64,000 bases of DNA from Thuidium tamariscinum (lineage: Eukaryota > Streptophyta > Bryopsida > Hypnales > Thuidiaceae), in assembly GCA_947034885.2 (NCBI GenBank), contig OX344758.2, positions 9,054,501 through 9,118,500 on the forward strand. The letters are read 5' to 3'. Positions 1 to 64,000 of this stretch are shown piece after piece; positions within the stretch are counted from its first letter, which is position 1; each line of letters opens with the position of its first letter. The notes under the pieces were generated by a model. The model was not told the origin of the DNA. It did not search any database and saw only the letters and a list, made by a program, of their open reading frames with translations. The position numbers and the translations under genes are program-made.

Positions 1-712
1 AGTTCAAGGAAAACCTAGATGCTTTGATTACCTTCAATCTTCTTGCATCCTCTTTAGGTCATGGATTTTGAAGGACGCCCTCGACAGAAGTCACTTCAAA
101 AACTCTCAGAAGGAGCATTTTGTTGCACACCACTTTTAGGCATATTGATTGAATCTAAATCATATTGTCTTTTGCGCAACATTAGATGAACAGCGAGATA
201 AATGAATGTACTCGTAGAAAACTTAAGAATGCAATTTAGTTCTTGTTGCTGTGGAAGCCCGAGTTTCTTGTTAGATGGATGAATGAAGGTAAGCAACGAA
301 AGCTAGCATGCATGGTTCTTATTAGCACTGACACTGACATTCTTTTTTGTTTTCATTTCCTTAAGGTCCTGGCTCGAGGTCTTCGGTGCACCCTGGAGCG
401 TTTCGGGTGATTGTGTGAGCCTATGAACGCTCATGAACGAGCTCATGACGGGTAGAAGAACTGGAAAGCAAGCTGGAGGTTATTTAGTTCTCTGAAAGGT
501 TTGTCTCTCTTTTTCTGTGTATGAGAGTGCCCGGACTTTGGTATATCATTTATATGTATCATGCAACACTGAAATCTTGTTTGATTCTGGATTTTAAAAT
601 TAGCTTCTGGCGGATTTGTATTTTCTCATGGGAATGCTGCTCACTCAAATCTCCAAACAGAGTTTGGTACATCACGTTTGGAGTTGGAGTTGCAAGAGTT
701 TTGGATCCCAAG
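1..712. other. Upstream and leader region of the CONSTANS-like gene
   Basis: No protein-coding signal is seen here. The stretch lies directly upstream of the chosen ATG at 713. It is moderately AT-rich and may hold 5' UTR and possibly a leader intron, because CONSTANS-like genes often have long leaders. No promoter element can be placed with confidence. Short open frames on both strands look accidental. Confidence 0.4.
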
Positions 713-3308
713 ATGGAAGGCACTTGTGAATTTTGCCGTGGTGTCGCGACTGTGTACTGCCAGGCGGACTCGGCTCACCTCTGTCTTGCTTGCGACCGTC
801 ACGTCCACAGCGCCAACGCCCTGGCGCAACGCCATCCTCGCACGCTCCTCTGCCACGCCTGCGAAGCTGCAGTGCCCGTCGTGCCACTCTTCTCTGTGCC
901 AAGCTTGCGACCTGGAGAATCATGACGACCCTCGAGCTGCTGCACACAAGCGTCACAGCTTGGGATGCTTCACTGGGTGCCCCTCGGCCACGGCGCTTGC
1001 TGCTCTGTGGGCTTGCGAATATGGCCTTGGGGCGAACATGTCTGGCCCTGGGCCTCCTCCTCTCTTGATGGTAAACCAATCTACCAACTCACGTAAACCA
1101 ACGCAATCTAGAGATATGTTACCACATGGTGTTGAGAATTGATCTCATGCGAATCACGATTCTCTATTTAGCCTGCATCACTATACTACCCGCATTGGTT
1201 TATCCACATGAAGGTTGGTGATGCTATTTGCATCACTTCAAGCACTTGATATATGTGGGAGTGAGACTGGCTATAACCACCAATTCTGTTAGAATACAAT
1301 TTTACTGTGTATGAACCTTACATTGAATGACACAAAGTGAAGAACCTTAGACCACTATAAGTGTGAGTAGAAATTCCAATTACCAAGCAAAGATCAGCGG
1401 CCATAGACATTTAGTCAAGTCACGCTTGTTAATACCTCTTGAATGGTAAGATGGGTCAATTTAGAATCTGGGATAAGGTTCCTAACGGTTTTCGTATCCC
1501 CTAAATTAGGTGATGAAGATGAGCCTACTAATTGCAACTTTCACATTGAGATTTACGGCTTAATAAGTTGCAAGATTCACATCTTTGTGACACTGATTCC
1601 TGCTTCAGTGTTTGTTTCAGAAAGGAATTGCTACCAGCATTGTAGCTGTGGGCAGACAAGACGTGCAGGGGCATGAGAAGGCAGTGTTTCAACAACTAGA
1701 AATACTTCAAGCTCAGGATTCAGCACAAAGCACGAAAACTACGTCGCCGGTTCTTTCTGCAAAACCACAAACTGTGGCGAATGCCGGAGTGACTACACAA
1801 TGCTCTTGTCCTGTGGAACATAACCAGGATCCTGGGCTGGGTGAAGCACAAGTTGTCAAGTTGGAGCTTGATAGCGCGCTGAACCAGGGGAGCACCGACG
1901 TACTCTGGCTTAATAAGCCTATTACTCAAGCTAATCAGGTGCAACTTGCTATACTTCTTAGTATGATGTACTCTATCAAGTATTTTAATGCAACTACTTT
2001 TCATGTGTTATATAATTTAGTTTCATTTTGAAACTTGTTTGGTAGCTGATACAGTGGGTCTTGGCGACCAGTTGTGGGGGCAGGACGTAGGAATATGTGA
2101 CGATGAGGAGCGTGACTTGTGTTCTGGATTCAATATTACTGATATGAATCTATCTTACGAAAACTACGAGGACATCTTTGCTAGCACTCAAGGTCCCACT
2201 GCAGCAACTTTTGTTGGCTGTCCTATCGATCAGGATGAAACTGCTGCTGGTGACCCTGAAGGATCTCTCATCCAAAGCGTACCTGAGACTGAGCTTGTCA
2301 AACCTTCAGATGTACGTTTCGTCCACCTCAATTACCAACACTTGAGCTTGTATTTCTTCAAATACCGTGAACTATTCTCTCAGTATTTTTGTATCTTGTA
2401 ATGGCAGGTCTATCACATGGTATCCCTTGTGCGAAATAATCATTTGTTTCGGTTGTTGTTTGCAGGATGATGATCAGTCCAACTTCCGGGGTCAATTAGT
2501 GAGGTTGGAGTTGGATCCAGGCCCAGTCGAAGGAGAAGCTCATAGAGATGGGAAAACTGCTGCGGATGACATGGATATGACCAATATGGATGCGGCATTT
2601 GGATCGAAACCAGAAAGCTCAAGCTTATCTTTGATAGCTTCTGACCTCAAGGGGGAAAGTAGCGACTACGTAGAATGTAGCGCAGCATCAATCTTGCTTC
2701 ACACTCCTGGTAGAGACTCGTCTCTGGTCTCTGGTAGTTTCGACAGAGTAACCTTTGCCCATGCACGTGACTCAGCCGTGCTTCGCTACAAGGAGAAGAA
2801 GAAAATTCGCAGGTGCTTAAATTCCAGCGCAGTTTTATTACACTTTGTACACAAATTCCAGCACAGTTTTATTTGGTGTTCAATGGAGGGTGCTTTATGA
2901 CTAAGGTAGTTTGCGTTACTTGAAGCAAGTATCATATTTGCAGGTGTCATACTCTTGTGGGAAATTTGGGGAGGATAGACAATCAGGTTACCTGTAGTCT
3001 AAAATTAAAAAGAACACAATTTTTGGACATTTCTAGAATATCTTGTGAATTGTCAAAGTTGAAAATGGCTTTAATAACCTAAAATTTACTGATGTACAGT
3101 AGATTCTTTACCTGGATTTGTACCGGAATTGGTGGAGAATAGGAATAGGTCCCTATAACTTGGAGTATCAGCGACCTTAATCGAACGATGACTCACATTT
3201 TCTTTTTAAAACAGGTTTGGCAAGAAGATTCGTTATGAGTCTCGTAAAGCCCGAGCAGATATTCGCAAGAGGGTGAAGGGGAGGTTTGTGAAGATGGGTC
3301 AAGCGTAA
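713..3308 (+). CDS. CONSTANS-like (group III, COL9-type) B-box/CCT transcription factor, frame broken in B-box 2
   Basis: Nuclear zinc-finger regulator of the CONSTANS-like family. Seen: exon 1 (713-1070) encodes B-box 1 (CEFC...YC...[17 protein letters not shown]). It then changes from the frame starting at 713 to the next frame for the rest of B-box 2 ([20 protein letters not shown]) and the conserved GCFTGCPSA tail of group III proteins. The predicted exons are 1621-1960, 2046-2311, 2466-2812 and 3215-3308. A donor at 1939 is an alternative for exon 2. The CCT domain spans the last intron ([20 protein letters not shown], then [20 protein letters not shown]), is intact, and ends at TAA 3306-3308. 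Splice phases agree from exon 3 onward. Between C-H-A-C (ends 862) and the next Cys (873) there are 10 bases, where the family has 8 residues (24 bases). This points to a 14-base deletion, so translation from 713 would end early. Family call is firm; intactness is doubtful. Confidence 0.88.
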
Positions 3309-5430
3309 GATTATGACCCACAGATCCAGCCCAAGTGGAACCTGTAAAACCTCAGAGATTCAATTTACTTTTCAACTTTCAAATGCTACTCTTATCATTT
3401 GAGTCTCCCCCACCTCAACCCACTGTTCCTACTCGTTCTTGTGAATAATATTCCCGTCTTGGTGATTGGTGTTGAGTAGCAGTGATGAGAAGTAGGATCT
3501 AATTAGCACTTAAGCGGCCTCTATGATGCCGGTTGGTCTCTAGGCAGCTTCAGTGAGTTGGGGTTACAAGGTTAGAAGGTGGATGGTATTTCAATAGACG
3601 ATGTGGGCAAGGTATCATAAACTTGTTCGAACAATCGACAAACAAAAAGATTGAATTTTGAGAGATGTATTCGTTAGTATTAGAAAACTTGTACAGTTTG
3701 GGTGTCGCAAACGATCTGTAGAGAGAAGCCATACATCCATTTGACTGCTTCGTAGTCCAGATCGATCTGAGAAGGCTGACAGCACATCAGCTGTAAATAT
3801 ATTATGTGCGCGAAGTGCAATTTTTTGATCTTCTAACTTAAAATATGACCGGACTCGTTCTCTTTGATGTACAGGCTCTGTTATCCTTTTGTCTATAATT
3901 TGCGTCCCTGTCAATGGTTTTGTTATCAATTGTGTTATATGTATTACATTTGTATTTGGTAATGCTATATTTAGATCCTATAATTGAGGTGTCTTTTCAT
4001 GTGCAGAACTTCAGCTCATCCATGATGTGGGTATAAAGTGGCCTGGTGTGCTGTCAACTTGTGTAACGTTCGTCTGGAGCTGCCTCAGCACTGTTGGAAA
4101 AGGAATCCGGGGTCTTTTTCGTGCACAATCTTGAGCTCATCTCAGTTATGTGGTTCCAAAAGTTACAAGAAGTCAAGCGGTTGCCACTCACTGAACCCCG
4201 CGCGTGCTCTCTTTAGTGAGTGTCAGAAATTCAATCCTTTGTTATCGAATTTCCATCTATCACAATGAAGAAAGAGAAATTCTCACAACTAAAGAACATT
4301 GTGATCACCCTCAATGGTAACTGTTTTTTTTATTTTGACAAAATAGTAAGGGGTACATAATACACGGAGGGTGCATTAATTAAATAATAGTTATGAGAAC
4401 CCATTTACACCTTTAGAGTGATGACTGATAGGGAAAGTCATCTATAATACGGAGTCCTCCACAACTAATCCAGGAGCAGTTAAATTCGAATGAATTGCTA
4501 GTTCTTTGCGCAATACTTGTCTGTTGAGAGTCCAGACAGATTGACCTTGTGTACTTGGAACTTGGAGCTCACTTGTTGACGTACAGAATGCTAATTAACT
4601 AAATTCAATTGGATACTTTTCCATCTCCAACCAATAGTACAGTAATAATGCGGTGGTGCACATAGAATTTTGTTGGAAAAGGAACTCTGCATGGTTGTGT
4701 GTCTATTCAGGAAGATCGTTTCTCAGTCCTTGGTGATGATTTCTCTTAGTCTCTCTTTCTTTGGGCTTGTGTATGTACTGTACATTCCGATTCTTCAGAT
4801 GCGCAGCTTTGAACCGTTGAGCATTATGTGCAGGATTATGCTGCAATATGTAATATGTCACCAGCTCCTTGAATGGTTACAAAGCTCTGTTTTGATAACC
4901 TCGGAGGATGTTCAGTATTCCACTTTTAGGAAGCCTGGAGACATAAACCCTGGTCCTGCAATAGCCATAACATTATTCAGCAAATGGTTTTTAGGGGTGT
5001 CTTTGATAATCATTAACTAATGGTTTGTTGTTGATTTTGTTGATCTAACATGTTCTCTCCTTCCTACTTGGTCTAGGTTGCAGAACCTCCGAAAGACATT
5101 TTTTTCTAACCTTGGAAACTGGTTTGTGAGGCAAGAGCAGGCGTACCATGAAGTCGACCTTGACCGAGAAATTCTGATTTGCCAGCTTGAGAATTGCCCA
5201 TGTGCACTATGGTTTGGAGATCTCCATCACAGACGGCTCCGCTTAGCGTCTGTACAAGGTAAGTTCATGTACATGATCAGCATCACCATTTCCCTCTGAA
5301 ACAAGGCCTTAACTTTTTCTTAACCCTTAAAACGTCACGTCACAGTTTTTGGAAATAATCTTAAAAGTTGTTCCCGAGGGGGTATCTTTGAATGACGTTT
5401 TATGATGTTTAATGGTGAATGGTATTTTGA
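3309..5430. other. Spacer between convergent genes
   Basis: This holds the 3' ends of the CONSTANS-like gene (plus) and the bHLH gene (minus). Open frames of 60-116 codons occur at 3.6-3.9, 4.0-4.3 and 4.7-5.3 kb. None has a recognisable domain, consistent splicing or coding-like composition. I see no gene here. Confidence 0.5.
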
Positions 5431-8400
5431 TCAGACTAAAGTGACAAAAGTGTAGTGTGAGGCGGTTGCCTGGGCGAAGGGATCCAGAAAACTTTCAGCA
5501 TATGACAGAGGTGCAAGCTGCATGGGCGCGTAGTTGCTCATGGAGCTTCGCAGGTACGCGTCGCACAAGGTACCCACAGATCTCAAGTCCATGTTGCAAT
5601 TGCTGATCTGCTGTTGGATTTGGAGATGGGATTGGAACTCGCGGTACCCTGCGGACGGGTCTGGTCCCATCAATGTTGTTTCAGGTGATCTCGCTTGAGC
5701 TGCAAGCTGTCAATTTAGAGCCAACTCCAAATGAATTCAGTACGCTCATTTCAAGCCTGTTACTTCTAGATTCTAGCCTAACATGAAAATCTTCGGAAAG
5801 CCTCGGGTCGATTTTGGTTACTTTACGGCATTTGCTTTATTATTTGAGAGGAATCCATCCAGATTTCAACAGAGGCACACTTCCTAAATCCCGTACCTCT
5901 TTGTGGAGTTGATGCTCGAGGTTGATGTCAAGCTGGGAATCAATAGCAGCGAGCTTCATCGAAAGGAACTGCCAAGTCAAATAGGTTAGTACTCTAATTG
6001 AAGCTCTTGTTTAACAATTGTTGTGCGCACATCAAATATCAAGTCGTGTCATATATTATTGGAGCTGCAAAACATTATTCAAGTAGGGTGCTTGTATCCG
6101 AAGAGTAACATGAAAAGATGCAAAACATTCTATCCCTGCCTGTAGTTGAAAATTCTACCAACAGGTTTAACTTTTTGAAGTTAGAGAAGTTGAAGTTTAT
6201 TGGTTCCGAAACTCTAAATTACTCTGGAAAGAGAGTAGGAAATTAGCAACTGGATGCATGATGATTAGTACATGTCAAGTCGGTCGACAAAGTTACCTAC
6301 AAACTTTAATGACTCCCGAAGGCACTGTAATCAGTGACCTACTCATTATTGCCAAGTAATGTTTATAGAACAGTTTGAACACTCACTTCAATCTGACGTT
6401 GCAGTGATTGCACGTAGTTGATAATTTCGTCCAACATGACCGCCTTCCCTGTAACCTGTGGAGACATGGAGTTGATAATAATGATACTCAGCACAACTTA
6501 TCACTTCAGCAGCATACAGAGGACAATTGCGGATTCTGTAAAATTAAATTGTCTGATCATCACAGCGTTGGTTGATGGTAGTGTGTATTCTTAAGGTTGT
6601 GCACATGGTTAAGGTTCATTGTCTTAAGTCTAACATTATCAGTCAACATTATCAGTCTTAACATGACTCTTGTTTACCAATCATAATTGCCACAGCCTGC
6701 AATGAGATTATGATGCAACAGTGTGATGTAGTTTAAAAGTTCCGAAAATAGTTCACTAAACTCTGTTGTAGGCAAAAGATAATTGCTTTATGTCAAACAA
6801 GAGACTGGATGAGTATTAATTCACCTTGCTGCAACCTGGCACAAGGTCTTGGAGAAACTTCATCCGCTCACTGATTTTCTCCCGACGTACCTGAGAAATC
6901 AGCAAAGTTTTACACACAAAGTCAAATTTAAGTTCACCACTGTCCACAAAATTATTTGCAATAGGACTAGCAGCGCACAAGAATGACCTACTAATGTGCT
7001 ACTAATCAGTGGTGTAAAATGTAATTTTCACACACCCCTCAAGTCAGCTGCAGAAAACTCTGCAAAATATACTAAACATTCAAATCTAACACTCCGGTTT
7101 TCACAGTACATTTTTTGTAACTAAAAACTGTTCTCGGTATAATTCTCTGACACTTAGCCACATATGACACCACTGAAGAGTTCTATGAATCGAGTATTTT
7201 TAATCAGTGGTCCCAAATATGATTTTCATAACATAGCTGAAGTTGCTGAAATGTGCTAAACTTTCAAAATTTGACAGTGGTATTCACATCTTTTGTAGCT
7301 CGAAGTAAAATGTTTTTGTTCTGAATTTTTCTAAACTTAGCCACTTGGGAGATCACTGCTAATAAGGAGACAGCATTTTGCAAAATGATGTGAACGAGTA
7401 CTGGTCACTAAATAATCTGCTTTTTGAATTCAGGCTTGAGAAATGAGAGCCTTACCCGTTCAGCCAGGCTATGGCTGTCGGTAGCTTGCCCTCGCCTTGC
7501 TCGCACATGAATATAATCCTGCTTCGGAGGCTCCTGCAGCTTGGAGCTTGCTTTCAAGGATGTGGGGCTCAAGCCCCCCCCGGAGTCCACTTGCTCATTA
7601 GAGTTGCGTTCTGCAGACTTCATTTCATTGCCGCCTTTACCAGAATTATGACTCACTTTCAGGCACTTCTGGTCTCCTTCCAACACCTGCAAGTATGCAC
7701 ACATTAGCTTACGTGAGAGCTGCAACACTTGAAGAAATCACGCTCTGAATCAAAAGCTAGCAACTGAAAGGTAATGCGACCGTGACCCCTGTTACCACTA
7801 GCAATTCATCTCTTCCAATCGACACTAGGTCGGCCTTCATTTCGTACGTCGGGCGTAAGATATCACAAGTTGGCTAAAATGGTCGCTGGCCACTAATTTT
7901 TGAATGGAAGTGGTGCTTCAGTGGCAATGGTCTAATGTTGCTTCAATTGTGGTTTACATGATCTCGCAGTGTTCGAATAATTGCAAAACAAACAAACCGT
8001 ACATACATTGAGTGAGAGAAAGTCTTGATCTAAGGAAGCTCGACCGTCTGTTGCAGTATCGTCCTCGAAGACCAGGAAAATGGCCACAAAAAGAGGAGAA
8101 AAATGTTGATCTCGGGAGGTCTAGCTCCTGTGGTATCCAACGTTCGTGGAAACATGGACTCGAGAAATGACGACAAGAAGAGAGAGTGACTCACAATTGG
8201 TCGAATTGTTCATTTAAGTCTTAACCTCAACATTTCCAATGTTTCCGTTTGGAAAAAAGTGATCTCTCTGCGCCACTGATCGAGCTCAATTGAGTGAAAT
8301 ATCTCCCAATGAAAGCACTCCGACCCCTCCATATTGTTTTAAACGACTGAAAAAAATACTCTCTACCTTACATGAGCTGGAAAATACATCAATTAATGCT

Positions 8401-8773
8401 GTGAGAGAGAGAGAGAGAGAGAGCTGTGCAATTAAGTGCTTACTACCTTGCCGGAACTGGTGCTTGTGCTCCCCATCTCCTTCCCCTCCGCAGCTTTCCT
8501 CTTCCCCGCTCTGTTTGGCACCTGCGCTGCGTTTCTCATGTGCATCTCCGAGCTCGTCGTCGAGGAGGAAGTGTAATTCTCCTGCTGGGCATGTCCATGT
8601 CCTGGACCAGCAGCTCCTCCCTCAAAGGCTTCCCCTCCATGGCCGCCGAGCTTCGACAGTCCTCTCGCAGCGCTATCCACGGACCACCCGTCGGTGAAAT
8701 CCACCATCCCGGGCGATTCAAACGACAATTGGGACAACACGGAAGCCGAGTCCTGCATGGTGCCAAAATCCAT
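5431..8773 (-). CDS. bHLH transcription factor, plant subfamily XII type (CIB/BEE-like)
   Basis: Nuclear DNA-binding regulator. Six exons on the minus strand join in phase 0: 8773-8447, 7686-7456, 6890-6825, 6455-6387, 5968-5897 and 5706-5431, giving about 346 residues. Every intron has GT-AG ends. The N-terminal 109 residues start at ATG 8773 (MDFGTMQDS) and are Ser/Gly-rich. Exon 2 carries the signature [20 protein letters not shown], which is typical of this subfamily. Exon 3 continues the basic region and helix 1 ([19 protein letters not shown]) with the His-Glu-Arg type E-box contact residues. Exons 4-5 give the loop and helix 2 ([20 protein letters not shown], then EFLSMKLA). The C-terminus is Gln-rich and ends at TGA 5433-5431. 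An in-frame ATG at 8827 would add 18 residues, but the downstream ATG fits the family better. Neighbours give no functional clue. Confidence 0.93.
7002..7366. repeat. Two adjacent diverged MITE-like copies inside bHLH intron 2
   Basis: Two blocks of about 165 bp (near 7002-7170 and 7202-7366) share the order ATCAGTGGT..., TTTTCA..., CTAAAC...TTCAAA, TTTTGTA..., CTTAGCCAC. Each is bounded by short inverted ends (CAGTGGTGT with ACACCACTG; CAGTGGTCCC with GGGAGATCACTG). A related element lies at about 12984-13143. They look like two insertions of one short family in tandem, or one insertion duplicated. Confidence 0.6.
8404..8423. repeat. GA dinucleotide run in bHLH intron 1
   Basis: A run of about ten GA units sits just downstream of the exon 1 donor of the bHLH gene (read as TC on the gene strand). 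Confidence 0.9.
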
Positions 8774-9640
8774 GGCAGCTTCAATCGGAATTACTAGCTC
8801 GCGAGCTCGATCGACCAAGTCTAGCATGCAACACTCGTCCCCCCCATCGATCGATCGATCAATTCAATCGATTCAATCAATCAATCGAATAATCAATCAA
8901 TCAATCCTTGGCTCGAGTCAGTCAGTCAGTCAGCCAGTCAGTCAGTCAATCAATTGTCATTGCATCCCGAAACCCCGAAACTTGGATGGTTTGCCTTCAA
9001 GCATTCGATGAACGGTCGGAACGAGCTGCGAATGGATCACTCTAGAGTCGAGATTATATTGGATTTCGAAAGTGTACATCGTTGGGTCAGAAACAACGGG
9101 AACTCGTGAACTTAAGGGACGAGGGGAACACGACGACGGGATGACGTTGAGGAGTGGGCGGAAGCGGAGGACGACAGGGCTACTCCAGGAGTATCACTGG
9201 AGCTTTGGAGACCAATATGGAAGCTCTAGAGCTAGATAGCTTCCGGGACTGAGCGAGTAGCTAGCAATGCCCAAGCAACGGGACCGAAAGCGGACAGCTA
9301 GCTAGCTCGATCGTATCAATTGGTGCAAGCTCGCCAGCCAGGGCCGGACTACGGTACTAATGTGTACCTTGGCATCGACAGACTTTGCTTAGCTTGCTTG
9401 GATCTCCCACACGAGGGCAGCTTAATCTAGTTTACTTACGTTACTCCCGAAGACTCAGGACGCGGGGCTAGCTAGCTAGCCAGCCAGCCAGCCAGCTACC
9501 GTAGCTCAGCTCAGCTCCCTCCCTCCCCCAGTCCCCCTTTTTGGTTGTACTTGGCAAGTGTAAGAACGCAGCGCAGAGCAAGAATCTTTTAAATATGCTT
9601 CCCCTTCCCCCCCTGCAGTGACAGCGAGTGGGGGAATTGA
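8774..9640 (-). promoter_or_regulatory. Leader and proximal promoter region of the bHLH gene, rich in tetranucleotide repeats
   Basis: The region just 5' of the bHLH start holds runs of ATCG/AATC near 8843-8905, GTCA/GCCA near 8917-8952, and GCTA/GCCA near 9468-9500. These are simple repeats in a probable leader or promoter. No TATA box can be fixed. The region is more GC-rich than the spacers further right. Confidence 0.45.
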
Positions 9641-11080
9641 GGAGCTAGCTTAGCTCATTGGGAGATGCAAGTGGAGTGCAGTACAGGACAGTACGTCTGG
9701 GTGACTTGAGGTCTGAGGAATCGCGGGAGGGCCTATCAGGGAGACGGGAACCTGGCACAGTTTAATTAATTGCAGTGGCTCTAGGTACGTTCTCCAGGCC
9801 ATTGGCCTGCCTGTCTGCCTGGCAAGGGTCCACCTTTTGTGTGCAGGGAAGTTGAAAGTGGCAGGGGGAGGGCCAGGCGGAGGGGAACGACGAGATCGAA
9901 GAGTCAGCACGAACGTCGGCTCTGATCTGCCAAGGCTTGCCTGACAAAAGCGTACGAGGGCCTGCTACAATTATATGAATTCCGTCCGTCACTCACCTCT
10001 GGCTAAGCTTAGCTACAGAAGCGCGCTCGAGAGCTCCGTCACTCAGTCGGACGCCAGTTTATCTTACGACCAGGGAGGGAGGAAACTTAAGTGAGCTAGC
10101 GTTCACTCTAGAAGATGGGGATCCTGGTAATTAATTACTCAGTCTTCGGTCTTCAAAGTCAGTCGGTCAGTCGCAGAAATCGAAGGACACTCGTAGCTAG
10201 CTGAGGAAGTAGTAACCTAACGCAGCTTCCAGAGCTCTTCGACAAGTATGTTCATCTGTCTCTACCAGTACCACCCACCTACCGGATAGCTTAAATTAGG
10301 AAACTTACTTTCGCTCTACAAGATGGGAACTAACCTTGGTAATAAAATAATTCAGTCTCTGGTCTCAGAAGTCTCAGAAATTCAAAAGGACATGGATCGA
10401 GAAGCAAGCTTCAGAGTGATCAAGAACTTAACGCAGCTTCTAGATTCGACGAATATTCATTATACTCATCTCTCTCCTCTTACTACTAAACGGACAGGAA
10501 ACTTGAGCGCTTTGGTTCTACCAGATGGTGACCTTGGTACTAATTATAACTCAAGTAGTCTTTGCTTAGAAATGACCACCGACGCAGAAGACGAAGAACG
10601 CAAGAAGTTCCAGAAATTCGAAGAACATTGTCAGTATATTCGCTCGCTGCGTAATTATTTAATCATTTTTAAACCCCACTTCCTGCTTCGACAGTTTATA
10701 TTCCTGTCTCCTCCCACTTTCTGGCCCAGCCTGAGGAAACTTCAGCTGCTTTCCATTCGTTCTACAAGATGCATGGTGCCTGACTTGGGTCAGAACTCAG
10801 TGCAACCACCGATTACGAAGAAGTCTACAGTAAGAAAGCGGAGTTGGAACGTCGAGTCTAAGCAAGCTCAGTCAATGGGCAATAAACTTGCAGACAAAAG
10901 CGTACGTCCTCCGACTGGCACAATTATATCCATCTCTCCACCAATTAGCGACCAAGAGAATCAGCTGCAAGCCTTGCTTTTCCCCGGCCCCCTGCTGGCA
11001 AGATGGAAGTGGGAGAGTGGGACTTGAAATGAAATGACGCACTGCCTCCCTCCCCAGCTCGGGATCAACAATAGACTTCA
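9640..11080. repeat. Diverged tandem repeat array of about 210 bp upstream of the bHLH gene
   Basis: A shared block (GGAAACTT, then TCTA.AAGATG, then CTTGGT/CCTGGTAAT) recurs at about 10082, 10296, 10496 and 10733. Spacings are about 214, 200 and 237 bp. AACGCAGCTTC also recurs (10219, 10430). The flanking block GACAAAAGCGTACG...ACAATTATAT occurs at both 9945 and 10893. An open frame of 234 codons on the plus strand (10323-11027) runs through these repeats. It has no domain and crosses repeat units, so I do not call it a gene. Confidence 0.65.
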
Positions 11081-12064
11081 AACCGAACCTTCAACAGCCC
11101 TTTTGGAAGCAAGCTCAGGAGCACCATTATGCTCCTTCTGGCAGGTTACATTAATTGAAGGAAAAACTGCAAGTGCCTTCTGCGCCTTCTGGCCAACTGG
11201 TCGGGGAGGATAAGGCGGGTACACTCCTCCACTCGAGTAATATGCTGTTCCACGAATACTCCGTCCCAGAAGAGACTGGCGGACATTGAAGTTACGATTC
11301 AACCGAAACGGCTTCTCAAGTGCCCCCCAAAAGCACTTATTATTACTACCATACGACGACGGTCACTATGATGAAAAGTGGGCCATTTTTTGGCTTCTAG
11401 CTCCCTTGTCTAGAACTCCTCGATCAAGTGAGACAACGATCATATACACATTTAACGTACCCACATTACTTCACGGCTGATGATCGACTGACTGGAGGTA
11501 CAGCTAGTACCATGAATACCGTTTTATTACGGCAGCTGGACCTGTGATCAATGAATGAAGCGAAGAGATGAGAGCTGAATCAAGTGGCAATAATTTCGAA
11601 ATCCCTGATCGAGCCCCAGTGCTGGCATTGAGTGGGAAGGGCGTGGTACTGGGCTTCAGTTTCCTTTAGTGGCAAAGAGGCGTACTAATTCTTGAGGCGC
11701 ATAGATTGATCTGGAAAGAGACTGAGTACGAGCTAGCTGCTGGTCCGACCCATTCTGAGGGTGGCGATGTACGTACGCTCTGCCATCTGTGTCTGGCGAG
11801 GACTACGACTTGCGAACTAGCTAGCTCCATCTTCTTGCACGCACGGCGCGGCGCGCAAGCCATTTTCACGGTATGCTTGCTTGCCTGCCTGCTGAGTGCG
11901 GATCGGAGCTCAAGCTAGGGTACAACTGCAACTGCTCTGATCGAGAGCAGCTCACCCTAGCCTGAAAATGCAAGCCCGGCTTGTTCTACGGATGTAATCT
12001 ATTCAGCACTTAATCCATTTCGTACTGCTCTTAGTTTTCTCCAACAGGATTGGAAAAAAACAGC
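11081..12064. other. Spacer without recognised features
   Basis: Mixed-composition spacer with short GCTA/GATC runs. Only short open frames of no recognised type occur. Nothing is assigned. Confidence 0.4.
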
Positions 12065-12420
12065 GATTCAAGTACATGACATTGTGCACATAAAACTGTG
12101 AGAAATCTAGCTCCCTTCATGGCAACCAAGAAAAAGGCTCCGAAGTTTGGCACTCAGGGTAGAAATTAAAGCTTGCATGGTGGTCACCGCCTGTGCTGTG
12201 CTCCTCCTTAGCTTGGTAACTTTAGTGGCTGTTTAGCAATCCATTCCTTCTAGATGAACATTACGGTAGTTTTTTTCAAGAGAAGGGGGAAAAAAACTCT
12301 GATTCAGGAACATGAAATTGTGCACATAACATTGTGAGAAATCACTCATGATGGCAACCGAGAAAAAGGCTCACAAATTGGACATTCAGAGTGTAGAAAT
12401 TATTCAAAGCTTGCAAGTTG
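12065..12420. repeat. Direct repeat pair of about 120 bp, period about 235 bp
   Basis: The block GATTCA..., ACATGA.ATTGTGCACATAA, TGTGAGAAATC, ATGGCAACC.AGAAAAAGGCT and AAGCTTGCA occurs at about 12065-12180 and again at about 12300-12415. It is a diverged direct duplication with no coding content. Confidence 0.75.
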
Positions 12421-12486
12421 AGGGAGTCCGCTCCTGAGATCTTTCTTAGGCTGTTAGTAGAATTTGGAAACTAAAAGAGCTTCATA

Positions 12487-12663
12487 CAGTAGAACCTCTC
12501 TAACTCAATTGGTCCCGGACCAGTCTGATACATTGAGGTTTATTCACTTAGAGAAGGTCAGATTTAATCACATCCTTTGTAATTTGGCTCAGTCGATGAC
12601 TAGTCTGACACATTGAGTTACAGAGGTTTATTGGCCTAGAGAGGGTCAAGAAAGGTTCTACTG
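12487..12663. mobile_element. pogo/Tc1-mariner type MITE
   Basis: The element starts CAGTAGAACCTCTCTAACTC and ends with GGTTCTACTG, the inverse of its start. It is flanked on both sides by TA (12485-12486 and 12664-12665). The CAGTARAACCTC end and TA duplication are typical of pogo-like non-autonomous elements in plants. At 177 bp it has no coding capacity. Confidence 0.82.
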
Positions 12664-12674
12664 TAAGATGATAT

Positions 12675-12832
12675 AGGGTGAACTACCCCATTACAGAATT
12701 CATGGGAGCAGACCCATTGTGGGTCAGATTTTAGTGGTGGTGTACATTCAAGTTCTTAAATGTACACCACCAGTGCAATTTGACCCGCAATGGGTCTGCT
12801 CCCATTTGGTCCATAATGGGATGATTTACCTT
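12675..12832. mobile_element. Near-palindromic foldback MITE
   Basis: About 75-bp arms pair across a short loop. The left arm contains GGGAGCAGACCCATTGTGGG then GTGGTGTACATT; the right arm is the inverse (AATGTACACCACC then CCCGCAATGGGTCTGCTCCC). The ends are GGGTGAACTACCCCATTA and the inverse of AGGTAAATCATCCCATTA. No clear target duplication is seen. Confidence 0.75.
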
Positions 12833-12983
12833 ATGCGCAATTTAAAGAACTGAGCTTTCTATTTCAAGAGTGTTGAGGCGAGCCCTCAAGAATTGTACTC
12901 AGGCAACGAAAGCCCAGCTTTTGCCACCTACTGTACAAGGGTAACTCCAGTGAAAGGGATGGATAATGTACTCTGTTCAAGTA

Positions 12984-13143
12984 CTACTCCGTCTCCAGTG
13001 ATCTCAGAACAGATTCAGGATTTTTAGCCAAATGTTCATTTTGGGAAGATTTTTTAAAATTTATACAAAGGGCATGAAAAGATTAAGTAGAAAATGAACG
13101 AAATTTAGCCAGTTTTGAGATCACTGCTACTCTCTTGTCTCCT
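12984..13143. mobile_element. Short MITE with AGTGATCTCA ends
   Basis: The left end carries CTCCAGTGATCTCAGAAC. The right end carries the inverse (TTTTGAGATCACTGCTACTC). The interior is AT-rich and non-coding. It is related to the two copies in bHLH intron 2. Confidence 0.55.
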
Positions 13144-14467
13144 TGATTTCACTGATTGTGGTGACAATTATGTTTAATTTCAATGGTCCTTTTTGTCCAA
13201 TGGATGACTTTGGGGATCATTTTCTATTGCACATTTGGCACTTAAATAGGAAGACATTAAATAGTGCATTCCAAAGTGAGTCCCACCCACATGGTCCAAC
13301 AAAGATCATGAGACCTAGTCAATTGCGGAGCTCACAAGACCTCAACCCCATTGATAGTAATCACTTAGAATGCTTTAGTGGGACAATTATAGCTCCCATT
13401 GGGGTGGGTCACGGAGACCATGATGAAGCTTTGTCATTTAAAATTTGGATTTAGGACATGAGGATAACACAAGTACTATCCAACCATGAACATTATATTG
13501 TACAACCATTAAGATAATAGTATAGTATTGTACATCTACTCCACTTATGGATTCTTCTTCGACAACCATCAATATAATATTATACCATCCAAATTTAATA
13601 TTTGGTAATAATACCTTGTTGTTTTGTCATCTATTGTAGTCCTCACTTGTACTTCGCACAAGATAGCAATAAGCAAGTAGGTACTTATGCTACTAGTTTT
13701 GTTCCTCATTAAATAGGAGTGTATGTCAATCTTTGGGGGCTTTCTATGCACCTCAAAAATCCTCTAATGACAAATCGCAAAATATTAAAATAATTTTCTT
13801 AAGCTCTACTAAAACAACATTTCATAGTACAATTTAGACAAAGTGTACATTTCAAAGTATGTACAAGACATATAAAGTTCTACCTACATCCATCTCCCAA
13901 CCCTATACTTCTATACAATTTCATTGTTCTACAGGTTCTAAATTAAATGGAGACTTCAAGTATTTTAGTGTTATAAAAAATTTCATTATTTGTGTACAAT
14001 TTACATGTCTTATATAAACTTGAAAATATGTTTTCTAAATTGCACTACAAAATGTTGTTTTCAGAGAACTTAAAAAAATTATTCCAATTTTTTGTGATTT
14101 TTGTTTTGTGATTGTAATTAGTATTTTTGTTTTGTAATTTTTGATGAGTGATTTGTGTTTTAGAATGAAAAGGCAACTCTTTATATACATTTGGGATGGG
14201 TGGGGGTAGGAAGTGAGACAAACAATATGGGATATATAAAGTAGATCATAGCTTAGGAAAAAAAACAAAAACCTAATCTACCATCCTAAATCTTAAAATT
14301 GTCACCCTACGCAGGACAACAACAGTAGTTGTCTTGTATAGTTTTGTTGGAGTCAATGTCCTAGAGCATCATAGAATTGCTCATTCAATGTGTTGCAAGG
14401 TTAGAAGCCCAAAAGTTGCACAATCAACCGAGTCCCGTGATATAGGCTAGAATCTTTTGTTCTATTA
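13144..14467. other. AT-rich spacer
   Basis: No gene or bounded element is recognised. Short open frames reflect AT-rich composition. Confidence 0.4.
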
Positions 14468-15189
14468 GGGTGATTGCAAGAAACACCTATCCTATTTGTT
14501 GCGTTTGGCTGATTTTTTCAGGAGTACTTTAAAATTAAAAAATTAATTTAAAAAAAAAAATTTAAATATGAATCGTGTATGTACCTCTAAGATGAAGGTT
14601 TTCATTGAAGGAAATGGATAGAAAAATTCTCTAAGTAGGAGAACTTAAAAAGTGCGAAACCTCCAGAAAATACATACCTTGATGTTTTAATTAGGGAAAA
14701 ATAGTAAAAATAGATATTTTCAAAAAATAAAAAGTGTCCATTTGCAAAAACTTTATGGATATGGCCATTCACAAAAAAACCACCAAAATAATATTTTATA
14801 TGTTTCAAGATACAAGCAGAAGGGAGCTCACTTTGTAGACCTCCACACCTCACAAAATTAACTTTAAAAAAAAATCCTTCCCTGGAGAGCTAGAAGTCTA
14901 CTAGAAGACCATCTCATCCAAATTTCATGTTAAAATCATTAAAAAAAGGTATAGCTCAGGTATTAAAAACCCCTAAACTACCAAGTGTGACATTCAATTG
15001 GGGTCTATTTTTGGATAGTAAACTATTTTTGAAAATTATGAAAAAATTATGGAAGGTTTATAATAGTTATGAGTACCTTCTCTACAAATCTTGAGTCAAT
15101 CGGAGCTTAAACACAAAAATTATGGCCAAAAAACAAATCAGAATGCAACGTGTGACACAAAATAGGACAAGTGTTTCTTGCAATCACCC
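14468..15189. mobile_element. 722-bp non-autonomous TIR element, GGGTGATTGCAAG family, copy 1
   Basis: The left end GGGTGATTGCAAGAAACAC is matched by the inverse at the right end (GTGTTTCTTGCAATCACCC). The flanking bases are ATTA on both sides, consistent with a 4-bp target duplication. The interior has AT-rich inverted segments and no coding frame. Other copies lie at 44453-45189 and, more decayed, at about 62214-62991, with a right-end relic at 56604-56623. The superfamily is not settled. Confidence 0.8.
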
Positions 15190-16900
15190 ATTACAATTAT
15201 TCAATCCATCTTATAAATGAATCTCTCACATATTTTCAAGAGCTACTTGAGGTGTGCAAGTCAATGATAAAAACTAGTCTTTATAAAAACAAAGTGTCAA
15301 GAAGTACAACAATCTATATGGGATATGTAAATTAGGATTAGTAAAAGCTCAACCACTCATAGTCAAATTAGAAGTAGAAATTGTATTCAAAGTTGAACTA
15401 ATGACCTAATTTTGGTAGAGTAGAATAATTTTTTTCAAAAAAAATTGAACTAAGATAATTTGGAAAATCAAGTTAACTTTCATTTCAAAAGAATTTGTAT
15501 GAGATTTTCATTCTCCAACCAAAAGTTATGGACAAAGTCCAAAAAGAGGTTGAAATGGACAAAGTCTTTGACATTTTAAAACATGGCCTTTTTAAACTTT
15601 GTCTATCAGTTCTTTTTACAGACTTAAAACCATAAGCTAATTTTTAGAGATTAAATTTATCTTGATTTTTTTTAAATTGATCCTACTATTTAAGTATGGA
15701 ATCTTGGTAATAAATCATGTTCTTCAAGGCTCACTTCAAGGATTAGCATCAAAATCATTTTTCATTTTTTTCATTTTTTTTCATATTTATACAAAATTTT
15801 GATTATTTACCTCAATCTACATCAAATTGATTGTAGAAGAAGTTTTTTCTTGAAGATTCAAGCCTCCTAGTTCATAAGCATTATCTAGTTCATTTTATGG
15901 TTGTATTCTAATTGTGTGGTTTGAAATCCCTAAAGCCTCAAAGAGTTCCTTCAAAAGACTTTGTAAGATTAAAGCAAGTACCTATGATCTCAGTTTTTGG
16001 CAAGATTTTATATAAAATATTCAAAATAGGAAAATTGATTAGCTTTCTAGAAATGCATTTTAAGAGAAAATTTCAATTAGTGCCTAAGAGAAAAATTTAT
16101 GCTACAAAAGCCTAGAATAAGCAAGGATAGACAACAGAAAAAGAGAACTTGAAATAAGTTGTTTTTTTAATTATTTTTTATATATTTTTATAGTATTTAT
16201 CCATGTGGAAAGATTTGGTTCATTCCATTTGGATAAGTGATGTAAAAGTTATAAAGCTTATCAATTCCAATCTTAGCAAATTCTCAGAAAAATAATGCAT
16301 TGGATTCAATTTTAACAAGTAAAAAATTGCAGATGAATTAGTTTATTTTCTAAAAGAAATCTTACTATTGGAATTAGTGTGTATCTATTCCATCTTAAAG
16401 CTATCAACAATTTAGTTATTTCTTCTATCTTACACCTACTTCACCTTAATAGTTTTTTATAGAATGAAAATTACAAGGTATTTTTTCAATTTTTTTCTTT
16501 GAATCTTCATCTCAATTTTCAATATTAATTTTTTAAAATTGAAAACCTAAAGTACAAAAATTTAAAGTAAAGATTCCCTTTCAAAGCCTTACAAGTCTAC
16601 TCAAGTCACAAACAAAAAATACCTTGTTTTGTTCACTCTCAACACTTAATATGTCTTGTAACTGAAAGAGTCAGAGTTTCTAAAATTTCTTCCAAACACT
16701 TTCATTACACTCTTGTGCAAGATCCTACAATTATATATGCAAAAAAATAGGTGTTTAAAATTCTTGTTGTTTTCATTGGAAGTAGAAATTTTGAGTTGGT
16801 TTTTAATAGAAAAATGGCTTTGAATGGGATCTAAAAGAGTTGAGATAGGCACCCTCAAATGCACCACTAACTCTAAATGGCCACCATCTTCATTCAATAT
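15190..16900. other. AT-rich spacer
   Basis: Strongly AT-rich, with poly-T and poly-A runs. No gene, RNA or bounded repeat is recognised. Confidence 0.4.
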
Positions 16901-17360
16901 ACATCTCCAAAACCAATTATATATATAAGTATGTCAAAGAAATTGTTTCAGAATTACCAAACTTTGTTCCTTCCTAACTTTTGCATACAGTATCCAAATG
17001 TCACATTTCTTGGTGCATTGAAGCGTCCTTTCAGATGCCAACAAAACAAATCAATGAAAATTCAACCAATCTAATAATAGAAACTAAAGTAGGTACACCC
17101 AGAAGTGCCACGTTCCTAAAAGCGCCATCTACAATGCGCATACATTTCCAAAATTAGTCATGTTCGCAAAGATAGTATAGATGGTACTTTCAGAAACTGA
17201 CTTTGACCATTAATAACTTTTGCATACAATATCCAAATCCAACGTTCTTTGGTGCATTGAAACATGCTTTCACTTGCGAACAAGAGTGCATGAAAATCTG
17301 AATAAGCTAATAATAGTAACCAGGCACAATATGAATAAGTGGCGTTTTTGGATGTATCCA
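16901..17360. repeat. Tandem pair of dispersed-repeat copies
   Basis: Two adjacent blocks (about 16930-17095 and 17150-17355) share the order ACTTTTGCATACA.TATCCAAAT, TTGGTGCATTGAA, AACAA..CA.TGAAAAT and CTAATAATAG. The inverted copy lies at about 20255-20515. The outer parts contain GCGCCATCTACA. No coding frame continues through the repeats. Confidence 0.7.
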
Positions 17361-18083
17361 CCTTAGGGCCACCTTAGCTTCTATGTGAGCCGAGCCGGTA
17401 AGAAAGCAAGAAGACAACAAGAAGCTCCTGCCGATTCTCTTGCCGGCCTCGGTGAGCGGAGAAGCAAGAGTTCCAACTTCACCGATATCGGTGGACGAGG
17501 GGATTGATGGAGAGCGATCGAACTTCAAGGGAACCGTTACGTGTGCTCTTCTTACTTGATATCTCCCCACCCACCGGGTTCACATAGAAGTGTCATCACT
17601 CACTTGTCACTGAAGCTCTCCCTTGCAAGTTCTACCCACCCAGTTCACATGGAAGCTAGCCCTTAGTCCGGGGTACCGAAGCCAAGAGAGTCGGTTTTCC
17701 AGGGCCCCCACCTTCTCTTCAATTTTCAGCTGTCAATGTTTCCCAATGACAACGCATTCTGACTGACGAAGGACGCAGATCTTTGCTAAGCTAAGCTAAG
17801 CTACTCCTTCCTCATGGAATCTTGTCCACAAGAGGCTCCAGCCTATCGGCGGGAGTTCTTCTCAGCCTCCTCTCACTGCTGCCATGGCTTGGCTTGGCTT
17901 AGGCTTCGTCCGGAATGATAGGTGAGGCCAACTGACAGGGGAACCTCATCCATGTGCAGCCTTAGCCTGGCCGAGCCTTCAGTTGAGCCAGTCATTCAAA
18001 GGCGTGGCGACAAAGGGCCTCCAAGGGAGCTTAACCCAATACCAACCACGGACCTAAAAAGGTCGAAGGCTCAATAACAGTTT
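17361..18083. other. GC-richer unassigned stretch
   Basis: Composition rises above the surrounding AT-rich DNA, and short repeats occur (GCTAA run near 17786; GGCTTGGCTTAG near 17887). The open frames here (up to 87 codons, minus strand, 17307-17570) match no family I know. It may be a relic of a gene or element. Confidence 0.3.
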
Positions 18084-18203
18084 GGGCATTAAAATCGTCC
18101 ACCTCCTCAAGTGTACATTGTTTGTACATGATGCTTTTTCACCTCTGCAGGAATGTACATGCAGTGTACATTTGAGGAGGTGGGCGGTTTTAAAGCCAAT
18201 GCC
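18084..18203. mobile_element. 120-bp foldback MITE
   Basis: The left arm GGGCATTAAAATCGTCCACC, followed by TCCTCAAGTGTACATTG, is mirrored by the right arm (AGTGTACATTTGAGGAGGTG, then GGCGGTTTTAAAGCCAATGCC). It forms a hairpin with a loop around 18125-18150. No coding content. Confidence 0.75.
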
Positions 18204-18208
18204 ATTCT

Positions 18209-19890
18209 GACTTCAAAAATTCATGACTAATTTCACAAAGCTCCAAACAAAAATGAAACAACTTGGGTTAGATGCAAATTCCACTTGACTTTCAAGGAAA
18301 ATTCTTTGAAAATATTTCAAGAAGTTTCAGCTCCCAAAAATTCACTTTCAACTGTTCGATGGACACTTTATGGACCTTGTACTAATTGAATGTAGGATCG
18401 TCATTAATTATCGAGTGAAAATCTACAACTATAGTACATCCCTTCACTTCACAACATTCCTTAACCCGTAAGCGCTCAAGTGACCATTTTTTCGTCACTA
18501 CCTAACTTCAGGCAAAAAATTTGGATAGAGAAAAACTTTTTTTAAATGTTGAAAGAAAATTTAATCTCTTTAAAATGTATTTCTTTCAACATTTAAATTA
18601 AAAACTAAGATTGGTATGGTCAAACAAAAATAATAAGAGAAATAGCTCAATGTGTTTAGAACTGCCTAGTGTTGAAAATCTTACTATTTGGTGAAAGTGT
18701 TGATGCTCTCATTACTAGATCTTTTGGAATTTTCTTACAAATAAATAGAAAACACAATTTTGACCAATAAAAAAAATTTCAAATCCTAAAGATAGAAATT
18801 GAATTTTTGGTGAATTTTTGAAGTGCTTCACATTATCTTCTTTGATGCTAATTTCAAAAAAGTTATAGAGCTTATATTTTATAACACATTTGTGTTTTGT
18901 CCTAATTCCTTGGACTTTTAGGAATTATCTTATTGTGAAGTTAAAGCATGTACTAGTGTCATAGATTTTCATTCTAGAATCAACAAGGGTCCTACATTTG
19001 GATGGTATTTGGTTAACAATTGGTATTGGGTTAAACCACCTTATTTCAATATAGTTAAGCTAGAAGGCTCTAAAATCGCATGGGCATGAAGAACCACTCC
19101 TATAAATAGGAGTGAAATGGACATGAAGTGGTTTTTAAATTAACCTCTATGATCATTGATTGAATCAAGGAAAAAAAACATTATTAATTACAACAACCAA
19201 TGATTCTTTTTACTTTCTCGATCTTTCTTTAGAAGTTGTAGTGAATGATTTATAAAAGATTTAGGGCCATAAATAGGGGCCTAGAATTAAAAATTCATAA
19301 GTAATTCATTAACGCTTCAAAAAATACAAATTCACTTGTGTTAGATTCTCATTAGAAGAAATTTGAGGGCATTAGGAGACTGCGGGAACGCAGTTTCTGC
19401 CCTATGAACTTAAATCCTACGTGGTCGGGACATTGCCACGTAATTAAAAAAAAATTTGGACTTATTTTCATATTTCAGGACCCAATTTTTTTTTTTTTTT
19501 TTTTCCGACAAAAGTCGGCCTGACAGGGGTCTACGGCATTGGGAGCCGTTTCGGGAACAGACCCGAAACGGTCCTGTAATGCCCTCAAATTTCATCTAAT
19601 GTCATCTATTTCTCTTTGTTTGAGAAATGAGCCAAATATATTCTCATCTAAGGAAATACAATAAAAAAGTAGATGAGCCCTTAGATGAGTGGTTTTTGAG
19701 CCTCCTACCTTAGATTGTAAGGTAGTCTAGTCTCTAAAAGAGCTCATTGCCTTCTAAAGGAAGCTAAATTCATATTCAAATAATTTTTAGTAAATTTTTG
19801 TAGGAAGGAAAATGGAATTGGCATCTTCTCTAAGTCATTTCATTAATTTTTTTTGGACCTTTCTGGAATTAGTTACAAATTTTTGAAGCT
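18209..19890. mobile_element. Possible long inverted-repeat element containing a nested MITE
   Basis: The left end (ACTTCAAAAATTCATGACTA, ACAACTTGGGTTAGATGC) is mirrored about 1.6 kb away (GGAATTGGCATC...GAATTAGTTAC, TTTTTGAAGCT). The same end sequences bound the elements at 21525-22083 and 61680-62118. A third end-like block near 19285-19345 shows the region is composite. The MITE at 19350-19601 lies inside. Confidence 0.45.
19350..19601. mobile_element. 252-bp MITE, CATTAG-AAATTTGAGGGC family, copy 1
   Basis: It begins CATTAGAAGAAATTTGAGGG and ends with the inverse (GCCCTCAAATTTCATCTAATG). The interior includes two hairpins (CTGCGGGAACGCAG; CCGTTTCGGGAACAGACCCG with its partner) and a run of 18 or so T. 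Sister copies lie at 23237-23533 and 42766-44058. Confidence 0.78.
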
Positions 19891-20254
19891 GAAATACAAT
19901 AGTTACTAAAAGCAACCGCCTCCTCAAATAATGTATACTATTGAAGTATTAGTACTAACATTGAATAAAGAAAAATGTACCTTTGTGTCACGATCGCTTT
20001 TCAAGCACGGGTGTTTTTAGAGTGAATTACCTAGAAATATTTTTAGCTCTATTTTCCTATAGTCTCCTATCCAAAATACTCCCTTCATCCCAAAATGATC
20101 CCCAATCTTCTAGTTTTAATGTAATTATCACACTAAAATTTTAATGTAATAAGCTTAATACTACACTTTTGAAAGCTCCAAGTTTTAGGGCAACAAGAAT
20201 ACACCAAGCTACCAAACTCTCTACTTACAACTTCACATGGAATAAGTTGAAATA
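19891..20254. other. AT-rich spacer
   Basis: Contains a GCAACCGCCTCCTCAAATAA block resembling the arm of the 18084-18203 foldback element. Nothing else is recognised. Confidence 0.35.
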
Positions 20255-20515
20255 GAAGGTGGGTACATCCCAAAGTGCTAGAAATTAGTATCATGCCTAG
20301 TTACTATTATTAGGCTATTCAAATTTTCATATAGTCTTGTTGGCAAGTGAAAGCACGTTCCAATCCCAATTCCAATGCACCAAAGAACACAACATTTGGA
20401 TAGAGTATGCAAAAGTTATTAAGGGTCAAAGTTTGTTTTTGAAAACTCCATCTACATTATGTGTACATGATTGATTTTGGAAATGTACACAGTCTACAGA
20501 TGGCGCTTAACCCCT
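20255..20515. repeat. Inverted copy of the 16901-17360 repeat family
   Basis: Read on the minus strand it carries the same landmarks in the same order (GCGCCATCTGTAGA, AACTTTTGCATACTCTATCC, TTTGGTGCATTGGAA, CTAATAATAGTAAC). It is therefore an inverted dispersed copy. Confidence 0.72.
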
Positions 20516-21524
20516 AAATGACGCTGGAGCCATTTTGTGATTGATGAATGAGAGGGCGTTTTGCAATACAAGACAAAATTGCAAGCATTCATTCTCGGAA
20601 TTAGAGGTAGAAAAGGAAGATCTTCTACAGTTCTTCGACTTCAAATGCGCACTTTTGGATTTTTTTAATACCAATGATTCCCATGGTTTTAAAAGAGATG
20701 GTTTAAAGTTTAAGGTTAGCTGTGCTTTTGGGTGCACCCACTATAAGGTGATTTTCTGCCCTAGTGTCCCAAACAACCGGAAGATCATTTAAGGAGAGAA
20801 GGAGTAAATTTATGTCATGGATGAATTCATCAGTCAAATTGGAAGTAGAAAACCGCTGGATGAAAGGAAGAAATACTTGTACAGAGTACTGTACAGGCCA
20901 CTCTATGCAGCACTGAACGTGCTATGTACCCTCCTGGGTTTCCAAAAATTATTGCCTTGAGCCTCCCAGTCCCAGACTCCCAGAGTCCCAGTCCAAGCTC
21001 CAATTGAGTGATCTGACTGGCTGGCTCAGCTGCACAGTTCAGACTTCAGAGCATCTTCACCAGGGTTTCTATTTGCAGCGAAAATTTTCAACTATAGGAG
21101 AGGGCTCATAAACCGCTCATGCTTTTGCACCTGCCCATTAGGAGGCTCTGAAATGGATCATTTACTGTGAGAAAATGAATTCTGGATTATATTGAAGCAT
21201 GCTAAGACTTTGTTTTCACTAATTGAATGGATGGTTTCAGAGTCCCAATGGCTTCATTCTCAACTAAGTGGTTAGGTGTCTCTTGATTATATTTAAAATA
21301 AGAATTAGTTGTTGAACCACCTTCTGTCAAGTGTTCAAAAATCTGAAATATGATTTATTCAAGAATTCATTTCAGTTTTAGAAAGGAACGCTTTTAGAAA
21401 CAAATTTGATTACTTTTTACATGTTGCAGTTCTAGTTTTTGAAGCAAGCCAGATTTTTTTTCAAACTGCACATGTATGGGTTTGCAAGGCCTACTGATCA
21501 CAGATAGGGCCCTATGCCAGACTG
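20516..21524. other. Spacer without recognised features
   Basis: Two overlapping frames of 76 and 83 codons on opposite strands (20507-20792) are not recognisable and probably accidental. The remainder is non-coding, with short CCCAG repeats near 20964-20992. Confidence 0.35.
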
Positions 21525-22083
21525 TGTTTGAAAATTCATAACTAATTCAATAATGCTTCAAAAATATGAAACAACTTGTGTTAGATTCCTCGTTTCTTTC
21601 TCTTTCACTGAAAAATGAGCGGAAAATATTACCATCCAAACAAATACATGAAAAAGGTGGACCAGCCCTTAGATGAACGGTTTATGAGCCTCCTCCCCTA
21701 AAAACCAATACATTACTACTCCCTATGATCAAGGTAGTTACCAAAATGCTTTGATTATTGGACCAATAGGTACATCTTCGATTTTTATAGTTGGCAGAAA
21801 AGTCATCTAACCGACACTTTGGATTTTCCGACACTTAAGGTTTACCACGTCTTTCAAGGGACTAGACAAGTTGGTCTTATCATGAGATAGAACAAGTAAC
21901 AAACACTAAGGTAGAAGGCTCAGAAATGGAGCATCTAAGGACTGATCTGACTTTTTCATGTAATTAAACAAACGGAAATATTTCTAGCCCATTTTTCAGA
22001 GGAAGAAAAATAGATGAGGAATCTAACACAAGTGGTTTCATATTTTTTGGAGCATTTTTGAATTAGTTATGAATTTTCAAACA
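21525..22083. mobile_element. 559-bp inverted-repeat element
   Basis: The left end TTTGAAAATTCATAACTAAT, then AAACAACTTGTGTTAGATTC, is mirrored at the right end (GAATCTAACACAAGTGG, then GAATTAGTTATGAATTTTCA). Arms are about 75 bp. No coding frame. Same family as 61680-62118. Confidence 0.7.
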
Positions 22084-23236
22084 AAATGTGTTGTAGGTCC
22101 CTATTTATGTCCCTAGATCCTCCATGAATGGTTCACTTGCAACTTCAAAGAAAAGATGGAAAAGCAAGGAGAATGATTGGCTCTCACTATTCCCAATGCT
22201 TCTATCTTCATTTCATTCAATGAATATAGAGGTCCATTTAAGAACCACATATTGTCCATTTCAATGCCCTTTATAGGCTCCATTCTTAATGCCCGCTCTA
22301 TTTTAGAGCCTCCTACCTTAGCAATTGGTTGCTTAACCCCTCATTGCCTGAAGTCCAAACGTGCCTAACAACATCCTTGCTTTTCAAGCCTTATAAGTCT
22401 ACATGTCACAAAGGTATGAAAATTTCAACTATATAATCTTATGGTGTGCATGTTGTAGATGACATGGATCAAATATGGAGTTATTTGACCACATAAATTG
22501 CAAGATTATAATACTTTAGTGTTGAAAAAAGATGTTGAAAGTTTCCTAAAAACACATTTGGAGGTGAAATTCGATTTCTAAACCTATTCAAATGAAAAAC
22601 CCTTAAATTGAAAAGTGATTTGAAATTAAGATACAAATACATTTGTGAAAAACAAACTCATTCTGAATTGACTTATCGTGTTTGCAAAATGACTTTAGAA
22701 TGTCAAAACAACAACAAAAAAGGGTGCAAAAAACACATCCATGATTGCACCTCCTTCTACTAAAATGCTTCTTAGTCACTCATAGCTTCTTCGATTGATA
22801 TGAAATTTTAGGCACACAAACTAGACTAGTTTGCACAACTTTTCAAATTTTATTTATTAGAAACAAAGACTATAGGAAGAAAAAACAAGCCACCAAAATT
22901 CACTGAAATCCAAAAATATCTAGCTCTAATATTCAAATTGCTCCCATATATTCAAAACAACTTGGATTGTCATGAAAATTTTATGACAATAATTTGACTT
23001 CTAAATGAATGTAATTCAACAAAATTTAATTGAAAACAAACATTGGAAGAAGGAGATACAAGCCCCCAAAGTTGCAACTATCAAGTGCACTTTGATAAAC
23101 TCAAATTGAACTTAGAACAACTTTTCCAACAAGTTTTTATTGAATTTGAACATTGGATGCAATAGCTGTATCACTTTCAATTGGATTGCTAGTCTACGTG
23201 AGGACACTTTTTGCCCCCTTAGGCAATGAGGGGTTG
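22084..23236. other. AT-rich spacer
   Basis: No supported gene. A 63-codon frame at 22177-22368 is isolated and unrecognised. Confidence 0.4.
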
Positions 23237-23533
23237 CATTAGGAGAGATTTGAGGTCTTTAGAAGATTGTGAGTTTCAAGACTATGAAAACACAAGAACT
23301 GTTGCAAGTATGCATAAGCTTAGGAATTTGATGTCGTCGAGAGTGTACCATGTCATTAATTAATTAATTTTAAATAAAATAAAATTTTATAATTTTTTGT
23401 ATTTTAGAACCAATATTTTTTTCAATTATTTATTTATTTATAATAATTGTTGGCCTAACAACTAGCAAGTTCAGAAATAGTTTTGGAAACAAACTTGAAA
23501 CAACTCTTCGGAGGGCTCAAATTCCATCTAATG
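23237..23533. mobile_element. 297-bp MITE, CATTAG-AAATTTGAGGGC family, copy 2
   Basis: Left end CATTAGGAGAGATTTGAGGT; right end GGGCTCAAATTCCATCTAATG. It is more diverged than the other two copies. The interior is AT-rich and non-coding. Confidence 0.65.
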
Positions 23534-25330
23534 ACCCTTAAAGGATAGACTAGCGACCATGGAAATCATCCATTTTGTTACTATGAAAGTCATTGGTTTC
23601 AAAAAATCCAAAACCATTCATCAAAAGTCAAACTAATGAAGATGATCTCCCCTTTCTACACAAAATTCCAAAGATGAATAGTTGGACTTCTATCCCTCAC
23701 AAAAAGATTCTTGTCATTCTTCAAATGATGGATGTTTGTATTGAAGTTTATAGGTTAGCTTGTTTTTCTTAGAGTTTATGAGAGACTACTTCCATGGAAT
23801 AGACAAGGAGGAATTTAACTAGTACAAACCAAGAATTGGTGGCTTGTCAAAATTGCCACTTAGAAATGGTTGTGCATAATATTTTGGTCAAACAACTTAG
23901 ACATCAAGTTGTTGAATTGAGTAGGATTGTGCAAGACAAATGAATAGAGCTCAATTTTTACATGTGAAAAGAAATTGTGAGTGTATGTTTTATGGTCATA
24001 GGTTTTACATTTTGATTGCCTAAATTTGGCAACATATAGCAATCCAATCGTAAGTTTAATTGCAATCACCTTCTAAATAATAGGAATTGATAATGATTTT
24101 GGTGTAATGGATTCAGTGGTTGAATAATCCCAAATTATAGAATAGTCCATTGAGCATCTAGTCTAACTAAATTTGTGTTAAGAATTTGATAAATAGAATG
24201 TGAATGGACCTTCATGCAATTCATAGACTATGAATGAATTGTAGTTTGAGCTACTAGTTGTTTTTGGTTGTACCTTGAGATTATTATTTTAAAGTATTAG
24301 ATAATGACTTGTATATTGAATGCAATTTGCAACTAAAACATTACTAAGCTAATCATTGATAAGTGATTTGTAAGGATTAATCTACATATAAATTGCATTT
24401 ACTAGTCAAGTTGTACTATAATGATTCTTTTAAATAGAACATCTTCATTGCATTATAGATTCTATGTTTAAACAATTTTGCAATTGGGGTAAACAAGAGT
24501 AGGCAAATTGCAAATGCAAATATTGCACTCTAAATAATTGATAGTTAGTACACTTTTTTGATAGTTTAGGAGGACAAATGGAAGATATAGATGGAGAGAG
24601 AAAAGAAGTGTGCCATTTTATTAGGTAATAGAGCATGTACATTGACAAATTGAGGTCTAATCTTACGGAATCATTGTCAATATGTCATTTTCTTCCTCAA
24701 TCCAAGACTCTAACAACATTCATACATCCATTGTAATGGTTGGAACAATGTGTTTTGGAATAATAAGTGCTTGATCTCAAATGATGATTTGACCAACCAA
24801 TATTGCATCCACATTTTACTGTATCCTCTTTTCTACCTTTAGAATGACCTTAATTACAAAACAATAGACTAATTGAACTTCCTAACTAAAAAAACCCTAC
24901 TAGAGATTGATTTTTGGATTTTGTTCTGAAAACAAAACTTCACCCATATGCCTCTAACCTTTAATAATAAATAAAAAATGAGTTTGAAGACCATACTTTA
25001 GATGTCAAAAATGAAATTACCAAAATTCACTCCTTTTTTTCCAAAGGTGGAAGATACCTCTACACTTGGATGAGTTTACATACAATTGAATGAATAAATG
25101 ATGTCCCATCTATAATCTCCCAAGTTTTATAATTGTAAGTAGTTTCATTACTCTAGTAAATACACAAATTACACTACCTTGAAAAATTGAAACAATTTTT
25201 TTTGTCTTGACATTATCATCATTGTCCAAAATGTGACTTATACTTTTGGACTAAAAGGTGTAACAAAAACCTAGATATTGATGACACAAGATGCACACAA
25301 TAAAAACATAAAAGTTTAGAAAGGGAAGAA
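23534..25330. other. AT-rich spacer
   Basis: No gene or bounded element recognised. GCAATCACC at about 24062 resembles the right end of the GGGTGATTGCAAG family, but no partner was found. Confidence 0.4.
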
Positions 25331-25566
25331 TAGCATGTGAGATAGAATATATGAGCCTAGGTGACTCGGGATCTATATCATAAACATCTTCTATAGTTAC
25401 ATGTGGATATATTATAGGTACCTACATTATAGACTATTTTCATGTATATTATATCTATATTATAAGAATATATGTTATAAGCACCTTTAAATGGTTGTAG
25501 ATACATACCTACAACTAGGATCAAGGCTTGTAGACTTACATTTCTATGTTCACATGCTAGCATCAT
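25331..25566. mobile_element. MITE with TAGCATGTGA ends, copy 2 of a family related to 28559-28768
   Basis: The left end TAGCATGTGAGATAGAA is matched by the inverse at the right (TTCTATGTTCACATGCTA). Inside are ATTATAGGTAC and other inverted AT-rich stretches, as in the copy at 28559-28768. No coding content. Confidence 0.62.
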
Positions 25567-28558
25567 TGGTTTAAAAGGGCCTAATGTCTATTTTTGTTAC
25601 ATCTATAAGTGATACATTCAAATTCCACATCTTATTCATATACTATCCAATAATACATGCAAAATTGTGTTGAAATCTTTTTTTAGTTGCCGTAGTTACT
25701 ATTAGATTTTCAATTTTTGTCTATTCATTGTTGCTAGTGTAAATAGGGGTAGCAATTAGACCAATTTTCATTTATGTATGATAAATTGGACAATAAACCG
25801 CTTGAAAAGGACAATTTGGAGATTAGATATCAAGTAGTCTAAATCAAAAGATGTGAAGTAGGACAAATAGATAGGAATGAGTTTTAAATAAACAATCATG
25901 TCCCTCTTGGATTTCCGCTTGACTTAAAAGTCCAATAGACTACTTGTCTTCTCTCTCTCTTTCTCTCTTACACTCGCAACTTATAGAATTTATCAAAGCA
26001 CTCAAATCAACTAGCTGTAAAAACACATTATCAATATTAATAAATATAATATTACAAATTGTGGTGTGTCCGCACAATTGGTGCACAGTAGCAGAGCCAG
26101 GGTCAATTTGCACGCTCGTAGGTGGTGAGTAGTTCTGCAAACTATCCAAGTTCGTTTATGCACATGTGGTGCATTTGGTCTAGTTGTTGCAACTTGTAGG
26201 TGGCAAGTTGTAGTGTCAATTAGGCGAGTGATTGGCTTTAGACTTCATCAATTTGTTAGTAATAGCTAGCGATTGTCTTTATGAATAATAATTTATTCAT
26301 TTTTGTTCCTAATCCAATACAAAATTCCCTGCAAACGAACTTCTACTACTATACTATGATAAAAATTACAATTCTAACAGGGATGTTAATTTTTGATTCA
26401 ACAATTGCCCTATGAGATCTTATAAAAAATAATATGTGTTTTATAATAATTATTATACTCATATGCAAGTATGGATGCACCTACTTTATACCTTGCAAGA
26501 AGTGTCAAGAGAGTCTTCAAGAAGAAGACCAAGACTTTAGAAATAGTTAAAAGAAGTGAAATTAATGTGGGCAAATATTCACTCATTTCTTTTGGGAATT
26601 TCTTTATGGCTTCTTCAATAAGAGAAAAAGGAAAAAAAGTGGATGAATTTGCCCAAATTATCTCCAAAATGTTTGAAATTCACCTAATTTTGGATGGCAT
26701 TTATTCATTTTAGATAATCTTATATATGAAAATATATACTTGATCTATTTATGACTAAATGTAGATGATATTTATTATTTACCTACATTCAAAGGGACAT
26801 GCTACTTTGCGTGTGAAAAAAAATAAAGTCACTAGTTGGGTGTATTCATATTAAGGTAAATCAACCTATGATGGGCAAATCACTCCATGTAGATATATAT
26901 TCATTTGTAGGAAATAATCCATTAAAAATTTTGATCAATTTGTTTGTAACATAAGTTTTACAGAAAATGAGATTTGAGCTAATTAGGATGAGTTCGTGAC
27001 CATAATCAATGCCTTAAGTGATAGTGAAGGAGTTTCTAATAACTTGTGGCTACAATAGAAACTTTTACTATCTTAGTATAAATTCATTACAATAAGTAAT
27101 TTTCTATTCCTTCATAGCATGGCCATATTGGGAATTATTGTGACTGCTTTAAGTGGTAAGATGACCATCTTGCTTGTCATTTCTATGTTTTTTAGGGCAA
27201 AGAATTTATATTGCCTTTTCTTCTAGAACATGTGCAAAAAAAATTTATCCCTAAAGGACAAGTGTGTGTTGAATGGACAATTGAAAATTTGAATAGGTTC
27301 TTGTGAAGTCAATTTTGGTTGGATGTTCACAAAATTTTGAGTAAAAATGGGAACATAGATCCTCTACGGAGAAATACAATTTTTTGTCCAATCGGGTGCT
27401 TGGATTAAAAGTCATACTGCCTTGAACCTTTTTTGTTATCATTAGCTTTTGCAAAATTCTTTTTTTAGGGATGAGATTTGGCAACTGTATAATTTACATG
27501 ACACAAGATGCAAATGTTTAAAAAACCCACAATATGTAGTGTAAAAATCCCAACCTAAGAAAAATTAAAGTGTATTGGCCTTGTTGGGTAAGGTAAAAAA
27601 AACTTTTTTTTCAAACTTCAAACGTTATAATTTTTCAATACAGGCAATCAAAAAATTCAAAAAAATTCCATACATTTTTATAATAGTCTAGTATAAATTT
27701 GTATTGTTGGAAGTAAGAAAAAACAACTATTTTATATTTTTTTTCTCACTACCCTAAAAAGTGGCAAATTTTCATAATTTCTGCCCGAAATATTCTTGGT
27801 CAACTATAGGTGGTTCTACCACACCTCAGAGTGTTGGACAAAATGTATGTGCCCTTCATTAAAATTTGAAGTCATAGTCCCATTTCAACTAATGAACACG
27901 TTCTTGAAGCTTTAGGGGTCCAATAGGCCCACTACACTTGTATACCATCCAACACTAGTCTTGCTTATAGTAACTTACTACTTGTATGTATTATAGTACT
28001 TGATTTTGCTGTCTGTAAATGGTCAAGGTTTTCAAAAAGGACAATAATATCAATACCAACTAGTTTTTGGTTTCTTCAAATTTTAGCTAGGTTAGTTAGT
28101 AAAAATTTAAATAAAAAGACTAAAGTTAGAAAAATTTGAAAATTATTTTGAAAGAGAGATGGAAAACAAATTCTTGAATAATATGCCAAAAGGACACAAG
28201 TCCATCTTGAAAATCCTATAAAAGATTGCTTTTTGTATTGCTATCAATGGCGAGGAAAGCCCCCAAACAAAACAAATTCCTACAATAAATTAGTGAATTG
28301 AGAAAAACAAGAAATGTAGATGGATGGATGGCTTTAATTAGCAACCTCCTAAATTTGCCTATAGAACTCTACTACAAATTCTCCAATCAACTTCAACCAA
28401 AAAGCAATTAAGGTGTTTAAGGTGTTTAACAAAGAATTAAATTGTTAATTAAGTTTTTATTTTTTCAATACTTTCTAAACCATTTATGCCAAATTTTAAT
28501 TAATATTTGACACACCATGTTGACCTTGAATAGAAGATACAACAATCATTTCACAGTT
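25567..28558. other. AT-rich spacer
   Basis: No gene is supported. An 80-codon frame at 26471-26713 (plus) and an 85-codon frame at 26410-26667 (minus) are low-complexity and unrecognised. AAGGTAAATCA near 26854 resembles the end of the foldback element at 12675-12832. Confidence 0.4.
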
Positions 28559-28768
28559 GCTAGTATATAAGTATAGAAAGTGTGAGCCTATGAAGCTAAA
28601 ATTCTATACACCTTTAGACACCTCATATGGTTATAGTGTATCTATGTTCTAAACACCCATATTATAGGTGTTTATGTTATAAACACCTTCAATGAGTATA
28701 GGATACTTACTTATATTTAGGCTCAAGGCTCATAGGCTCACACTTCTATACTCATATACTAGCGTCGT
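28559..28768. mobile_element. 210-bp MITE with GCTAGTATAT ends
   Basis: The left end GCTAGTATATAAGTATAGAA, then AGTGTGAGCCTATGA, is mirrored by TCATAGGCTCACACTTCTAT, then ACTCATATACTAGC. The right flank TAGCGTCGTTG is shared with the right subterminal region of the large element (near 42198-42208). The GTGAGCC words also match that element's subterminal repeats, so the two may be related. Confidence 0.7.
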
Positions 28769-29505
28769 TGATAATCATTTCAATGTTTTGATGTCAAATT
28801 TCACATGAAGAATTGGAAGTTCATACAACATATAGTAGAGGTACCCATTTTCAACACACACCATCAACAATAAATAGGGTACCCTATTTCCAAACAAGAT
28901 TGAAATGGATTTCTGTTTTCTCCTTGGAATGTGTGTTTTTGTACTTTTTCAAGGCTTGGACCAATAAGTTAATGACACATAAGTGAGCATAAATGTAGGA
29001 AGTAATTAGTGGAAAAGTATTCTTGAATGATGGAAATTGGATGACTCTAGATGTTGGTTATAGGTCAAGCCCAACTTTTACCTTTCAAAATTTATAGTAA
29101 TTTCAATTCAAGAGATAAAATTACCAAAATTTTTACAATCTTCATCATTTCTATCAATGTACTTCTAAAAATACTTGCTTTGCTTTGCAGTTGCCCAGAT
29201 CATGTCCAGATGTGCTAATTTTATCAGTTATGGGTACCTCTACTTTCAATAATCTCTTTGTCTTTTATTGTAATTAGTTGAGACCTCACTCAAGAGAGCA
29301 TTAGTGGAAATGAGGGTTGTGTAGAATCCCTAGAAAAATGATGACAAAAAGTCAAATTTGTCTTGTAGGTTTTCTTGTAGGTCATTTTTTCAATTTTGTA
29401 ATCCAAATTTTAAAGTGGTGCAGTCATTAAGGAAACAACACCTAATTGTGACTTGTTTGCAAAACCATCTAATCTAGATTCTTGCCTAAAATGTACAACA
29501 TATAT
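28769..29505. other. AT-rich spacer flanking the large transposon
   Basis: No features recognised. Its last bases (TAT, 29503-29505) form the left copy of the 3-bp target duplication. Confidence 0.5.
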
Positions 29506-29560
29506 CACTACAAGAGAAAGGGGTGTTTTAGATATGGTCCTAGTAGTATAGTCTTTTAAG
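29506..29560 (+). repeat. Left terminal inverted repeat of the large transposon
   Basis: 55 bp starting CACTACAAGAGAAAGGGG and ending TATAGTCTTTTAAG. It pairs with 42208-42263. Confidence 0.92.
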
Positions 29561-29664
29561 TCATGACCTATAAGGAGTCTTTTAAGTAAAATTTTACTAA
29601 AAATATATATATTCTCAATAAAATTTTACTTAAAAGATTCCTTATAGGTCATTACTTAAAAGAC
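29551..29664. repeat. Subterminal hairpin at the left end
   Basis: Two arms of about 47 bp (29551-29597 and 29618-29664) are nearly perfect inverses: GTCTTTTAAGTCATGACC... and ...GGTCATTACTTAAAAGAC. The loop is TATATA-rich. The outer part of the hairpin overlaps the inner end of the terminal repeat, so GTCTTTTAAG occurs in both orientations. Such a structure could bind transposase or form a cruciform; that is inference. Confidence 0.85.
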
Positions 29665-29981
29665 CGGGGTTGCTATATTGTGAGCTCAGGAGCGTGAGCC
29701 CAAGAACCCAAGAGCCTAGGAGCCTAGGAATTTCTCAACTTTTTTTGGAATTTTTAAAAGTGGGGGCCTAAGACCGTGGAAAAAGTTTTAGGGCGGTTTA
29801 CAAATAGGAAACAAATGAATTTAGAACACCAAAGTCCAACAAAGGGCATAGAAAGGGTTTAGAAGTAAGAAAATAGCGGATATACATTCAGTACAGTGAT
29901 GGCTGATAGAAGCAAGTAGATACCAACACAAAATATCATATACGAGTATAGTGGGTTCAAAATCAGAGAGTCTAGGGGGGT
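29665..29981. repeat. Left subterminal repeat region
   Basis: Short tandem words (GTGAGCTCAG, GCGTGAGCCC, AGAACCCA, AGAGCCTAGG, AGCCTAGG) are clustered at about 29680-29730. The right end has the counterparts in inverse form (near 42141-42200). CACTA-type elements typically carry such subterminal transposase-binding repeats. Confidence 0.6.
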
Positions 29982-32900
29982 CTAGGTACTACTAGAAGAC
30001 CCTGATGTAGAGCTCTCACCACTCATCGATAGCTCACTGTCTGACTCTATAGCAGACTCATCTACAAACAATGATACTCGTGGATCCGTTCTACGAGATC
30101 TAAAAGATGGTTGAGTATCTATGGTCTGAGAATGCGTGGCTACTGCCTCAGTATACACGGGTAACAAAAAAGGTTTAGGAGGGCTAGGGAAAAACGTCGG
30201 TTTAGCAAAGAATGGTCGGGATGTCTGCATCTTCATTTCGGCTGCCTGCCTACAAAATCATGACACCAAATGTCAGATACAAAACACTGGAAACTCACAT
30301 TCTCAAAGTATTGAAAAAAAAAAGAACTTACTTACTAAAGCGCGAAGTCTTCTGCAACTGACGAATTGGTACCATGTCCTCATCGTCAGCAATTGGGATA
30401 GGTGTAGAGCTTTGTGGAGTTGGCTCTGGAGCTGAAATGGGGCGTATGAGTGGAGCTAAAACTGCATCAAAAATGCTCTTGTCAGCCTCCAACGCTACAA
30501 TGTGGCGGCCAGTAGCTCGACAAGCGTAGATGCTTGCTCCTGCAAAAGCCCAATCACATTAAAAGAAATGAGACATGAAGTTCAAAGTTCAAATGCCAAA
30601 GACATGTGTTAAAACACTAAATCAAGTGATATACAGTAAAGAATAAAACCTGTAGAGGCTGTACAATCCATGATGATGTCACCAGGCGAGGTAGTTCCCT
30701 CAATGATCATTTGCATGAATGATCGTGCCTTTTCACGAGAACCACGCCATGGAATTGTACCATTCATTGCCAAATCCTCCTTCTCACAACAATTTAGAAC
30801 AAGATCATCTCTGCCAATGTCAAGGTCGATGGCCTGGTGCGCTGGAACATCATGAAATGTAAAGCGGGACTTCTCAGACTTCACATACAAGTTCATTTTG
30901 AAGCGCACAGTCTGCAAATCCAAGCCAGTACATTAGAATCAATGTAACATTTTCAAGATGAAAAAAAAAAAATCTATTTGAAAAGACCAGAAGAACATAC
31001 CGTGGAAGAACGGTCTAGTGGATTGGTAAGACGTAGTCTGTTCCACACCATCCACTCCATTTTCGATGTAAATCCATACTTCCAAGAGAAATCCAGAACA
31101 TAAGATCGAATCTCACGACTTAGAGAGTACATGAGAATAAGGCCACCACCATCATGGAGGTAGTTCTCTGCGAAATCAAAGATCGTCTGTAGCCACTCTT
31201 CTGAAAAGCTGTTCCAATTTGGAACAGAGGATGGCGGAATGGAGATGTTAGGGACAGGTAAGCCCTCAGGAACATCTACTATAATGAGATCAACTAAGGC
31301 CTGCTTAGTAACAACACTATCGAAGAAACGATCCTTGTCCAAAGCATGCTACAGATAAGAGAAAACAAGGGACACTTTTATTAATAATTTCATACAAGTT
31401 CAAGACCAAACACAAAGACTTTTTCCACACTCACCCTTATACTATAAAGAAACAACATGTTCATAGTTCAAAGCATTGACTACATAGAGAATTACCTTTT
31501 CCAGAAGGGAGAGTGAATGAAGCGGGGATAGGGCCATCATCTGAACCAAGCAAATTGGTGAGAGACTCATTTAAAATGCATTCATCCACATTGGCATCCA
31601 CAACCACAATCGGAGCCAAAGTCAGATTGCCCTGTTGCATCTGAGATTTTGTAAGCGAGAAGCCCGAGGAAGTGGGATTAGCGGCCCCATCACTTGTTGC
31701 ATGCTCCATTGGAGTAGCCTCTGCCTTGCGTTTCTTTCCCTTCTTCTTTTCCTTAGTGTCGCTCTTCGCTTTCTCAGACAATCTCTCTCTCTTTCGCACC
31801 TCGGTGTCTTCTAGCTTCTTCTTGGCCGCCTCCCACTGCTCCTCTTTCTTCTTATTCTCCAACTCCCGCTTCTTGATGGCCTTGTCACGAGCCTCACCTT
31901 CCAATCCAGAGAACTCATCAACCTCCGACACCACAACAACAGAATCCTTGATACTTTGGAAGAGCGCCAGTTCTTCAGGTGCTGTAAATCCCTTGCTACA
32001 ATCCAAGTACCACGCACCAAGTTGAAGATGGCCAACTGGCCAAAACTTCAATTGAGTGGGTGAAAACATACAATCAGATGATGTCGAGTCACGCCACGTG
32101 CGTAAGAATGGGGGCAAATCTGACTTGGAGATAGCTTGCTTCCCATATAATTCAAATGTAAAGTATCTGAAGAAGTAAAACACAACATAAGTGAATACCA
32201 AAGAAAAATACAAATCATGAAATCAACAACCATATTGTGCTCATACTAAATCTTGGTGAAGGTTAAAAAAAATGAGACATCAATGAGAACTCGTGATGGA
32301 AGCAATGAAAAATGATGCTTCTGTGATTATGAGTTATGTCAATATGTACATTACATTCCAAAGACATTGCCGACATTCCAAATTCCTAATAAAAACTAAG
32401 GTAAATAACCGAAGGTGCAAATCAAAATGAAGTGAAAGAACTACCTGTATAAGACCCGTCTCACGGCGAGAAGGGAGCCCTTATAGTCTTTAAAGGACTC
32501 AGATTTCTTGAATGCCTCAGCACCTTTGAAAACTCCGGGATATGAGTGCTCCCACAACTTCATCCTCCAAGACTCGATGTAGTCAGAAAGAGACATTGGC
32601 TCATCGGGCACGTCCATGTTAACTTGGATGTTGTCAGACTTGAGGATGGTGTCATACAATTCAAGAGCTGCATCTTCCAACTACACACAAATGGGAATCA
32701 TATCAGTACATCTAGGCAAATCATCCTTACTAAGCGTCTTAAATAAAAGCAAAAGAAATGAAATGCACATCCATACTTACCCTTGCAAACCATACCGCCT
32801 TCGATAAGAAAGATCCAATCTTATCGTCATTAGCTAGTCGGGGTGGAACTCGACGAGCTTCACGAGTAGGAGCGGATGAGTTTATCCACTTCAGCCACTT

Positions 32901-35615
32901 CACCTTGTGTCGTGGGCTAGCATTGGCAGTAGCAATAAGTTGAAGCTTGCCAAGCGTCAACTCCTGGACACTATACAAACTCTAGTGCCTCTCAATCTGC
33001 AAGCATAAAACAACACATAAGAAAGTAGAATTAAACATAAGGTAGCAAAAAAGATGACAAGAATTGTAAAGCTATAATGACGCACCTCTTTCAACCAGTC
33101 ATCTCCCAATGCTGGATTAGCAACGGACACAATCTTAGAAAGCTTTTTATAAAGCTTGTCTGTGGCATCCTTGGTAGCACTTCTCATAGCATTTGTAATA
33201 CCAGCACTACATACATCTTCTGGGGCAGTCTCCTCGCGATACTTGCAAACTGCAGCATCTGATGCAAGAGATATTTCTTGATGCCAAAACAAGAAAGAGT
33301 TCATGAGGAATTCGAATGTTATGACGAAATTAACAAATAAAACAAAATGTCCTTCGAAACTGAATTACATACCAATAAGACAAAGTTTACATTGTCAAAC
33401 CTGAAAAATGAATGTGGTGAATACATCCAGGGGCATCGTATACCAAGTCTTCCTTTGGGCATGGCCGCCGCAAAGTCTAACTTCCTCTAGGCTCAAGAGC
33501 TCCGCAAACTTCTCAATGGACATTGTTCCATACTTACGAACACGATAGAGTGTGTGGACAAGGTTTGTCTTCACAAATGAATTCTCCGTGTGCCTTCATA
33601 AACAAACACACTGTAAACATTCCAAATGGTCAAAAGATATCTCCATACAAACAAGTGGTAATTAGAAAAGAGAACTCACTTGTTCACATCGTGCATGACT
33701 TGCATTGCTGTCCCAAGCCTATCCTTTGTGTCCAAGACGATTGAGTCCACTCGAACGTGCCACTTAGTATCTCCACCGTAAAGCCTTTTTATATGCCGCA
33801 TCCAAGCAGCATACCTGTGGTTGCCATCGCAAATGTAGAACTTGGCATCGACCAAGTGCTGCAACTCAATGTGATTGCGGAGCTCCTTGTTGAATTCAGC
33901 ATTCACTGAATTCCAAATTGGTCCCCATTGGAGCTTCTCATCTTCAGAAAATACACCAACCTCACCCTCCTCATTTGAGATAGAAACATAAAATACTCTT
34001 GCTCCATCTTCGTACCCGTGAACGTACTTTGTCTCCAACTCGTCCACATCACAATCCAAGGTGGGCCGAACCATTGGCATGGGGACCATACGACATAAAG
34101 GAATTGCCATTCGGGAGAGATGATGATGAGAAATTCTCATACTAGCAATTGTTGATATTGAATCAACGTTCTGGGATCTTCAAATTTGGTCTTCATCCTC
34201 CGGGGTTGGGACCGGTAGTGAACTCGAAGGAACGCCTTGCCCATGAGAATCTCCTACTCCAGCCGCAGGATTCGGTATTGAAAGAGCAGGAACACTATGG
34301 TCCTCAGTATCTTCTACTCCCGCGTTGGTAGAGGACGGATCTAAGGATGTAACGCGAGTATCATTCACCTGATCATGCAATAGGAAAATAGATGGATGTT
34401 AGCACAATCAGAATAAAAATAACGGCCCCGGGGTGCGCGACTTGCTTGGGGTGGGATGTGATTGCCCACCCCAATCGGACAGACAGGAATCAAATTTTTT
34501 TTTAAAAACTAAGGCCGTGGCCCCCTCTACCTAGCTCTCAGTGGCGAGAGGGCTCGGGGCGCGCGACCATCTGGGGGTGGGGTGTGATTGTCCACCCCTC
34601 GCAAACAGACAGGAATCAAATTTTTTTTTAAAAAATGAGGCCGCGGCCCCCCTCAGCCGGGCTCTCGGTGGCGAGAGAGCCCGGGGCGCGCGACCTCCTT
34701 GGGGTGGGGTGTGATTGCCAACCCCTCGCACACAGACAGGAATCAAATTTTTTTTAAATGAAATCTGGCCGCGGTCCCCTCTGCCGGGCTCTCGGTGGCG
34801 AGAGGGCCCGAGGCGCGCGACCATCTGGGGGTGGGGTGTGATTGCCCACCCCTCGCAAACAGACAGGAATCAAATTTTTTTTTTTTAAATGAGGCCGTGG
34901 CCCCCCTCAGCCGGGCTCTCGGTGGCAAGAGAGCCCGGGGCGCGCAACCTCCTTGGGGTGGGGTGTGATTGCCCACCCCTCGCAAACAGACAGGAATCAA
35001 ATTTTTTTTTTTAAAATGAGGCTGCGGCCCCCCTCAGCCGGGCTCTCGACCTCCTTGGGGTGGGGTGTGATTGCCAACCCCTCGCACACAGACAGGAATC
35101 AAATTTTTTTTAAATGAAATCTGGCCGCGGTCCCCTCTGCCGGGCTCTCGGTGGCGAGAGGGCCCGAGGCGCGCGACCATCTGGGGGTGGGGTGTGATTG
35201 CCCACCCCTCGCAAACAGACAGGAATCAAATTTTTTTTTTAAAAATGAGGCCGTGGCCCCCCTCAGCCGGGCTCTCGGTGGCGAGAGAGCCCGGGGCGCG
35301 CGACCTCCTTGGGGTGGGGTGTGATTGCCCACCCCTTGCAAACAGACAGGAATCAAATTTTTTTTACATGAAATCTGGCCGCGGCCCCCTCTGCCGGGCT
35401 CTCGGTGGCGAGAGGGCCCGGGGCGCGCGACTATCTGGGGGTGGGGTGTGATTGCCCACCCCAAATGCAAGAAACAGATCACAAATTCCTTAGAACGAGA
35501 TTGAAATGCAAAGTTATAGGCCTCATTTTCATACCTTGAGATCAGGTGGATCATTCTCTTTGTGGCGCACGGCGGTGGCTTCCGTCCTCACAATTGCCCC
35601 GCTTCGAGTCTCCAT
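29982..35615 (-). CDS. ParB-like/DNA amino-methyltransferase-like fusion protein encoded by the transposon (damaged)
   Basis: Inferred exons: 35615-35535, 34368-33680, 33593-33401, 33304 (or about 33356)-33086, 32996-32781, 32680-32445, 32166-31496, 31348-31001, 30911-30650, 30539-30336 and 30241-29982. Total is about 1,120 residues. Seen: around residue 207 is FYICDGNHRYAAWMRHIK, a ParB-like DGNHR motif. Exon 32166-31496 has a Lys/Glu-rich coiled coil and a KKGKKRKAEA nuclear signal. Exon 31348-31001 has LIIVDVPEGLPV in the position of motif IV (usually DPPY). At the end of exon 30911-30650 and into 30539 is GDIIMDCTASTGAS, then TGRHIVALEAD, fitting SAM motif I and its following acidic strand. 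The order IV then I fits beta-type amino-methyltransferases. Damage: in-frame TGA at 34182-34180, TAG at 32984-32982, and a phase mismatch at the 31496/31348 junction. The join near 33401-33304 is unresolved. Known: ParB-methylase fusions occur in phages. Function here is inferred. Confidence 0.75.
34430..35465. repeat. GC-rich minisatellite (unit about 125 bp) in the intron before the ParB-like exon
   Basis: About nine units recur, each with CCGGGCTCTCGGTGGCGAGA, then GCGCGCGACC, GGGGTGGGGTGTGATTGCCC, ACAGACAGGAATCAAATTTT and a poly-T/A run. Two unit types alternate: one with ACCATCTGGGGGTGG and GAGAGGGCCC, the other with ACCTCCTTGGGGTGG and GAGAGAGCCC. This gives a higher-order period near 252 bp. 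One unit near 35043-35060 is truncated. The array fills almost all of the intron 34369-35534. Long open frames inside it are artefacts of the repeat. Confidence 0.9.
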
Positions 35616-35924
35616 TGATGCTACGCGAACAATTTGACACAAAGTGATTGTTTCATTAGAAGAATTCGCAAGAATACCAAATAAAAGAAATCCAAAAGGG
35701 AGGAATGCATTCACAAATGAGGATTTAGTATTTTGAGAAGTAAATTGATTGTGGGACTGCAAAGGTCTATACAATCAGAATTCACACCAAGAGGACAAAG
35801 AGATCACGCAAAGGAGATTCGAAATCTCGAGCAGGTTAGCAACAACCTCTCCAGAGGGTGAAAGTGCCACGGTGGGAGGGAGAGAGGCCTGTCGGGGGCC
35901 TGTGCGCGCCAGCCTCTGTCGAGG

Positions 35925-35933
35925 AAACCCTAA
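35925..35933 (-). promoter_or_regulatory. Telo-box-like motif (AAACCCTAA) near the methyltransferase gene 5' end
   Basis: AAACCCTAA is read on the plus strand and TTAGGGTTT on the gene strand, about 310 bp upstream of the chosen ATG. Plant 5' leaders and promoters of housekeeping genes often carry this motif. The surrounding 35775-35969 stretch is GC-rich, may be a leader exon, and has candidate splice acceptors. Suggestive only. Confidence 0.35.
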
Positions 35934-36184
35934 TCGGGGTCTTGCTGGGCTCAGGCCGACGAGGGTCATTTTTTATTATTTATTATTTTTTTATTTCAAA
36001 AAAATTAAATATTCTCTAATGTAAAATAAAAAATCATAGTATTTGAATTGATTTGATCATTGATGACACCTTTGTAATTGGAAATTTGGAAGATATATTG
36101 AATTGAATCGGTGTGCAATATAATGAAACGGACCTTGCATAGATGGAATACCATACATTGGGTTTGGTGAGTATAGGAACTTAC

Positions 36185-36478
36185 ATTGCATGGTTGAGTT
36201 CTGTTGACGTTCTTCTCTTCGATGTGCGCAAGGAATTTGGTGTCAATACTTGGGCGAGGTAGTCCACCATTCTCATTGACTCCATCAATACAAGTATCTT
36301 CCGGCATCCCATTCATATCTTGTCCCTCATTCGGTGATGACTGAGCAATTTCGAGATGTCTGCGTCGATTTTCACGAGACATTCTCAAGGACTTCAAACT
36401 ACTAAAGCATCGACTCATCCCCCTCTTTCTTTTCTTACCTACAGACTTCCTACTGCATTCGGGAATGGATTCAACCAT
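36185..36478 (-). CDS. Basic 98-codon exon or small gene upstream of the methyltransferase gene
   Basis: It opens at ATG 36478 and runs in frame to a good donor (AAT, then GTAAGT) at 36185-36184. The N-terminus is Lys/Arg-rich (KSVGKKRKRG), with a nuclear signal look, and the C-terminal half is acidic. I could not join it in frame to the exon at 35615. It may be a first exon spliced through an unseen exon, or a third small gene of the element. No family recognised. Confidence 0.4.
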
Positions 36479-37339
36479 AATTTGGCGTCTCTATAAAAAC
36501 TGAATTCACCCAAGTATTGAATAACTCGTGACTTATAGATGGATACATGTCTACTATAACGCTTACTTTCTATCTCGAAAATGAATTATTCCATAGCGTG
36601 AAATCATAATTTATATGTCTACAGGTTGATGTTGTCCGTTAGTATCTCTGGTTTCAATTTTTGAACTTCCAATTTCATTTGATCTTATATTTACGCTACA
36701 AGTGGATTTGGGTGTAGATTCGAAAGTCACCATTGTTATAGTATTTAACAACTGAATTTATTGGTCTTTCCTTTAAAAAAGGACTGTTGTTCATAAATTT
36801 CTGATTCTTAATTCCTGAGCATTTTGCAATGGATTAGTCGATCCATTATGATCATACTATATATATTTCAGTTACTTATATGTTGTACTTCTGAAATTCT
36901 AGGAGGCAAAATATTATCAGATTCTTGTCTGCATTTGTATTTACTATGGATTTACAAGATGTGATTTTGTCCTAGGTAAATCAAACTGTCTACACAGGTA
37001 CCTGTGTTCATTATGAAAAGTTAGGTTGCCTACTCAAAGTTGAGACTCAAAAAGATTAAGTGGACTGTAAGCACATCTTGGACTAACAAGCGCAATATAA
37101 CAAGATTTCGAAACATGATATTATTCCGTTCTTCAGTACTCATCAATGTTATTTTCATGGGAATTTGATCCACTTAATATCATTTTTACCTGATTATCTT
37201 ATTAGTGTTCCACAATTGAATTATTTTTAAAAATACTACAATTTCATGACTCCTAAACAAGACAGTCTCTGCTTAAAGTCATGATGCATCACAACGGAGA
37301 CAGCATTCACTTTTCATTTTCCAGTACTGTGTTCATGCG
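36479..37339. promoter_or_regulatory. Intergenic region between the divergent transposon genes
   Basis: About 860 bp of AT-rich DNA separate the start of the minus-strand exon at 36478 from the transposase ATG at 37340. It probably holds a bidirectional promoter. TATATATA occurs near 36859. No coding frame. Confidence 0.45.
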
Positions 37340-40300
37340 ATGGCCTCAATCAGAGTAAATGGGCACGAGGTCCCTCTTCTTCTTTGTCTTGACTGCTCTG
37401 GTCTAGCGGAAGTTTCAAGCCACCTGCTTCATGTGCGATATGGTTTTGTTGAGTCTTCTATCTATGTGGAGGAAGAGATACTTTCTGAATCTGGGACGCT
37501 TATCCACTCGATTCTTATCCGCAGAATTAGAAATGATGACGGACATTTTTGGAGCTTAGGTGCAGGTTGTTACAAGGCATATGGATTAGCATCAGATGTC
37601 ATGGTTGCTTCAACAGAAGTTTTGACGCCAGTGTCTGTGCCCGACGCAGCCTCTATTCCTACGTTGCGAGCCGTCAAGATAGAGCCCAATGGACTCTCGC
37701 CCTCTTCTCTTCATTACGGTCTTCCTTCATCAAAGGATGATGAAGGAAGCTTCTCTTGTCCTGTTGTTGAGTTGTCTAGTGATTCAGAGGAAGTCCCAAA
37801 GAAGTATAACAGCCCTGCGTCCGAATCAGAAACCGTTGGGACTTCTGTCCACCTTGGCACATCTCAATCCGTTGGTATGCGAGATAGTAGTGCTGGTAGT
37901 TCAGTATTTTCTCGGCCGCCGTTGTATCCACAAGAGCAAGGCAGTTCTAGTATTATAGAATCTTTGAAAAAGCTACGTAATATTTGAGGGTGCAGAAACG
38001 AGCTAGCTCAGATAGATTTTGATTCGATTGAGCGTAAGACAGTTCCATTTCTTCCTACATCATTTGACGGTGATATTGTCCTAGAATTGCCACCTTGTCG
38101 TTCATTACCCTTGTCCAGCTCTTCTAAGAGTATGACTGGCATGGACAAACGATACGATGGTCATACGTGGTGTCGCACGATGACCTCAAACATTCACAAC
38201 AACCTTGGACTAAAATTTAGGAAGTCTTCATGCGTTGGTCACCTTATTTGTACGAACACATCTTGCGATTACATATTTAGGTGTTCAAAGAAAAACGAGA
38301 CTGAGTGGTTGGGTAATACTAGTACTCCGTTTCTCGTAGGGTCAATACCACCACGAGATTCTACATTAGTGTGTAGAGTTTGTAAAGCTTCACCTACCTG
38401 TGTCAGTTTCTATGACGCTAGGATCTACTATGTCGTAGGATCATCTCATATGACCCGGGCTTGCATTCACCTAGGCAATCATAACCACCCGGTTCCAGAT
38501 GGTCTTTGTCGAGATTCAGTAGACACCATTTCTGGCCTTCTAGAAAAGGAGGTCGCAAAAACTCCTACAGCTAAAGCCTCGGCAATAGCTTTAGCTGCTA
38601 GTAAGGAATTCCTGGATATGTTTTTGGTTCATTCAAGTGATTCTCCGAAAGAAATGTTGAAGGGGCCTGCCTTGGATGCAGTGATGGACAAGTTCCAGGT
38701 CTTAAGTTCTCCAAACGTTCGGAACATCATTGCCTCCTTTCGAAGCAATGGCAGCGGGGGAGGTGAGATCGACCGCTTACTTGCAATGAAGAAGCAGGCC
38801 AAGATCGAGTTCATTCACGACAGTGTATTTCCCGGACAAGGACAAGAGAAAGTTTACCTCTTCAAGATGCTAGTGGATGGCCCTGGCAGTGGAGTCGATC
38901 TCGTGAAGCGCATGCAAGCAGGTGGGGATCTAGCAAATTGTTGGCTTATGTTTGACCATGTTAAGCGTGTCAAAGGATGGACCACAATCGCTTGCCATGT
39001 TTATGATTTGATTTATTGCAAGGTGATGACTATAGCGGTTTGCGACATGCAATCCAAGGACACGGAGGGCCAGGCCATTATGTGGAGATGCTTGAATCAA
39101 GTTATGGAGAAAAATGGCTTGGACAATCCCAACTTCAAAGGCTTCATGGCAGATAGTGCTCAAGCAAATTGGAATGCTGTTAGGATCGTTTATGGGTCCG
39201 GTGATGCATCCATCAAAATGGTTGATAGAGAACGCACATGTCTTTTCCACTGGGCAACTTCTTTGAAACAACACACAGAGCGACTCATCAAGAGAGATAT
39301 GCAAGCGCAACACGTGAGGCTTTGTAGAGATTACAAAGATGCAAAGACTCTAGACAAAGCGGAGAGCAAGTATCTTCAAATCAAGGCATGGTGGTATTCG
39401 TCCGGTGCAGCCTCTGAAGAGTCCCTGAGAGAGCTAGAGCTATGGTTAGCTTTTTGGCACTTCCGTTATCGCCAATGGGGTGGATTCATGTAGACAGTAA
39501 GTATTTTCATTTATTTATTTCTTCTTTTACAAAGTCCATGTTGTCTTCATCACAACCTTAGTTTCAAGATTTTCACATATGAAGTATTCCTACTTAGTGA
39601 ACTTGTCCCTCAGTTGCAACTGGGATCGTCCTCTGAATCCTATCTCGCCACCGAGAGGCCTTCACTGTAGGATTGCGGTTTCCCATTTCGTAGCCAATAT
39701 ACAACCTCTCATCTTATGGAAAGGGCCCGTGATCCCCTGGTGATTGATTGATGTCGCGGCCTTGGCCCCCACTTAAACCACAGGTCTAAATGAAAACACT
39801 TGTATGTCCTAACCGAATTTGGTTCTTTCTGTATTAATAGTCAAAAGTATCTTGGATATCTCAGGACAGTCCTTTCATGGTATTGGATGAATGATTGTCC
39901 CTTCTTTAAAATGGCTATTGAGGATTTGTTATATTATTCTCATTTGTCACTTTTATTAACATATCCTATCACTGTACTTCCAGAGTTTGTCAGCAGACGA
40001 AGAAGCGGATATTCCATCCTGCAACCTATCGGAAACAATTCACAACAAGTGGCTTCAAGCATCTGGGAAACGTGGTACTGACTTATATGTTGCCACTTGT
40101 GACGACTGGATTCGAGCATTTATGCAAATGACTAATTATCGCGTGTACCTGAATGGTGGACCTTCTGGAACTGGACCATCCCGACATGATCTGAAGTTAA
40201 AGCGAGCAGTAGCATCAATGGACGGGAAGAAGATTACTGATGCGTTGTGCAGTATGCCTGGTGTGGAGGAACTGTGTACACGTATACCCCATTTAGAAGG

Positions 40301-41359
40301 AGAGGAAGTCTTTGGCTCCACAAAGCGCAAGCATGATGAGCCTATTGGGGCTGAAGGTGATTCTCACCGCCCAGATAAGGTCAATTTCTCTCACCCTAGA
40401 GTACAATTGAAATCTGGCACTACTCTGAATGCATCTACAAATGAAGGAGATCCATTGTTTCCTCATGTCATGCACGTTTTGGAGACGGATTGTGACCCTT
40501 CACAGTGGCACATTGCTCTCGCATTTTTGTAAAGTCCAAGAGGAAGTGCCATGCCATTCAAGCGCAGATGGAGGTGAAGTGCAAGATGTCTATAGTTCGA
40601 GGTTCTAAAGTTGTAGCAGCACCAATGTATAAAGGCCAGAAACGCGAGTACAAAGGTATGAATGTTGAAACAGATGACTTCTGGTTTTGCCCAGACGACA
40701 CTCAAGGTTGCGTTATGGGACCTAGGAGGTCTCATGTCCTTAGTCGCCCTCAACTCCCTGAAATCTGGCCTGTGATGTTGGGTACAAGTCTAACTTCTCA
40801 TGAGATTATACTTTTTCAAGAAGTTGGGTTTCACCTTCAAGAGCGCCCATCACTGTCTCCGCGTCGCTTGTTCACATCTTCCAGACTTTTCGAGGTTTTG
40901 GAATGGAACTACTCAAAGGCAGCTCACTCCGACAAGCCTCCATGTATTCGAAATCGAAAAAACATTCGGAGGAATGACAAGGCACCCACTAATGATCATC
41001 AAAATCAATGGGAGAGTGCAAGAAATGTCACGGGCAATATCCTTGGAGTGAACATCCTCCCTTATCCAGGCCTTGGAGCTGTTATCACTTTACAGTCTGG
41101 TGTAGAACCTCATCACATGGTATATCGTGTTACTATTTCAAATTTCCCAGCTTGCACTTGCTTGTACTTCATTGGTATGTTGTCTGCATCCATCGGCAAG
41201 AGAGGGAAGTATGTTAACTGCAAACATTTATATTATATTTTCCGTTATTTGTGCAAGGTTGACCCAAAGAAGGACAAGTTCATTCATGCCCCTAGCTTTA
41301 GCATGGATGAGATTATGACACTACTAGAGAAAGCAGGAATGATAAAAATAAAGGTCTAA
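37340..41359 (+). pseudogene. DDE transposase with WRKY/GCM1-like finger and SWIM finger (decayed copy)
   Basis: Two exons: 37340-39496 and 39984-41359, phase 0, about 1,178 residues if read through. Seen in order: a Ser-rich N-terminal region; a finger with C-x4-C (GHLICTNTSCDYIF) and H-x-H (CIHLGNHNHPV); catalytic Asp in WLMFDHVKRVKGW; second Asp in FMADSAQANWNA; CLFHW matching the CxxH motif of MULE/CMC transposases; third acidic residue in NLSETIHNKW just after the intron; and a SWIM finger near the end (CTC...CKH, 41155-41226). It ends at TAA 41357-41359. Breaks: TGA at 37985-37987, TAG at 39491-39493 directly before the donor at 39497, and a one-base frame change near 40520-40530 at a T run, where the frame ending at 40532 passes to the one open from 40505. 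The role would be cutting and joining of the element's ends. Part order fits MULE better than canonical CACTA transposases. Confidence 0.85.
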
Positions 41360-42207
41360 TTCAGTAGTACTAGCATTCAACACATCTATACCGGATTATT
41401 AGATAACTCTACGCCATCCATGATTGTATGTAGCACCCGCTACACCTAATGAGGATGACTATTTGTTCCTCATGAAGTCTTCGTAGGCCTTCATTTGTAC
41501 TGAATCTTCAAGGAATATATCTTTTTCTACAGTGACTACCCTTATTTTTCTAAAACTCTTATGCCATTTTGTTGTAACCTCCTAACCCTAATCCTTGACC
41601 TCAAATTGTATGATAAATTTATAATGAATTGTTTTGAACCACAGATTACTGTATGAATTATGTACTTGCTTTCAAATTGCTCAAGAACCCTAAACCAATA
41701 TATGTCAATCTCCTATTCTCCGTATTTTATGCCATATGAATCCAACAATTTATGATTAGTTAATGAGGCCATCAACTTGAAATCGAGGGTCACTCTTTCA
41801 TAGGAGCAAAAACAGTGCTTGGGAGCTTTTTTAAATCCAGTCCAATATTCAATCAACGTACTGTTTGACATTGCAATCGCCCCACATTCTTCGTCTTCAA
41901 TTCTAAATCATAGGAAAAAGTCTTAAGTAAAAGGTGTATATGAAGTAGTATATGTTAATAAACCCTAAACCCATGGTTCAAAGTCCACAGTTATAGGTCC
42001 ACGGTTATAGGGTCTTTGTCACACCCTAAACCAGTGAACTGGGGGTACATGTATACTACTCGTGTCACCTTAGATCAGAAGTCCATTGAATTTTTTTTGG
42101 AATATTGAAAAAAATTACAATTTACTTCAACTAAATATCTAGGCTCGCATAATGTACGCTCACAGCTCTCAGGCTCACGCTTTCAGGCTCACAATTTAGC
42201 GTCGTTG
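41360..42207. other. Right-end region of the transposon, downstream of the transposase
   Basis: Non-coding. It holds the transposase 3' UTR and, at 42141-42200, subterminal words (TAGGCTCGC, GCTCACAG, AGGCTCACGC, AGGCTCACAA) inverse to those at the left end. TAGCGTCGTTGC lies just inside the terminal repeat. Confidence 0.6.
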
Positions 42208-42263
42208 CTTAAAAGACTATATTACTAGGACTATACTTTCAAACACCCCTTTCTCTTATAGTG
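42208..42263 (-). repeat. Right terminal inverted repeat of the large transposon
   Basis: 56 bp, read on the minus strand as CACTATAAGAGAAAGGGGTG and onward to CTTTTAAG. It pairs with 29506-29560 and is followed by TAT (42264-42266), the right target-duplication copy. Confidence 0.92.
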
Positions 42264-42765
42264 TATACATTAAAAGTCTTAAGATTGATTTTAGGTACTA
42301 CTGTTTTCAATACATTGAAAAATTCATAGTTTATTTAAAAAAATCTAAAAAAGGCATTCTATAAAGATCTTCAATCTTCTTTCAGCTATCTTCAAGATCC
42401 AACAAAACTCTTACAATTCCAAAATAGGAACCATATTCAAAATTTTATTTGTATGCATTTAGATGTTGTTACCTTATTACTTTCCAAATGTTGCAATATT
42501 GTGATTTAGATTATTAGTAAAGATGACACTACTTTATCAAAGAAAAATTACTTAAAAATAATATAATCGATTTGATATTCTATTGAACTATATTAGTTTC
42601 TAACCACAAATAAAAATTCTATAGCAATACCATTTTTGTGTCCACACTAATAAGACAATTTGTGTAATTTAAACACAAATGTAATGAATCTGGAAAGATG
42701 TAAGTAGAAGAAGATACCATTAAATTGTTATAAAAATATGTTACAAAAATATTACATTGGAATGG
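42264..42765. other. AT-rich spacer
   Basis: Flank of the large transposon. Nothing else recognised. Confidence 0.4.
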
Positions 42766-44058
42766 CATTAGGAGAAATTTGAGGGCATTAGAAGACCACT
42801 AGTTATTTTGAGTTCTTGAATTGTGAGAATGCACCTTATCAATAGTCAAACGTAGTTGAGGGACTACAATGTTCAAAATTTTTAGAATTTTAGAATTATT
42901 TTAGAATTATTTTTTGAAAAAATAAATTAATCCCTAAAGGTTTTTGACTATGTTTTCATCAATATTGCTTCGAAACTATCATTTCTTAGAGAACTATCAA
43001 ATTTTAAGAAAAAAACATTTTAAAACCAAAACAACCATAGATTCTTTTAGAACACAGGTTTAAGAAGATGTGCAAAAAATTTCAGCAATTTACGCTATGT
43101 AGATTGCAAGATATTAGTGTTTGAAGTGACAAAAATCATTTTCTTACCACTGCGAAAATCCAGGCAACTGCACTTCAGAAGACCATATTTGTATGGAAAA
43201 ATGCCCAAAATGATTGTAACTCTTTGGATTCATTCTTCAAGTGAATTTGGCTACATGCTTGAAAATTTTCAGATCATTTGGAATTGTACAACATATAGGA
43301 AAAAAATAGTAAGTAGAAAGAAGTAGAAAATGAGCCAAAATACTAAATTATTAACAATTTATGTATAGAGTTAGAAGAAGACAATCCCAATGGTTGTAAT
43401 GTTGTGTTAAACAATATACACCCAATGTTTTTATTTATTTTTTAAATATTAAAAATTGAATTAAAAAAATAATTTCAAACTTTTTTGTAGTGTAGAGATT
43501 CTATAACTAGCCACAAACTACCTCAAACTAAAAATCCTCATAACTTTTGACTATTTAATCAAAATGGAATGATTCAAAGCTTTCCACCAAGATAAAATTC
43601 AAAGAAACCAATTTCAAATTTTAATTTTTTTTAAAAGTAATTTTTAAAGAAGTTTTTTTTCCTGCCCGGGCTACCTACCGAACAAAGGAACTAACATATC
43701 ATGTCATAACTTTTTTACCATGTATTCAAAAGTCATGAAAATTTTTGGGCCTTAAAGCTACTCCTTGGTCACATGTTGTGTGAAAATTTCAAAGAAAATA
43801 AAATAAAAACTCCTCCTATAGTGAGCTGCCCAAAATCTCTATGTTGCCAAAAAACACAATTTGGTCCTTTAGGGGTTAAATCAGTTTTAGGTTTCTTAAT
43901 ACTTTTTAGAATTTTTTATAAATTTCTTTTAAGAAAAATCTTTGAAAATTCAAAAATTAAGCCATTATGGATTGATTTACTATTTGAGTACAATATAGGG
44001 AACAAGCAAGGGAACGGCCCTAAAATGGCCCTCAATTTCCTTCAAATCTCCTCTAATG
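42766..44058. mobile_element. 1.29-kb TIR element, CATTAG-AAATTTGAGGGC family, copy 3
   Basis: Left end CATTAGGAGAAATTTGAGGG; right end, inverted, CATTAGAGGAGATTTGAAGG then AAATTGAGGGCC. The same family as the 252-bp and 297-bp elements, but four to five times longer, so it may be closer to the parent. Interior frames (for example 43117-43326 and 43773-44063) are short and unrecognised. Confidence 0.65.
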
Positions 44059-44452
44059 TTTGATAGAATTTTAATTTGGTATTGGATACATGACATTAGT
44101 TAAATACCTATTTTACACCAAGACTTTATACTTTAGCACATTTAAACATCTCTTTCTATTTTTATTCCATTCTTTGCTATGACACCATAATTTTGTGCTT
44201 ACAACAATAATGAATAAAAAAGTTGTTATGAATGAATATAAGTTTAGGAAGACCAAATCATTATAAGGATGATCTATGATGGCTACAAATGTGGTGTCTT
44301 ATGGATGGTGAGAGGAAAGTGTATTTGTCTCAAATCTTGAAAGGTTCCTTGCACCTCTAAAAAACTAGTAGGTAGTCAAGATTTCCAAAATTGTGAAGAT
44401 GTGTAATGATAAAGCTCAACTTAGGAAAGTAATTCAATGTTGACTTTGTTAA

Positions 44453-45189
44453 GGGTGATTGCAAGAATGACTTGTCCTATTTGTTGTCCCCTAGGCTTTG
44501 GACATGTGGTTTTTTGCTCATAACTTTTGTATTATGTCTTTTTTGTCGTGAAATTTGGGACAGAGGTACACACTAAAGTTCTTGACATTTGGTAATTTTT
44601 TGAAATTTTTTAAATTTTTTAAAAATTAGTTTACTATTTTTAAACTGACCTCGATTGGATGTCTACCTTGACCATTTTGAGGGTTTTTAGTACTATTTCC
44701 AACCCTAAATTTCAAATTTGAAGGTGAAAATTGGGATACAAGGACTTCTACTATAGTTACACAAGCTTGTGAAGAGATTTTCTAAAAATAGTAAAGTATT
44801 CACCTTCCACATGTGCTCAAAGTGCACTACCAAGGTACACTTGTAGAGAACACAAAATAATTTTCTTAAAGGTGAAAATTGGCAAGAAGAAGCAACTTTA
44901 AGTTAGAAAAAATTGATTTTTTTGTTTATTTTTTTGAATTTTTTTACTATTTAAAAAAAATTAAATTCCAAACTACCTATTTTCTTGTATTTTTCATCAC
45001 TCTTTGAGAGAGCATAACTTTTTGAGATAAATTTTTCTAAGTTAGAATCTTCATCTACATACTATTTAGAGTGTTCTTAAGAGTATCCATATTTTATTTC
45101 ATTAAAAAAAAATTTATTCCAAAAGTCACAGTACTTCAGTACTAAGTCCATTTTGAGACAAAATCGTGAAGTCATTCTTGCAATCACCC
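44453..45189. mobile_element. 737-bp non-autonomous TIR element, GGGTGATTGCAAG family, copy 2
   Basis: Left end GGGTGATTGCAAGAATGACT; right end GTCATTCTTGCAATCACCC as its inverse. TTAA flanks both sides. Length and interior (an AT-rich palindromic centre) match copy 1 at 14468-15189. Confidence 0.8.
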
Positions 45190-46902
45190 TTAACTAAAGT
45201 TGTACAACAAGATCCTTAGATTACATCCATATAGTGGGACACCAATTGTTGTACTAACCAAAAAAATTAAACCTAAAATTGAATATTCTTTCTAAAATTT
45301 GTAACTTTAAAAGGATTTTTTCTCTAAAATTCAATATGACATTTTTAATTCTAATTTTCAAGATTTTAATATTAACCATTTATTCAAGTTATTTTCAATG
45401 GGTCATTTTAGATGAATTAAAAAGTCTTCTTTTTGAAGTTACCCCCTTTTTTACCTTTGAAATATAGAGTAGTATGAAGAAAAATTTCTAAAAATTTCTA
45501 TTTTATACATGTAAGAGAACTAGCATAAGAATTTGCAACCCTTTAGATGGATGAAGTAAACAAGATTTTGTATACTTTGTATATATTTGAACATTTTTGA
45601 AAGGTTAGGTCATTTGAGAGGTTTTATAAGACATAAAAATGGACAAATGTAGCTATATTGATTTGTTCTATTTTTGTACATACTATTTGTAAAATAATTA
45701 AATTTGTATAAATTAAAATACTAATATATTGTCACCAATTTCCACAAATCTTGTAGGTGTCAGTAATTTTACACCAACAACCCAATGATTGGTAGGACAA
45801 GTAAGTGTAGGTACTTCTTTGCTTATCTTTGTTCATAGCAATTCCAAACATGCATTCAGTTCCAAATACAATTTAGCTGGTAATTCTCACTAAAAACAAC
45901 ATTTTTCCACAAAAAGTCTGAACATTGAGGAAACTATGATGCTTTTTGTAAGGCATGGATGGCTTCACTAGATTAAATGTGAAACTATACTTAACCTGGA
46001 AGTGCTCTGATGTCTATATTCTAGACGATGAACAGAGGGCTTTGTAGGCACTATTTCATCTTGTTAACTTCTCATTTATCAAATGTAATACTTGAAATCA
46101 ATCTAGAAAAGACAACCTTCTTAAATGACCAAGTTTGTTAAATTTTGATAAATGATATATCTGTACAAAGTTATAAGCGAAAATGTGCAAAAATTCAAAA
46201 AAGGATTGAGACGTTTAAGGGTTAAGATGGGCGGGGATGGAGTTTCCTGTCACTTTTAGTAGGCCGGCTAGAGTTCAGACTACTTTGAATTGTATAAGTT
46301 CTGACAGAAATTTTGAAGTCAATAGAATTGGCTCTTGTACCCAACGATCTCTTCACTGCCCCTAGGTAAGCTTACATAAAGTTTACATGCTTCCCCCAAA
46401 CAGACCTACATATTATAGTTCAAATGCTTAAAGTGTCACAAATTGTATCCCCTGCGTTGCATGAAAAAATCTTAGCTCACAGAGATAGCTTGCATGGTTG
46501 TATAAAAAGATTGTAGAGTTGAGCTTTACGTTAACAAAAAGGCTACATTGCTTTCCATGAAAACCCTAGCTTACCAGAGACTGCAGAGATGAGCGATACG
46601 CACACAAACTGAAGAGGCTATTTTGATATCAATGAAAATGGCAGTTTTGACTTCAGACTATATATGTACATGCAAAAACGAATGGCATGCGACGTAATTC
46701 ATAATGAAAATCAGAAAATCTTGTGACGTTAGTTGGACATGATTTATTTTCTCAATCATGTTCTCGGCAGTTAGTTCTCAAGTTTTGCAATGGATCTGTT
46801 CTTCAGGGCCCTGCACACAACGTACAGGAAACTGAGTGGGTTAGTTAGCAATGTGAGATTACGCACAATGCTCAAATACAGCACAAGGTTCCAGTTTGTT
46901 GC
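45190..46902. other. Spacer and 3' region of the downstream minus-strand gene
   Basis: AT-rich to about 46.2 kb, then mixed composition that probably includes the 3' UTR of the gene ending at 46903. No separate gene recognised. Confidence 0.4.
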
Positions 46903-49900
46903 TCACCGTATTTTGGTCTCATATAACTGTAGTTTCTCGAGGAGCAAACGGACCGTCTCATCTGCTTCAAATTCTGTCACAATACTCTCTTCTACTTGCG
47001 CTCCCTGCAAAATAATTCCTTACACCACGAATCACCATACCGCTCGTGTGTATAAGTAAGATGGGCATCACAGACTTGTTCAGACTAGTTCTTTGTGCAG
47101 TCCTCAAAACTCAGTCTCTTAGCAAACACGAAATACAGATTGTGCTGCTGCATTAAACCATAAGATTTCTCCTGAAAAGTGGTCATCAAGCGCTTTCGGC
47201 GTTCTGGCGCTATTCATAGGAATAACAATCAGAATACAATGAACAATCGAACATGCTGGTCAGTTGAACTTTCAACTCAGCTAGAACTCAGGTTTTCCAC
47301 TGGATGTGCTTACTTGTAGAGCAGCTAGTAAGGGTTGTACGACGGATGCCAAGGCGGCTACACTAGTTTTTCTGACGTCCTTTACCACATCAGAATCTCT
47401 GGGCAAAGATTTAGATCCTTGCACTTTCCTACGATGCTCTAGATTTGCCGACGACTTTCCTGCTTCTGATACTTGCATCCCATTCATGATTTCCAGTTTT
47501 CTTTCGGGTGACGACGACCCGTTCTCTGACACAGGACGATCTGTGCTGACTTCCGACGAGATTGAGCAGGTTGTATGAGGACTCATGGTACGTAATTCCT
47601 GACTTTCATCACAAGCAGAATAAATAGGTGAAGGTGCTGAGCAGATTTCAATCCATTCATGTACGACCTATTAAGATGGTACCACAGCCATGTTAGTGGG
47701 CATTCGAGAAACCTGAATTTCATATATTTCACATAATAAAGTACCTTTTTTGGCTCCGACGCAAATGGGTAGAAATCAAGACAACTCTAAACAAATTGCT
47801 AGAGCGCAAGGAAAGGAAGATATTTTCATCTTTCTGCTGTTTGAGACCCCACAATCACATTAAGTGAAATTCAAACAGATGAAGCCTCAGAAAATACCAG
47901 TTCTTTGTTACCTCTGAAATCAAGCAATCCAATTCTGACGGAAATGCAGAGTTTCTCGGCAGATGATCGAAACGTGAATCTTCTTGAGCAACCAGTCTGT
48001 TGGCTACACAATGATTCTCTTGCAATGCCAATTCCCTAGGCAAAGGTATTCCACATGCTAAGCCTCCACTTCCGTGAATCCACTGATTTAGACAGGAATC
48101 GGAGCAGTGGGCTATGGAAGCTTCAACCTGTTTGCCTGCCTGATCAGACGATGTGGTTGTCACTTCGATCTGGGCAGCTCCATTTGTGATTCTTTTGCTC
48201 ACCCTCGCAGAAAACACACGAGAAGTCTGACCGTTATCAGCTTTCTTTGTTTCAAATATCTTCGTATAATCGGGTGCAGGAGTGGGATTCCCGTTTTTTC
48301 TACCGAAATGGATAACCGAGTCAATGTTTGGGATGCTAGCGGTTGTTAATCTGCAGGAAAGGTCTCCTTGAGTTCTTCCTTTGAAGTTGCTATTGACAGC
48401 TGCTGCTAAGATTGTATCTTTCGATCTGTTATGTCGGAATCCCAATTCCTCGAGCTCCTCAACTACTGTACCTTTTATGAGTTTGGCAGCTGAAGCCTGC
48501 AGTCGAGTGTGAGTGACGGACATAGCACGCCATTTTGTAGGTTTTCTAACATTGAGGCTATGCATCCACGGAGGAGATCTGCACGTACATTACAAAAATC
48601 ATCTAGGAAAATAGCCCGTGATAGGAAGCTTCTCTAATTCTACATGGCAAGGCTGTCCCTCCATCATCAGCCTCCTTAATGTAAATAAGGAGATTCCTAT
48701 TACGATTGACAGCGTTCCACTACTGTCGGTAGATGTCAGTCAAAATGATGGGTGACATTCTAACCTTTGTACGAAGTGCTACAACAGATTTAATTTCTAC
48801 GAATTGGAATAACACAAGAAAATCCCTGACCACCAAAGCTCTTACTTGTTGTCTCTATCTTTGGTCCCTCGACACTTAGAGTTGGAAGAAAGCAGTTGGG
48901 TTGCGGGGTCAGAATGACGAACTTTGCTCCTCTGAGCAGGATTTGATTTCAGCAGGTAACGATGGGACCCTGACGCTCGTGGACTTGTCCGGTCGAAAGC
49001 TTCCTCATAGTCTTGTTCAACGGAGGCAAGAATGGCCGAATACGTCGTTAACTCATCCTTCCCATCAAGACTAAGTGCGAAAGATCTGGCAAATCCAATG
49101 AAGTAACCTTCAGACCATGACATCTTAAACCTAAAAAGAAAAAGATCAGCCATTCCTATATCTCAAAACCGCGGAGGTTCTGTGTATTTCTCGAATTACC
49201 GTATCAAGGTGAAATACTCTAAAAACCTCCACTGAGGCTGGACCTATAAAGAAAGGTCTGAGTGGGCCATGATTCTAGTCGCTCCCAGAGAGCGAAAGTG
49301 AGGAGGCTGATATCTGACTCACTTCGTCTCATAAGATTATAAATGACTCCTGAAGCACTCGGGCAAAGGAAACCAACCGTAATCGATAAGTTAAGTCATT
49401 GGACAAATTCTTCTGAATTTAATTGGAAAAGTAGGATATATATCCTTGGGTCCACTTCCTCTAATGGCTTGAGCACTAAAGTATTCATGAACATTTCAAT
49501 GTTGATCTTCCAGAGTATAGTTTTAACGGAATGCATCACTGACAATAACCTGGTTTCGTTTGAGATAGATCAACTGTTCAACAAAAATTATCACTAGAAC
49601 TTATTATTTTCGTAAGCTGAGTAGGTTAAGACATTTAGACATGGCACGCAGTAAGTATCTCTGTACACAAAAATGGTACGAAGTAACCAACCTTTCAAAT
49701 TCTGTAGTAGTAAGAGAGGTCGAATACTTTCCAGGAGACAGGTATTGCTCGGGTTGATAGGCCCTTTGTCCTTCACATGATGCATCAACTTGATCCTTTA
49801 ATGACAAGGCCTTCAGACTTGCCCGGATTTTTCTCGGATTTTCCAAAGCCAAGAGTAAGTCTTCAGTCGATAGTTGCCTCATTCCATCCTCCAAGCATAA

Positions 49901-52431
49901 TGATCCATGTGAAGCCCCTTTTACCATTTTTTCTGTACAGCTCCGACTTTCTGAAACTGGTACATTGGGGTCAGGGACTCCTGATGCCTGCCCGAAACAT
50001 GGAACACGATTGGCAGGCATCTGAATTGAGCAAACATCCCTGATTTTAGAGGATTGATTAATCGATTTTTCCTTCGAGGAGAACGGATATAGCTCAAAAT
50101 CCACAGTACTTGGTCGCTGGCAAAGTGTAGTTACAGAATTTCTGCTGTTCATAGACAAGGCACCATCCAATTCGAGCGACTTGGTGCTATCCGACTGACT
50201 GTCGCCAAAATTTGCCTCTTCTGCATACTTCCAAGCATCTTTGCTTTCCACAAATGAAGCAAAATCTACTATTTCTGAATCCAACCGTCCACTACTACTG
50301 AACCATTGTCTATCACTCTCAGCATTTCTTGGCCACTTAATCTCTGAATAAGAGATTGGACTTACGGAAGTGGTTATCGGCACTGATTTGTCACAAACCT
50401 TCGTTCCTTCGCAAGATTCTAGAGCTGCGAAAGGCAGTGACATCGTCCTCTGCCATTCCTGCTGAATGTCTGCGAAAAATGGACAAGTGCAAAACCGCTA
50501 ATATTTGACAAAAATTGACCTCCATTCCTTCATCAGGTTTAGCTTTAAGTCCTAAATAATCTTGGGACATACCAACTGGAACATCTAATGACGAGTCCAC
50601 TACACCACGCAAGTCCCTGTAATTGTTAAAAAACCCACGCACTTACTTGTGTTAAAGGCGGATGGATAACATGCTTGGTCTGCTCTGCCCACTGTTCCAT
50701 CAGGGGCATTCAGTGAGCGTCGGCAGTTGGAGGCAAGATTCTCCTCTGTGTGGCCCAGCGGATTTCCGAATAGTTTCTCGGATTGGATATCAGAATCTCC
50801 GTTACACTTGTGCAAGTAATAGTTCGCAGCTTTGATGGCAGCCTCCTCTCTTGCCTCCATGTCTTGCTTCGAATGTTTTGAACCTGGTAGAGCACCAATG
50901 GCCTTCACCTTCAAGTGAAAGGGTTCTCAAAATCACAATGCCTAATACTTAATTATTTTCTCAGAACTCCATTTGATCGTTCGGTGTTCAAGATGTAATG
51001 CGTGCAACACAAATTACTTTGAAGCCATTAGACGACACATTCCACTATAAGGGACCTTACCTCCACAAGGACTCCGTCCAGGTAAAAATTCCGATTCCTT
51101 AAAGGCTTCCCGTATCTCCTTTCCAACCTTGGTGTACTCTGAAGCCTTATGCTGGATATCACTAGAGGAACTCCGTTCCATGACCAAATTGCTCTCGCCG
51201 AGAATTTGATCGATCTCCTCAAAATTTCTCGCTACAACATCTCTTGCACGACAATGGTTCTTGTCACTACGCACTTCGGCTGTTCCAGAACTACAAGGCG
51301 AACTGTGTCCATTGCCAGTAAAGTAAGAGGGAGTCTGGATGTAGTTTACAGGATGACCTGACTTGCTGCTAAGAGCTTTAGAAGACTTGCAAAATCGTCC
51401 TCCAATGACCTGCTGACTACACAACCACGATATAACCCACTCTTCATGACAGAACATTATGGTGAGACAAAAGAGGCCAGCAATATGCAATAATTCCGAA
51501 GGATAACACGAAGGATTCTGATTTGCTGTGACGGTAGTATAACCGTGTGCATAAATCAGCTCGAAAAGCAGAAAGCATGTAAACTCATCCAGTAGAAACG
51601 AGCAGTAAATTTAATTCAAGTTATTAGAAGCAAGAGAGAATATGACACATGGAGACTGACGCTGGCCAGCATATCTACACAAGCGATAGAGAGTAAAAAT
51701 GAACTTGTCCAACGGCAACTTCGCCAACAAATAAATCCTTACCTGCAAAATCAACTTCATAGCGATGGCTGCAACATGAATGAAACAAAAGAACTGAGCC
51801 TCACGGGTCTTATCTTGACAAAGCAATTATTTAAATAGTATCAAAGAACTCATAAAAATTATGAGGATGACACAACCCGTGAGACGGCTGTGACCTGACC
51901 AGGATATTAGAAAGCAAATACCTGCGTTGCAGAACATCTGTAGCACGACGATCCAGGTCCTGAAAATCTCTTAAATCGTCCGCGCTGAATCTAAGAGGCG
52001 CGCAATTCTTCTACAAGAAATTTACACCAACATTCAGAGGGCATTCAGTATGACAAAAAGGCGTAGAAGAGGAGATTGCGTGAGCTTATTGTCGCAGGTA
52101 CAGTGATATCTTCCTGCGGACTCATGTTGATCTCAACTAGACGTTGAAGACAGCGATTGTGAAGTAAAAGTAGAAACTACAGGAAAGGCAAACCTCTTGC
52201 GTGACGCTGCTCGTCAGGGAATCATGCCAGCACACATGCCTTTTGTCTTTCAATCTCTTAGTTCCAGCATGACGTTCTTCGTTTAAAGAGGAGGGACTAT
52301 TCTCGCAATCGAATTCTTCATTTTTGAAGAACTTCCTTGCAGAGTATTCATCGGGACGCAGTGGCACATCATTACTGGCGGTTTGGCAAGACAACTCTTC
52401 CCTGTATTGTCGAACCATTTCCCGTATGGAC
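46903..52431 (-). CDS. Unrecognised multi-exon protein of about 1,070 residues (5' end uncertain)
   Basis: I do not recognise the family. Exons that join in phase with GT-AG ends: 52431-52194, 52113-52102 (a 12-base microexon, tentative), 52010-51922, 51768-51743, 51674-51649, 51409-51061, 50883-50643 (donor GTGCGT), 50616-50573, 50469-49692, 49130-48846, 48578-47912, 47667-47314 and 47004-46903. The stop is TGA 46905-46903. The consistent phases across so many junctions are the main evidence. The protein is Ser-rich and mostly without predicted domains. It has acidic helix-prone parts, such as EEIDQILGE in the middle and VEESIVTEFEADETVRLLLE near the C-terminus, and no membrane segments. A likely 5' exon is 52729-52691 (MMQDLVDSCVLPE) and possibly one at about 52615-52565, but they do not join in frame to 52431 without an unseen step. 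No in-frame stops were met. Confidence 0.75.
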
Positions 52432-54110
52432 CTGCAGAAGAGTACATTTCCAAGATGAAGCGATATACGATGAAGATGCTCTTTCATAAAGTTGGAGTCT
52501 CATACTATCGACCTCATTCTTCCATGTAAAGTGAGACATAGAGAAGAGAAAAATGTCGAAATGTACATCCCAAAAGCAGGACTGCGGTTCAGATTTCAAG
52601 TGCTGGAGTCCCCGCCACTGAATGCTCCTGCGTTGCCCTAAACCCTTCTACTTTCATCTTGCTTCAGAATGCAGAACCAGAAGAATCTCACCTCTGGAAG
52701 CACGCAGGAGTCAACCAAATCTTGCATCATCTAGTGCTGCAGCTGAAGAGGAATTGATTACACGAAATCGTTTTGTGAATCAAAGTTTTGGAGAGCAGGA
52801 CTTCAGTGGTTTTTACATTCGAGTGAACGCCTAAGTCACCCATTCAAGTCCTCAGCGAGAGAATAGGCCGTAGAGACAACGAGAAAAATTATGAAGAGAA
52901 AACAATATATCCAACGCAACCAATTGACCACAGAAGCGGCTTAAACCCCGAATTACAAAAAAGAGAAGAAAAGGTCAGATATCTTCTCGGTGTCCAACTC
53001 ACTGGTCGCACATCACAATGAATCCAATGCGCATTGAAATTTGCCATAACGTGCAGCTACTCGTCCTCCCACTGAACCGATCAACGGATGATGTCCCAAC
53101 GGATGGCGCTTTTAAGCATTAGTAATGCAAACTAAACTTCATCCATAATCATTTCTTGAAATCATTCGCAACAGAATCATGTCAAGATTTCAAGAATTCA
53201 AGTTTAGAAACAAAAACCACGCTTGATCGTTTTCAAAGAACCAGCTGAAGTCCAAAGATGTAATTCAACAAACAAAGAGAAAATGTTATGCACGTTCTCT
53301 GTTGCAAAAATTGATCAACTCTTACTCGAAAGCAGTAAAAATTGAGCTACAAAAAATCCGGTGACCATTGAGATTTGCAACAACATGCAGCTATACTTCC
53401 TCCCAGGCACTGAAACGATGAACGGATAACATACTTTGGTGCCCTTTAAGATTGGAGATGCATACTAAATGTACTATTCATACTCATTTGTTGAAATCAT
53501 TTCGAAATAGGATTGTCATTTCGAAATAAGATTTGCGGACAGAAACCGAAACTAAGCTTACGCAGCATCAAATAACCTGCTTAATTCCAAACATGTAAGA
53601 TATACTGGAGTAGGGAAAATCCTAAGCACGTTCTCTCTTGAGAAAAATTTGAGCTCCAACTGCCCTTGCGATCTCCTACTCCTCCACAGTGGAAATCAGA
53701 ACGTACCACGCAAAAAATACAGATTCACAACCGATGAAAGCATCCAACATCCACACTAAACTAATAATTTTAAACGCTTCGCAAATTGTCAGCTCAGAAT
53801 GACATGACATTGCGAGCAGCGCCAGAAACAGGGGATACCGACGGGCGAAACGAGACAAATGCAGGACTAAGGAGACAGTTAGTGTACCCGATGGAATGCG
53901 CCATGGCTTTCTCTGGATCAGCCGCAGCAGAAACGAGGGCATTCTGCCTCCGCACACCTGAAATGAGCATCAATGTCGTGCAACTACCACCCCCGCCGCA
54001 GAGAAAACCTCCAACACCAACCACCTGCAGACACAACGCGGGTCCTCAGGATGGTGAAATTTACCGGTATGGCACGAACTACACTGATTTACCCTAATTA
54101 GTAAGGAAAA
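52432..54110. other. 5' region of the unrecognised gene and adjoining spacer
   Basis: Mixed composition, richer in GC than the spacer to the right. It includes the candidate 5' exon 52729-52691 on the minus strand. Frames at 53676-54097 on both strands overlap each other and match nothing I know. Confidence 0.4.
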
Positions 54111-57100
54111 CAATTAGACTTCCTATCAAAATTTAGTGTGAAAGTTAGTACATATATGTGGTAATGATGATATTTCACCAAGCACTACCTTAAAATAGTG
54201 TGACTTAGGTAACTTAGTATCACATGTACTAATAGCACAAATTGTGATGTGAACTTTACCAAATTTGAGGATCAAATTTGACCTTTTATGACCACATGTG
54301 ATTTTTGGATGATATAGACCTTTCAATGTTTGATGTAGAAATTCAATTTAGTCACTTTCTTGACAAAATTGATACTCACATACAATATGTTAGATTGCCT
54401 CCAACTCCTATTGTCAACCAGACATTTGTATCCAACCTCTCTAGGTGTAGCTATTTTCAACCAAAACTAGAATACATTTCCAACCAAAAAAGTCATGACA
54501 CATCTCCCAAAATAGTGAATGGAAAAGTAGTTCTTGAATGGTTAAATTGGAAGACTTTATATATTCATAATGGTTTCAAGCCAACCTTTGTGATTTCTAT
54601 CTTCCTACATAGCAAAAATTTTATATTGCCGTATACTAGTCTTACTAGAACATGTGTGAATTGCTTAAGTGATTGACTATGCATGGTTCTATTATAGTGT
54701 AGGTCCTTTTTTAAAATAATGTAAGTATTGTTAAGCTATTATATGATAGTTTAAAGTTTTTACAATTTTGACTTCAAAAATTCACAAGATTATAAAAATC
54801 TCTTCCAAAATATTTATTTTTGAAAATTTATGATTTCCATACAAAACAACACTACAAAATAACAAGGGGATAAATGACTATAAAGAATGATTGCAAAACA
54901 ATCATTCCAAACAACAATGACTGCAAAATGACTTAGGGCCCTGAAGTCATTGTACACAAGTCATTTTTTAAATAACTACAATTCTATTATTACCATCCAT
55001 TTTAGACTTGGATGAAGAATGGATGAGTGAATCTACGTGATTGATGAGGTGGACAAACAAATTTTTAGGATAGGCTAAGCAATTGTCCATTTTCAAAGGA
55101 ATTTTCGCTAACATCGACGTCGATGTTAGCCAATTATGCAATTATTTTGTAGTTGTGATATAGTCCGAGCATTATTGATGTGGACATTGATGTCATAGTC
55201 ATATGTAAGTCATTATGAAGTCATGATGGAGTTTTGCCATGTCAAGATGGACTACCACATTGCAAGTCATTTCATAGTCATTCTTAAGCGATATGGATTT
55301 AGTATTTAGGTCACTCTCCAAAGACATAAAAAGTCATTTTCTTGTCATGTTTAATTTATATATATTTATTTATTTATGGCCATGTTTGCAAAAAAGGTAT
55401 GTATTAACAATTGCATAGGGAATATTCATTCTATGGTCATATATAAATACATTCAAAGTTCCACTATGATACATTGTATACAATAATTATGCCATATACA
55501 ATATACCATATGTTATGTGCAGTTCACTATATACAATATATCATATGCCATACAAAATTCACCGTACATCATGTATAATTCCAAAGCCACTTAGAGTGTG
55601 AGTATGAATAAATGAAATGACAAGCCCTTTATAAAAGTAGAATTGTAGTAGGCAAGACAAATCTTGTGGGATATGTAAAACAATGGAACTGTATTATAAG
55701 TAAGAATCATTCTAACTACCATCTCCAAAAATTTGTTCTAAATTTTGACCTTCAAATCATAAGTTATAGACAAATTTGCTAAAATATTTGGAAAGAATTG
55801 GCACAGGAAGAATACAAAGATCACTTAATTGACTTCCCTCAAACAAAGATGTATATAAGTCTCCTCACTTCCTGCAAGAGAAGTGTGATGATAAATGTAT
55901 AAGATGCTTACAAATAGCTCAATGAATTGTGGTACGTAGAATAGTTGTGTATTGGTCCTAGACTTTTGAGTAGTTGTTTGGCAGTTACAATAAGTCATTT
56001 TGTAGTAGATATGGAATGGTGATGTTTCCATTTGTACAAGGGAAAAATGGAATTTAATAATTGTCACTGGATCCTTTCTAAATTCCTTAGTGGATGTTTA
56101 TAGGGACCCCTATTAATTCAAATGTGAATTATATGAAGTGTTCAAAAGTAGTACAACAAAAATGACGCTGATTTCTACAAGTCCAATTTGGGAAGAGTTG
56201 ATGGAGATGAGATTACACCAAAATAATAATCTTAGAACCATCATCAATGTTCAAAATTTGCATGTAAATATTGTTTGCAGTCATGTAGGAGACATAAAAT
56301 AATGTGTTTCTTGATTTCATTTAGTAGGAATATGCTTTCCTACTATACGAATGTATTATAAAAATTTCATCTTTAAATCATCAAATTGGGGGACTTCCAA
56401 TGTAATAAAAACCCTAAACATCACTTTGTAACAAATTAACAAAAATGAATTTTCAATATAAATTAATTTTTTTAATTTCTCAAAAATAAAAATTGAGAAC
56501 CATTAAGTTACAAAGGTTCACTAATTATTTTATATTGTTAGATCTTTAGATTAAAAAGTTACAAAAAAAAGAACATCTCATCAATTGTGATGGTGAATAG
56601 GACTAGTGTTTCTTGCAATCACCAAAAATTGCAATGGGGGTACCAATCAAAACGACGTTTTCAAATTTGCAATGAAAGAAACTTCAGTGCTACCAACTTT
56701 GACAGCCTCTTGAGAGTTGAAAATTCGGTATTTTACTATTAATTTTTTTACAAAATCACCTCTTAGTTAATAACAAGTTTACTAAATTTCATGGCAAAAA
56801 ATTTACCCAGAAAAAAGACATTCAAAATCTACCAACATGTGTAGCTATGAAATATTTTTTACTACTTTCAACTTTGACCCCCTCCTAAGGATTGAATTTC
56901 TTTTTTCTTGCCATGAAATTTTTGGCATGAAATTACCTCTATATATTTTATATGTGTGAAAAATTTCAAGGTGAAAAGATTAATTCAAAAACAGATATTC
57001 AAAATCTACCAACATGTGTAGTTTTGAAATTTTTTTTACAATTGGCAACTTTGACACCGTCCCAAGGGCAAAGAAAGTATTGAGTGATTCAAGTCCATGA

Positions 57101-59175
57101 CAAAAAACTTTTGTAATAACAATTGTTTTAGCAAGGGCTTTATTTGAGACATTTGTCATAAATTTAATCATTGTACAACCAATTGGCTGAAGTTGTGGTA
57201 ATCATAGTAAAAAAAACTAGTGGTGAAAATTGATTAATGTTTTTTTGAATAGGACTTTTACGACCAAGGCCTTCTCAAATCCATCTCTAACTAGCTTTTC
57301 GTTGAATATTATTGCAGGTGTTGAAGGTTCAAATAGATTGTAGTAGTGATGGCCTTGTTGGTACTATTGTATTAGAAGAATTGCTAAGCCACCCCTTAGA
57401 GGAGATGAAAGGGCAATGGAGAAGGAGATGAATGTTCTTCACTTGTTGGGCAAAGAAGGTGGGTATGAGGCATTCAATTGACCATTATTTAGTGAATGGT
57501 GACTAAGATTGGCATTTACTATAGGTGTCCCTTTATCACCTATATACATATAATAATAAAATAATTGATTTTCCATTAGATGAAATTTAGGTACTCAACA
57601 AGGCCACAAGTTCCCAAACTTTGAAGAATGTGGAAATTGAACTACAATAATTATATGACTTTGGCCATGTTAGGTAATAATATTTAATTGATTTCTTTTG
57701 GAATTTTTCTAAAACTTTTTTTGAATTAAAATTTTTAAGAAAAATATTTTATTTGAATTTTTTTAAATAGTATTTAATATTTTGACATCAAGCTAGTCTT
57801 TTACAACAAATGGAACCTACTTAAAAGAGACCTCTTCTTGCCTCAAATCCTATTTAATCCATGGTTGCTAAAGAAATTCATTCGATTATAGGACTTTCAA
57901 ATTTACATTGTTAAGAATTATTGCAAGTGTATGGATTAAATGATTAATCTTCTCTTTGAGCACACTTTAGGACAACATGAATGAGATAGTGTATATGAAT
58001 ATTAATTTATCAAGTACTAATGGCTACTCTTAGGAATGGAGGTAGACATGTTAGTTAAAAAACACAATGGTGTGAATGAAAAACACTTTGCTTATTAGTT
58101 TGAACATCTATTTGCACAACAATCTAATATAAATGTCAAATTTGCCAATAAAATTCTAGCAATGTAATAAAATTGATGTTGCAAAAAGAAGTAGCTAGAT
58201 GTCACTTGCTGTAGAAAGTGAATTACTTTTAGAACACTATACACTTTAAGCTCCTCGTTTTCAATTTGAAGTTCTACAATTTTGTCATGTTGTTTCTATT
58301 CAAGTCTAGGATGTAAGGTAAAATAGCCCATTTGATGGTCAAAATTGCTAGTTTGTCCTTATGCAATTGTTGAATTTTCCTTAATTTTTTCCATGTAAAG
58401 ACAAGTGTTAGAACTAGCAAGAGCAATTGAAATTATTTGTTTTCAGCAAAGAATAAATTTGCTATGAATTTTGAAGCATTCAATCCAAAAAAGTCTGAGG
58501 CTTTAGCCCCAAACCAACATGCAATTGTATCCATGATGCTCACCTTACTCTTCTACAGCACACACAAATTTTCTAAAGTAGAAGGCCTTGAAAAGTCACT
58601 TCCTACAATGATCTACATTGAAATAGCTAGGCCACTTACATTTGACAAGTCAATTTATTTTTGGAGCCTATTGAGCTATTCAAAAATGGAAATCTTTGAT
58701 AAAACTAGAGATTCACCTTGTGTAAGTATCAAGAGTTCCAAGAAGTATATTTTAATTTTCTATTCTATAATCTTCAGAAGAAAGTTCTTTAGCGTTGTAC
58801 TTTCAAATATAAAACAACATTTGTCACAACCCTTTCCATTTAACTACTAATACTAGCTTGAGAATGAATACTTTAACATATAGAAATTTGAAGAAGTGTA
58901 AAAATAGATTAAAAAAATGCCTCCTCACATGTGCAAAATAAATGTAATGCAAGGCTCCCTCTCGGCACTTCCTCGCAGCTGTGTGGAGAGTCCACATTTT
59001 CTTTAATGCCTATAGCTGACTGACTCGTTGAGCAATAAAACCCAAACTGAAAATTAATGGGAGCCAGATGCAATTTGATAAGCACATGGAGATGTAGAAG
59101 TCTCCAATCCAGCTTGAGCTCTTGGATCGGAGATGGGAAGCTTGGCCTCCAAAAGTTTGACTCGAGTACACCGTA
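54111..59175. other. Long AT-rich spacer
   Basis: About 5 kb with no supported gene. Frames of up to 137 codons (58437-58850) are Lys/Ile/Phe-rich, as expected from AT-rich DNA. CACTACAAAATAA at about 54850 and the inverse ATTATTTTGTAGT near 55140-55155 suggest a small CACTA-like MITE of about 310 bp. ATGACTGCAAAATGACTT-type words are repeated between 54.9 and 55.3 kb. Confidence 0.4.
56604..56623. repeat. Right-end relic of the GGGTGATTGCAAG element family
   Basis: TAGTGTTTCTTGCAATCACC matches the right end of copy 1 (15170-15189). No matching left end was found within the preceding kilobase, so this is probably a truncated copy. Confidence 0.5.
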
Positions 59176-60456
59176 TCAAGTGAAAAACAATTTCTGCGAT
59201 GATTTGAATTCACAGAGAACAAAGTTGCGGGTCTTCACCCCATGAACAATCTCCGCAAAGCTGGAACACATGGCAGTATTTCTTTCATCTAATTCCTTGA
59301 TCGGCGAGAATTTGAACTCTTTGCAGTGATAGCAGACCTGCAAGAAGTAGGCCATGTCTTCAATTGCCCAGTCCTTCACTTTGATACTGTGCTCAATAAA
59401 ATGCACAGAAGAACGCCATTGCTCAGACAGCCGCGGTTGTACCCGTGCGGAATATCGAACGCCAGCCATTTTAAATGAAATGGTCTGCTTGACTTCGTGG
59501 TTCCCTTCTTTTCTTGGCACTTCAACATTTGTGTTGAGAATGGGGTCAAGGGTAGCCACCTTGCGCTTGTCGAATTTGATGTGTGTGGCAAGCAAGACAC
59601 GCTTCACCACTTTGAAAGACGCCTCTTCTGTGACAAAGTTATTACACAGAAACTTGGTCGAGATTGACCCCATGAACGTAAACAGAAACACGCGCGTCTT
59701 CCTGTTGGAGAATTGCAAGATGACCACCTTCACCAACCTCGATACCCAGTACTGCACAAACTCCCAGAGCTTGTTCGCTCCGTACGAGAAGACATCCATC
59801 AAAATGACGAATAAGCTGAACACAATGGACCAGAAATCGAAATGGCGAGCTTGGAGAATCAGAGGCCAGATCGAAGCAAACCTCACGAAGTTCTGGTTCA
59901 GAAGCTCCCGAGCACTGTAATCAAAGAAGCAAATCATCTGTGGTTCTATGGCGGAGTAGCCTTTGCCCGAGAGCACGTGACTCACGGCATTCTCGAAGCT
60001 CAACCTTCGGATGAGATGCACCTTCGGCCACAACAAGTCGTCGTCTCTTCCGAACTGGGCTAGTCGCCTAAATTCCTGCAACATCACCATGTGCCTCGCC
60101 CGGTGTTTGCTTGTCAAGCATGTATACGGGGTCTGAAGATTGGTGAACGAGACTTGGACGTTGTAGTCGCCAACTTCCTCGATGGTCATGCCCGGGTGAG
60201 GCGAGCTCAAGGACTGGAGCCCTTGGTCAGATATGGGGTCTCTGTCCACATCTAGCTCATCGCGCATCAAGATGAGCTTGCGCGTCTTGTACCAGGAATC
60301 AAAGCCATTCCACGAGGACGACAGGATCACGTAAGGCAGCCGGAAAAACTTGGCGGTTCGAATGAATTGCCAGATTGAATAGGCCAACTGAAACCACAGA
60401 AGAAAACTCTGCACGGACTTGAAGTTCGCAATCGCATCGGGTTTGAGGAAGCTCAT
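59176..60456 (-). CDS. Probable membrane protein of about 426 residues, family not recognised
   Basis: A single open exon. I chose ATG at 60456 (MSFLKPDAIANFKSV); the frame stays open a few codons upstream but without another ATG. Hydrophobic segments are seen near residues 18-35 (SFLLWFQLAYSIWQFI) and about 195-230 (FASIWPLILQA, then FWSIVFSLFVILMDVF). Between them lies a soluble part with conserved-looking acidic and Trp/Tyr residues. The C-terminal half has no membrane segment. The overall plan (N-terminal membrane spans, long cytosolic tail) recalls the large plant DUF4220-type membrane proteins, but key words of that family were not seen, so this is only a suggestion. Upstream introns in a leader are likely. 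Confidence 0.6.
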   Translation of the reverse strand: MSFLKPDAIANFKSVQSFLLWFQLAYSIWQFIRTAKFFRLPYVILSSSWNGFDSWYKTRKLILMRDELDVDRDPISDQGLQSLSSPHPGMTIEEVGDYNVQVSFTNLQTPYTCLTSKHRARHMVMLQEFRRLAQFGRDDDLLWPKVHLIRRLSFENAVSHVLSGKGYSAIEPQMICFFDYSARELLNQNFVRFASIWPLILQARHFDFWSIVFSLFVILMDVFSYGANKLWEFVQYWVSRLVKVVILQFSNRKTRVFLFTFMGSISTKFLCNNFVTEEASFKVVKRVLLATHIKFDKRKVATLDPILNTNVEVPRKEGNHEVKQTISFKMAGVRYSARVQPRLSEQWRSSVHFIEHSIKVKDWAIEDMAYFLQVCYHCKEFKFSPIKELDERNTAMCSSFAEIVHGVKTRNFVLCEFKSSQKLFFT

Positions 60457-61400
60457 GACGACAACCAAGCCGATGTACGATGATTCTTCGCTTCAGGTTA
60501 GCTCATGTACCTGGTCGAAGTTCGATCTCTTCTTTACCTTACCCTGCAGACATAGCAAAAAAAACGTAGCAGAAACCTGCAGTCAGTTTTCCATGGCCAA
60601 GCTAATCTAACTGATAAATCGATCCCCAATGCAACGATCGAAGCCAATTGATGTACTACAATTCTTCGCTTGGCTAGGCTAGACTGGGTTCGATCAATTC
60701 GATCGATCGATCTCATCCTTACACCTGCACACACGGCAAATCTAGAGATCTAAAGTCAGTTTGGAATCCATGGCCAGATTCTAACTGATCGACGCTCTAG
60801 CAGTGAAATTAATTCGATCGTTAGCCTAGCTAGCTGGGTACATACAACGTACAAATTCTCTTGAAATTGAACGAGAACTGCAGACTTTAAAATTAGGTTG
60901 AGACGGTAGGGTCAGGCTACGGTTACCTTCCTAAAATGACGACCACCACTGCTGTATATTCGAGTCGTGAATTCCGATCCTCTCTTGATCGACACAATAC
61001 ACAATACACTCGATGAGGTTCTGGTTGACCACGTACTGGTTACAATCCCAGTTCTAATCTGTTTCTGATGGTTAGACTTCCACAAATTCCAGTGCAGGTA
61101 GCTAGCAGCGAATCTGTAAGACTCAAGTAGAAGATTTCCTCGACAGACATTTAAGTTGTCCCAATCGTGCATGACTAAGAGAGTCATTTGGGGAAGAATG
61201 AGTCAGAGTTAAAGTTGCAAATCACGTCAGTAAGCTTATGCAAACACAAACTAGCAAGCTGTTCAAGTGTGGAAGTCGGAAGGGTAATCGGTACAGACAT
61301 CGTCTCTCCGAGCCTTGCGTGCCCCAGAGCGCTTCCATATATTAGTATATCATAAGGATCACTATACGTACGAACTTGCTAAAGTAAAGATCTTTTAATA
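60457..61400 (-). promoter_or_regulatory. Upstream region of the membrane-protein gene
   Basis: It contains GATC/TAGC simple runs (ATTCGATCGATCGATCTC near 60698; GCTAGCTGG near 60828) similar in style to the bHLH upstream region. Short frames on the minus strand (60534-60734, 60912-61187) are unrecognised and may be leader exons. No promoter element is fixed. Confidence 0.35.
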
Positions 61401-61679
61401 TTATCTAGCTCTGTGCAGCAGCCATGATGAAGGTTGCTGGGTTCCCTTACATGGATAGGGTGGTCTTTTTTCAATCAGTTATGACGCGTTATAATTGGGA
61501 ACACTCCATTTGGTGGTATTTGGCAATGAAGCACTCTCCATTGGTGCTACAATTAATGATGTAAGGTAGGATGCTCTAAAAGCATTCATGTTTCTAAAAG
61601 CAACCATGTCACAGGGGTAGATTTTGGTTTTTGCAATGTACTACAGTTGTATATTTCAACAAGTGGTCGCTTTTAGAGT

Positions 61680-62118
61680 ACACTATGTTTGAACTTTGAA
61701 AATTCATAACTAATTCTACACAAGTCCAAAAAAGATTAAACAACTTGGGTTAGATGCCAATTCCATTTTCCTTCCTATGAAAATTTACTGAAAATTGATT
61801 CAAGGAGTTCAACTTCCCCAAGAAGGTAATCAGCTCTTAAGTAGTTGCTTTTAGAGTAGTCTACCTTATTGCAATAATGAAGCAATCTCAATTTTACAAC
61901 CTCCCCTTTCTTGCAAATAAGATGACCTATGAGGTTAGAGGTCTATAAATTGGTCATTTGAGAGCTGGAACTAAATTTTGAGAAGATGAAACTTTTTGAA
62001 ATATTTTTCAATATATTTTCCTTTAAAGACAAGTGGAATTGGCATCTAATCCAAGTCATTTCATATTTTTTTCAAGCTTTGTAGAATTAGTTATGAAATT
62101 TTGAAGTTGACATGGCAT
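61680..62118. mobile_element. Inverted-repeat element, same family as 21525-22083
   Basis: The left arm (ACTTTGAAAATTCATAACTA, ACAACTTGGGTTAGATGCCA, ATTCCATTTTCCTT) is mirrored by the right arm (AAAGACAAGTGGAATTGGCA, TCTAATCCAAGTCATTTCAT, AATTAGTTATGAAATTTTGA). Arms are about 120 bp. Non-coding centre. Confidence 0.72.
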
Positions 62119-62213
62119 AAGGCTCTAAAATCACCCACCTTCTAAAATGTATGTTGTTTGCACATTTTTCAAGGCTAAAAAAATAACATGTACAAATGGT
62201 GTACATTTGACAG
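62119..62213. other. Short AT-rich spacer
   Basis: Holds a short ATGTACA/TGTACAT inverted pair near 62190-62206. Nothing else. Confidence 0.4.
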
Positions 62214-62991
62214 TCATTGCAAGAAACACCTAAGTATACTATTTTGTGTGACACAATGTGTAGTGATATATTTGGTTTTTTTGCCATAACTTTTGTGTTT
62301 TGGCTCTAAATGATTCAAGATTTTTAGAGAAGGTACTCATGACTATTAAACACCTTGTCTAATTTTTTTAAAATTTAAAAAATATCTAAGTATCCAAAAA
62401 TAGACCCCAAATTACCAAGTGGAATTGGGGTCTATTTTTGGGTGCTAAATAGTACTAAAAGTGTCACACTTGCTAATTTGGAGGTTAACTTTTAGTACTA
62501 TTTAGCACCTAAAAAACGAATTTTGCGCTGAAATTTGGAGTAGATAATCTCCTCGTAGACTTGTAGCTAACAGCTAAAGGAATTCTTAAAATAATTATTT
62601 TTATGTGGTGTAGAAGTCTACAAAGTGAGCGTCTTTCTACTTGCATTTTGAAACATATAAAAAATGATTTTGGAGACTTCTTTGGTTAAAGGCCATCTCC
62701 TTAAAGTTGTTACAAATGGCCAATTTTTATTTTATTTTTAGATTTTTTTTCCTATTTTTCCCAAATTAAAACAAGAAAATGTTTATTTTCTTGAGATGGC
62801 TTCTTTCTAGTTCTCCTACTTAAAGAATTTTTCTATACATTTCCTTTGGTGGTTACCTTTGTTTTAAAGTTGTATACATTAGTCATTTTTTTTTTAAATT
62901 TTAATTATTTTTAAAAATTTTAAGTATTTCCAAAAAATCATGAAAACATGACCAAATCAACAAGTGTTTCTTCACTGTCTTGCAATCATCC
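62214..62991. mobile_element. Decayed TIR element, GGGTGATTGCAAG family, copy 3
   Basis: The left end TCATTGCAAGAAACACCTA lacks the leading GGG. The right end reads GTCTTGCAATCATCC after AAGTGTTTCTTCA. The interior shares landmarks with the other copies, including an inverted pair around 62400-62510 built on TTTAGTACTATTTAGCACC and its inverse. Confidence 0.6.
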
Positions 62992-63552
62992 TTGAAGAAG
63001 TGGGTGATTTTGGAGCCTAAGCACTTTGAGAAACTCTTACTTTATGATGAATATGAGATGAATAGAATCTTCACCTAGAAAATTCATGATAATTTTATTT
63101 TGGAAAATTTTTATTTTGAAAAAAATTTATTTTGAAAAATTATGGAATCCTTTTCAAATCTATTTTTATATATGGAAAAAATTTCCCTTCAACATATTCT
63201 ACCTTAGGTATATATGTTCAATTACTTAATTAAGTTGTCAAAAATGGATTGCCTTCCAAATTAAGGGTGCATATTGCCTAAATAAAAAAATGTCAAGATA
63301 TGCCAAGAGGTCAAAAATGGACAAACATTAGCTAATGAACAAATGAAGACTTTTGATTTTCTATTCATTAAATTTTGAAGACAACTTTGCATCACATAGT
63401 AGTGAAAAAGGATGAGTTCAAGAAAGACCGATATCGACAAGAGATGTGGGTGTTTTTAGTAGGAGATAACAGTAAGAAAATATTGAAAAGACATTGAAAG
63501 TACTGGAAAGTCAACTTGGGAAGTGGAGTCGTGTACATTCAGTTATAAATTC
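62992..63552. other. AT-rich spacer
   Basis: No gene or bounded element recognised. Confidence 0.4.
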
Positions 63553-64000
63553 TTAAAAGTCATGTAAATGTTCTCCAAAACGTTCTTTTCGGTCACTGAG
63601 CGGCATGTAGACTGTTTTCGTGTAGTGAGCAAGCGGTGTTCGGTGTAAAAATAGAAAAAAGCATCTGTTCTTGTCGTCGAGGGCTTGCCGCATTGCTACA
63701 TTCTTTGCACGCTGCATAACTTCGTCTCTGCAGAACCTCTGCTTGCTCTGCATCGTCTCCATTCAGTTGTTGCTGTCCTCGTTGCGGTTTTTGGTGTTGT
63801 TGGTGAAGACGGTGCCGCATGTGAGGAGTCCGACGGGGTGGTCTTCCTCCGCGGCCACTCTGGCGTGCGCTTTCCCATGACGACGCGCATCACGCAAGGC
63901 GTGGGTGCCAATCTGCCGGGCCAGCACGCCGCGGAGCGCAACCAGGATGCGACGGCCTAGTATCTCTGGGACGGAGGGGATGATGCTCGTCGCCATAGCC
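63553..64000. other. GC-rich window edge, possible partial gene
   Basis: GC content rises sharply from about 63.66 kb. Overlapping frames are open on both strands: minus 63996-63763 (77 codons, starting MATSIIPSVPEILG) and plus 63685-63960 (91 codons). Neither has a motif I recognise, and the window ends here. It may be the start of a gene on the minus strand or the end of an exon. I do not choose between them. Confidence 0.3.

Follow-up and report, generated by a model that had tools for sequence, protein, structure and literature searches.

The window analysed here is a stretch of 64,000 nucleotides from Thuidium tamariscinum, whose genome was searched over 363 Mb in 19 contigs. The LEAFY profile PF01698 matches 6 places in this genome and none in 14 control genomes, as expected of a land plant or a close relative, the groups that LEAFY marks. 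It contains one copy of a plant DNA transposon of 12.5-13 kb, which carries two divergent genes and is flanked by target duplications of 9-10 bp (Table 1). One gene encodes a transposase, the other a protein with a putatively ParB-like N-terminal half and a methyltransferase-like C-terminal half. The copy in the window has decayed. Its transposase frame is interrupted by a stop at 37985-37987, its second gene also holds in-frame stops, and an apparent frameshift lies near 40,530. Stops are likewise found in the second genes of two further copies, one referred to here as the C7 copy and the other belonging to a diverged lineage (the 66% lineage). In another, the C6 copy, the second gene is open in the exons read, the last exons lying outside the part read.

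Table 1. Coordinates of the features found at the locus (positions within the window)
Feature	Position	Strand	Remarks
MITE, left part (159 bp)	29506..29664	+	one portion of a CACTA MITE that the large element has split; final 10 bp (29655-29664) are CTTAAAAGAC
Mobile element (12,543 bp)	29665..42207		CGGGGTTGC...GTCGTTG; two divergent multi-exon genes inside
Beta-class N6/N4-methyltransferase-like domain, 3 exons	30331..31348	-	DVPEG at the DPPY position, DCTASTG at the DPFxGSG position
Second gene, K/E-rich linker exon	31512..32165	-
Second gene, N-terminal half, 5 exons	32444..34182	-	DGNHR motif; weakly ParB/DndB-like
Array of GC-rich units of about 127 bp	34427..35462		predicted second-gene intron; 7 palindromes CTCTCG-N4-CGAGAG with at most 1 mismatch
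Second gene, probable 5' exon	35535..35615	-	METRSGAIV...
Basic exon upstream of second gene	36185..36478	-	either a separate gene or the first exon; retained in C7 and C6 copies
Transposase exon 1	37340..39490	+	one in-frame stop in window copy; open in several other copies
Further palindrome CTCTCG-N4-CGAGAG	39642..39657		predicted transposase intron
Transposase exon 2	39984..40529	+	contains NLSETIHNKWL
Transposase C-terminal part	40532..41356	+	weak SWIM zinc-finger match (PF04434, E 0.09, below Pfam cut-off)
Second copy of target duplication CTTAAAAGAC (10 bp)	42208..42217	+	made by the large element; first copy at 29655-29664
MITE, right part (46 bp)	42218..42263	+	same CACTA MITE; outer TAT duplication adjoins

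An earlier note on this DNA had placed the whole segment in the CACTA/CMC superfamily. The inverted CACTA ends (at 29506 and 42263), the TAT duplication outside them (29503-29505 and 42264-42266) and the two divergent genes that it described are all present. The CACTA ends, however, do not bound the two-gene element, whose boundaries lie at 29665 and 42207 and are flanked by CTTAAAAGAC. When one copy of CTTAAAAGAC is removed, the two outer pieces (159 + 46 bp) join into a 205-bp near-palindrome with TAT on each side, and this rejoined sequence aligns with two further MITE copies, one of full length (L002) and one shorter (L003). With 40 of 330 first-look candidates scored, the genome gave at least 59 matches to the 65-bp MITE end, and among these are 19 inverted pairs (38 matches) with a span of about 170-205 bp. 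The CACTA ends belong to a small unrelated MITE, into which the larger two-gene element was inserted. Nested insertion of this kind can mimic a CACTA element with cargo.

The MITE itself represents a CACTA family distributed genome-wide, about 170-205 bp long and near-palindromic, with apparent 3-bp duplications in the copies inspected (L002 and L003, for example).

Next, we compared copies of the large element. Colinearity with the window begins near 29663 in the C7 copy, whose identity is about 94%, and in both the C7 and the C6 copy it stops at 42207; the C6 copy is about 87% identical over the part read. Both ends were read in eight copies (the window, C7:20.44, C6:24.68, C6:27.98, C1:39.43, C1:47.44, C6:15.17 and C2:0.80 Mb). 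The start CGGGGTTGCTATATTG and the end CACAATTTAGCGTCGTTG are common to all eight, the termini being CGGGG...GTTG in each and CACTA terminal repeats being found in none. Imperfect inverted repeats occupy subterminal positions in the element (34 nt, 76% complementary, 29672-29705 and 42167-42200). Perfect target duplications of 9-10 bp flank seven of the eight copies (CTTAAAAGAC, ATCTTGCAC, TTCTTACAA, AGGCTAAATA, GAGTGCGTG, ACTCCATGGC and CTTCAATAG), and an imperfect one, ACCCCAAGG versus ACTCAAGG, flanks the copy at C6:15.17 Mb; duplications of 3 bp of the CMC type are not the element's.

Membership in the CACTA/CMC superfamily is excluded, because neither of the two features tested, CACTA termini and 3-bp duplications, belongs to the element. 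Other copies do carry both genes in the divergent order that the earlier note proposed to look for, and the element's duplications are of 9-10 bp and not of 3 bp. It is virtually impossible that a true CACTA/CMC element has captured a methyltransferase gene here: CACTA ends and a TAT duplication do occur at the locus, but they are those of a 205-bp MITE that occurs elsewhere, and such ends flank the genes in none of the seven other copies with both ends read. A CACTA/CMC element with cargo was rejected on these grounds.

Five copies, situated at five places on three contigs, show only 2-5 differences per 2,203 bp of the transposase region, and each of them retains an open transposase frame of 770 amino acids. 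Since the copies differ so little, the element has evidently moved recently.

Classification of the transposase proved less straightforward. Inspection by eye assigned to exon 1 what we take to be a zinc-binding-like and a DDE-like region, and the motif NLSETIHNKWL in exon 2 is presumably the site of the catalytic E. The Pfam MULE model gave no match at E up to 10 for a 717-aa transposase; 12 aligned transposases gave no MULE match either, only two other weak families with a best E of 0.14. (Alignment A1 excludes L076, because L076 holds a stop.) The MULE DDE profile PF10551 matches 70 places in the genome, none of them within 5 kb of any of the 161 transposases listed. Comparison by hhalign of the transposase with MULEs of the same genome returned a probability of 0.4%, within the values of shuffled controls, both profiles being narrow. 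The KDZ profile PF18758 had no match in the genome, its control being silent everywhere as well.

The duplications of 9-10 bp fall inside the range of 8-11 bp given for Mutator-like elements in PMC6446971. MuDR and other two-gene MULEs resemble the element in duplication length, in possession of a second gene and in imperfect terminal repeats, and perhaps in the SWIM zinc finger that is weakly matched here; they differ in that the transposases of the element do not match PF10551. The element is Mutator-like in its behaviour, but by transposase sequence, which is without a Pfam MULE match, it is at most a putative MULE.

We then examined how regularly the two genes accompany each other. For the transposase exon, 86 candidates out of 964 were scored in a first list and 86 out of 992 in a second (161 transposases in both lists together), and for the methyltransferase exon 150 out of 567; the counts of pairs are therefore lower bounds. 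A pair was recorded where exon and transposase, no more than 30 kb apart, lay on opposite strands and were divergently arranged. At least 67 of the 86 scored transposases have a divergent methyltransferase exon beside them, compared with a mean of 0.8 and a maximum of 4 in 200 random placements. Non-divergent combinations within 30 kb number one in the first list and seven in both. With both lists, at least 72 of 161 transposases and at least 72 of 150 exons are paired. The two-component mobile system proposed in the earlier note, a divergent pair of transposase and methyltransferase-like gene, is indeed present in many copies.

Sorted by transposase identity, pairing amounts to 38 of 39 at 91% or more, 5 of 6 at 78-83%, 3 of 8 at 67-69%, 21 of 22 at 64-66% and 0 of 11 at 62-63%. 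The exon of one of the 38 pairs in the first group is just 58% identical. The zero at 62-63% probably reflects the limit of detection, because a member of this group at C1:15.91 Mb has the six N-terminal second-gene exons in the same place (34-54% identity); the piece read does not extend to its methyltransferase exons. Near C7:28.39 Mb, an exon of 40% identity lies about 9 kb from a transposase of 63% identity. In the 66% lineage, at C11:17.30 Mb, each of the nine second-gene exons used as a query finds its match, and their order is kept. Between lineages the second gene diverges faster, with exon identity of 37-46% where the transposase has 64-66%. The transposase and the methyltransferase-like gene are co-mobile, and the pair has been kept in several diverged lineages.

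Copies with a single gene, which had been named as evidence against a joint system, do exist as a minority: 1 of 39 transposases at 91% or more is without a scored exon, and 8 of 46 exons at 77% or more are without a scored transposase. In addition, 21 methyltransferase exons of a 47-53% group have no scored transposase partner at all; for one of them, at C4:31.5 Mb, the transposase is absent from the 7 kb read.

Upstream of one methyltransferase locus of this group, at about 50% identity, we noticed an open frame of 567 amino acids (L081, G000:C4:31526500-31533500, 2938-4638, + strand). It looks protein-kinase-like by eye and is possibly cargo of a further element.

Comparison of the C7 with the C6 copy gave dN/dS point estimates of 0.15 (transposase), 0.08 (ParB-like part) and 0.20 (methyltransferase part), the last resting on 204 codons and 22 changes. 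Between the window and C7 copies the signal is weaker, the corresponding point estimates being 0.42, 0.28 and 0.44. The basic exon upstream of the second gene is under weaker constraint (0.40 and 0.47, respectively). Selection on both genes is supported, and the point estimates for the second protein, being below 1, suggest that it has been kept by selection during transposition. Pairing and selection estimates together led us to reject the view that the methyltransferase-like gene is an old host gene with coincidental ends; this objection, raised in the earlier note, fails because the gene moves with the element.

What the second protein might do was approached through its two halves. Profile matches of the N-terminal half cluster around DGNHR (PHROG 1033, E 0.014; DUF1015, E 0.0098; DndB, E 0.043). 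The ParB-like label, already proposed in the earlier note, is weakly supported by these best profile values of E 0.0098-0.043. The C-terminal half matches DpnA (E 7e-6) and CcrM (E 1.4e-5, profile A3) over most of the catalytic domain, with the motifs in beta-class order; PF01555 is matched in 3 of 4 members with a best E of 1e-4, below the cut-off where bits are given. Judged from these matches, the C-terminal half is homologous to beta-class N6/N4 DNA methyltransferases.

Catalytic motif IV of the beta class is [DNS]PP[YFW], and DPPY is needed for amino-methylation. DPPY was found at motif IV in none of the 21 loci checked (the window and 20 diverged loci). Among the diverged loci, 16 have DxPE (DVPEG, DMPEG, DCPEN), one has DVLEG and three have EYPDG or EYPNG. 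The D-x-T-A of the SAM site is kept in 18 of the 19 diverged loci whose exon aligned. Methylation by the second protein is doubtful, because the canonical DPPY is absent from all 21 loci, and the claim that a DNA modifier travels with the transposase is weakened on the same ground. As the altered motif is conserved, the sequences suggest that it is kept in a non-canonical role.

The second protein could still be an active methyltransferase, which, in line with the earlier note, would mark the DNA of the element with 6mA or 4mC and thereby protect it from silencing or set the time of its excision. The resemblance to DpnA and CcrM, including the beta-class motif order, the preserved SAM site and the dN/dS of 0.20 in the methyltransferase part would all fit such an enzyme; we nevertheless regard it as unlikely in view of motif IV, which is DxPE in the window and in 16 of the 20 diverged loci and DPPY in none.

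In two diverged lineages, similar acidic open frames containing LVSFDDVM..AE.AVDAF lie upstream of the second gene (L065, reverse-strand reading 3317-3799; L067, 3393-3890, - strand). They may represent a further exon or a third gene.

The non-coding DNA of the element contains a repeated palindrome. With at most one mismatch allowed, we counted 8 occurrences of CTCTCG-N4-CGAGAG in the window copy, 22 in the C6 copy and 12 in the 66% lineage, whereas the 51 kb of the window outside the element contain none. A looser form (at most two mismatches, spacer of 3-5 bases) was counted in five shuffles, which gave 0-3 occurrences for the window copy, 0-4 for the C6 copy and 0-1 for the 66% lineage; the rest of the window contains one. 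The 127-bp array is present in the window, C7 and C6 copies. By eye, its units in the window and C6 copies have the palindrome and a second core in common, much else being different. The palindromes of these three copies are not independent of each other, since they lie in units of one array that are copies of each other, and the independent evidence for the palindrome is that of the 66% lineage only. Of the 12 palindromes there, the second gene has 8 upstream of it and 1 past its end, and the other 3 fall within the transposase intron. The palindrome was absent from three loci of other lineages (S40, Y62 and L082) and is therefore lineage-specific at best.

We also considered whether an array is needed in every lineage. 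TRF detected no 127-bp array in the stretches of S66, S40 and Y62 read, nor any array upstream of the second gene in the 66% lineage.

The positions of the palindromes bear on the possibility that the second protein takes a direct part in transposition, nicking strands, an activity that ParB-methylase fusions of bacteria can have, or bringing the ends together. Its fixed association with the transposase would be expected of such a component, but the ParB assignment is weak, most of the repeated sites are central, within predicted introns, and in the 66% lineage, in a copy whose ends were not found, 1 of 12 sites (position 616) is situated past the second gene's end. We give this reading little credence. 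One bacterial fusion, Bce_0392, combines the same two types of domain in one protein (PMC5512222). Prokaryote genomes and viral contigs were each scanned with two peptide patterns, and no relative of the second protein was found. A tblastn search of phages gave 9 records, with a best E of 1e-3 and query coverage of 22-73%.

The account that we favour, by a slight preference over its being wrong, is that of a transposon with Mutator-like duplications and paired genes, whose second protein would be a VANC-like accessory. This protein would be encoded by the element itself and bind DNA in a sequence-specific manner, its sites being the palindromes in the element's own non-coding DNA, namely the array in its own intron and the transposase intron. 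Once bound, it may sustain expression of the element, much like VANC in VANDAL elements, and would in this way support expression or movement of its own family. The methyltransferase fold would more likely serve in binding or scaffolding than in canonical N6/N4 methylation.

VANDAL elements of Arabidopsis, which are Mutator-like and have the transposase VANA and the anti-silencing protein VANC, share several features with the element (PMC5735166, PMC6446971): both are plant elements with 9-bp duplications, both combine a transposase with a further gene, the accessory is less conserved than the transposase, and repeated motifs, some of them in introns, vary between relatives. VANC targets are described there as tandem repeats, introns included, that differ between related elements (PMC5735166). 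VANC carries DUF1985/DUF287 (PMC5735166), whereas the element studied here has ParB-like and methyltransferase-like parts, and its anti-silencing role is putative. Fungal transposons with TET/JBP genes (KDZ, EnSpm, hAT and others) similarly have a family of DNA-modification enzymes beside the transposase, but there the enzyme is a dioxygenase and the hosts are fungi (PMC12730594), while ours is methyltransferase-like and from a plant. Our literature search, with Repbase and most subscription papers outside its scope, found no plant transposon with this pair of proteins.

A wider proposal, put forward tentatively and with somewhat less than even confidence, is that the element represents a plant transposon superfamily not covered by present profiles. 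The ParB-like and methyltransferase-like protein would then be a long-term, near-obligatory partner of the transposase that reads internal palindromes, its fold acting as a DNA reader devoid of the canonical activity or as a non-canonical modifier. The element could provide, beside VANC, an independent case of a self-encoded accessory that reads motifs. It offers a plant system in which a transposon maintains a methyltransferase-like protein of its own, and because this system is high-copy and recently active, the use of such proteins by transposons against plant silencing is directly testable.

The distribution of the diverged transposases over the contigs is uneven in one respect. Of the transposases with 64-66% identity, 9 of 22 lie on contig C11 (17.5 Mb), as do 4 of 11 with 62-63% identity, many for its size; as a guess, C11 might be a sex chromosome.
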